From Planctomycetaceae bacterium (lineage in GTDB: Bacteria > Planctomycetota > Phycisphaerae > Phycisphaerales > SM1A02), in NCBI GenBank assembly GCA_947480055.1, contig CANKBX010000005.1, positions 1 through 43,890 of the forward strand: a stretch of DNA of 43,890 nt, written 5' to 3'. Positions within the stretch are counted from its first letter, which is position 1; every line of letters starts with the position of its first letter. This document shows positions 1-43,890 of the stretch, in pieces. Under the pieces are notes generated by a model, which did no database searches, had not been told where the DNA came from, and worked only from the letters and a program-made list of their open reading frames with translations. Made by a program: the position numbers and the translations under genes.

Positions 1-224
1 AATGTGCGCGTGGTCATGCCGGCCACTGAAAAAGATTCGCCAGAAGCCTTCACTTCATGTTGAAAGCGGCCGTGGTTGGTGTCGTACTGCAGGAGGTACG
101 CCAAGTTGTCCGCTGGCACCAAATCATTCACGCCAACAATTTCAAATCCGCCGCGCTGCACCGCCGCCCGATACACCAAGCGACCAATGCGACCGAAACC
201 ATTGATACCAATTCGAATTGCCAT
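1..224 (-). CDS. gap: Glyceraldehyde-3-phosphate dehydrogenase, N-terminal part (gene continues beyond window start)
   Basis: Reverse strand from ATG at 224 reads MAIRIGINGFGRIGRLVYRAAVQRGGFEIVGVNDLVPADNLAYLLQYDTNHGRF..., the GAPDH NAD-binding N-terminus. Confidence 0.93.
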   Translation of the reverse strand, partial: MAIRIGINGFGRIGRLVYRAAVQRGGFEIVGVNDLVPADNLAYLLQYDTNHGRFQHEVKASGESFSVAGMTTRT

Positions 225-324
225 GGCTGAAATCCTTTTGTTGTGAAAATAAATAACGTGTTCAAATAAAATGCCAACGATGAAAGATAGTTGCCAATCG
301 CCCTGTTGGGAAACCAGGATTTAT

Positions 325-1188
325 CTATAAGTTTTCTAGGCTATTTGCGCGGATTTTTCGGCTACGCACCATGACCTTGGCCTGCTTGCGCAAGGCAATG
401 TCGTACATGCTTGGAAACGCGTTGATCAGACCCGAGGCCAGGCACACCGCAAGACTGGTCCACACTTCGCTCTTGGGCTTGCGCAGGCAACGCATAATCG
501 CGTTGGCAACTTGCTCCGGAGTTTGAATGAACATCTTCGGCGCGTGGTCGGGCAGCAGCTTTCCATTTGGATCCATGCCGCCGCGCAACGAAGCTTGCTG
601 AAAAAATTCCGTGGCGGTGCTCACGGGGTGCACGCTTGAAACTTCAATGCCGTGTGACGCAAGTTCAAAGCGCATGGAGCGCGTCACCATGGCTTGCGCT
701 GCTTTGGTTGCGGCGTACATGCCTAAATACGGAATGGTGAATTTTGACAAACAACTTGATGTCATCAGCAAATGTCCGCGTCGATTCTGCGCCACCATGT
801 CACGCGCCGCTAGCGTGATCAATTCCGTGGCGGAGAAAAAATTCACCTCAAACATTTCGCGTATCTCCAACATGGACATGTCGTGCACCGCCATCTCCGC
901 GCCGTAGCCCGCGTTGGCAAATACCACATCCACCACGCCAAATGCGCGCGTGGCGTGCGTTAGTAATTTTTCACTGGAGCCAGGCTGCCCGACATCTGTT
1001 TCTACAACAACCGCTTCGCCACCCCGCGCGCGAATATCCGCGGCCAATACCTCCAGCCGATCCGCGCGCCGCGCCGCAAGAACCACGCGCATTCCAGCGC
1101 GCGACATGGCCAGCGCCGTGGCCGCGCCAATGCCGCTGCTTGCGCCCGTGATCACCGCCACACGATTTTGTAGTTCACCAATCGCCAT
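325..1188 (-). CDS. Short-chain dehydrogenase/reductase (SDR) family oxidoreductase
   Basis: AVITGASSGIGAATA (TGxxxGIG), ANAGYG, and YAATK active-site motif. Confidence 0.9.
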   Translation of the reverse strand: MAIGELQNRVAVITGASSGIGAATALAMSRAGMRVVLAARRADRLEVLAADIRARGGEAVVVETDVGQPGSSEKLLTHATRAFGVVDVVFANAGYGAEMAVHDMSMLEIREMFEVNFFSATELITLAARDMVAQNRRGHLLMTSSCLSKFTIPYLGMYAATKAAQAMVTRSMRFELASHGIEVSSVHPVSTATEFFQQASLRGGMDPNGKLLPDHAPKMFIQTPEQVANAIMRCLRKPKSEVWTSLAVCLASGLINAFPSMYDIALRKQAKVMVRSRKIRANSLENL

Positions 1189-1218
1189 AAGTGGACAGCA
1201 AGCGTATCCTGCTGCGCA

Positions 1219-2523
1219 ATGCCAAGAGCGCGATTCTTTTTCCTTGTGATTTGCCTTCTAGCAATCAGTGGCTTCAACGCGTGGGGAAAAAATTTCGCGC
1301 CCACATTCAATCAAATCATGGCGCCAAATTTTTCAGCCGCATCACTTCAAGTTTCAGAACCCGCGCCCGCGCGCGATTCAACGACACCCACATTATCCAC
1401 TGCTTCCACCAGCACTTCGCAAGAAACTTTGTCGCCGAAACCGCCTGCCTCGCTCGCGCCTTCCGATCCAAATCCAAAATTGAAAATGCCCGTCGTTCAA
1501 AGACTGGAAAATCACGCGCCGTTTCGTGTTGGCGTATTCAATATGCCACCGTTTGCGTTTCGTTCCGGCGGCGGGCAATGGTCCGGTTTGGCGGTCACGC
1601 TATTTCAGCACATCGCAAATTCGAGCGGCTTGCGCTACTCAATTACGGAATTTGAGAACATGGATCGAGCGATCAACGCGGTTGAAAACAACACGATTGA
1701 TTTTGCCGCAATTGCGGTTGACCCCACGCCAGAATTTGAATTGACCATGAATTTCACAAACGCGTTTGAACTGAGCGGAACCAGTATCGCCATTGCCAAA
1801 CATACGCATTTACCCTTACTCAACCTCATTGAAAGTATTTGGCAATCAATCATTCCACGCTTTGTTGGGGTGGTTCTTTTCTCTCTTATAATTTTTGGAG
1901 TGATCGTGGGCTTGGTCGAGCGCAAAAAAAATACAAGTCAATTTGGTGGTGGTTTCTGGAGCACCATTGGCGAGGGTGTTTGGTGGAGCTCCGCCACAAT
2001 CAGCACGGTTGGCTACGGTGATCGTGTTCCCAAGACCAAGCGCGGCCGTTTCGCTGGGGGTCTTTGGATGCTGATCGCCTTCGCTCTCACCAGCCTTTTG
2101 GCTGGCTTGCTTTCCAGCGTCTTGACCGTAGCGCGAATCAATTCTGAAATTCACACCCCCACAGATCTGTTGCGTTTGAAATGCGGGGCCGTATTAAATT
2201 CCGCGGCCTTTGTGGACGGGGCGAATATGAAATACGACATGACTCCATATGCCTCAATGGACGATTGCTTGCGCGCTTTAGACCGCGGACAAATTGGCGC
2301 AGTGTTGGGTGAAAGCGTGCGCCTGCGCTGGCTGATGAATCAGCCGCAATGGCAAAACCTAATCATGCTTCCTTCGCCAATCGTAACGCTGTACTCTGTG
2401 TTTCCGGTTTCCAGCGAAGTGGACCCGCAAACATTGGATGTGATTAATTATCACTTGCTGAAAATCACCGACTCGAAAGAGTGGGAAGACATGCGACATT
2501 TATTTTTAGGAGATCAATCATGA
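1219..2523 (+). CDS. GluR0-like ligand-gated potassium channel (periplasmic substrate-binding lobes split around a 2TM pore)
   Basis: Signal peptide; SBP-like lobe (FRVGVFNMPPFAF...GLAVTLFQHIA...), then TM-pore-TM with selectivity filter SSATISTVGYGDRVPKT, then second SBP lobe (LRALDRGQIGAVLGE...). Confidence 0.85.
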   Translation: MPRARFFFLVICLLAISGFNAWGKNFAPTFNQIMAPNFSAASLQVSEPAPARDSTTPTLSTASTSTSQETLSPKPPASLAPSDPNPKLKMPVVQRLENHAPFRVGVFNMPPFAFRSGGGQWSGLAVTLFQHIANSSGLRYSITEFENMDRAINAVENNTIDFAAIAVDPTPEFELTMNFTNAFELSGTSIAIAKHTHLPLLNLIESIWQSIIPRFVGVVLFSLIIFGVIVGLVERKKNTSQFGGGFWSTIGEGVWWSSATISTVGYGDRVPKTKRGRFAGGLWMLIAFALTSLLAGLLSSVLTVARINSEIHTPTDLLRLKCGAVLNSAAFVDGANMKYDMTPYASMDDCLRALDRGQIGAVLGESVRLRWLMNQPQWQNLIMLPSPIVTLYSVFPVSSEVDPQTLDVINYHLLKITDSKEWEDMRHLFLGDQS

Positions 2524-3326
2524 GTGGAGATTTTGCGTTTCTTGGAGTTCCGCGTTGCCTCATTGGCATGGTGCACTTGGCGGCGTTGCCTGGCTCGCCA
2601 CGCAGTGAATTGCGTGTTTCGGAAATTGCGCGCCAAGCGGTGATTGAAGCCAAGTTGCTTGAGCGACTTGGCTTTGACGCCATCATGATTGAAAACATGC
2701 ATGATTTGCCTTATTTACGCCGCCATGTGGGTAGCGAAATTGTGGCGGCCATGAGCGCTTGCGTGCTGTCGGTGCGCGCGGCGGTGAAAATTCCAATTGG
2801 CCTGCAGATTTTGGCGGGCGCAAATCAAGAGGCCATGAGCGTGGCGCATGCGTGCGGCGCGGCGTTTATTCGCGCCGAAGGTTTCGCCCTTGCATCCGTT
2901 GCCGACGAGGGAATCTTTGACCAAGCCGATGCGGGACCACTTTTGCGCCACAGAAAAATGTTGGGCGCGCAACGCGTGATGATCGCCGCGGATGTGCTGA
3001 AGAAGCACGCCAGCCACGCCATCACCAGCGACCTGAACGCCGCCGAGCAAACGCGCACGCTTATTTTCTGCGGAGCCGACTGCATCATTGTCACTGGCAA
3101 AGCCACGGGCCAACCGGTGGACTTTGAGCAACTTGGCTTGGTGAAAGAGGCGTCGCGCGTGCCCGTGCTTGTGGGTTCCGGCGCGCGCGCCGACAACGCA
3201 AGCGAACTTCTTGAAATTGCCGATGGCATCATCGTTGGCAGCGACTTGAAGCGTGGCGGTCGTTGGCAAAATCCTATCGATCCCGCCCGCGCCAAGGCTT
3301 TCATAAAGGCGGCGCGCAAGAAATAA
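2520..3326 (+). CDS. BtpA/SgcQ family protein
   Basis: GMVHLAALPGSPR...AIMIENMHDLPY...GANQEAMSVAHACGAAFIRAEGF..., typical BtpA family; ATGA overlap with upstream stop supports start at 2520. Confidence 0.82.
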   Translation: MSGDFAFLGVPRCLIGMVHLAALPGSPRSELRVSEIARQAVIEAKLLERLGFDAIMIENMHDLPYLRRHVGSEIVAAMSACVLSVRAAVKIPIGLQILAGANQEAMSVAHACGAAFIRAEGFALASVADEGIFDQADAGPLLRHRKMLGAQRVMIAADVLKKHASHAITSDLNAAEQTRTLIFCGADCIIVTGKATGQPVDFEQLGLVKEASRVPVLVGSGARADNASELLEIADGIIVGSDLKRGGRWQNPIDPARAKAFIKAARKK

Positions 3327-3406
3327 ATTACGACCAGCCCAACCGATCCATTTCACGGAGCAACTTTGACTCGGATTACGACTTGGATTATGGCTAGGAT
3401 CAAGGC

Positions 3407-4267
3407 ATGAACGTTTGGCTCAATGGCCACATACTCCCGCTTGAAAAAGCCCACATTAGCCCGCTTGATCGTGGCTTTTTGTTTGGCGACGGCATTTATG
3501 AAGTGGTGCGCTTCTTTGATCGCACAGGCATGGCCATGGATGCGCACATGCGGCGCCTTGAGCGCAGTTTGCAACTCACACACATCACCGGATTCAACGC
3601 GCGCGATTTGCCGTCGCTGTGCGAACAACTTCTTCAAGCCGAAAATTTGCGCGACGCGTGCGTGTATCTACAAATCACCCGCGGCGTCGCCGCCACGCGC
3701 GCGCACATGCCGCCCGAACATATTCAACCCACCGTGTTCGCCATGGCCCATGCGTACGGCGCGCTTGACACACTCACCACCGCCGCGCCCATTTCGCTTT
3801 CAATTCAACCGGACCTTCGCTGGCATCGCTGCGATATCAAGTCAACCAGTTTATTGGGAAGCATTTTGCCAATGCTTGATGGACGCGCCCACCACGCCGA
3901 CGAGGCGATTTTAATTCGCGATGGTTTTGTGAGCGAAGGTTCAAGCTCGAATATTTTTGTTGTGCGCGGAAATAAAGTCGCCACGGCTCCCATCAACACG
4001 GATCCATCAATCTTGCATGGCACCATGCGCACTCTGGCCATCGACGCGGCCAAGCAACTTGGCTTTGATGTGTCCATTCGCCCCATTGAAGAATCAGAAC
4101 TCGCCGCGGCGGATGAAATCTGGGTCACCAGTAGCGGCCGCGTGCTTGCCAGTTGCGTGTCCCTGAATGGAAATATGTTTGGCACCGGAAAGCCCGCAAA
4201 AATGGCTTGCGCCGTGATTAATTGCATGCGCCTTGCGGTGGAAAATCTCCTGGTCAAGACTCCCTAG
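3407..4267 (+). CDS. Class IV aminotransferase (D-alanine aminotransferase / branched-chain aminotransferase-like)
   Basis: MNVWLNGHILPLEKAHISPLDRGFLFGDGIYEVVRFF; SLLGSILPMLDGRAHHADEAILIRDGFVSEGSSSNIFVV PLP fold-type IV motifs. Confidence 0.88.
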   Translation: MNVWLNGHILPLEKAHISPLDRGFLFGDGIYEVVRFFDRTGMAMDAHMRRLERSLQLTHITGFNARDLPSLCEQLLQAENLRDACVYLQITRGVAATRAHMPPEHIQPTVFAMAHAYGALDTLTTAAPISLSIQPDLRWHRCDIKSTSLLGSILPMLDGRAHHADEAILIRDGFVSEGSSSNIFVVRGNKVATAPINTDPSILHGTMRTLAIDAAKQLGFDVSIRPIEESELAAADEIWVTSSGRVLASCVSLNGNMFGTGKPAKMACAVINCMRLAVENLLVKTP

Positions 4268-4279
4268 AATCAAATTCCC

Positions 4280-5086
4280 ATGTCCGCTCTACTCGCCATT
4301 TCAGTTGGAAATACCCGCACCTCGTTCGCGCGCTTTGTGGATCGCAAATTGATCGCGTCGGAACATATTGAGAACACCAACGAAAATAAAATAGTTGAGG
4401 GAATCGCCGCCGCGTGGGCGGAATTGTCCGACAGCGACGCCATTGTTGTTTTGGCCAGCGTGAATGACACATTCGCAAATCCGCTTAAAATTAAAATTGA
4501 GATGCGCTTGAAGACAGAGGTGCTGCGCATAGGAAAAGAGTTGCCCATTCCAATTGGCGTGTGTTTGGATGCTGGCGCAAATCCTGGACAAGATCGCTTG
4601 CTCGCGGCCGCGGCGGCCTACGACTCGCTCAAGCAAGCAGTTGTTGTGGTTGACGCGGGCACCGCCATGACCGTGGACTTTGTGGACGGCGAAGGCGTGT
4701 TCCACGGCGGCGCAATTATTCCAGGCGCGTCGCTGCAATTAAAATCACTGCATGAAAACACCGCCGCCCTTCCACGCGTGGCCTTCGCTCAGCCAGACCC
4801 CAAAGAACCGTTCGGGCGCAACACCGCGGCCGCCATGTTGCTTGGCGTATACGAAGGCTTGCGCGGCGCCATGCACCGACTTGTTGAGCGTTATGCCGAG
4901 CATTACAAGGCGTTTCCAATGGTGGTGGTCACGGGCGGCGACGCCGACGTGCTGTTTACCGGCGATGATTTGGTGGACCGGCATGTTGCCGACCTTGTGC
5001 TGATTGGCATTCGCGTGGCCGCTGAAAAATCCATCGAAGAAGATTCGCACGACACCAACGCGTCCATTGACGCGCACGAGGAATAA
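4280..5086 (+). CDS. coaX: Type III pantothenate kinase
   Basis: AISVGNTRTSFARF, DRLLAAAAAYD, VVVDAGTAMTVDFV..GGAIIPGA, VVVTGGDAD motifs. Confidence 0.9.
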   Translation: MSALLAISVGNTRTSFARFVDRKLIASEHIENTNENKIVEGIAAAWAELSDSDAIVVLASVNDTFANPLKIKIEMRLKTEVLRIGKELPIPIGVCLDAGANPGQDRLLAAAAAYDSLKQAVVVVDAGTAMTVDFVDGEGVFHGGAIIPGASLQLKSLHENTAALPRVAFAQPDPKEPFGRNTAAAMLLGVYEGLRGAMHRLVERYAEHYKAFPMVVVTGGDADVLFTGDDLVDRHVADLVLIGIRVAAEKSIEEDSHDTNASIDAHEE

Positions 5087-5087
5087 T

Positions 5088-6083
5088 TTGATTCGCGAGT
5101 TCGCATGCTGGCTCACAACCGCGGCCTCTGGCGCCGTGGGCGTATTGCACATGCGAGCGCAACCAGATCGCCTTGCAAAAACTCTTTCTATCGCGCTTCC
5201 AGAAATTGGCACCGCAAGTTTGCGGCGCATTTGCGATCTTGACGAGGCGCTTGTGCTTCGCGCCAGCGACAACACGCTCATTGTCACGCCTCATGGCGGT
5301 CCACGCCTGCGGCAACGTTTGGTGCGCGCCATAAGCGACGCTGGAATTTCTTTTGTATCCCCTCATCAACTCTCTCCCGCGGACATTTTCATAGAGACAG
5401 CAAACGATATTGAATCGCGCATGCTGAACACGCTCGCGCGCGCGGCAAGTCCGGACGCCATAGCGCTGTTGCTTGCGCAGCCACAGCGCTGGAAAAAATA
5501 TGGCGCGCCCACGCCCGCCGACGCTGCCCGAAGCAAGCGACTTTGCCGATTGATTGATCCGCCCACAGTGGTGATTGCTGGCGCCCCAAACGCCGGCAAA
5601 AGCACTCTTCTCAATGCGTTGCTTGGCCGAACCGCCGCGGTCACGTCACCCATTGCCGGCACCACGCGCGACTTTGTAAGCGCCAACATTGTGCTTGCGG
5701 GTCTTGCCTGCCGCGTGGTTGATGCGCCTGGCTTTACTCAAAAAAATCTTCCTGAAGAAGTTTTTGGCGCGACTCATTCAACTCCATCACCCGACTCGAT
5801 TGACCAAGCTGCAATCGCCCGTGCGCAACAAGAAATTCTCAACGCCGATCTTGTAGTTGCCCTCGCCGCGCCCAATCAAGAGTGGCCCGCTATTGAACAT
5901 TCGAAGATTATCCGAGTTCAATCCATGTCCGATATTTTAAAATCGAACGACTCTAAATTGAAAATCACATTGTGCATAAGCGCTCTCGCCGGCACTGGCC
6001 TAATTGAGTTTGCTCAGGCGGTGCGAGAAAAAATCGTTCCCGCTTCGGACATTGCCAACGATAGGCCCTGGCAATTTTGGTAA
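5088..6083 (+). CDS. MnmE/TrmE-like GTPase lacking the C-terminal catalytic segment
   Basis: TrmE-type N-terminal region followed by P-loop GAPNAGKSTLLNALLG, AGTTRDF, DAPGF and SALAGTGL; ORF ends right after the G domain (..NDRPWQFW*). TTG start at 5088 inferred because it directly follows coaX. Confidence 0.7.
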   Translation: MIREFACWLTTAASGAVGVLHMRAQPDRLAKTLSIALPEIGTASLRRICDLDEALVLRASDNTLIVTPHGGPRLRQRLVRAISDAGISFVSPHQLSPADIFIETANDIESRMLNTLARAASPDAIALLLAQPQRWKKYGAPTPADAARSKRLCRLIDPPTVVIAGAPNAGKSTLLNALLGRTAAVTSPIAGTTRDFVSANIVLAGLACRVVDAPGFTQKNLPEEVFGATHSTPSPDSIDQAAIARAQQEILNADLVVALAAPNQEWPAIEHSKIIRVQSMSDILKSNDSKLKITLCISALAGTGLIEFAQAVREKIVPASDIANDRPWQFW

Positions 6084-6090
6084 TTGCCAG
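6068..6090. repeat. Perfect 9-bp inverted repeat with 5-nt loop overlapping the stop codon of the MnmE-like gene
   Basis: CTGGCAATT-TTGGT-AATTGCCAG; no T-tract follows. Confidence 0.7.
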
Positions 6091-6361
6091 AATTGCCAGA
6101 ATGACCTGCAAGCCAAAGCACTACACAGAAGTCATAAACCTCATCAAGAATTCAGTTCTCTAACTAATTTACCTTCGTTTAAGGTGCGATAACCATAGAA
6201 AATGCACCCTAAATTAGCTTTATTATGTGTATTTTATGAACTTTTACGTTTTTGCCAAGATTAATTTGCATTCACTAAAATTAAATCGTAACCTGTTTCT
6301 GTAGCAAGTAGACAAATAGTCAAGTTGCATTAGATTGAAAACCTTACAGAAAGATACTTAC

Positions 6362-6547
6362 ATGACAAACTGGATTAAAAACTTCATTAATGACGAGCGC
6401 GGCGCTGAGAGCACCGAGTTGGCTGTTTCTGTTCTAGTGGTCGCCGGTGGTGCGATTGCTTCAGCTAAGACTCTTCGAAACAAGATCCAAGAGAAGAATT
6501 CCGATATGATCGAAGAGTTCGATACAACTGGCACAACTGGCCCTTAA
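6362..6547 (+). CDS. flp: Flp-type pilin, copy 1
   Basis: 61 aa MTNWIKNFINDERGAESTELAVSVLVVAGGAIASAKTL...; short basic leader, G^AESTE prepilin cleavage-like site with Glu at +5, hydrophobic segment; beside tad genes. Confidence 0.85.
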   Translation: MTNWIKNFINDERGAESTELAVSVLVVAGGAIASAKTLRNKIQEKNSDMIEEFDTTGTTGP

Positions 6548-6569
6548 TTCTTAGTAATTTGTAATTTCC

Positions 6570-6605
6570 AAACAGCCCCGCTTCGGCGGGGCTGTTTGTG
6601 TTTTT
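6570..6605 (+). terminator. Rho-independent terminator of flp copy 1
   Basis: AAACAGCCCCGC-TTCG-GCGGGGCTGTTT followed by GTGTTTTT. Confidence 0.93.
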
Positions 6606-6788
6606 ACCCTTAACAAACCCAAAGCGCCACAACAGTGCCGCATAGCCAGCTAGAAAAGTTATAGGCCACTTAGAAAATTTGATTTTGCATTTGCAATTAG
6701 ATTTATGAATTGTATCTTATTTCTAGTCAATAACCGTCAAACAAGGTGTTTGGCGGAGAATTGCAAAAACCTTAGAAAGGATACTTAC

Positions 6789-6974
6789 ATGACAAACTGG
6801 ATTAAAAACTTCATTAATGACGAGCGCGGCGCTGAGAGCACCGAGTTGGCTGTTTCTGTTCTAGTGGTCGCCGGTGGTGCGATTGCTTCAGCTAAGACTC
6901 TTCGAAACAAGATCCAAGAGAAGAATGCCGATATGATCGAAGAGTTCGATACAACTGGCACAACTGGCCCTTAA
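6789..6974 (+). CDS. flp: Flp-type pilin, copy 2 (one residue different, S to A)
   Basis: Near-identical duplicate of 6362..6547. Confidence 0.85.
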   Translation: MTNWIKNFINDERGAESTELAVSVLVVAGGAIASAKTLRNKIQEKNADMIEEFDTTGTTGP

Positions 6975-6996
6975 TTCTTAGTAATTTGTAATTTCC

Positions 6997-7032
6997 AAAC
7001 AGCCCCGCTTCGGTGGGGCTGTTTGTGTTTTT
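6997..7032 (+). terminator. Rho-independent terminator of flp copy 2
   Basis: AAACAGCCCCGC-TTCG-GTGGGGCTGTTT then GTGTTTTT; one G-C pair replaced by G-T wobble relative to copy 1. Confidence 0.92.
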
Positions 7033-7098
7033 ACACTGCCAAATTAAAAGAACTACAAAATTACGGCAAAGCCACTTCAAACCACTTCACCATCACAT

Positions 7099-8391
7099 TT
7101 AACGCACCAAACGCGCCCGCCCGGGCATCGCTTGAGTAGTGAGTTCATCAATAACGTCGGTGAATTCAAGAAGAGCCGAACCATGCTCCTCTACAGATCC
7201 AAGAATCGCTGTTCCCAAACGCGCTTGGGCATTCAGTTCCATCTGAAGCGCCGTATCGGGGGCGTAGCAATGCGACTCAAAAGAAACTATCGCTGAGCCA
7301 GCTATTCTCCAAGGCGCTGTTGCGCCCCGTTGTATAAACCAGTACCCAGACCAATCGCCAATTCCGTCCGCGGGCGTTCCTTCCATCACACTGCTTTGGC
7401 CCACTCTCAACAATGCTGAATTTGCCAATTGAATTGTTGCGTGATCGAATTGCAAATTGCAAGTTCCACGAATAAATATCCCTTTCACAAATTGATGCAG
7501 GCCCGGGTCAAGAATGACGGTTCCACCACTAGCTTGCAGAAACCCATGCACGCCTGGAGCAACATGAGTCACGCCGATATTGTCATGATCGATGTCTGGT
7601 AGTTCCTCTGCAGGCACTACAAAAGCAGGCAAATCAATTGCATTCATGGGATCAGCAGGAATCACTTCAGACTCCTGCACAACGCCGTCCACAGCCAACT
7701 TGGTCTGTGGATCTATTGTTCCTGGCAGGCGCAACACAGTAAGTTGCATTGATGCATTAGGCAAAATCTGGCAAGCATTCGCGTTGATTGATCGCACCGA
7801 CACACCGCCCTTGGAAACCAGCCGGGCCTGATTATCTAAAGCAATCCCGCTAGATGTTTCCGCATTCAAAAGCAGTGAAGTGGTATTGCGCGGAGGGTTG
7901 TAAACGGCAATGCTCACGCGTTCAAATGCCATTGGCGATGTGCCAAAGAATCCGCCAAGCACCAAGCCAGGGGAACCATTGGGATGATCCGGCGCAAATC
8001 GCACACGCGCTCGAACAGCGGGCCCACCATCTGAGTCAACGGTAAAAACTCGAAGTTCATCGTCCCAGTGGCCAAATTCAACATCGCCTCCTCCACCTGG
8101 ACCGTTTCCAATAGTGACCACGATCGGACCATTTGGTCCCATATTGCCCGCAGCTGCTGCTTGGGCATCATCTCGGACATCATCGCCACTGTCCCTGTAT
8201 CGGGCCGCGGCGGCCAAAGCAACGGCATCCGCGGCAAACTTGGCGCTGGTTACTGAACGAACCGCCAATCCAATTTCCACGCCAAACCACGCCATCATTA
8301 AGACCACCGGTAGAAAAATGATCACGGTGGCCGTGGATGCGCCCCTTCTATTGGACCAAATAAGTTCAGTTGAATTACGCATAAATTTCAA
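7099..8391 (-). CDS. TadG-like pilus-associated protein (Tad-like N-terminal region)
   Basis: MKFMRNSTELIWSNRRGASTATVIIFLPVVLMMAWFGVEIGLAVRSVTSAKFAADAVALAAAARY; location in tad locus. Confidence 0.7.
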   Translation of the reverse strand: MKFMRNSTELIWSNRRGASTATVIIFLPVVLMMAWFGVEIGLAVRSVTSAKFAADAVALAAAARYRDSGDDVRDDAQAAAAGNMGPNGPIVVTIGNGPGGGGDVEFGHWDDELRVFTVDSDGGPAVRARVRFAPDHPNGSPGLVLGGFFGTSPMAFERVSIAVYNPPRNTTSLLLNAETSSGIALDNQARLVSKGGVSVRSINANACQILPNASMQLTVLRLPGTIDPQTKLAVDGVVQESEVIPADPMNAIDLPAFVVPAEELPDIDHDNIGVTHVAPGVHGFLQASGGTVILDPGLHQFVKGIFIRGTCNLQFDHATIQLANSALLRVGQSSVMEGTPADGIGDWSGYWFIQRGATAPWRIAGSAIVSFESHCYAPDTALQMELNAQARLGTAILGSVEEHGSALLEFTDVIDELTTQAMPGRARLVR

Positions 8392-8463
8392 GTTCCACGT
8401 TGATTTTGCTACACTAGTTAGGATATTTCACAGAGTGAGATACCCACAAGGATAATAATATTA

Positions 8464-9111
8464 ATGTCTTCGATATTTCTAAATTTATTATGCTTTGACG
8501 TGCCTTTTGTAGGAAATGTGGCGCAATCAGAGCATGGACCCTCATTATGGGTCTGGATCTTGCTCATCGCAGCCGGAATCGTGGCAACCATTACCGATCT
8601 ACGCACTATGCTTATTCGAAATTGGCTCACTTTGCCACTACTAGTGGCAGGCCTTACTTACAGCGGTATTGTTGCCGGAACGCCTGGAGTTGTAGATTCG
8701 TTAGAGGGAGCCGGGGTGGCGGGAGGTGTATTTCTAGCTGCATATGCTTTCGCCCGCGGTGGCGCTGGCGATGCCAAATTAATGATGGCATTTGGATCAT
8801 GGGTTGGGTTTCAATGTTCGGCGGTGCTTTTATTAAGCGTGGCGATAGTAGGTTTTTTTGCAGCAATGGGGCTTATTGTTAAACGCTGCGGCATCACCCA
8901 AATTCCAAACGCTATTTTTCATCAAATTATGATGACCAGAATGGGCTTTTTACGATTTCTAAAGGGCCACAAGTTAAATCAAGATGAGAATGCCATCTAC
9001 CAAGCAGAACCTCAGCAGCGCCCTAAGTTATGGTTTCCATATGCTCCGTCCATCTTGCTTGGAACTATTGCCGCATGGTGGTATTGGGAACAATTTGGAG
9101 GAGTTCTATGA
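8464..9111 (+). CDS. tadV: Prepilin peptidase, A24 family (TadV/CpaA)
   Basis: DLRTMLIRNWLTLPLLVAGL...; GGAGDAKLMMAFG (GxGD motif), multiple TM segments. Confidence 0.88.
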   Translation: MSSIFLNLLCFDVPFVGNVAQSEHGPSLWVWILLIAAGIVATITDLRTMLIRNWLTLPLLVAGLTYSGIVAGTPGVVDSLEGAGVAGGVFLAAYAFARGGAGDAKLMMAFGSWVGFQCSAVLLLSVAIVGFFAAMGLIVKRCGITQIPNAIFHQIMMTRMGFLRFLKGHKLNQDENAIYQAEPQQRPKLWFPYAPSILLGTIAAWWYWEQFGGVL

Positions 9112-9524
9112 AATTGCACCGATTCAATCACTCTCGCCGCGGCTCTGAAAGTGCTGAGATGATTATAGCCCTTCCAGTGGTGATTTTATTGATTTTTGCG
9201 GGGTTTGAATATGGCTGGGTCGCCCTTAAATCAATCCAAATGGATCATGCCGCGCGCGTTGGTGCTCGAGTTGCGGCACTGTCTGGTTCCACATCTGCGG
9301 ACGTAGAAAATAAGGTAAATACAGCCCTTTTAAATTCTGGAATTGTGGGGGCAACACTTACCATTAATCCGCAAGATCCATCTACGGCACCACTTGGCAC
9401 CCCAATCACGGTTCTAATTGAGACCAATTATTCAAATGTGCAATTGCTTGGACTTAGCCGCATGATGCCACTGCCAGCCGTTCTGAAAGGGCGAGCCAGC
9501 ATGGTGAAGGAACCCGAGCCGTAA
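9108..9524 (+). CDS. tadE: TadE-like minor pseudopilin
   Basis: MKLHRFNHSRRGSESAEMIIALPVVILLIFAGFEYGW...; G^SESAE site; ATGA overlap with tadV. Confidence 0.85.
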   Translation: MKLHRFNHSRRGSESAEMIIALPVVILLIFAGFEYGWVALKSIQMDHAARVGARVAALSGSTSADVENKVNTALLNSGIVGATLTINPQDPSTAPLGTPITVLIETNYSNVQLLGLSRMMPLPAVLKGRASMVKEPEP

Positions 9525-9671
9525 ATCACAGTTTGGGCAAGAACCGCTTGTCAATTCGGGGGCAAAATATTTCATTTCAACTCAGTTTCTGCATGATTTG
9601 TGCCGATAGTCACATGACTGTTGAATCAAGACTGAGCTTACGTAACTCCAGCAAATCGCAGAAATGTAACC

Positions 9672-12005
9672 ATGTCCACAACTCGTTTGATCATGATCGG
9701 CCTTGTCATGGCGGTGGTTGCCGCCCTGCTGGCTGTATTTGTGCAATTTGTCTTTGTCGCTGGCGGCAGTTCTGAAGGGCAGAGCTCTGCTCAAATGGTT
9801 GTTACTGCCCAGGAATTCCCCGCGGGGCACAAGCTTATTGCAAACGATCTTGTTGCCGCGCCAGCCAAAGCAATGGCCAATGGGAAAAAAGGGATTGCGT
9901 CAATGCAATCGGTTGTGGGTCGCACTTTGGTGATGCCCATGAAAAAAGGGCAGGCGATCACGGCCGAGGATCTTGTTGTGCAAGGATCTGGATCCTTGAT
10001 CGCCAGCCAAATTCCACCTGGATACCGCGCAATAGTTGTGTCGCTACGCGATCCCGCTCCAGGCGTTGTGCTTTACCCAGGTGCGCTTGTGGACATTCTT
10101 GCCACTATGGAAGCGCCGGGAACAGGAAATGCGCAGCGAGAAAAAATCACGCGAACAGTGCAGGAACGCATGCGTGTTCTTGCGGTGAATGACGAAACCG
10201 TTGGAGGCAAACCAAACGAAATAACTGATCGCCGCAATACAAACCAACGCAAACTTTCTGTAACACTGGCCGTGACTCCCGAGCAAGCTGCGCAAATCGA
10301 ACTCGCAAGCGCACGCGGCACAATTGGAATTACTTTGCGATCCGATGACGACGCCAATCCAGACTTGGGTCAATTTGCCACGGCTACAACAAAGTCGCTC
10401 ATGGGTATTGTGTCAGATGAAGCTGCGCCAGTCGCAGAAGACCCTGTGGCAAAGGGCACCAAAAAATCCAATGAAACCGCGCCAACGTATGCGCCCTCTG
10501 TTTCCAAGCAAACAAAAATGTTGGAATCCAAGATTTGCCGCATCTTTAACGTGAATCTTCAGGTTGAGGAAATTCAAGGAACCGTGGCGCTGCGTGGCAC
10601 TATGCCAGACATTGCAACGGCAAACTTAATCCAAGCCTTTATGACTGCCTCGGGATTAAAGTGGGTTGACCTCACCCACATCGCTGGCGTGCAACAAGTG
10701 CAATTGCGTGTGCGCATTGCCGAGGCAAGCCGATATGCATTGCGCGAGTTGGCATTTGGCGCGGTGGCCGGCGGCAATTCGTTTTTCGGTGGCTACCAAG
10801 CTCCGGGCGGAACCCCATTCCAACCAGTCTCAATTTCGCCGGGCGCTGGCGCGCAACAAACAGCCACCGTCGGTGGCAACGTCGCCACTGAAGCAAGCGG
10901 TGTCACCAGTCCAAACTTTGGATTCGATAAGAACGCAGTTACAAGCGCTGTGACTTTATTTGGAGGCGTTCCAGGCTCTGATTTGGAATTTTATATTCAA
11001 GCTCTTTCTGAGAATCGATATGTTCGTTTGCTTGCAGAACCCAACTTGGTTGCCATCAGCGGAGAACGCGCCACGTTTTTAGTTGGAGGCGCGTTTCCAA
11101 TTCCGGTTGTGCAAAACTCTGGCGCAAGTAGTTCGGTGACTATTGAGTACAAAGAGTTTGGTGTGCGATTGAACTTCCGCCCCGAAGTGCTTGGTCAAGG
11201 ACGCATTCGTTTAGAAGTGGCGCCTGAAGTCAGTGAGTTAAGCGAGATTGGTTCGCTGCGACAAAACGGATTCACCGTTCCAAGCGTGATTACGCGAAGA
11301 TCTAGCACCACCGTGGAACTGGGAAGCGGTCAATCTTTCGCCATGGCTGGCTTGCTTCGCACCAAGGAACAGGGACGCGTTTCAAAGGTTCCAATTCTTG
11401 GAGATATTCCCGTGCTTGGCGTGCTATTTCGAAGCGTTCGATATGAAGAGGATCAGACCGAATTGGTGGTGATGGTCACGGCTGAATTGGTTGAACCACT
11501 TGACAATGGAACCGTACGTCCGCTGCCTGGCGATCTGCATGAAGCTCCGAATGATTGGGAATTGTTTATGGAAGGTTCTCTCGCTGGGGCAACCAAAGCT
11601 GGCAAGCCGCTAGAGCGATTGAAAGCTCTTGGCTTGGCGGGTCTGCGTGGTCCAGGCGCTTTGCGCAGACCTGACGACGCGCGAGTTTCAGCCGCCGATG
11701 TATTTCCGGCAACAACAAGCGTTGAGGTTGAACAAAAAGTGCAACCTGAACCGTCAACAACCACTCCGGTTGTCAATGTAATTCCCGCCACGCTTGAGCC
11801 CGAACCATCTGCAACTACGCCAGTTGTCAATGAAATCCCCGCCACGTTTGAGCCGCAGCCATCCACAACCACGCCGATTTTGAATGAAATTCCCGCCACG
11901 CTGGAACCCCAGCCATCCATAACCACGCCAACTGAAAATCAAATTCCCGCCACGCTGGAAACTTTGCCTCAAGCCACGGTTCCCAACGAGACCAAGACCC
12001 CGTGA
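9672..12005 (+). CDS. Fused Flp pilus assembly protein: N-terminal CpaB/RcpC (SAF-type) + C-terminal CpaC/RcpA-type secretin
   Basis: TM, EFPAGHKLIANDLVAAPAKA... and GYRAIVVSLRDPAPGVVLYPGALVDILATM (CpaB); then ICRIFNVNLQVEEIQGTVALRGTMPD...VQQVQLRVRIAEASRYALREL...NRYVRLLAEPNLVAISGERATFLVGGAFPIPV...VPILGDIPVLGVLFRS (secretin). Confidence 0.88.
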   Translation: MSTTRLIMIGLVMAVVAALLAVFVQFVFVAGGSSEGQSSAQMVVTAQEFPAGHKLIANDLVAAPAKAMANGKKGIASMQSVVGRTLVMPMKKGQAITAEDLVVQGSGSLIASQIPPGYRAIVVSLRDPAPGVVLYPGALVDILATMEAPGTGNAQREKITRTVQERMRVLAVNDETVGGKPNEITDRRNTNQRKLSVTLAVTPEQAAQIELASARGTIGITLRSDDDANPDLGQFATATTKSLMGIVSDEAAPVAEDPVAKGTKKSNETAPTYAPSVSKQTKMLESKICRIFNVNLQVEEIQGTVALRGTMPDIATANLIQAFMTASGLKWVDLTHIAGVQQVQLRVRIAEASRYALRELAFGAVAGGNSFFGGYQAPGGTPFQPVSISPGAGAQQTATVGGNVATEASGVTSPNFGFDKNAVTSAVTLFGGVPGSDLEFYIQALSENRYVRLLAEPNLVAISGERATFLVGGAFPIPVVQNSGASSSVTIEYKEFGVRLNFRPEVLGQGRIRLEVAPEVSELSEIGSLRQNGFTVPSVITRRSSTTVELGSGQSFAMAGLLRTKEQGRVSKVPILGDIPVLGVLFRSVRYEEDQTELVVMVTAELVEPLDNGTVRPLPGDLHEAPNDWELFMEGSLAGATKAGKPLERLKALGLAGLRGPGALRRPDDARVSAADVFPATTSVEVEQKVQPEPSTTTPVVNVIPATLEPEPSATTPVVNEIPATFEPQPSTTTPILNEIPATLEPQPSITTPTENQIPATLETLPQATVPNETKTP
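11751..11963 (+). repeat. Four 54-bp (18-aa) tandem repeats in the secretin-fusion C-terminus
   Basis: PSTTTPVVNVIPATLEPE / PSATTPVVNEIPATFEPQ / PSTTTPILNEIPATLEPQ / PSITTPTENQIPATLET. Confidence 0.92.
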
Positions 12006-13312
12006 GTGACGCGAAGATCGTCAGCCCAATGAACGCCGCGGCGCTTGCCACACTGCGACGCGAACTGCACACGCGCCTTTTAAGCACATTTGATTTTGCC
12101 GCCGCGGACCAAATGAACCGCGATCAACTTGTCGCCGAGTGCAGCAAGCGCGTGGGAAAAATGCTGGAGCAAGGAACGCCTATTTCCAACCAAGAACAAG
12201 CGTGGCTTGTGCAAGGCGTGTTGGATGACATGTTTGGACTTGGGCCACTTGAGCCACTGCTCAGCAACGAATCGATCACCGACATTCTTGTTGTGAGTCC
12301 AGATCGAGTCTTCGTTGAGCGTCAAGGTCGTTTAGAAAAATGCGATGCGCAATTTCGCGACGAGGCACATTTGATGCATGTGATTCAGCGCTTAGTTCGC
12401 AACACGGGCCGACGCATTGACGAACTCAGTCCAATGGTGGACACGCGTCTATCCGATGGTTCACGCATCAATGCGATTATTCCCCCGCTTGCCGTGGATG
12501 GCGCCCAACTGAGCATCCGACGCTTTCCGAAGATCGCGCTTGGATTACATGGACTTGTCAAAATAGGAACGCTCACCAATGCCACCGCGGATCTGCTTCG
12601 AGCCATGGTGGCGGGTCGACTGAATGTGATCTTCTCGGGTGGTACGGGCGTTGGAAAAACAACAATGCTCAATGCCGCCTCGGTGGCCATTCCCACCACT
12701 GAACGCGTGATCACCATTGAAGATGCAGCGGAACTACGACTCGAGGGCGGCCACATTGTTCGTTTAGAGTCGCGAGCTGCAAATGTGGAGGGCGTTGGCG
12801 CCATCGAAACGAGAGAACTTCTTCGCAACGCGCTTCGCATGCGGCCCGACCGAATCATTGTGGGTGAATGTCGCGGCGCAGAAACGTTTGACATGATGCA
12901 GGCAATGAACACGGGCCATGAAGGCTCCATGACCACTTTGCACGCCAACAGCGCCAAAGACACGCTCACCAGACTTGAGTCCATGCTTTCCATGGGTGGC
13001 TTTGAAATGCCCATTCGAGTGCTTCGTGAATACATCGCATCAGCGATCGACGTTGTGGTGCATTTGGCGCGCCTACCTGATGGCCGGCGTGTGGTGAACG
13101 AAATTGTGGAGTTGTGCGGCAGCGACGAAAATGGAATTAAAATCGCGGTGCTGCAGAAATTTCAACTTGAAGGCGTGCGTGATGGCAAAGCCATTGGCAA
13201 ATTTGTGGCCACCGGAATTCAGCCACAGTTTCTAGAGCGCCTACAATCTCGCGGAATTATGCTTAGTCCTGCAGTATTTGCAGCCGGAGCGCTCCAAGCG
13301 GAGAACCAATAG
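12002..13312 (+). CDS. cpaF: Tad/CpaF secretion ATPase
   Basis: GTG start in GTGA overlap with upstream stop; FSGGTGVGKTTMLNAA (Walker A), TIEDAAELRL, RPDRIIVGECRGAETFDMMQAMNTGHEGSMTTLHANS. Confidence 0.95.
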   Translation: MSDAKIVSPMNAAALATLRRELHTRLLSTFDFAAADQMNRDQLVAECSKRVGKMLEQGTPISNQEQAWLVQGVLDDMFGLGPLEPLLSNESITDILVVSPDRVFVERQGRLEKCDAQFRDEAHLMHVIQRLVRNTGRRIDELSPMVDTRLSDGSRINAIIPPLAVDGAQLSIRRFPKIALGLHGLVKIGTLTNATADLLRAMVAGRLNVIFSGGTGVGKTTMLNAASVAIPTTERVITIEDAAELRLEGGHIVRLESRAANVEGVGAIETRELLRNALRMRPDRIIVGECRGAETFDMMQAMNTGHEGSMTTLHANSAKDTLTRLESMLSMGGFEMPIRVLREYIASAIDVVVHLARLPDGRRVVNEIVELCGSDENGIKIAVLQKFQLEGVRDGKAIGKFVATGIQPQFLERLQSRGIMLSPAVFAAGALQAENQ

Positions 13313-13314
13313 CA

Positions 13315-14169
13315 ATGACCTTGCAGACCCTGCTGCTGCCCATACTTTCGGCGGCCATTGCAATGACGGCGTGGATATTTTTTATGCGGCGAATGAGCAA
13401 CCGCGCCAACGCTCCCACTACCGCCACGGCAGAAACCCCGGAAAAAATCAAAGACAAGAACACGCGCTCGCCATTTCCTTTGGTCATTGGACTAGTGTTG
13501 GGGGGATTTATCTGGGTCATTGCCGAACGTCCAACATTGGCTATTGCCGCTTTCGTGCTGTGCTATGGCGTGAGCGAGATGCTGCGCATTCGCAAACAAA
13601 AAATACAACTGGTGCTCGAAGAGCAATACGCAATTGAAGCGGTTGGTGGCGCAAGCCGCTCATTGAGAGCCGGAATCCCTTTATCGGGAATGCTGCAGAT
13701 TCTTTCCGTGGAAACTCGTGGCCAAACGCAAATGGCGTTTCGACAAATCATTCAGCGCGAAGCCATGGGCGAAGAGTTGGCGATCGCAATTCGGCGTGTG
13801 TTGCTGCAATCGCCACTGTCCACGCTGCGTGCGTTTGGCTTGGCGTTGATCATTCAAATATCCGCCGGTGGAAATTTGGCCGACACCACCGATCGGCTTG
13901 CCCGCTCGCTAGTTGATCGCACAAGAGTGCTGCGCCGTTCCAAGGCGATTGTTGCCTACGCACGCGCGGCAGCCATTGTGCTTGCGGTGCTTCCGCCGAT
14001 CGTGGTTGCCTTGATGTGCGTGATGGTGGAAGGCTATAGCGAATTCTTGTTTGATCGAACCGAAGGCAACACTATTTTGGGCGTCGCGGTGGTTCTCGTT
14101 GTGATTGGGCTCACCTCTATACAGCGATTCGGCCGTATTGAATTGCAGAAAAAATGGAAGCCAACATGA
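13315..14169 (+). CDS. tadB: TadB-like type II secretion F-domain membrane protein
   Basis: AVGGASRSLRAGIPLSGMLQIL...LALIIQISAGGNLADTTDRLARSLVDR; TM segments; position after cpaF. Confidence 0.88.
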   Translation: MTLQTLLLPILSAAIAMTAWIFFMRRMSNRANAPTTATAETPEKIKDKNTRSPFPLVIGLVLGGFIWVIAERPTLAIAAFVLCYGVSEMLRIRKQKIQLVLEEQYAIEAVGGASRSLRAGIPLSGMLQILSVETRGQTQMAFRQIIQREAMGEELAIAIRRVLLQSPLSTLRAFGLALIIQISAGGNLADTTDRLARSLVDRTRVLRRSKAIVAYARAAAIVLAVLPPIVVALMCVMVEGYSEFLFDRTEGNTILGVAVVLVVIGLTSIQRFGRIELQKKWKPT

Positions 14170-15035
14170 TCATGCTGCCGCTGATCGCAGGCTTCGCAAC
14201 CCTGGTTGCCGTGGTGGTGCTTGGCTTGAAAAGTCGATCCGCCGCGCAATTCAGTTCCAACATCACTGCTGACGCAGGAACCGAAAGTTGGATGCTTGAT
14301 GAAAAACCGATTGGTCTAACTTCATTGCTGCCAATTTCTTTGCGCACCAGACTCATTACCGCCGGCCTTGCGTCACCAACTCAGCAAATGAAATTTGTTG
14401 CCATTCACGTGCTGCTCACCATATCGGGGGCGTTGATATTGGGCTGGATGGCGTTTGACCAAGAGCCTTCACTCACGCCCACGGTTCTTGTTGGTTGCAT
14501 TGGTGGCGCCATTGGTTGGTGGCTGCCAAACTCATGGCTTGAAGTGCGCCTAGCACAGAGGCGCATAGATATTGTTTCGGAATTTCCTATCATGCTTGAT
14601 TTGCTGCAAATTTCTGTCCAAGGCGGCCTGGGACTTTCTGCCGCGTGGCTTGGCGTGGCGAAAACCTTGCGAGGCAGTGGCGACGCACTGGCCCAAGAAA
14701 TGAGGTTGGTTGAGTTAGAAGTGGGCTTTGGCGCTGGATGGAGAACAACCCTAGAAGCCACCACCGAACGAACTGGCGTGACTGAATTCCGATCCTTGGG
14801 CGCGCTGCTTGAGCAAACCGATCGATTTGGCACTGGACTTTCGCACATGATCCAGGTGCTTTCAGATTCCCTGCGCCATGAAGAACTTCAAGTTCTAGAG
14901 GAGCGCGCCCATCAAGCGTCGGTGAAAATGCTCTTTCCGCTTGCGGCCATGATGATGCCAGCCACACTTTTGCTGATTGTTGGACCGCTATTGTTGATGC
15001 TCTTTGAAGCACTTCAAGGCGCAGATGTGCGCTGA
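14154..15035 (+). CDS. tadC: TadC-like type II secretion F-domain membrane protein
   Basis: EFPIMLDLLQISVQGGLGLSAAWLGVAKTL...RSLGALLEQTDRFGTGLSHMIQVLSDSLRHEE..AHQASVKMLFPLAAMMMPATLLLIVGPLLL. Confidence 0.9.
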   Translation: MEANMIMLPLIAGFATLVAVVVLGLKSRSAAQFSSNITADAGTESWMLDEKPIGLTSLLPISLRTRLITAGLASPTQQMKFVAIHVLLTISGALILGWMAFDQEPSLTPTVLVGCIGGAIGWWLPNSWLEVRLAQRRIDIVSEFPIMLDLLQISVQGGLGLSAAWLGVAKTLRGSGDALAQEMRLVELEVGFGAGWRTTLEATTERTGVTEFRSLGALLEQTDRFGTGLSHMIQVLSDSLRHEELQVLEERAHQASVKMLFPLAAMMMPATLLLIVGPLLLMLFEALQGADVR

Positions 15036-15732
15036 ATCACCCAAAAAAATGAAGAAATTCATCCGCAAGAGCACAAAGATGCCGATGAAAGAGACCATGA
15101 AAGCGTTCGTGATGCAAACCCAACTTCGCAACCAGATGCAGGCCCCAATCAATTTCAATTGTATACCTGGCGTTGCCCGCAATCTGCGCATGCCACTTGC
15201 ATTTACAACGCTCATTGCTGCCACTCTTTCGGTTGCTGCATGCAGCACTCCACCCAAGAAGCACACCGACAGTATTGTGATGAAAGACGAAGTGCAATAT
15301 GCCGTGGACAAAGAATTTGTGCGCGAGCCATTCAACGACCAAACTCGCTTGGGCGTGATTCGTCAGCGATCTCTGTACGAAGTTCACTTCAAACCAGATT
15401 CTGCGAAGTTGTCCAATCTTGGTCAACGCGATGTGGCAATTCTGGCCGAGGCATTGCGCAGCGAAGGCGGTCGCATTTCAGTGCCCAAAGGAATCGCCAG
15501 CGACACTTTGCATGCCGCAAGAATTGAGCAGGTTCGCCTGGCTTTGGTGGAGGCGGGTATTGACATGGCGCACGTGAAGATTGGCGATGAGGACGAGGGC
15601 GGCATTGGAAGCAGTACCCATGAAGCACTGCTTATCCAAGCGGACATACGCAAATCACCAATGAAAGAATCTGGTGGAAAGACTTTAAATAACACAGGTG
15701 ATGGCAAGCCTTCTGGTGGAGGCAACCCATGA
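15004..15732 (+). CDS. CpaD-like/OmpA-like pilus biogenesis lipoprotein (true start may be internal, e.g. 15049)
   Basis: Lipobox-like LSVAACST; YEVHFKPDSAKLSNLGQRDVAILAEALRSEGGRISVP...RIEQVRLALVEAGI resembles CpaD/OmpA-like domains; tad locus context. Confidence 0.55.
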   Translation: MKHFKAQMCAESPKKMKKFIRKSTKMPMKETMKAFVMQTQLRNQMQAPINFNCIPGVARNLRMPLAFTTLIAATLSVAACSTPPKKHTDSIVMKDEVQYAVDKEFVREPFNDQTRLGVIRQRSLYEVHFKPDSAKLSNLGQRDVAILAEALRSEGGRISVPKGIASDTLHAARIEQVRLALVEAGIDMAHVKIGDEDEGGIGSSTHEALLIQADIRKSPMKESGGKTLNNTGDGKPSGGGNP

Positions 15733-16334
15733 TCAAGTTTCGAATGTTGCTTGCACGCGGCGCAACGGCAATGGCGGCAGCAATGCTTTTGCTTGCTCCG
15801 ATGAGTTGTGAATCAACGCCGGAAGTTTCCACCCCAGATTGGTTTGAAGGCGGCGCCATGAAGCCTGCTTCCGCGGAAACTCTGCAACTTACGGCGCGAG
15901 TGCTGGCCGCCAAAGGCGAAACCGCCAAGGCTGGATATATCTTGGATCGAATGTTTCAGCAATTTCCAAACTATCTAGGCACCTACACCGAGGGCGCCGA
16001 AGTGTTGTTGATCGACGGCCGCAATGCGGAAGCGATCAAGTGGCTGAATCGCGGACTTGAGAAATTTCCGAACCAACCCATTCTTATGAACAACCGCGGC
16101 ATGTGTCACTTGCTCGCCGCTGATCTTCCAGCCGCCACATCGGATTTTACCGCGGCCTACACAACGGATCCTGCCGATGCGGAATATGTTGCAAACCTTG
16201 CTCTAGTAAAGGCGCTTGGTGGAGACGATGCGGGGGCAACAGAACTTTGGAACCGCGTGCTTCCCCCAAGTGAAGTCCAGCGGAATATTGACATTGCCAT
16301 AAAGGCAAGACCAAACTTCCTGGTAAAAAAATAA
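15729..16334 (+). CDS. TadD-like TPR lipoprotein
   Basis: Signal peptide with lipobox-like LAPMSCES; TPR-like helices (AEAIKWLNRGLEKFPNQPILMNNRGMCHLLAADLPAATSDFTAAYTTDP). Confidence 0.72.
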   Translation: MIKFRMLLARGATAMAAAMLLLAPMSCESTPEVSTPDWFEGGAMKPASAETLQLTARVLAAKGETAKAGYILDRMFQQFPNYLGTYTEGAEVLLIDGRNAEAIKWLNRGLEKFPNQPILMNNRGMCHLLAADLPAATSDFTAAYTTDPADAEYVANLALVKALGGDDAGATELWNRVLPPSEVQRNIDIAIKARPNFLVKK

Positions 16335-16350
16335 ATCCCGTGTGCGACTT

Positions 16351-16385
16351 GATGGACATGCATCAGTCCATCTGTGATTGTTTTT
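16351..16385. terminator. Possible bidirectional terminator between convergent tadD-like and fabI genes
   Basis: GATGGAC-ATGCATCA-GTCCATC (7-bp perfect stem), TTTTT a few nt downstream; A-rich run on the other side. Confidence 0.4.
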
Positions 16386-16404
16386 CAACCACGCGGCGCG
16401 CTCA

Positions 16405-17184
16405 TTACACACCCATGATTGAGTAGCCGCAATCCACATAAATGGTTTGGCCAGTGACGCCGCTTGACATGCCGGAAAGCAACCACGCCGCAGTGTCGCC
16501 AACATCTTTGGTTGTGATGTTGCGCTTCAGCGGCGCCTTCTTCTCCACCCATTCAAGAATTTGACCGAAACCACCCACCGCCATGGCGCTGAGGGTCTTC
16601 ACTGGACCGGCCGAAATCACGTTGCAGCGAATATTTTTCTCGCCAAGTTCCATGGCCAAATATCGATTGGTGGCTTCAAGCGCGGCTTTGGCAACGCCCA
16701 TGACGTTGTAGGCGGGCACGGCTTTTTCCGCGCCGTAATAGCTCAACGCCATCATTGAACCGCCGTCGGTCATCAGTGGCGCCGCTCGATGCGCCATGGC
16801 TTGATACGTGTACGCCGATAAATCCATGGCCTGCGTGAACACTTTTCGCGGTGTGGCGGTGAAGGCGCCAATTTTCAACCAATCTTTATCCGCATATGCA
16901 ATGCAGTGCACCAAGAAATCCAACTTGCCAAAATCACTTTGAATTTTGGCGAACACCTGATCCAGTTGCTCGTCGCTGCCGGCGTCCATGGGCATGACCC
17001 ACGGATTTTTCACGCCCAATTCCTCCAGCGACATGCGAATACGCCGCTCCATTTTTTCGCCTGGTAAGTGGGTGAAAATACATTCACCACCTTGAGCCAA
17101 AACACTTTCAGTGATGCCGGATGCGATTGATCGATCGTTTGCGATTCCAACAATGAGTCCGCGTTTGCCTTCAAGTATTCCCAT
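16405..17184 (-). CDS. fabI: Enoyl-[acyl-carrier-protein] reductase (NADH)
   Basis: GILEGKRGLIVGIANDRSIASGI; MALSYYGAEKAVPAYNVMGVAKAALEA; RCNVISAGPVKTLSA. Confidence 0.95.
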   Translation of the reverse strand: MGILEGKRGLIVGIANDRSIASGITESVLAQGGECIFTHLPGEKMERRIRMSLEELGVKNPWVMPMDAGSDEQLDQVFAKIQSDFGKLDFLVHCIAYADKDWLKIGAFTATPRKVFTQAMDLSAYTYQAMAHRAAPLMTDGGSMMALSYYGAEKAVPAYNVMGVAKAALEATNRYLAMELGEKNIRCNVISAGPVKTLSAMAVGGFGQILEWVEKKAPLKRNITTKDVGDTAAWLLSGMSSGVTGQTIYVDCGYSIMGV

Positions 17185-17328
17185 TGCGATTCCTTTGCGT
17201 TTGAATTAATCGAGAGATTGAAAGAGTACACATGCGCGCATGAAGATGTGACCGAATCGCCCTGGCCAAGCGCGTGAATATTGCGGCGCATTCATTTTCG
17301 GCGCTTGATTGCGCCAAGCCACGCGAAT

Positions 17329-18423
17329 TCATTTCGCGGGCGGCGCGGTGATTGGCGCCGAATCTTTCACCATTCCATAGGCCCACAACAGTTGAACTTT
17401 GTCGCCGGTGTTCATTTGCAACTTGCATTGAAACAAACCACGCACGCTCGATGCTGGAGTCACTCGAGCGCGAACTTGCACATCCTTGCCCTGCCTATCT
17501 TGCGCCACAAGTTGCGCCGTGAATGAATCAGACATGCTGGTGATGCTGGTCACTGGATCCGCCCAATCCACAAGATCAAATGTGAACTCCTTGGCGCCAT
17601 TGGTTGGAATCAAACCTAAATTCAAGTTGTATTCCTTCATGCGAACCACTGGAACAATGTGGCTGGCGTCATTTCTAAATTTCACGGCCAACACCGGCGA
17701 ATTGATTCGATCTGTTTCAATCAACCACCACGCGGGCAGCGCGTCGCTGGCGATGCGAGTGAAGTCGTAGCGCACCAAATAGGTGCTTCGTGCGGCGTCA
17801 TTTGCGGGATCAAATCCAATGAAGGCTGGCGCTTTATTATCCGCTGAAAGAATTTGAAATGGTTTTTTATCAACGCTCTCAATCACAACCCGCCCAGCGA
17901 CTGGAACATTGGGCAGCACATTGATCGCCGGCGGAACCACGCGAAGTTCAACCACCACTTCGGCGCGCACGTCCACCTCCACGGGCTTGCTAAACCCCTC
18001 CACAATCACCTTCACCGTTGACTTGCGCGGACCGGTTGCCACGGCCGCGGCCAAACTGGCGTCGAACTGAATTGATTCACCCGGGGCAATCACGCGCCCC
18101 GACAGGTCCGTGGTGGAAGTGCAAGTGCAAGTGGGTTGCAGCGCGACAATGGTCAAAGGGAAATTATTTGGGTTCTTTAAGGTGAATATGCCTGTCTTGG
18201 ATTCACCTGGCGCAATGAATCCAAAATCCAACGCTGGCGGTTCAATTACGAGAGGTGGCGGTCCTATAATTACTCCCCTTGCAGGAACTGGTCCAGCTTC
18301 AACTGGCGGGTTCATTGCGATAGCTAGAGCATGGCTATTCAGGCCCACATTCAGGGCGCAAAAAACCAAGAAAATGCCGCAATACATACTAATTTGTTTG
18401 CAAAGTTGGGTCATATTCCTCAA
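17329..18423 (-). CDS. DUF1573-domain exported protein
   Basis: Signal peptide; PALDFGFIAPGESKTGIFTLKNPNNFPLTIVALQPTCTCTSTTDLSGRVIAPGESIQFDASL, DUF1573/Ig-like pattern. Confidence 0.75.
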   Translation of the reverse strand: MRNMTQLCKQISMYCGIFLVFCALNVGLNSHALAIAMNPPVEAGPVPARGVIIGPPPLVIEPPALDFGFIAPGESKTGIFTLKNPNNFPLTIVALQPTCTCTSTTDLSGRVIAPGESIQFDASLAAAVATGPRKSTVKVIVEGFSKPVEVDVRAEVVVELRVVPPAINVLPNVPVAGRVVIESVDKKPFQILSADNKAPAFIGFDPANDAARSTYLVRYDFTRIASDALPAWWLIETDRINSPVLAVKFRNDASHIVPVVRMKEYNLNLGLIPTNGAKEFTFDLVDWADPVTSITSMSDSFTAQLVAQDRQGKDVQVRARVTPASSVRGLFQCKLQMNTGDKVQLLWAYGMVKDSAPITAPPAK

Positions 18424-18547
18424 GCAATCATACGAAATCCCGTGACAGAAGGCGCATCAATTTCGTGTTTCAAATTTTGGCTGTGTGAAACAAAAATAAG
18501 TTTTTTGGATTTTTTTAATATCTTCATTTGCATCTTAAAAAACTTGG

Positions 18548-18654
18548 GTTAGTTTGAATGCATCTGAGAGGTTTGGAAAACGGATCTCAAAGATAAACTG
18601 ACGAAAGACGCTGGAAAGCCAGATCTTTCGTGTGTTTCGGTCACGCAAGTGACC
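18548..18654 (+). ncRNA. Candidate structured RNA or leader: three stem-loops directly upstream of an intrinsic terminator
   Basis: 8-bp helix 18548-18555/18595-18602 enclosing further stems; CGAAAGA/TCTTTCG 18602-18608/18624-18630 enclosing CTGG/CCAG; GGTCAC-GCAA-GTGACC 18639-18654. Confidence 0.5.
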
Positions 18655-18683
18655 AACTCAAATTGCCCTTTTCCCTCCCTCCG

Positions 18684-18716
18684 CCCCCGGATCTAGTATC
18701 CGGGGGTATTTTTTTT
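18684..18716 (+). terminator. Intrinsic terminator or attenuator upstream of efp
   Basis: CCCCCGGAT-CTAGT-ATCCGGGGG followed by TATTTTTTTT. Confidence 0.9.
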
Positions 18717-18858
18717 GGTGTTTATTTTTAAACCACGCCGCAAATCATCATATTTGTTTGGATTTGCCGCCAATCGGGCCGCCTTCATGGCGTCAGTCGC
18801 TAAACTCGCCTTTCTTTTCTTCTCAATTCGCCAATTTCTGGCCAGACTGGATCCAACC

Positions 18859-19413
18859 ATGAAGAGCACTGAATTACGCCCTGGCATCGCAATTAAAATG
18901 GATGGCCGTCTGTACCTGATCATGCACTACGCGCACGTCACTCCTGGCAACTTGCGGGCATTTGTGCAAGTGAAGATGCGCGACCTGAAAGCTGGCTCGA
19001 TCATTGACAAGCGCCTTCGCAGCGGCGAGGAGGTTGAGCAAGTGGAACTTGATCGCCGCCCAATGGAATACCTGTACAAAGATGGACCGAAGTTTGTGTT
19101 TATGGACAATGAAAATTTTGAGCAAGCCGAAATGACCCAGGAATTTGTGGGCGATTTGCCGTTGTACATGCTGCCCAACACCAATGTGGTGGTGAATTGG
19201 TGCGACGGCAATCCGATCGCGATTGAATTGCCAAACATGGTTGAACTTGTGGTGAAGGACACCGCCCCTGGCATCAAGGGCGCCACGGCAACCAATCAAT
19301 TGAAGGAAGCTGAAATGGAAACTGGCTTGAAGACCCGCGTGCCGCCGTTTATTGGAATTGGCGAGAAGCTGCGCATTTCTACCGAAGATGGCTCGTATCA
19401 AAGTCGGGCCTAA
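18859..19413 (+). CDS. efp: Elongation factor P
   Basis: MKSTELRPGIAIKMDGRLYLIMHYAHVTPGNLRAFVQVKMRDLKAGSIIDKRLRSGEEVEQVELDRRPMEYLYKDG...; start at 18859 rather than ORF start 18715. Confidence 0.92.
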   Translation: MKSTELRPGIAIKMDGRLYLIMHYAHVTPGNLRAFVQVKMRDLKAGSIIDKRLRSGEEVEQVELDRRPMEYLYKDGPKFVFMDNENFEQAEMTQEFVGDLPLYMLPNTNVVVNWCDGNPIAIELPNMVELVVKDTAPGIKGATATNQLKEAEMETGLKTRVPPFIGIGEKLRISTEDGSYQSRA

Positions 19414-19452
19414 GTAGCCAAACTTTCATCGCGGGGTGTGCTTCGGAGTAGT

Positions 19453-21264
19453 TCAATATTCGACGAGCAACGCTCCAACATCCGCCGAGTTCACCTCGCC
19501 GTTGTGATCCAGATCCGCTGGACAATTTGTTGGCACGGAGCACACGCCGAAACTGGACAGCATCAATCCCAAATCGGCGCTGTTCACAATTCCGTCAAAG
19601 TTTAGATCCGCCGGTCTGAAACACGGATTTGTTGAAGTGAGATTGAACGACGTCGGCTTGTTCAGCGGCGCGTGCGTGATGATGAATTTAGTCTCGGCCT
19701 CCACAAACCAAGAAAGTTGTGAAGCGCAAGTGATCGCGGGAAGCGAGGCGCGATATTTGTTGCTGCCAATGCTTGTCATGACGGCGCTTTGAATTGCGCC
19801 GCCATTCAGGCTCCACTTCAAGCGCACGCCGTTTGTGATCAACGTGCTGACCACTGGAACAGTTTGCACCTCGACTGTGGAAGCCGTGTTGTCGGCAACC
19901 ACGCTGCCAGGCGCAAGCGTGATTGTGATTGGACTTGACGCCAATAATTTCTCCATCATGGTCATGGCGGCGGCAAAATTTTCTTTGGCGTTGGGAAGAA
20001 TTTCGCTGGTTGGCATCACAAATCCGTAGGTGCCCGTGTCGCGCACTTCAATGGTGCCGGCCATCAGACCTTGATTGCCGTAGGTCCAATCATCAATGCA
20101 GCCAGCGGTTAATCCGTAGGTGGTACCGCTTGGGCCAGCCGTGTAATTTTTTCCATTGATCGAAGCGATCGCGGTTTGCATTGGAATACCAACCGCCGCC
20201 AAAGCGGTTTGGTCAGGCGACAACGTGGTGGTGTATGACCACGGCCACAGCCATAATTGGCTGTAACTATGAAAGTCAATATGACCAACCAAGTTGGGGT
20301 GCGCAATCACAAAGTCGCGCATGCCCACGCTTTCAGGTTCGCTAAATGCCGCAGTGCCGCGATATGTGTCGTTACTTGTTGTGCCACTTGAACCAGAACC
20401 GCCCCAACCCACGCTCCAGTTGCGGTTCAAGTCAACGCCGTACGTGGTGCCACTGATCAGTCGGCGATTCTTGCGCCACAAACGATTGCCGCCAGTGGCC
20501 CACGTGTATTCATAGCCATCGGGATTTTGTACGGGAAACACGTAGACCTCAGCGGAATCCAAAACCGCGGCGATGCGCGGATCGATTGTGTTGCTTTCAA
20601 CAAATTGATCGGCGATCCACATGGTGGTCATGGTGCTGGCCCACTCGCGCGCATGCATTGTGCCGGTGAAGATAAAAGCTGGCAATGCCGTGCCAGCGGG
20701 ATAGCGCGAAATGCGAATGCCGCGGATGGTGCGTCCTTGAATGGAAGTTCCAGCGTTGACAATGCTGACTAGATTTGGAAACGCCGCCACCATTTCATCA
20801 AGTCGCGCGTTCACGGCCGTGAGATTTTTAAAATCAGAGAACCAGGCGAGACCTTCCATGGGTTGCGCCAAACGTGTTTGCTCCGCGTCGATTCGATTTT
20901 GCAAATCTGGAATCATCACGCGAAATGGAATGCCAACTTTTTTGAGCGTGTCCAAACCAGCTTGCGACATGCGGAAGTCCGCTTCGCCGCCAACGCCGAT
21001 GTGGTGGCTCCACATGTCATCGCTCAATTGATTGACCAACATTAAATCTTGCGCGCTTCGAATCAAGACGCGCACCACAACATCACCGTCAAAGCGAACC
21101 GTGTCTATTGGCGCGGCCGCGGGCGCGGCGGCAAGCGCATCCGCAACAGTGACCGCCTTTGTGGCCGAGGCTTTTGTTGTGGGCGCTGAAATACTGATTT
21201 GCGGTTTGATTGCCGGCGGGGCAACCGCAAGCAAAGCGACAACCGCTAGAAAGCCAAGGTTCAT
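19453..21264 (-). CDS. M14 family zinc carboxypeptidase with C-terminal dockerin-like repeats
   Basis: GTMHAREWAS (HxxE), YGVDLNRNWSVGWG, IDFHSYSQLWLWPW, GTIEVRDTGTYGF; C-term DLNFDGIVNSADLGLML... and DLDHNGEVNSADVGALL. Confidence 0.9.
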   Translation of the reverse strand: MNLGFLAVVALLAVAPPAIKPQISISAPTTKASATKAVTVADALAAAPAAAPIDTVRFDGDVVVRVLIRSAQDLMLVNQLSDDMWSHHIGVGGEADFRMSQAGLDTLKKVGIPFRVMIPDLQNRIDAEQTRLAQPMEGLAWFSDFKNLTAVNARLDEMVAAFPNLVSIVNAGTSIQGRTIRGIRISRYPAGTALPAFIFTGTMHAREWASTMTTMWIADQFVESNTIDPRIAAVLDSAEVYVFPVQNPDGYEYTWATGGNRLWRKNRRLISGTTYGVDLNRNWSVGWGGSGSSGTTSNDTYRGTAAFSEPESVGMRDFVIAHPNLVGHIDFHSYSQLWLWPWSYTTTLSPDQTALAAVGIPMQTAIASINGKNYTAGPSGTTYGLTAGCIDDWTYGNQGLMAGTIEVRDTGTYGFVMPTSEILPNAKENFAAAMTMMEKLLASSPITITLAPGSVVADNTASTVEVQTVPVVSTLITNGVRLKWSLNGGAIQSAVMTSIGSNKYRASLPAITCASQLSWFVEAETKFIITHAPLNKPTSFNLTSTNPCFRPADLNFDGIVNSADLGLMLSSFGVCSVPTNCPADLDHNGEVNSADVGALLVEY

Positions 21265-21372
21265 ATAAGCAGATTATACAGAGACATCTTGAATGCAATA
21301 AAAAGATTGGAGATTTGAACAAATTGCTGAATTCAGATTGACCTTTGTGAAGTTCTGACGCACAGTACCTGC

Positions 21373-22128
21373 GTGCGAGACTTTCTAAGCAAAATTTGGC
21401 GCGGCGCATCACATACAAATCTGCGTTTATTGGACTGTGATTTGAGCTGCGACTTGGGTGGCAAAGTGCAGCGCAAATCCGCCGCGCATGAACGCGTGCT
21501 TGCATGCTTAGTTCGCGCGCTGCTATTGGGGGCGTTGGCTTTGCAAATAAATTGCACGGGTTCAATTCAATTGGCAAAGCCGTGGGCCGCGCCAATGCAA
21601 TATTCCACGGCGCTTGCCGACACGCCATATCCGCCGCGCGACTTTGCCATGTTTGACGCGGTCAATGGGCGCGTGCTGATGTGGAGCGACGTGATTGATC
21701 TGACCGCGTGGGCCGATGTGATTGTGATTTCGCATGAGAAAACTTGCCCGGGTGGTGTATGGATGCAGGACGCACTCACGGAAGATGTTTTGGCGGCGTT
21801 TCCACCGAGTTCATTTTTTGAATCCACAGGCGACCCGGCCACGGTTGTGACAGAATTAGACAATTCGCGCAAAGACAGTCGCCGCGTTGTGATTCACTAC
21901 ACGGGAACTGACCCCCTGCACGATGTTGCAACCGCTATTCGCAAGGCACACCGAACTGACAATGTGTTCACCATTGCGCTGGTGCCAAGTTCCGTGCGTT
22001 TTTTGCGCAATGAAGATGTGCGCAAGGCGGATGTTGTGGCGTACACCGCGCCCACGCGCGTGGTTCCGCCAAGCGATTTGCAAAGCGATCAACCGCGATC
22101 CCCGCAAGATTTAGAATTTAGAAAATAA
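21373..22128 (+). CDS. Hypothetical exported protein, possibly divergent ChaN/Tiki-like
   Basis: Hydrophobic N-terminal segment with possible lipobox; PPRDFAMFDAVNGRVLMWSDVIDLTAWADVIVISHEKT loosely resembles the ChaN N-terminal pattern. Confidence 0.5.
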   Translation: MRDFLSKIWRGASHTNLRLLDCDLSCDLGGKVQRKSAAHERVLACLVRALLLGALALQINCTGSIQLAKPWAAPMQYSTALADTPYPPRDFAMFDAVNGRVLMWSDVIDLTAWADVIVISHEKTCPGGVWMQDALTEDVLAAFPPSSFFESTGDPATVVTELDNSRKDSRRVVIHYTGTDPLHDVATAIRKAHRTDNVFTIALVPSSVRFLRNEDVRKADVVAYTAPTRVVPPSDLQSDQPRSPQDLEFRK

Positions 22129-22185
22129 AATTTCACTCACGCATAGGCGCGCAAGTAAAATCACCGCTGATTGCACAACAGCTTT

Positions 22186-22578
22186 TTATTTGGAGCAGAT
22201 TTGTTGCAACTCGGCTTGCGTTTTGATGATGCGAAAAAGTTTCTCAATCTTCATCATGGCCATAAGCGCCTGCAATTCCTTGTTCAAACCAAAGAGCAAA
22301 GGCGTTGCGCCAAAGGCCGCCGCTTGATTGCGGCACGCAATGCACATACCCAAACCCATGCTGGCCATGAAACTCACGGTGGAAAGATCAAGCACAAGAA
22401 ACTTGACGGCTTTTCCATACTGCTTGAAGTACGGTGAAAATTCCTCGGTGATGATGGGGCTTTCGCGCTGGCCAATGTTGGGACCAGTTGGCCGAATCAT
22501 GAGGACCTTTCCATCCCAATTTAAATTTACAAGTGGCGTGGTTTTCTGCGCTGGCAAATTGATTGGTTCTGTGCTCAC
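22186..22578 (-). CDS. STAS-domain protein (anti-sigma-factor antagonist type)
   Basis: KFLVLDLSTVSFMASMGLGMCIACRNQAAAFGATPLLFGLNKELQALMAMMKIEKLF; GTG start at 22578 preceded by AAGGA. Confidence 0.8.
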   Translation of the reverse strand: MSTEPINLPAQKTTPLVNLNWDGKVLMIRPTGPNIGQRESPIITEEFSPYFKQYGKAVKFLVLDLSTVSFMASMGLGMCIACRNQAAAFGATPLLFGLNKELQALMAMMKIEKLFRIIKTQAELQQICSK

Positions 22579-22610
22579 GTGGTGATTCCTTGTAATGGAA
22601 GATACCAAGT

Positions 22611-23123
22611 TCAACGACGTTTCTTCAAGCGATTCAACACTGTGCTTGGCGATACGAAAGCCTGTAATTCGCCGCGCAATGGGTGCGCATTTGTGATTTC
22701 AATCACGGCCACCGCGCCCTTGGCAAAATCAATTGCGCGCTCACTGGCGCCCATCAGGCGCGAAATAAGTTCGCTGAGCACTGGCTCGTGCCCCACCAGC
22801 GCCACGCTTTTTTCATTCAGGTTTTTGCCCAGCAATTGCAGCAGCACTTCGACCGCGGCAAACCCGCCTTCCGTTTCAAGCGCTTCACAGCGCGTTGCGG
22901 CTGGCCATTTGGATTGCGATTGAAGAATGTCGGCGGTATCCCAAGCCCGCGTCCAACCACTTGCCAACACAAGCGACGGCGCCTCCAGCCAACGCGGAAT
23001 ACGCCGCGCGAACTTTACAAATTCACGGCGGCCGTTGGCGCTCAGTGGCCGCTGAGAGTCGTCGGGAAATCTTTTGGCGTCCTGTTCCTTGGCTTTGGCG
23101 TGGCGCACAACGATCAGTTTCAT
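22611..23123 (-). CDS. SixA-like histidine phosphatase
   Basis: MKLIVVRHAKAKEQDAKRFPDDSQRPLSANGRRE (RHA motif); VALVGHEPVLSELISRLMG. Confidence 0.88.
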   Translation of the reverse strand: MKLIVVRHAKAKEQDAKRFPDDSQRPLSANGRREFVKFARRIPRWLEAPSLVLASGWTRAWDTADILQSQSKWPAATRCEALETEGGFAAVEVLLQLLGKNLNEKSVALVGHEPVLSELISRLMGASERAIDFAKGAVAVIEITNAHPLRGELQAFVSPSTVLNRLKKRR

Positions 23124-23162
23124 GCCGAGCATGTTACTTCAACGGGCACTACCTTTGCCACA

Positions 23163-24410
23163 ATGGGAACGCTTTCAATCATCAACGCGCGCGTGGTCAC
23201 CATGAATGCGCGCGCGCACAACGGCAACACTGCCGCGCAAATCGGCGCGCGCCACGGCGCCGCAATGAGCGATCTTGGCGTGATTGAGAATGGCCATGTG
23301 TGCATGCGCGACGGCGTGATCACTTCTGTCGCGCCTGGCCAGCCCGCTTCGCTTGTTGGTGAAGTGATTGACGCAGGTGGTCGCGTGTGCATGCCCGCGC
23401 TGATTGATTGCCACACGCACTTGTGTTTTGCCGGCAATCGCTGGAGTGAATGGGAGCAACTGCGCGCGGGCGAAAGTTATGAATCTATTTTGGCGGCGGG
23501 CGGCGGAATTATGTCAACGGTGCGCGCAACCAAGCAAGCCACAGTCACTGCGTTGGCGCAGGAGCTTGGCGATCGCTTGCGCGCGTTGGCAAATTTGGGC
23601 GTGGGTAGCGTTGAAGTGAAGAGCGGCTACGGACTTGATTGGCAGAGCGAAATGAAAATGCTCAACGCGATTGGCGAAGCCGCAAAAAATTCTCCGCAAC
23701 TTGTTGTGGCCACTTGTTTGGGCGGCCACGCAATTCCCGCGGACAACACGGCGTGGCCAGAGCAATTCGCCGCGCATGTCGCGGATTTGGCGCGGCAATT
23801 TCCTGGCGTGGCGGTGGACGCATTTTGTGAGCGCAGCGCGCTGAGCGTGCAGCAATGCCGCGAGATTTTTGCGCAGGCGAAAAAATTCAATGTGACGCGG
23901 CGCTTGCATACCGATCAATTCAATTCAATGGGCGGCGTTGCAATGGCGATTGAATGCGGCGCGACCACCGTTGATCATTTGGAAGCGGCCGATGAGAACT
24001 CAATCACGGCGCTGGCACAATCAAAAACAATCGCGGTGCTGTTGCCGTGCTCCGTGTACGCGCTTGGCGGCGCATACGCGCGCGGCCGATCCATGATTGA
24101 TCAAGGCGCGGCCGTGGCGGTTGCAAGCAACGCTAATCCTGGCAGCGCCCCCACCATTGACATGCGATTTGCAATGCACTTGGCGGTGCGCCATTGCGGC
24201 CTAAGCACCAACGAGGCGCTTACGGCCGCGACTTGGAACGCCGCGTGCGCGCTTGGCATTGAAACAAAAGTTGGAAGCCTGCAAGTTGGCAAGCGCGCCG
24301 ACGCCATTGTTCTAGAAGAGCGTGATGAACGCGCATTGACGCATGGTTTCGCTGGGCCACCGCCGCGCCATGTTGTGCTGGCGGGCAAACTGATGAGCTA
24401 TCGCCATTAG
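23163..24410 (+). CDS. hutI: Imidazolonepropionase
   Basis: DAGGRVCMPALIDCHTHLCFAGNRWSEWEQLRAGESYESILAAGGGIMSTVRATKQA; KSGYGLD; HTDQFNSMGGVAMAIECGATTVDHLE. Confidence 0.93.
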   Translation: MGTLSIINARVVTMNARAHNGNTAAQIGARHGAAMSDLGVIENGHVCMRDGVITSVAPGQPASLVGEVIDAGGRVCMPALIDCHTHLCFAGNRWSEWEQLRAGESYESILAAGGGIMSTVRATKQATVTALAQELGDRLRALANLGVGSVEVKSGYGLDWQSEMKMLNAIGEAAKNSPQLVVATCLGGHAIPADNTAWPEQFAAHVADLARQFPGVAVDAFCERSALSVQQCREIFAQAKKFNVTRRLHTDQFNSMGGVAMAIECGATTVDHLEAADENSITALAQSKTIAVLLPCSVYALGGAYARGRSMIDQGAAVAVASNANPGSAPTIDMRFAMHLAVRHCGLSTNEALTAATWNAACALGIETKVGSLQVGKRADAIVLEERDERALTHGFAGPPPRHVVLAGKLMSYRH

Positions 24411-24449
24411 CGTGTTGCGGCTTGTGTAATACGCGGCGTGTATTTGCCC

Positions 24450-24524
24450 CAAATTCAAGAATCTGAATTTGCACTTTTCAAGTGCGTCAAGCCGCGCTTC
24501 AATGTGAGTAAGCGCCCCGCTTGA
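24450..24524 (+). repeat. Cluster of inverted repeats in the hutI-map intergenic region
   Basis: CAAATTCA-AGAATC-TGAATTTG; GCACTT-TTC-AAGTGC; AAGCG-CCC-CGCTT, the last competing with TCAAGC...GCTTGA. Confidence 0.65.
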
Positions 24525-24530
24525 ATATAC

Positions 24531-25376
24531 ATGGGCGCTACTATCTTCCGCTTCATGGTCGCAACTTCCCCACGAGATATTTCCGACGCGCGCGCCGCGG
24601 CTCAATGTGTTGTTGAAACACATCGACGACTTGCGAAGTGGCTGCGCGTTGGCTTGACCCTTGCGGAGGTGGATTCATTTTGCGTGGAAGTATTCCAAGA
24701 GTTGAAATGCGAAAGCGCTTTCAAGGGTTACAAAGTGCGCGGGCATCCGCCATTTAAAAGCCACACTTGTCTGAGCTTGAATGACATGGTGGTCCACGGC
24801 GAGCACGATTCCGTTGTGGAACCGCTGAAAGAAGGTGATTTGTTGGCGCTAGATATTGGCGTGAAGCACCGCGGATTTATTGGCGACGCCGCGTGGACCT
24901 ACTCCATTGGCTCCGCCACCGAAATGGGTTTGCGATTGCAAAAGTGTGGCCGCGAAAGTTTGCGCCGCGGTATCGCCGCCATTCGACCGGGCCGCCCGTT
25001 GATTGAATGGGCCAAGGCTGTGCAGGGATATGTGGAAAAAGAAAGTGGATTTTATTTAGTGCGCGGTCTTGGCGGCCACGGTATTGGTCGATCGCTGCAT
25101 GAATCGCCCTACATTTCCAACACCGCGCCAACGTATCCAGGCGAGTGGAATGAAGCGTGGAAGACATTCGAGCCCGGCATGTTGCTTGCGGTTGAGCCCA
25201 TGATTTCTCTTGGCACCAATGAAGTTCGCTCCAATGGAAGCGCGTGGCCAATTTATACGGCCGACGGAAGTTTAAGCGTGCACTATGAGGCCGATGTCAT
25301 GGTGACCGCGAATGGTTGCGAAGATTTAACCGCGGGCATGAGCGACTTGCCCGATGTGGTGGGATGTAAAAATTGA
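24531..25376 (+). CDS. map: Type I methionine aminopeptidase (start may be 24555)
   Basis: HPPFKSHTCLSLNDMVVHGEHDS; GDLLALDIGVKHRGFIGDAAWTYSIG; GLGGHGIGRSLHESPYISN; GMLLAVEPMISLG. Confidence 0.93.
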   Translation: MGATIFRFMVATSPRDISDARAAAQCVVETHRRLAKWLRVGLTLAEVDSFCVEVFQELKCESAFKGYKVRGHPPFKSHTCLSLNDMVVHGEHDSVVEPLKEGDLLALDIGVKHRGFIGDAAWTYSIGSATEMGLRLQKCGRESLRRGIAAIRPGRPLIEWAKAVQGYVEKESGFYLVRGLGGHGIGRSLHESPYISNTAPTYPGEWNEAWKTFEPGMLLAVEPMISLGTNEVRSNGSAWPIYTADGSLSVHYEADVMVTANGCEDLTAGMSDLPDVVGCKN

Positions 25377-26596
25377 AAAACGTGAATGAAAAAACCAAGC
25401 CGCGCGTGGCGCTGTTCGAGGCTGTTCACCCAGTTGCGGCGACCATTTTGCAAGAGCATGGGTTCGCCGTGGATTCCATAAATCACAGCCCTAGCGCGCA
25501 GGAATTAGCGGAGTGCGCCAAGACATACACGCTAATTGGCGTGCGCAGCAAAACAAAACTCTCGGCGCAATTGTTGCGCGACGCGCCGGCGCTTGCGGCC
25601 GTTGGATGTTTCTGCATTGGCACGGACCAAGTGGATACCTCCGCGGCGGCGTTAGGAATTCCAATCTTCAACGCGCCATTTTCCAACACGCGCAGCGTTG
25701 CTGAAATGACATTGGCGGAAATTATTTGTCTTTCGCGCGCGCTGTTTCAGAAAAGTTCGCAATTGCATGTTGGGCGCTGGGACAAAAGTTCCAAAAATTC
25801 GCGCGAGGTGCGCGGGCGCACGCTTGGAATTATTGGCTACGGACACATTGGAAGCCAGCTCAGCGTGCTTGCGGAATCACTGGGCATGCGCGTGGTGTTC
25901 TTTGATACCGCGCGCAAGTTGGCGCTGGGCAACGCGCATTCGCTTGCGAACATGGACGCGGTGCTGAGCGCTTCGGATTTTGTGTCGCTGCATGTGCCCG
26001 ACATGGCCTCCACGCGCAATTTAATTGGCGCGGCGCAATTGCAAAATATGAAACCCGGCGCCATGTTGGTGAACAACAGCCGCGGCAAAGTGGTGGACCT
26101 TGTGGCGCTGGCGTCGGCCCTGAAAAGTGGCCATGTTGGCGGCGCGGCGGTTGATGTTTTTCCAGAGGAACCCGCAGAAAATGGCGCGGGTTTTTCCACA
26201 CCTCTCGCGGGCTTGTCCAATGTGATTCTTACGCCACACATTGGCGGTAGCACCGAGGAAGCGCAAGAGGCGATTGCGATTGATGTGGCTGAAAAACTGG
26301 CGCGCTTCTGGACGCAGGGCTGCACCGCGACCAGCGTGAATTTTCCGGCGGTTGATCTTCCCAATGTGCGCAGTGGTCAAGTTCGCATTTTGCATGTGCA
26401 TAAAAACGTGCCTGGCGTGTTGAGTAAAATGCACACGTTGCTTGCCAATGCTGGCGTGAACATTAACGCCGAGCATTTGCAAAGCGACCAAAACACGTCG
26501 TATGTTATTTTGGATGTGGACGCATTTCAAGACGCAGACATTATGAACGCGTTGCGAACTCTTCCAGAGACAATTCGCATGCGCGTGGCGGGCTGA
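25373..26596 (+). CDS. serA: D-3-phosphoglycerate dehydrogenase (with C-terminal ACT domain)
   Basis: GVRSKTKLSAQLL; GCFCIGTDQVD; GRTLGIIGYGHIGSQLSVLAESLGM; ILTPHIGGSTEEAQEAI; ILHVHKNVPGVLSKMHTLLANAGVNINAEHL. Confidence 0.93.
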   Translation: MKNVNEKTKPRVALFEAVHPVAATILQEHGFAVDSINHSPSAQELAECAKTYTLIGVRSKTKLSAQLLRDAPALAAVGCFCIGTDQVDTSAAALGIPIFNAPFSNTRSVAEMTLAEIICLSRALFQKSSQLHVGRWDKSSKNSREVRGRTLGIIGYGHIGSQLSVLAESLGMRVVFFDTARKLALGNAHSLANMDAVLSASDFVSLHVPDMASTRNLIGAAQLQNMKPGAMLVNNSRGKVVDLVALASALKSGHVGGAAVDVFPEEPAENGAGFSTPLAGLSNVILTPHIGGSTEEAQEAIAIDVAEKLARFWTQGCTATSVNFPAVDLPNVRSGQVRILHVHKNVPGVLSKMHTLLANAGVNINAEHLQSDQNTSYVILDVDAFQDADIMNALRTLPETIRMRVAG

Positions 26597-26670
26597 ACAT
26601 GCGCGTGGTGGGCTAAGTATGTGCGTGGCGGGCTAAAAATTCCGCGGTGGGCTAAAAATTCCGTGGCGCA
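26579..26670 (+). repeat. Degenerating 20-bp tandem repeat of the serA 3' terminus
   Basis: ATGCGCGTGGCGGGCTGAAC / ATGCGCGTGGTGGGCTAAGT / ATGTGCGTGGCGGGCTAAAA / ATTCCGCGGTGGGCTAAAA / ATTCCGTGGCG. Confidence 0.85.
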
Positions 26671-26775
26671 TGTTGTGTGCAACTCACTTCAACAGACCCG
26701 CGACTTCTTTGCGCTCTATTGCAACCCCGCCATTCCTAGCACCGCGAGCGCGCAACATGGCACTATCATTGCCGC

Positions 26776-28971
26776 ATGCTTTCAACCATTGCCACTCACC
26801 TCGTTGGCCAACTTATTTCCACCACTATTTTTCTAGGCACGCTGGCGTTTGCTCCGCCAACCGAGCAAGCACCTGCGCCCATCATGGCGCCGGTTGTGGA
26901 AACCGTGCAAGGCGAGCAATTCACCGATGAAAACCGCTGGTTGGAGTCGCTTGAAAAAGATTCGCCCGCTGTGCGTGACTGGACCACATTGCAAATTGAC
27001 CGCACACGCGCCGCGCTTGACGCCCTGCCCTGCCGCGCCGCAATCGCCGCGCAACTTGAGCCGCTTATGAAATTGCCCGGAATGGGAACTCCCGTGATGG
27101 CTGGCTCGAATATTTTCTACGGCGAGCGCAGCGGCGATCAAAATCAAGGCGTGCTCATGACGCGCGCCTCCGCAACTGCAACGCCGCGGGTGTTGCTTGA
27201 TCCAAACAAGATGAATGAAAAAGGTTTGCTGTCGCTTGATTGGTGGCGGCCAACACAGGATGGAAAATTGCTCGCCTATGGCAGCAGCATGTCAGGCAGC
27301 GAGATGAGCGAACTGCGCGTGATTGATGTGGCCACTGGCGTGGCCTTGCCCGATGTGATCACTGGCAAGGTTGATTTCGAATCATGGACACCCAAGGGCG
27401 ACGGCATTCTGTACTCATCGTTGCGCGACGCGAAAGATCCCTACAGCCGCGAAGTGCGATTTCACACATTGGGACAACCTGTTGAAAGCGACGCGCTGTT
27501 GTTGAAGCAGACCGTGCCGAGCGATGTTCCATTTAGTGGTTTGAGCCGCGACGGCAAGTGGTTGATGTTGGGATACAGCCATGGTTGGCAAGCCAACGAT
27601 TTGTCCGTTGCGAATTTTCAAAACTGGATGCAAAGCGGCAAAAAAGATCTGAAAATTGTTCCCGTGGCGGTTGGCATCCCGGCCAAATTTTCGCCCGTGG
27701 AAGTTCGCGGCGACATCATGTTCATGCAAACCACGCTCAACGCGTCCAACGCGTGCTTGATGGCGGTGAACTTGAACCACACCGAGCAAGCCAATTGGAA
27801 AGTGATTATTCCAGAGCGCAAGGATGAAGTTCTAGAGAGCGTTAGTTTTTCAATGGACGAAATGATTGGTAGTTACACCAAGCATGTGTGCTCGCGGCTT
27901 GAGCGATTTGATTTCACGGGCAAGTCGCTGGGTGAAATCCCGCTGCCTGGTTTGGGCAGCGCCAGCATAAGCACCGATGAGGAACACACCGACGCGTACA
28001 TGAGCTACACCAGCTACGACGAACCGCGCACCATTTATAGAATTGAAAATCTTTCAAAGCCAACACTTTCCGTGTGGTGGAAGCCCAACATTCCGGTTGA
28101 TCTTTCCAAGTTCATGGTGGAGCGCGTGCGCGTGGCCAGCAAAGATGGAACCATGATTCCGCTGTTCATGGTGCGCAAGAAAAGTCTTTCACCCATGGGC
28201 GCATGTCCCACACTTTTGTACGGATATGGCGGCTTTAACGTGAGTTTAGAACCCGGGTTCAACCCCACGATTATCCCTTGGATTGAAGCGGGCGGCATCT
28301 ATGCCGTGGCCAACTTGCGCGGCGGCGGCGAGTACGGCGAGAGTTGGCACGAGGCCGGCATGCTTGGCAACAAGCAAAATGTTTTTGACGACTTCTACGC
28401 CTGCGCCGAATGGTTGATTGGGAATAAATGGACCGACTCATCGCACCTTGCAATTCAAGGCGGCAGCAACGGTGGATTGCTTACGGGCGTGGCAATCACG
28501 CAACGACCCGAATTGTTCGCCGCGGCCATTAGCGCGGTGCCGTTGCTTGACATGTTGCGCTATCAACAATTCTTGCTGGCTAAATATTGGGTGCCTGAAT
28601 ATGGCTCAAGCGAGGACGCCAAACAATTCGCATGGTTGCGCGCCTACTCGCCGTACCAGAACGTGAAGGCCAACACCAAGTATCCCGCGGTCATGTTCAC
28701 CGCCGGTGAAAATGACAGCCGCGTGCATCCACTTCACGCGCGCAAGATGACGGCGCGCATGCAAGCCATGAGCGCCAATCAAAAAGATGCCAAGCCGATT
28801 TATCTTTGGGTGGACCGCGATGCGGGACACGGCCAAGGAAAACCACTTGCCAGCCGCATACGGGAAAGCGTGGATTTGTGGTCTTTTTTGATGTCTCAAA
28901 CAGGTCTTTGCAATCAAGTTTCAACGGGCACTTCAGCGGCGATGGCGCCAGTTGGAACAAGCAAAAATTAA
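26776..28971 (+). CDS. Prolyl oligopeptidase family serine peptidase (S9A)
   Basis: PTLLYGYGGFNVSLEPGFNPTIIPWIEAGGIYAVANLRGGGEYGESWHEAGML; LAIQGGSNGGLLTG (GGSNGG); C-terminal DRDAGHGQGKP. Confidence 0.93.
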   Translation: MLSTIATHLVGQLISTTIFLGTLAFAPPTEQAPAPIMAPVVETVQGEQFTDENRWLESLEKDSPAVRDWTTLQIDRTRAALDALPCRAAIAAQLEPLMKLPGMGTPVMAGSNIFYGERSGDQNQGVLMTRASATATPRVLLDPNKMNEKGLLSLDWWRPTQDGKLLAYGSSMSGSEMSELRVIDVATGVALPDVITGKVDFESWTPKGDGILYSSLRDAKDPYSREVRFHTLGQPVESDALLLKQTVPSDVPFSGLSRDGKWLMLGYSHGWQANDLSVANFQNWMQSGKKDLKIVPVAVGIPAKFSPVEVRGDIMFMQTTLNASNACLMAVNLNHTEQANWKVIIPERKDEVLESVSFSMDEMIGSYTKHVCSRLERFDFTGKSLGEIPLPGLGSASISTDEEHTDAYMSYTSYDEPRTIYRIENLSKPTLSVWWKPNIPVDLSKFMVERVRVASKDGTMIPLFMVRKKSLSPMGACPTLLYGYGGFNVSLEPGFNPTIIPWIEAGGIYAVANLRGGGEYGESWHEAGMLGNKQNVFDDFYACAEWLIGNKWTDSSHLAIQGGSNGGLLTGVAITQRPELFAAAISAVPLLDMLRYQQFLLAKYWVPEYGSSEDAKQFAWLRAYSPYQNVKANTKYPAVMFTAGENDSRVHPLHARKMTARMQAMSANQKDAKPIYLWVDRDAGHGQGKPLASRIRESVDLWSFLMSQTGLCNQVSTGTSAAMAPVGTSKN

Positions 28972-28986
28972 TTGCGGGCGACGCAC

Positions 28987-31242
28987 TTAGCCAACAACTT
29001 GTAGCCGCGCGAATTCAAGCACCAGGGATTTCACGCCCACCTTTTGAAACTTCACACGCACCATGGTGCTGCTGCCGCGCGGCGACAGTGTTTCAATAAC
29101 GCCCAAACCAAACAGCGGATGTTGCACGCGCATGCCGGCCTTCATACCGCTTCCACCAGTTGGCGCGTCAACGCCATCATCGGTGGATTCACCTTGATCG
29201 GCGTCCATTTCATTTTCATCCCAGCGCTGCCCGCGGGCGCGGTCTTCGCGCTCCACGCTGTCGGGCAGTTCACGTATGAAACCACTTTCAATGCACGACA
29301 TGGGCGTGCCGCGCTGAGTCCGCACCGCCGCCGCGGTGATCAAAAGTTTCTTCTCCGCGCGCGTCATGCCCACAAACAACAAGCGCCGCTCCTCCTCCAT
29401 CTCCTCGGCGCTTTCAAAGCTGCGCACGTGGGGCAAACTTCCTTGCTCCACGCCAATGATGCAAACAAAGGGAAATTCAAGCCCTTTTGAAGCGTGCAGC
29501 GTCATCAGCGTCACGGCGCCAAGCTCCGGATCAAACGCGTCGGAGTCCGCCACCAACGACACTTGCTCCAGGTACGCGCGCAACGCGTCAAGCAATGTGT
29601 TCATGGGAGACACGGCTTCATCCATGTCGCCGCCGCTTTCGCGCTTGAGCCTGTCCACCACAAAATCAGCGGACGCGCTGACCACCTGCGCCAGATTTTC
29701 CGTGCGCGATTCATCAGCCTCCGTGTCGGTTCGATCGGCCAACAAGTAGTAGGACTCCAATCCGCTCTCCTTGAGAATGCGCGCGGTGAAATCTCCCAAC
29801 TCGTCTGGCAATCCATTTTCAGCCGCATGCCGCCACGACGCGATACGCGTGGCCAACTCCATCGCGCTGCCCGCGGCGCGCTTGGTGGCGCCTGAACTTT
29901 CCGCGTGACGCAAACCCTCAAGCAGAGTCACGCCATTTTTGGCGGCCCACAATTCAATCTTGTCGAAACTGGTGGAGCCCAAGCCGCGCGTGGGCGTGTT
30001 GGCAATTCGCCCTAGCGCCAAGTCGTCGCTGGGATTGGCCGCAAGGCGCAAATACGCCAGTAAATCCTTCACTTCCCGACGGTCATAGAACGCGGTGCCC
30101 CGCACCACTTGATACGGAATCGAACGCCGCCGCAGCGCCTCCTCCATCACCCGGCTCAGAGAATTCATGCGATACAACACCGCCATGCCGCGCCAAGTGA
30201 TTCCTTGATCAGTGGCCTGCGCGATACGGTCCGCGACCAACGCGGCCTCCGCATGTTCATCAGCGCAGCGCACATATTTTGGCGCTTCACCATCGCCCTT
30301 CATGGACTTTAATTCTTTGTGCCTGCGTTGGCGATTTCTGGAAATCAAACTGGCGGCCGCGTCGACGATGGGTTTGGTGGAGCGAAAATTTTCGCCAAGC
30401 GGAATCACTTTGGCGCCAGGAAAATGCTCCTCGAAGTTGAGAATATTTCCAATGTCCGCGCCACGCCAACCGTAGATGCTTTGATCGGGATCGCCCACCA
30501 CGCACAAGTTGCGGTGCGCCTTGGCAATCTCCAACACGATTGAAAATTGCGCGAAGTTGGTGTCCTGATATTCATCCACCGACACATATTGAAAGCGACG
30601 CTGAAGCGTCTCGCGAACGGATTGATTGCTCTGCAATAAAACCGCTAATTTGCCTAGTAAATCATCAAAATCAAGACTGGCGTTGCGCGCCATCACTTTT
30701 TGATACGCGTCAAAAATTCGCGCCACAACTTTGCTGCGCCAATCCGTCGCGGATGAAATTGCCTGGCTTGGCGTGATCAATTTATTTTTTAAATTTGAAA
30801 TTTCACTCAGCACGCTCGCGGGCGTGAAGCGGCTGTCGCATTCACCGGCATGCTTGATAGCGGCCTTGCACGCGGCGCGTTGATCATCCACATCAAGCAC
30901 ATTGAAATTTGGATCTAGATTTGCCTCCATCGCGAAGCGACGCAACACGCGCACGCCGAAGGAGTGGAATGTTCCCGCGAAAACTCGTCCACGATCTGGA
31001 AGATCTTGCGGCAGCAACAACTCAACGCGTCTGCGCATTTCGCCCGCCGCCTTGTTGGTGAATGTCAAAGACAAAATGCTCCACGGCGGAATTCCTTGCG
31101 ATACTAAATGCGCGATGCGGTGCACGATGACTCGAGTTTTTCCAGAGCCCGGTCCAGCCAGCACAAGCAACGGCCCATCGGTATGCAAAACAGCTTGGCG
31201 TTGTGGTTGTGTTAAGCCTTGGAGTAATTGGTTTTCAAGCAC
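28987..31242 (-). CDS. pcrA: UvrD/PcrA-type superfamily 1 DNA helicase
   Basis: LLVLAGPGSGKTRVIVHRIAHLV; DEYQDTNFAQ; VVGDPDQSIYGWRGADIGNIL; TLMTLHASKGLEFPFVCIIGVEQGSLPH; LLFVGMTRAEKKL. Confidence 0.95.
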   Translation of the reverse strand: MLENQLLQGLTQPQRQAVLHTDGPLLVLAGPGSGKTRVIVHRIAHLVSQGIPPWSILSLTFTNKAAGEMRRRVELLLPQDLPDRGRVFAGTFHSFGVRVLRRFAMEANLDPNFNVLDVDDQRAACKAAIKHAGECDSRFTPASVLSEISNLKNKLITPSQAISSATDWRSKVVARIFDAYQKVMARNASLDFDDLLGKLAVLLQSNQSVRETLQRRFQYVSVDEYQDTNFAQFSIVLEIAKAHRNLCVVGDPDQSIYGWRGADIGNILNFEEHFPGAKVIPLGENFRSTKPIVDAAASLISRNRQRRHKELKSMKGDGEAPKYVRCADEHAEAALVADRIAQATDQGITWRGMAVLYRMNSLSRVMEEALRRRSIPYQVVRGTAFYDRREVKDLLAYLRLAANPSDDLALGRIANTPTRGLGSTSFDKIELWAAKNGVTLLEGLRHAESSGATKRAAGSAMELATRIASWRHAAENGLPDELGDFTARILKESGLESYYLLADRTDTEADESRTENLAQVVSASADFVVDRLKRESGGDMDEAVSPMNTLLDALRAYLEQVSLVADSDAFDPELGAVTLMTLHASKGLEFPFVCIIGVEQGSLPHVRSFESAEEMEEERRLLFVGMTRAEKKLLITAAAVRTQRGTPMSCIESGFIRELPDSVEREDRARGQRWDENEMDADQGESTDDGVDAPTGGSGMKAGMRVQHPLFGLGVIETLSPRGSSTMVRVKFQKVGVKSLVLEFARLQVVG

Positions 31243-31339
31243 TTCGAGAGTCTAGTGACCAAAAAAATTCATGTTTTGCAGGCAAAATCAATTACAAATA
31301 CCATTTGTGGTGTTACGTACCCCCAACGACAAGATTTAC

Positions 31340-31355
31340 ACACAAAATATGGTGC
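31340..31355. promoter_or_regulatory. Candidate NrdR box 1
   Basis: ACACAAAATATGGTGC; 13/16 to the consensus acaCwAtATaTwGtgt as recalled. Confidence 0.5.
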
Positions 31356-31422
31356 TGTTTAAAATAATTAACCGATACGCAAAGGTTGTTTGAATATGAA
31401 CTTGTATATTAAATTTACAAAA

Positions 31423-31438
31423 TCACAATATTGTGTGT
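31423..31438. promoter_or_regulatory. Candidate NrdR box 2
   Basis: TCACAATATTGTGTGT; 13/16 to the same consensus; contains perfect palindrome CACAATATTGTG. Confidence 0.5.
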
Positions 31439-31714
31439 CCCTGCTACTTGCGCCCCCAACGGATAGGGGTAGGATTGAGATGAATCGTGGTTTTTGGGGT
31501 AATTTCCAATGCTTCGACTCAAAAAAGTGTTTATTTGTGGGTTGATTTAAATTTAAATTTTAAGCTTAAAACGTTACTTGGATTTTCTTTAAAGAAATAA
31601 GACAAATGAGTCAAAATTTGAATCTCAAACAGTTCACACTTCAAACGCCACGCACTCTCTAAATAGTCCACGCCTTCTGCTTTCTCCCAATATTTTCGCC
31701 ACCTCGTTTAAGGA

Positions 31715-34700
31715 TTGCACAACATGAAGATCACGCCACGATTCACCCGTCCAGGACAAGACGTCTTCAGCACCGTTGAGTGGAGCACTCGCACAAGTCG
31801 CATAAGTAATAGCGACGGGTCGACGGTGTTTGAAATGAATGACGCTGAAATCCCGGCGTCGTGGAGTCAGTTGGCGACGGACATTGTGGTGAGCAAATAT
31901 TTCCGCAAGGCGGGCGTGCCGCAAGTTGACGCGGCCGGCAAGAACAAAGTGGATGCCTCTGGCAAAACCGTTCTTGGTCCAGAGCGATCTGTAAAGCAAG
32001 TGGTGCATCGGCTCGCTGGTTGCTGGAAACACTGGGGTGAAAAGTTTGGCTACTTCTCCACTCCGCAGGATGCGCAAGCGTTCTACAACGAAATTTCTTG
32101 GATGTTGCTCAATCAAGTCGCGGCGCCAAATAGTCCGCAATGGTTCAACACTGGTTTGCATTGGGCTTACGGAATTAATGGTCCCGCGCAAGGACATTGG
32201 ATCGCGGAACACGACACCGGCGCAGTTTCACTGGCCACCGATGCGTACAGCCATCCGCAACCGCACGCGTGCTTTATTCAAAGCGTGCGCGACGATCTTG
32301 TGGGCGATGGCGGCATCATGGATTTGTGGACGCGCGAGGCGCGCCTGTTTAAATATGGATCTGGCACTGGAACCAATTTCAGCCAACTTCGTGGCGACAA
32401 TGAGCCGCTTTCAGGTGGCGGTAAAAGTTCGGGCCTGATGAGTTTCCTGAAAATTGGCGATCGCGCCGCGGGTGCGATCAAGAGTGGTGGAACAACTCGC
32501 CGCGCCGCCAAAATGGTGTGCTTGGACGTGAATCATCCCGACATTGAGGCCTTTGTGAATTGGAAAGTACGCGAGGAACTGAAAGTGGCTGCGCTTGTTG
32601 AAGGCGCCAAAAAGTTCACGCCAGAGCAAGCGGAAATCGCCAAACGTCTGAAGTTGAAACTGGATTTCGATTTCAATGGCGAGTGCTATCAAACAGTGAG
32701 CGGCCAGAATTCCAACAACTCAATCCGCCTTTCGGACGAGTTCATGAACGCCGTTGAAACCAACGCGCAGTGGGATTTAATTCAGCGCACCGACGGAAAA
32801 ATCTCAAAGACACTTCCAGCGCGCGACCTGTGGCAACAAATTAATTTCGCGGCGTGGCAATGCGCCGATCCTGGACTGCAATACGACAGCACCATCAACG
32901 CTTGGCACACATGCCCTGCCGGTGGTCGCATCAACGCCAGCAATCCATGCAGCGAATACATGTTCCTGGACAACACCGCGTGCAACTTGGCCAGCATTAA
33001 TTTGCTCAAGTTCTACAACTCAGAAACGCGCGCCTTTGATCTAGAGGGTTACGAGCACGCGATCAACCTGTGGACCGCGGTGCTTGAAATCAGCGTGATG
33101 ATGGCGGCGTTTCCTTCCAAGGAAATCGCGGAACTCAGTTGGAAATATCGCACGCTTGGATTGGGCTACGCCAACTTGGGCGCCATGCTTATGCAAGCCG
33201 GCATTCCATACGACAGCGATCAAGGTCGCGCGGTGTGCGCGGCGTTGTCCGCCATTCTCACGGGTCGCAGTTACGCCGCCAGCGCGCTGCTTGCGGCGGA
33301 GCACGGCGCTTTCGCCGGCTACGGCGAAAATCGCGAGAGCATGTTGCGCGTCATTCGCAATCATCGCCGCGCCGCTTACGGCGTGGACCGCGCTGCAAAT
33401 GAGTGGGAAACGCTGGAAATCAGGCCTGTTTCAATTGATCACACCTTGTTCAAAGCTGGAAAAGTTTCGCTGTCAAACGCGAGCGACTTGCTGGCGCGTT
33501 CATTGGCGTGTTGGGACGACGCGTTGTTGTTTGGAACCAAGTTTGGTTTCCGCAACGCGCAAGTGACCGTGATCGCGCCAACCGGCACCATTGGTTTGCT
33601 CATGGATTGCGACACCACCGGTGTCGAGCCAGATTTTGCGTTGACCAAATTCAAGAAACTTGCGGGAGGCGGCTACTTCAAGATCGCCAATCAAAGTTTG
33701 CGCCCAGCCATCAAGGCACTGGGCTACAGCAATGAGATCAGCGACCGAATTATGACGCACGTCATTGGCACGCTGAGCATTGACACCGCGCTTCCAAGCG
33801 TGACAGGTGAAATTACAAATGACACCACCACCTTGCGCGAGTATCTCAGCGCCAAGGGCTACACCGGTGACGATTTGGTCGCGTTGGAAAATCAATTGCC
33901 AATGATGTTTGAATTGGGCTTCGCCTTCTCCGCATGGAGCATGCCGCAACACGTTCTTGAAAATATTGGCGTGAACGCAGATGCCGCCAAGAACGATCCA
34001 AAGTTCAACGGCCTGCGCAAGTTGGGTTTGAAGAAGAAGCAAATCGAAACGCTCAATCGCTTGATTTGCGGAACGCAAACCGTGGAAGGCACGCCGCTTC
34101 TCAAGGCCGAGCACTTGCCTGTGTTTGATTGCGCCAACAAGTGCGGCGCAACTGGCACGCGCTTTATCCGTCCCGACGGCCACATTCATATGATGGCCGC
34201 GGCGCAACCTTTCATCTCTGGCGCCATTTCAAAAACCATCAATTTGCCCGCTGAAGCCACGGTTTCTGATGTTGGCGCGTCCTATCGATTGAGTTGGGAA
34301 CTTGGCCTGAAAGCCAACGCGCTGTATCGCGATGGCAGCAAGTTGAGCCAGCCTTTGAACACCAAGACCGATGTGGAGCAAGAGGACGAGGACATGGACG
34401 GCTTGCAGTTGACCGAATCCACTTCCATCACAACCACCGTGATCCACGAGACGCTCTCATCAAGCACGCAGACAATTGATCGCGTGATTGAAGTGGCCGC
34501 GACCGAATCCGTTGTTGTGCCTTCGTCCACAAAGGGTGAATTTGTGGAACGCGTTGTTGAGCGAGTTGTTGAACGCATCATCGAGCGGCCACTTCGTCGT
34601 CGCTTGCCAGAAACGCGCGGCAGCATCACGCACAAATTCAACGTGGCCGGCCATGAGGGCTATCTGATTGTTGGCTTGTACGAAGATGGCCGCCCAGGCG

Positions 34701-35428
34701 AACTCTTTATCACCATGGCCAAAGAAGGTTCAACAATTGGCGGCTTGATGGATTCGCTTGGCACCGCGATCAGCGTGGCGCTTCAATATGGAGTGCCGGT
34801 TGAAAGTCTGGTCACCAAGTTCGCGCATCAACGCTTTGAGCCAATGGGAATCACATCCAACTTGGATATTCCGTTCGCCAAAAGTTTGGTGGACTACATA
34901 TTCAGATGGATGGGAATGCAATTTATTCACGGGTATCGCGAACAAAATTCACCGCGGCGCGGAGCTGCCGCGGCTTCATATCAGGCGCAGGATGTTCCCG
35001 CGCCTGGCTTTAGCAAACCTGTCAAGGAGGACACGCAATGGACACAACGCATGGAAGGCGCCGCGAATCAACCGGCGAATCGTTTTTCCGGAACGGACAC
35101 AACTGGAATTGGATCGAGCGGTTTGGCAGATCAAGTTTCCGCCCCGAACATCTTCAAAGACTCGGCGAAGACCGACGGTGTATTGAACAGAATGTCCGTG
35201 GAGGATCTTGGACGATTGACGGGAGAATCTTTGGCTGGAGTGACGTCGTCCGTGACGATCAAAGAAGAATTCACCAGCGGAGTATTTCAATCAGCATCCG
35301 TGCTTGACCAATCCAATGCCCAACTTATGGGCGACGCTCCGGCATGCGATGTGTGCGGAGCGATCACTGTTCGAAATGGAACTTGCTATCGATGTCTCAA
35401 CTGCGGCAACAGCATGGGCTGCAGCTGA
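31715..35428 (+). CDS. nrdJ: Adenosylcobalamin-dependent (class II) ribonucleoside-diphosphate reductase
   Basis: SPQWFNTGLHWAYGI; YKYGSGTGTNFS-like RLFKYGSGTGTNFSQLRG; NPCSEYMFLDNTACNLASINL; IAPTGTIGLLMDCDTTGVEPD; C-terminal zinc-ribbon-like CDVCGAITVRNGTCYRCLNCGNSMGCS. Confidence 0.95.
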   Translation: MHNMKITPRFTRPGQDVFSTVEWSTRTSRISNSDGSTVFEMNDAEIPASWSQLATDIVVSKYFRKAGVPQVDAAGKNKVDASGKTVLGPERSVKQVVHRLAGCWKHWGEKFGYFSTPQDAQAFYNEISWMLLNQVAAPNSPQWFNTGLHWAYGINGPAQGHWIAEHDTGAVSLATDAYSHPQPHACFIQSVRDDLVGDGGIMDLWTREARLFKYGSGTGTNFSQLRGDNEPLSGGGKSSGLMSFLKIGDRAAGAIKSGGTTRRAAKMVCLDVNHPDIEAFVNWKVREELKVAALVEGAKKFTPEQAEIAKRLKLKLDFDFNGECYQTVSGQNSNNSIRLSDEFMNAVETNAQWDLIQRTDGKISKTLPARDLWQQINFAAWQCADPGLQYDSTINAWHTCPAGGRINASNPCSEYMFLDNTACNLASINLLKFYNSETRAFDLEGYEHAINLWTAVLEISVMMAAFPSKEIAELSWKYRTLGLGYANLGAMLMQAGIPYDSDQGRAVCAALSAILTGRSYAASALLAAEHGAFAGYGENRESMLRVIRNHRRAAYGVDRAANEWETLEIRPVSIDHTLFKAGKVSLSNASDLLARSLACWDDALLFGTKFGFRNAQVTVIAPTGTIGLLMDCDTTGVEPDFALTKFKKLAGGGYFKIANQSLRPAIKALGYSNEISDRIMTHVIGTLSIDTALPSVTGEITNDTTTLREYLSAKGYTGDDLVALENQLPMMFELGFAFSAWSMPQHVLENIGVNADAAKNDPKFNGLRKLGLKKKQIETLNRLICGTQTVEGTPLLKAEHLPVFDCANKCGATGTRFIRPDGHIHMMAAAQPFISGAISKTINLPAEATVSDVGASYRLSWELGLKANALYRDGSKLSQPLNTKTDVEQEDEDMDGLQLTESTSITTTVIHETLSSSTQTIDRVIEVAATESVVVPSSTKGEFVERVVERVVERIIERPLRRRLPETRGSITHKFNVAGHEGYLIVGLYEDGRPGELFITMAKEGSTIGGLMDSLGTAISVALQYGVPVESLVTKFAHQRFEPMGITSNLDIPFAKSLVDYIFRWMGMQFIHGYREQNSPRRGAAAASYQAQDVPAPGFSKPVKEDTQWTQRMEGAANQPANRFSGTDTTGIGSSGLADQVSAPNIFKDSAKTDGVLNRMSVEDLGRLTGESLAGVTSSVTIKEEFTSGVFQSASVLDQSNAQLMGDAPACDVCGAITVRNGTCYRCLNCGNSMGCS
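34544..34588 (+). repeat. Short in-frame 12-bp repeat in the NrdJ linker (VERV/VERV/VERI/IER)
   Basis: gtggaacgcgttgttgagcgagttgttgaacgcatcatcgag encodes VERVVERVVERIIE. Confidence 0.7.
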
Positions 35429-35447
35429 TTCATCTTCACAAACATCT

Positions 35448-35660
35448 CCCGAGTCGTTGATCTCTCCGATAGCGACTCGGGCGTATGCACGCGATGGGGG
35501 TTTGACCCCAAAGGCACTAGTCGGCATGTGGATGGACCTCCTTGCACTGGTCGGACGAGCATGGAGACCGCTCTCCCGACCCCTTGGCTGCGGCTGATAC
35601 CGGAAGCCGTAAGATTTGGAATGGATTCCGAATCCGTCAAGGTGGCCTGCCTCCAAAGAC
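35448..35660 (+). ncRNA. Candidate structured RNA: multi-hairpin region between nrdJ and a membrane-protein gene
   Basis: CCCGAGTCG/CGACTCGGG (35448-56/35473-81); GCGT/ACGC; TGGGG/CCCCA (35495-99/35506-10); GGTCGG..GAGC..GG-AGA-CC..GCTC..CCGACC (35549-35581); CGGCT/AGCCG (35591-95/35605-09); GATTTGGA/TCCGAATC (35613-20/35627-34). Confidence 0.45.
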
Positions 35661-35715
35661 TGCCCCCATCGCCCTTACGCACTTCAAATCCATCCCCTCG
35701 CTACAATCACATTTC

Positions 35716-36492
35716 ATGGCTATTCGCACAACTATTCAACCATTTGTTTTGGGGCGCAACGCAATCTTCACGATCTTGTGCGTGGCATTCGGCCTTTGGG
35801 GTTGGTACGACTACTCGGTAAAAATTCCAGATCTTGAAGCCGACTGCGCGGCCTTGGACACGGCTAAAGAGCAGGTGAAGAAGTTCGAGACGCAATCTGC
35901 CACCGCCGATCTCAACGAGAACGAAAAAGCGCAGTGGAACGCCGCCAAAAAAGTGGTGGAGGAAATCACCCGCCGCAATGGTGGAGCTCCAACCAAACCT
36001 TCTCCTTATGACCGCACCATGCAAATGTGGCTGTACATCATTGGGTGCGGCGTGCTTGGAACCCCATTTTTTGTTTGGCCAATTCTGCAAATTGTGCGCA
36101 AGCAATTTGTGCTCGAAGATGACGGGACGCTGCGCACGCCCACTGGAACGTTTTCCGCCGCGCAAATCGTGGATATTGATATGAGTCGTTGGTGCGCCAA
36201 GGAAGGCGACAGACGCAGCACATGGACAGCGCACGTGGTGACCAGCGATGGCCAGCGCATTGTGTTGGATGACCACGATTTTAAGAATATGCATTTGATC
36301 ATTGGCGGCATTGCGCATCGCATGATGCCGGACCAGTGGACCGCCGATGCGAAACGCTGTGTCGAAGATACAGAAGGCCAAGATAAAGTTGATTCGACGA
36401 CGGAGAGTCCTTCAGATGAACCAATATCGCAGAATAAACCCGCCTCTCAAGAAGTTCACTCTAGAAATGGTCCTCCAAAACTTCTTGAGTAG
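35716..36492 (+). CDS. Hypothetical membrane protein with two TM segments
   Basis: Two hydrophobic segments (NAIFTILCVAFGLWGWYDY; MWLYIIGCGVLGTPFFVWPILQIV) separated by a coiled-coil-like stretch; PH-like C-terminal part. ATG at 35716 preferred over ORF start 35542. Confidence 0.65.
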   Translation: MAIRTTIQPFVLGRNAIFTILCVAFGLWGWYDYSVKIPDLEADCAALDTAKEQVKKFETQSATADLNENEKAQWNAAKKVVEEITRRNGGAPTKPSPYDRTMQMWLYIIGCGVLGTPFFVWPILQIVRKQFVLEDDGTLRTPTGTFSAAQIVDIDMSRWCAKEGDRRSTWTAHVVTSDGQRIVLDDHDFKNMHLIIGGIAHRMMPDQWTADAKRCVEDTEGQDKVDSTTESPSDEPISQNKPASQEVHSRNGPPKLLE

Positions 36493-36530
36493 AATTTCCT
36501 TGCTATTCAACTGAAACTGTCTTCCCATTT

Positions 36531-37658
36531 ATGCGCGCCACCACCGAACCCACAACAGCGATTGAGAAAAAAGATCGATGCGGCGGCTTGCCGCATCGTC
36601 CGCGGGTTTTGTTGGGCAAAATGGGTTTGGATGGCCACGACCGCGGCGTGAAATTAATCGCGCGGCTTCTGCGCGACAGTGGAGTGCATGTTATTTACAG
36701 CGGCTTGTGGCAAACGCCGCGCAGTCTTGCCATTGGCGCGCGCGACGAGGACGCCGATTGCATCGCGTGCTCCATGATGAGCAACAGTCACTTGGTGTTG
36801 GTGCCGCGTTTGCTGGATGAGTGCCGCAAAGTTGGCCGCCCCGACATGATTGTGAATGTGGGCGGAATCATTCCACAAGAAGATGTGAAAGTACTTTTAG
36901 CCGCGGGCGTGAACCAGATTTTTCACACGGGCGCCGGGCTTGATCCAATTGTTGAAAGCGTGCGCGTTGCGGTGCGCGATTACGCGCCTCTGCCATCAAC
37001 GCCAACGCCTCACCCAACCGCGCAACTTGGCCGCATGATTTCGTTGGCGCATGCCAATCGACTTGACCCGAAAACCACGCGCGCGAAACCGAAACGCGTG
37101 ATTGGAATCACTGGCGCGCCGGGCGCCGGCAAAAGCACGTTGGTTGCCGCCATGGCGCGCGAAAGTGTTTTGCGTGGCAGTAAGTTGGCGGTGATCGCCT
37201 TTGACCCCATGAGCCCAATCACCAGTGGCGCGCTGTTGGGCGACCGCTTGCGCGTGGACTTTAACGCCGTGGACGAGGGAATTTTCTACCGATCGCTGGC
37301 GATTGTTGGCGAGGACTATTCCACGCTGAACGACATTTTGGGTTTGCTTGGCGCGGCTGGCTACAACGATGTGATTGTTGAAACCGTTGGCGCGGGGCAA
37401 AATGATGTTGCCATTCGCCACCATGTTGATCGATGCATTGTTGTGGTTGTGCCTGGCATGGGCGACTCCGTGCAAATGGACAAGGCCGGACTGCTTGAGA
37501 TTGCCGACTTGTTCGTGGCCAACAAAGCGGATCACGCCGGCGAGGCCAAGTTAGTGCGTGAACTTCTTGATGTGGCCTCGGGCCGGCCCATTCTGGAAAC
37601 CATCGCCACCCAAGGCAAGGGTGTGGTGGAATTGTTGAACGCTATATTCCCTGTATGA
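36531..37658 (+). CDS. Fusion of B12-binding domain (methylmalonyl-CoA mutase C-terminal type) and MeaB/ArgK-type G-protein chaperone
   Basis: RPRVLLGKMGLDGHDRGVKLIARLLRDSG (DxHxxG) ... RVIGITGAPGAGKSTLVAAMARE ... VIVETVGAGQNDVAI ... LFVANKADHAGE. Confidence 0.9.
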   Translation: MRATTEPTTAIEKKDRCGGLPHRPRVLLGKMGLDGHDRGVKLIARLLRDSGVHVIYSGLWQTPRSLAIGARDEDADCIACSMMSNSHLVLVPRLLDECRKVGRPDMIVNVGGIIPQEDVKVLLAAGVNQIFHTGAGLDPIVESVRVAVRDYAPLPSTPTPHPTAQLGRMISLAHANRLDPKTTRAKPKRVIGITGAPGAGKSTLVAAMARESVLRGSKLAVIAFDPMSPITSGALLGDRLRVDFNAVDEGIFYRSLAIVGEDYSTLNDILGLLGAAGYNDVIVETVGAGQNDVAIRHHVDRCIVVVVPGMGDSVQMDKAGLLEIADLFVANKADHAGEAKLVRELLDVASGRPILETIATQGKGVVELLNAIFPV

Positions 37659-39202
37659 GTGAAACAACTTCGTCGCGCGTTTTGGCCCGCAACACAAACC
37701 AAGCTTTGGGCATTGGTCAATACGCGATTGATTTTCTACGCGACGGCAAGCCATCGCAAGCGGTGCTTGATCGAACCACCTTGTTCCACACTGACGCGGT
37801 GTTGTGCGGAGTGAGCGCGTTGGCGCTTGGAACCAACGCGCCAGTGTTGCTTCGCAAAGAGGCGCTGGGTTACCGCGACAAAAATGGCGTGCCCGTGTTT
37901 GGCGGCGACAAATTGGTGGCGCCAGAAAAAGCCATCGTGGCCAACTGCGCCGCTGTGCGCGAGTGGGACTCCAACGGAACCAACTTTGGCTATCGACCCG
38001 AACTCAAGCACACCGCCGGCGAGTTTGGACACAATGATTTTTATCCAGTGGCTATCGCCGCCGCGCAACTTGCGAAAGAAGACGGCCTGATGGCGTTGCG
38101 AGCGATGGTGTGCATTGATGAAATTCGCGGACGCTTGGCGGAAGTTTTTTCCCTGAAGACGTACAAGATTGATCACGTGGTGCACGGCGCAATCGCCAGC
38201 GCCGCGGTGTACGGCGCAATTCTTGGCGCCACTGCCGATGAAATCGAGGGCGCCATTGGCATGTTCGTGGCGCACGCCATTCCGTGGCGGGCCATCCGGG
38301 CTGGCAAACAACTCAGCGATTCAAAGGGCGCAAGCGCGGCAATCAGCACCGAGTTCGCCGTGCTTTGCATGCAGCGATCCATGCGCGGATTCATGGGTCC
38401 GCGCGACATCTTCCGCAATCCTGAAAATATGTTCCGCCAATTTCAACCCACGCAAGGCGACAGTCCATTTGATTTGCATCTGTCAATGTCAGGCGATGAT
38501 TTTGCGGTGATGGGAATGCATTTCAAACTTGGCTTGTATGAGCACCAGAGCGCGGGCGCGTTGCAAGGCGTGATTGATTTGGTGCAGCGCCATCCGGAGT
38601 TGGCCGAGAAGCCTGATTCCATAAAAAGTATTGTGATCACGGCGTATGAACCAGCGTTTGGAATTATTGGCGATCCCGCAAAGCGCGATCCCAAGACGCG
38701 CCAAAGCGCGGACCACTCCATGCTTTACATTGTGAGCACGTTGCTTCGTAAAGCCATTGAATGCGTGGCGTCAAATGGCCGCGCGGGCCTTGGCGCAAGC
38801 AGCGACGATGCGTGGAAAAATCTCATGTTGGAGCCGCAGGATTACGGATCCGAGGCCATCTTTAATCCCAACACGCGGGCGCTGATGGCCAAGATTCAAT
38901 TTGAGCATGGCGGCGCTGAATTTGATCGCCGATATCCAGAAGGTATTCCAACGCAAGTGAAGATCACAACTGATACGGGCACGCATGACAGCGGACTTGT
39001 GATGTTCCCTGGCGGCCACGCCCGCAACACCACTGCGAATTTAAATGACATTCTTGCAACCAAGTTCTCCATGATGGGCAAGTTGGGCGTGAAGAAAAGC
39101 AAAGGTCTGATTGCAACACTAAGCCAACTTGGATCGCTCAACCGCAAGCAACTTGCCGCGCTGTATGATTTTGAGTTGCTTGATCGCGGAACATTTGAGT
39201 GA
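37655..39202 (+). CDS. MmgE/PrpD family protein (2-methylcitrate dehydratase-like)
   Basis: Begins in ATGA overlap with upstream gene; REWDSNGTNFGYRPELKHTAGEFGHNDFYPVAIAAAQ; IDEIRGRLAEVFSLKTYKIDHVVHGAIASAAVYGAILG. Confidence 0.85.
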   Translation: MSETTSSRVLARNTNQALGIGQYAIDFLRDGKPSQAVLDRTTLFHTDAVLCGVSALALGTNAPVLLRKEALGYRDKNGVPVFGGDKLVAPEKAIVANCAAVREWDSNGTNFGYRPELKHTAGEFGHNDFYPVAIAAAQLAKEDGLMALRAMVCIDEIRGRLAEVFSLKTYKIDHVVHGAIASAAVYGAILGATADEIEGAIGMFVAHAIPWRAIRAGKQLSDSKGASAAISTEFAVLCMQRSMRGFMGPRDIFRNPENMFRQFQPTQGDSPFDLHLSMSGDDFAVMGMHFKLGLYEHQSAGALQGVIDLVQRHPELAEKPDSIKSIVITAYEPAFGIIGDPAKRDPKTRQSADHSMLYIVSTLLRKAIECVASNGRAGLGASSDDAWKNLMLEPQDYGSEAIFNPNTRALMAKIQFEHGGAEFDRRYPEGIPTQVKITTDTGTHDSGLVMFPGGHARNTTANLNDILATKFSMMGKLGVKKSKGLIATLSQLGSLNRKQLAALYDFELLDRGTFE

Positions 39203-39289
39203 TCATTGATTGTTGCTCACGCCGACGCCGTTGATGTGATGCGCATGCTTGGAGAGCCAACGCACCTATCACGTTCAAACCGCTTCAAC

Positions 39290-42200
39290 TTATTTCTTAA
39301 TTCGCACCGGCATTTCGTGCTGGGGCGGCAACTGCTTCATCAATATCTCCACGGCCTTCTCCAATTGCGTGTCGCGACCGGCTTGTTGATCTTGCGGCAA
39401 CCACTCCAACACAACATCGGGGGCAACGCCTTCGTTCTCCACTTTATAGCCGCGCTTTGGCGTCCAAAATCCGTAGCCCGGTTGAGTGGACATGCCACCA
39501 TCCACAAAATCCTTGTCGCCATCAATACCCACCACGCCGCCCCACGTGCGCGTGCCAACAAGCGTTGTCCCATTCACGGCGCGCATGGACTCAGGAAAAA
39601 TATCGCCGTCGCTTCCCGCGCCTTGATCCATCAACACCACAATTGGTCCGTCCATCACGCGGGTGGGATATGGCTCAATGCGTCCCTCGCGTGGAACGGT
39701 GTACGCCCACGGCTTGCGCGAAAGTTTTTCCACCAATAACGAACTGATGTAGCCGCCGCCATTTTCACGGATGTCCACAAGCATTCCCTTGCGATCAGTC
39801 TGCGGATAAAAAGTTCGCATGAATGAAATGAGCCCGTCGGAATCCATGTCGGGCAAATGAATGTAGCCAAGTTTTCCGCCGGACAATTTGTCGACCAGTT
39901 TGCGATTGCTCTCAACCCAGTCGAAGTAACGCAACGCGTGGTCGCTTGATGGCATTGTGATTTCTATGAATTTCGCGTTGTCGCCCGTTGCCGTATCGGC
40001 GATCATCAGTTGAACATCTTTGCCGCCCTTATCCACGAGCAACTCGGCGGGATCTTGCAGTGGGTTCACGCCTTGACCGTCTATTTTCAACACATACTGC
40101 CCCGCTTTCACTTCGCGAAATGGTTTCGCCAACGGACTTTCTCCACCGTTGATCGCGGAAAAATCAGGCAAAATACGGGCAATTTTCCATCCATCCGATG
40201 CCTGTTCCAAGTCCACGCCCAGCGCTCCAACGGATACGGGCGCCGTCTCTGAAAAGTCATCGCCACCCGAGACATACGCGTGGCTGTTGCGCAACTCCGA
40301 CATCATTTCTCCAATCACATCGTTCAACTCAGCGCGCGAACCAACCCTGTCAACCAGTGGTCGATAGCGATCGCGCATGCCCGCCCAATCCACGCCGTTC
40401 ATATCCTCGCGCCAGAAAAAATCCCGTTGCAGGCGCCACGCCTCCTCGAACATTTGTTTCCACTCGCTCTTTGGATCCACGCGAACAAATAGATCCTTGG
40501 ACTCTATGGTTTCGGGATCGCCTCCGGCGGTGTCAACGCTCATCAGCGCGGATCCATCCCACGCCACCACAATTCCACCAGTTGGATCCATGGTCCAAGC
40601 ATCCACGGGGTTGGCCAAGAGTGGCGTGGATTTATCATGCACCAAATCAAATCGCTCCAACTTGATTTCGCCTTGACCAAGTGTTGGAGTTGGCCACTGC
40701 TCATCAAGCACGCCATTGAGTGGACGACGACCAATTAAAACACCACCCGCGATCGCCTCGAATCCATCAAAATCTCCAGGCGCAATTGGAAGCAACGCCA
40801 CGCGATCCGTGATGCCATTCATATCAAAATTCCCGGTGCTTTCTTCCTCAACAACGTTGGCCACAACCGTATTTTTTTCGACAACCTCGCCTGGCTCTTG
40901 CGTTTCCGGCGGCACGGAATTCTTTGTCGCGCTGGCGGAATCATTGGTGGCGCTGGCGTCGTCGGATGCTTGCGCCGAATCCTCTGGCGCGCTGTCGTTA
41001 GTCGAAGGCAAATTTAATTTTGATTTTAATTTTGCCTCCAACTCGCCACGCTCATCCATTGGTGTCCGCAACAACATTCCAATCTCCTGCCATGTCTCCA
41101 AATTATTTCCACTCTGCGCCGCCTCCTTGCGAAGTGGCGGAGTCATGTCCGCATACAAGGGCACCACGAACACTTGCGTGGTTTTAAGATTTGCAAAATT
41201 CAACTCGGCGTGATCCGGCGTTGGATTGATGTGGCGATCCGAAAGAAAATACAGATACATGTTGGCGGGATCCCAGCGCGGGGCGAAATCATTTGTCATG
41301 CCATCACCGATCACCGTGGTCTTGCCACTTTCCAAATTGCGAATCACCACTTGCTGCATTCCGTTGGCAAGCGGCCTGACCCATGCCAACCAATTTGAAT
41401 CCACGCTAAATCGATAATCAGAAATCGGTCCGTTTGCACAAGCGTCCGCCTGCACAGAAGTCTTGGTTTCTATATCCAGCACACTTAATAATCCGGTCTT
41501 GGTGCTCCAGGCAATTTTATTCTGGTCCAAGCTTGCCACAGGTGGATACATCCACAAATCACTGCTCTGCACAACGGTTTCTTGCAACGTAGGCGCGTCC
41601 TTGGATGGGACTTGATCAGGAGATTTAGGCGGCGACCATCGTAAAGGTCGGATGATGATGTCAGACTTTCCATTCAGATCGCTGACATACGCCACGTTCT
41701 GATCACTCACCCAAAAGACATCGCGCTCGCGACTTTCACTTCGACCGGGAAATTGCATCGCGGTGGTGCTGATTTCGTTGTCCATCGCGTTCACCGGAAT
41801 CACAGTCACTTCGCCGCGCGACTCGATGGCCACACGTTTGCCGCCCGGGGCCACGGAAAATCCGCTCGCATGCTCCGTGACGGACTCAAAGCGTGGGCGA
41901 CTCTGCAAGCGGTCGCCAATCAGACGAATATCAAGCGCACGCATTGTATTGTTGGCGGTATCAAAGGCAATAATCTCACCGCCACGCGCGAACACAATCA
42001 AACTTCCATCAAGGGTTGAATCGGCGCTGGCCCAGCGCGGCTCAAGATCCGCGGCGGTGAAAAATGTGCGCTGTGTGCGCTCGCCACCTTGGGCATTCAC
42101 GCTCCAAAGATTCATCACGCCCGTGGTGTCGGAAAGAAACCAAACTCGTCCGCCAACCCACATTGGGAACAATTCATTTTCGGGAGTCTTGGTCAGCTTC

Positions 42201-42958
42201 GCGAAAGTTTTTCCATCCTCGCTTGCCAACCACAGATCGGGCGCGGTGCCGCCGCGGTAACCCTTCCAGTGCCAATTTTCATTTGACCAACGCGTGAACA
42301 CCATTTGCTTGGTGGTGGGATTGATGGAAACTAAACTGGCCTCGCCAATGTTCAATGGCTTTGCGGGTCCGCCAACAACTGGCACTTGCCACAACTCCAT
42401 GCGACCAAGCGGATTGGTGCGCGCCGAACGAAAGATGACAGATTGACTGTCGGGCGTGAAGGTCAGCGGTTGCTCACTTGAGTCGTGAAAGGTCAAACGC
42501 TTGGGCGAGCCACCGGTAATTGGCATGGCATAGATTTCTGGATTGCCGTCATAATCCGCGGCAAATGCCAGGGTTTTTCCATCGGGCGAAATCACTGGCC
42601 AACTTTCGCCACCTGCGCCACTGGTTAATCGAGCGGCTTCGTAAGGCGCGGCGCCGTTGATTTTTGTGGTCCATAAATCGCGGTCGGCGACAAAAATAAG
42701 TCGATCACCACAGATCGCCGGGTGTGACAAGTAGCCGCGCCCTGGCGCATCGGCGAGCATGGGCGGCGCTTTAGCGTCGCTTGGAAGCGGCGTGCTTTTT
42801 GCTGGCGGCGCTTTGGCGGCGCTTGAAACCGGCGCGCTTTTTGCGGGCGGCGCTTTGGCATCAACGCCCTGCTGCAAAGTTTGCGCGCGCGCGGCGAGCG
42901 TGAATAAAGACAAAATGAAACCCATTCCCACCATGAACGATAAAAAAGTGCGTGACAT
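39290..42958 (-). CDS. Tricorn protease-like S41 peptidase (TolB-like beta-propellers, PDZ, S41 core)
   Basis: YLSHPAICGDRLIFVADRDLWT..., WPVISPDGKTLAFAADYDGNPEIYAMPITGGSPKRLT; YIHLPDMDSDGLISFMRTFYPQTDRKGMLVDIRENGGGYISSLLVEKL; VVLMDQGAGSDGDIFPESMRA. Confidence 0.92.
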   Translation of the reverse strand: MSRTFLSFMVGMGFILSLFTLAARAQTLQQGVDAKAPPAKSAPVSSAAKAPPAKSTPLPSDAKAPPMLADAPGRGYLSHPAICGDRLIFVADRDLWTTKINGAAPYEAARLTSGAGGESWPVISPDGKTLAFAADYDGNPEIYAMPITGGSPKRLTFHDSSEQPLTFTPDSQSVIFRSARTNPLGRMELWQVPVVGGPAKPLNIGEASLVSINPTTKQMVFTRWSNENWHWKGYRGGTAPDLWLASEDGKTFAKLTKTPENELFPMWVGGRVWFLSDTTGVMNLWSVNAQGGERTQRTFFTAADLEPRWASADSTLDGSLIVFARGGEIIAFDTANNTMRALDIRLIGDRLQSRPRFESVTEHASGFSVAPGGKRVAIESRGEVTVIPVNAMDNEISTTAMQFPGRSESRERDVFWVSDQNVAYVSDLNGKSDIIIRPLRWSPPKSPDQVPSKDAPTLQETVVQSSDLWMYPPVASLDQNKIAWSTKTGLLSVLDIETKTSVQADACANGPISDYRFSVDSNWLAWVRPLANGMQQVVIRNLESGKTTVIGDGMTNDFAPRWDPANMYLYFLSDRHINPTPDHAELNFANLKTTQVFVVPLYADMTPPLRKEAAQSGNNLETWQEIGMLLRTPMDERGELEAKLKSKLNLPSTNDSAPEDSAQASDDASATNDSASATKNSVPPETQEPGEVVEKNTVVANVVEEESTGNFDMNGITDRVALLPIAPGDFDGFEAIAGGVLIGRRPLNGVLDEQWPTPTLGQGEIKLERFDLVHDKSTPLLANPVDAWTMDPTGGIVVAWDGSALMSVDTAGGDPETIESKDLFVRVDPKSEWKQMFEEAWRLQRDFFWREDMNGVDWAGMRDRYRPLVDRVGSRAELNDVIGEMMSELRNSHAYVSGGDDFSETAPVSVGALGVDLEQASDGWKIARILPDFSAINGGESPLAKPFREVKAGQYVLKIDGQGVNPLQDPAELLVDKGGKDVQLMIADTATGDNAKFIEITMPSSDHALRYFDWVESNRKLVDKLSGGKLGYIHLPDMDSDGLISFMRTFYPQTDRKGMLVDIRENGGGYISSLLVEKLSRKPWAYTVPREGRIEPYPTRVMDGPIVVLMDQGAGSDGDIFPESMRAVNGTTLVGTRTWGGVVGIDGDKDFVDGGMSTQPGYGFWTPKRGYKVENEGVAPDVVLEWLPQDQQAGRDTQLEKAVEILMKQLPPQHEMPVRIKK
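42762..42861 (-). repeat. 42-bp (14-aa) tandem repeats encoding the Ala/Pro/Lys/Ser-rich N-terminus of the tricorn-like protein
   Basis: KAPPAKSAPVSSAA / KAPPAKSTPLPSDA / KAPP. Confidence 0.85.
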
Positions 42959-43050
42959 ATATTTTTCTTTCTATTTCAATTTCACAAGTGCGTATTTAAA
43001 ATTCAATTTCCAATTTCCAAACTCTCAACGCATGCAATATGCGCTAACTT

Positions 43051-43890
43051 TTACCGCTTCACGCCATGTGCGATGCGCATGACATGATCCACCTCATCGG
43101 GCGAGCCCATGACCAACGGCGTGCGCTCATGCAATTGCTTTGGCACCACATTCATGGTGCGCTGTGAACCCGTTGTGCTTTTGCCGCCGGCCTGCTCCAT
43201 CAGGAAACTCATTGGGTTGGCCTCGTACAGCAGGCGCAATTTTCCTGCCGGATGTTTCTTGGTTGGCGGATACAAGAACACGCCTCCGTTGACCAACGTG
43301 CGATGCACATCCGCCACCATGCTGCCGATGTAGCGGCTTGAATATTGATTGCGGTGCGTCCACGCAACATAGTCGCGGTAGCCCTTTGGAAAGCCCTCTA
43401 GGTTCGCCTCATTCACTGAATACACCTTGTTTGCCGCGGGAATTTGCAAGTCCCGTTTGACCAACAGGAAACTGCCAACGCTGGTGTCCAGCTCGAACAT
43501 GTGCGTGCCGTGGCCGGTGGTCAACATGAACACGGTGCTTGATCCATACAAGACATAGCCCGCGGCGATCTGCTCCGCGCCGCGTTGACACACGGTCTCC
43601 ATGGCGCCAGGAATGTTGGGATCATTTTTAAGCACGGTGAAAATAGTTCCAACGCCCACTGCGGTGTCCAAGTTGCTGGAGCCATCAAGCGGATCAAACA
43701 GCACGCAATATTTTCCACCCTCAGTGCCCTTGCGCAAGATAGTTGGCTCTTGATCCTCTTCGCTTCCAAGAACGGCGATGGAAGGCCGCGAACCAAGCAC
43801 GCGCATAATGACTTCGTTTGAAATCACATCCATGCGAATCTGCGCCTCGCCTTGCACATTGGTCGAGCCCTCTTGACCGATCACGCCTTG
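43051..43890 (-). CDS. fbp: Fructose-1,6-bisphosphatase class I (5' end beyond window)
   Basis: VLGSEEDQEPTILRKGTEGGKYCVLFDPLDGSSNLDTAVGVGTIFTV; NPMSFLMEQAGGKSTTGSQRTMNVVPKQLHERTPLVMGS. Confidence 0.95.
   Translation of the reverse strand, partial: QGVIGQEGSTNVQGEAQIRMDVISNEVIMRVLGSRPSIAVLGSEEDQEPTILRKGTEGGKYCVLFDPLDGSSNLDTAVGVGTIFTVLKNDPNIPGAMETVCQRGAEQIAAGYVLYGSSTVFMLTTGHGTHMFELDTSVGSFLLVKRDLQIPAANKVYSVNEANLEGFPKGYRDYVAWTHRNQYSSRYIGSMVADVHRTLVNGGVFLYPPTKKHPAGKLRLLYEANPMSFLMEQAGGKSTTGSQRTMNVVPKQLHERTPLVMGSPDEVDHVMRIAHGVKR

Follow-up and report, generated by a model that had tools for sequence, protein, structure and literature searches.

Organization of the tad locus

The window, that is, the whole analysed stretch of 43,890 nucleotides, carries a tad locus in which the genes for Flp pilin, TadV, TadE, the TadA ATPase, the TadB/TadC platform and TadD are found together, and which is ordinary apart from the gene that it surrounds: a single frame joining the alignment-ring protein CpaB/RcpC to the Tad secretin CpaC/RcpA (cpaBC; positions 9672–12005, forward strand). 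Upstream of the tad operon lie two tandem, near-identical genes for small Flp-type pilins (6362–6547 and 6789–6974), the likeness of which includes flanking terminator-like sequence; the second copy, on the forward strand, was recognized from its sequence. A TadG-like protein is encoded on the reverse strand (7099–8391; weak Tad_C/Tad matches), followed on the forward strand by tadV for the prepilin peptidase (8464–9111; PF01478) and tadE for a minor pilin (9030–9524; PF07811). Beyond cpaBC, and likewise on the forward strand, come the gene for the TadA/CpaF ATPase (12002–13312; PF00437 and TIGR03819), which overlaps the fusion gene by four bases, tadB (13315–14169) and tadC (14154–15035), both of the T2SSF type, a gene for a weakly CpaD-like periplasmic protein (15004–15732; PF09476 with an E value of 0.003, below the cut-off) and, at the position of the pilotin TadD, a gene for a TPR protein (15729–16334) assigned from a profile match and the conserved gene order. 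No gene for TadZ/CpaE is present in the window between the secretin and tadA (at 12002). The order tadG-like, tadV, tadE, cpaB, cpaC, tadA, tadB, tadC, CpaD-like and tadD is common to split and fused loci as far as the contigs extend. Elsewhere in the window, at 1219–2523, a periplasmic solute-binding domain (SBP_bac_3; residues 104–426) is interrupted by the pore domain of an ion channel (Ion_trans_2; residues 219–303), which is the layout of a prokaryotic glutamate-receptor channel of the GluR0 type.

Domain structure of the fused protein

The fused gene is one open frame of 777 codons for amino acids, starting with ATG, ending with TGA and uninterrupted by stops. The CpaB profile TIGR03177 matches residues 9–257 (E value 3.2e-38; 131.5 bits against a curated cut-off of 71), the RcpC profile PF16976 residues 110–223 (4.8e-18) and the Secretin profile PF00263 residues 444–607 (5e-43), which bears out the proposal of a preceding sequence-only reading that CpaB/RcpC is fused to a CpaC/RcpA secretin in a single 777-residue frame. 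In a sequence search of the PDB the top match of the fusion was the Tad secretin RcpA (8odn; phmmer E value 1.4e-44), and the N-terminal half searched alone retrieved RcpC (9gzr; E value 0.002). Judged by these conserved domains, the protein belongs to both the CpaB/RcpC and the CpaC/RcpA families.

The chain opens with a predicted transmembrane anchor (residues 3–30; 9678–9761, forward strand), modelled by AlphaFold2 as one continuous helix and also apparent from hydropathy, in keeping with the N-terminal inner-membrane anchor that had been read from the sequence. This CpaB anchor is the sole export signal in the fusion protein. The maximum hydropathy over 19 residues reaches 2.7–3.1 at the N-terminus and at most 1.44 at residues 60–430 in ten fusions, G563 being left out and G565 kept apart; the latter reads 2.20 at residues 60–430 only as a result of an upstream start of its open frame, which brings the anchor into this range. 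A signal peptide of CpaC's own was thus not found, no strongly hydrophobic segment lying at residues 60–430 of the fusions measured.

The remaining domains of the window's protein, all on the forward strand, follow in the order expected from the two families. D1 (residues ~41–103; 9792–9980) is SAF/AFP-like: PF08666 and PF13144 match it weakly here and more strongly in the fused orthologue L029, and its Foldseek matches are type III antifreeze proteins with a TM score of 0.8. D2, the RcpC domain (residues ~110–223; 9999–10340), is identified by PF16976 and by a Foldseek match to RcpC (9gzr; E value 2e-12). It is joined to the N1 domain by a linker of 60 residues that contains the fusion joint (10341–10520), for which AlphaFold2 predicts a short helix at residues 240–243 and disorder at residues 250–275. 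From its position, a T-K-S-L-x-G stretch near residue 240, together with the short predicted helix, may correspond to the ring-forming (oligomerization) helix of RcpC L3. The secretin N1/BON-like domain (residues ~276–337; 10497–10682) is assigned from homology to split CpaC, which sets in at about residue 270 of the fusion, and from an AlphaFold2 fold of the helix–strand–strand–helix–strand type with weak structural matches to the BON proteins DolP and OsmY. The Pfam BON model found no match in this middle region; the BON-like region of the sequence-only reading is fairly described as BON-like or N1-like by its predicted fold, and not by that profile. The secretin core (residues 444–607; 11001–11492) is defined by its PF00263 match and by its likeness to RcpA (8odn), and the C-terminal tail (residues 611–777; 11502–12002), delimited from the translations, occupies the position of the S-domain. 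About four imperfect 19-residue Pro/Thr repeats (P-S-T-T-T-P-V-V-N-x-I-P-A-T-L-E-P-x-P) are found in the tail at ~11745–11962, a feature of only three of the seven fusions in the window's genus.

The AlphaFold2 model of the full chain is poor (pLDDT 57), and with it Foldseek retrieves both RcpC (9gzr; E value 1.5e-10) and RcpA (8odn; 2.6e-10). A model of residues 1–345 is better (pLDDT 77); it places D2 at ~118–223, and RcpC is its only strong structural match.

Distribution of fused and split genes

Six further genomes of the window's genus (g1) contain this continuous frame, at 75–94% identity, and a fused frame of ~700 residues with a different linker occurs in five genomes from g41, a second genus in the family. 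There is accordingly no frameshift at 10440–10540, where a missed one had been considered. The fused frame was found in 12 genomes in total, from two genera of one family (some freshwater Phycisphaerales), in every case free of stops. The search with TIGR03177 covered overlapping samples of 181 (family), 400 (order), 397 (class) and 392 (phylum) genomes; in the family sample 26 genomes scored above the cut-off, and 12 of those carry the fusion. Across the Planctomycetes, for which the sequence-only reading had envisaged a survey, the outcome is one family with fusions and, among the matches listed from the order, class and phylum samples, no further confirmed one. The long frames of G028 and G615 were rejected as candidates, CpaB lying there in a separate frame, as was that of G587, which matched neither the CpaB nor the secretin profiles used here. 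Within g1, seven of 16 genomes (G001, G006–G009, G012 and G014; 91–98% complete) have no CpaB above the cut-off, and the tad locus is patchy.

Split cpaB and cpaC genes, adjoining or overlapping, occur in g1 (G004 and G010), in g41 (G556 and G560) and in further genera, both of the family and of the order, which agrees with the earlier statement that CpaB and the secretin are normally encoded by separate neighbouring genes. In the split secretin of G556 (L102:5702-7456) the N1/BON-like domain is tandemly duplicated ahead of the secretin core.

Elements missing from the fusion

In Pseudomonas aeruginosa, RcpC forms an inner-membrane-anchored dodecameric ring that has been proposed to guide the pilus, and the predicted RcpC–RcpA contact consists of a β-hairpin at the C-terminus of RcpC that completes the sheet of the RcpA N-domain (PMC12307814). 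Without the hairpin Tad function is lost, both ring formation and binding of the RcpA N-domain depend on the L3 linker, and the hairpin–N-domain contact has been proposed to recruit the secretin and to open a lid for pilus growth (PMC12307814). RcpA occurs mainly as a 13-mer with a flexible, VirB9-like N-domain (PMC10499894), and a ring-to-pore mismatch of 12:13 has been inferred (PMC12307814). In Caulobacter, a bridging role between the CpaB hairpin and the secretin has been proposed for CpaI (PMC13170226).

The elements of this contact are recognizable in the split relatives. The split CpaB proteins terminate in a β-hairpin motif, W-E-V-x-V-x-x-G...F (for example WEVIVVKGDDTVRHPF in G004), which was detected in 11 of 15 proteins by script and in that of G025 by eye, three remaining unassigned, and in none of the 12 fusions. 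Split CpaC starts with a hydrophobic signal region followed by the N-domain PF13629, present in all five proteins scanned (E values of 5e-13 to 2e-18); a profile scan did not find this domain in the window's fusion (P0001) or in the fused orthologue L029. When 17 whole genomes were searched, PF13629 exceeded the cut-off in the five split genomes and in none of the 12 fused ones; the latter are 64–92% complete, for which reason its absence from a single genome is weaker than the overall pattern. Retention of the N-domain elsewhere in the fused genomes was rejected on this negative search, and retention of the hairpin on the finding of only one CpaB per fused genome. Split CpaC proteins of the family and order align to the fusion only from residue ~260–290 onwards, past their own N-domain.

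All 12 fusions therefore share the absence of the CpaB hairpin, the CpaC signal peptide and the CpaC N-domain, as well as of any intervening stop. The linker between D2 and N1 measures 54–64 residues in all of them (58 in each of the five from g41), which is near the 37–78 residues that separate the hairpin from D2 in split CpaB. By its composition, the fusion is not a simple read-through of two genes, and each half lacks a defining feature of its family as recognized by motif and profile: the hairpin in the CpaB half, the N-domain and signal peptide in the CpaC half. Since the hairpin and the RcpA N-domain are predicted to make up the docking contact in P. aeruginosa, the fusion lacks both docking partners, and what remains of the two proteins is joined by a peptide bond.

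Phylogeny of the fused genes

In the tree built from both halves, CpaB and secretin, with the linker excluded, the seven g1 fusions form one clade and the five g41 fusions another, each with full support, and the split genes of G560 are sister to the g41 fusions. A single clade of all fusions is rejected by the combined halves (p-AU 1.5e-4), by the secretin alone (5e-4) and by tadABC (8e-3). The joints also differ, a CpaC 'G-x-D' stub preceding the N1 helix in g41 and being absent in g1. The simplest reading of these data is that of two parallel fusions. A single event that spread to, or is common to, both genera, followed by recombination that restored the split state in G560, would account for the nearly identical anatomy of the two fusions, and one clade of all fusions is compatible with the CpaB half by itself (p-AU 0.49); this part is short, and G560 fills just 37% of its columns. 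Set against the three trees that do reject it, the sister position of G560 to the fused genes of its own genus and the differing joints, such a single origin seems unlikely, while still deserving some weight. Within g1, the fused loci do not have the split locus of G004 as their sister (p-AU 9e-9), which indicates mixed ancestry of the tad loci in this genus. The sequence-only reading, supported as regards the fusion itself, had missed both the deletion of the two docking elements and the existence of two separate clades.

Proposed product and its alternatives

We propose, with a probability of roughly 0.7, that the gene product serves a Tad (type IVc) pilus as a one-piece trans-envelope conduit, in which an anchored ring is covalently tethered to its own secretin. 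The CpaB half would provide the inner-membrane anchor and the D1 and D2 domains forming a pilus alignment ring above the inner membrane, from which a flexible linker of ~60 residues would reach the base of the secretin, leading into the N1-like domain and the CpaC barrel. In two-gene relatives, ring and pore would be joined non-covalently by the CpaB hairpin completing the sheet of the CpaC N-domain; in the fusion both contact partners and the CpaC signal peptide have been deleted, and a peptide bond stands in their place. The CpaB anchor would probably act as a signal-anchor exporting the entire chain, and the secretin part would be taken to the outer membrane with the help of the TadD-like TPR pilotin of the same operon. 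The result would be a single ring–pore assembly containing as many ring domains as pore domains.

The sequence-only reading had rightly posed the alternatives as a protein that spans the envelope or one that needs processing. Spanning is favoured, because the CpaB anchor is the only export signal, no internal signal peptide is present and VirB10 offers a precedent. We infer that the chain stays uncut, spans both membranes with a 1:1 stoichiometry and has a linker that substitutes for docking; the 1:1 ratio would hold only if the chain indeed stays uncut. With a ring of 12 and a pore of 13–14 subunits in P. aeruginosa, a 1:1 chain would need either a change in one of these numbers or some domains left unplaced. 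Moreover, the L3/D2 region also matters for binding of the RcpA N-domain in P. aeruginosa, so that the hairpin is not the whole interface.

Synonymous divergence between the two sub-groups of g1 amounts to 0.7–1.9, and for the pair G000 and G003 dN/dS is 0.19 in D1, 0.14 in D2, 0.16 in N1, 0.06 in the secretin and 0.43 in the linker. These ratios point to purifying selection on both halves, with the linker as the least constrained part. The latter, with its predicted disorder at residues 250–275, is what would be expected of a polyprotein that, once exported, is cleaved either within the linker or by signal peptidase behind the anchor, to give separate ring and pore in equal amounts; small residues following some anchors, as in G562 (...YAVA-SKF), offer possible signal peptidase sites. 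We consider such cutting, the main rival of the spanning protein, unlikely, as the length of the linker is steady at 54–64 residues despite its drift in sequence, no cleavage motif common to the linkers of the two clades was seen, and the products would have neither half of the joining contact, so that cutting should uncouple ring and pore. An internal start yielding a separate secretin was rejected as well: with no signal peptide past the joint, such a secretin would remain cytoplasmic.

Decay, with a deletion having inactivated the system and left the fused frame behind as a remnant, would fit with several other species of the genus having no CpaB above the cut-off, and is made very improbable by dN/dS values far below 1 in both halves at dS of up to 1.9 and by the operon order kept in the fused loci. 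A sequencing or assembly artefact, such as a missed frameshift or stop between two genes, has a negligible chance even with genomes that are mostly draft metagenome assemblies, given that the same in-frame joint recurs in separately assembled genomes and that a frameshift cannot produce a fusion from which ~145 CpaC codons and the CpaB hairpin are absent.

Returning to the covalently tethered conduit, the broader proposition is that two lineages independently swapped ring–secretin docking for a covalent link, so that the protein runs uncut from the inner membrane to the outer one, ring and pore share one symmetry and pilus extension has no docking-triggered start; this larger claim we regard as evenly poised. 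The loss of both partners in proteins whose remaining parts are fused suggests that the contact may be dispensable once ring and pore are held together. If so, its essential role would be attachment rather than gating, and the symmetry mismatch would not be required. As a compact natural construct, the fusion may also be of use for determining the structure of a Tad conduit, and it would offer a direct test of the docking model. To our knowledge, such an uncut protein would be the first secretin to carry an anchor in the inner membrane. In a limited search of the literature no earlier description of a CpaB–CpaC fusion was found, and Denise et al. mention none (PMC6668835).

Comparison with known systems

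Like RcpC of P. aeruginosa (9gzr; PMC12307814), the fusion has an N-terminal transmembrane helix, D1 and D2; unlike it, the chain is devoid of the C-terminal β-hairpin and runs on into a secretin. With RcpA (8odn; PMC10499894) it shares the secretin core and a setting in which tadA, tadB, tadC and a TPR pilotin-like gene follow downstream, but it has no signal peptide or PF13629 N-domain and would be held in the inner membrane through its CpaB half. A Tad-like secretin without the N-terminal (N0) domain is also known in KilC of Myxococcus, where, however, the CpaB protein KilB is separate and a fusion is unreported (PMC8460266). A likeness is also seen in OutB/GspB of the type II secretion system, where a pilotin inserts one end of the secretin and an inner-membrane anchor holds the other, periplasmic end; OutB shows that a secretin can be inserted while tethered to the inner membrane (PMC9239104). 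OutB/GspB and the secretin are separate proteins in contact through the N0 domain of the latter, whereas in the fusion the connection is covalent and the N-domain is missing. In its proposed topology, the fusion would resemble VirB10 of type IV secretion, one polypeptide inserted in both the inner and the outer membrane around a pilus or secretion conduit (PMC4182333). VirB10 is unrelated in sequence, and its outer-membrane part is helical and contains no secretin (PMC4182333).
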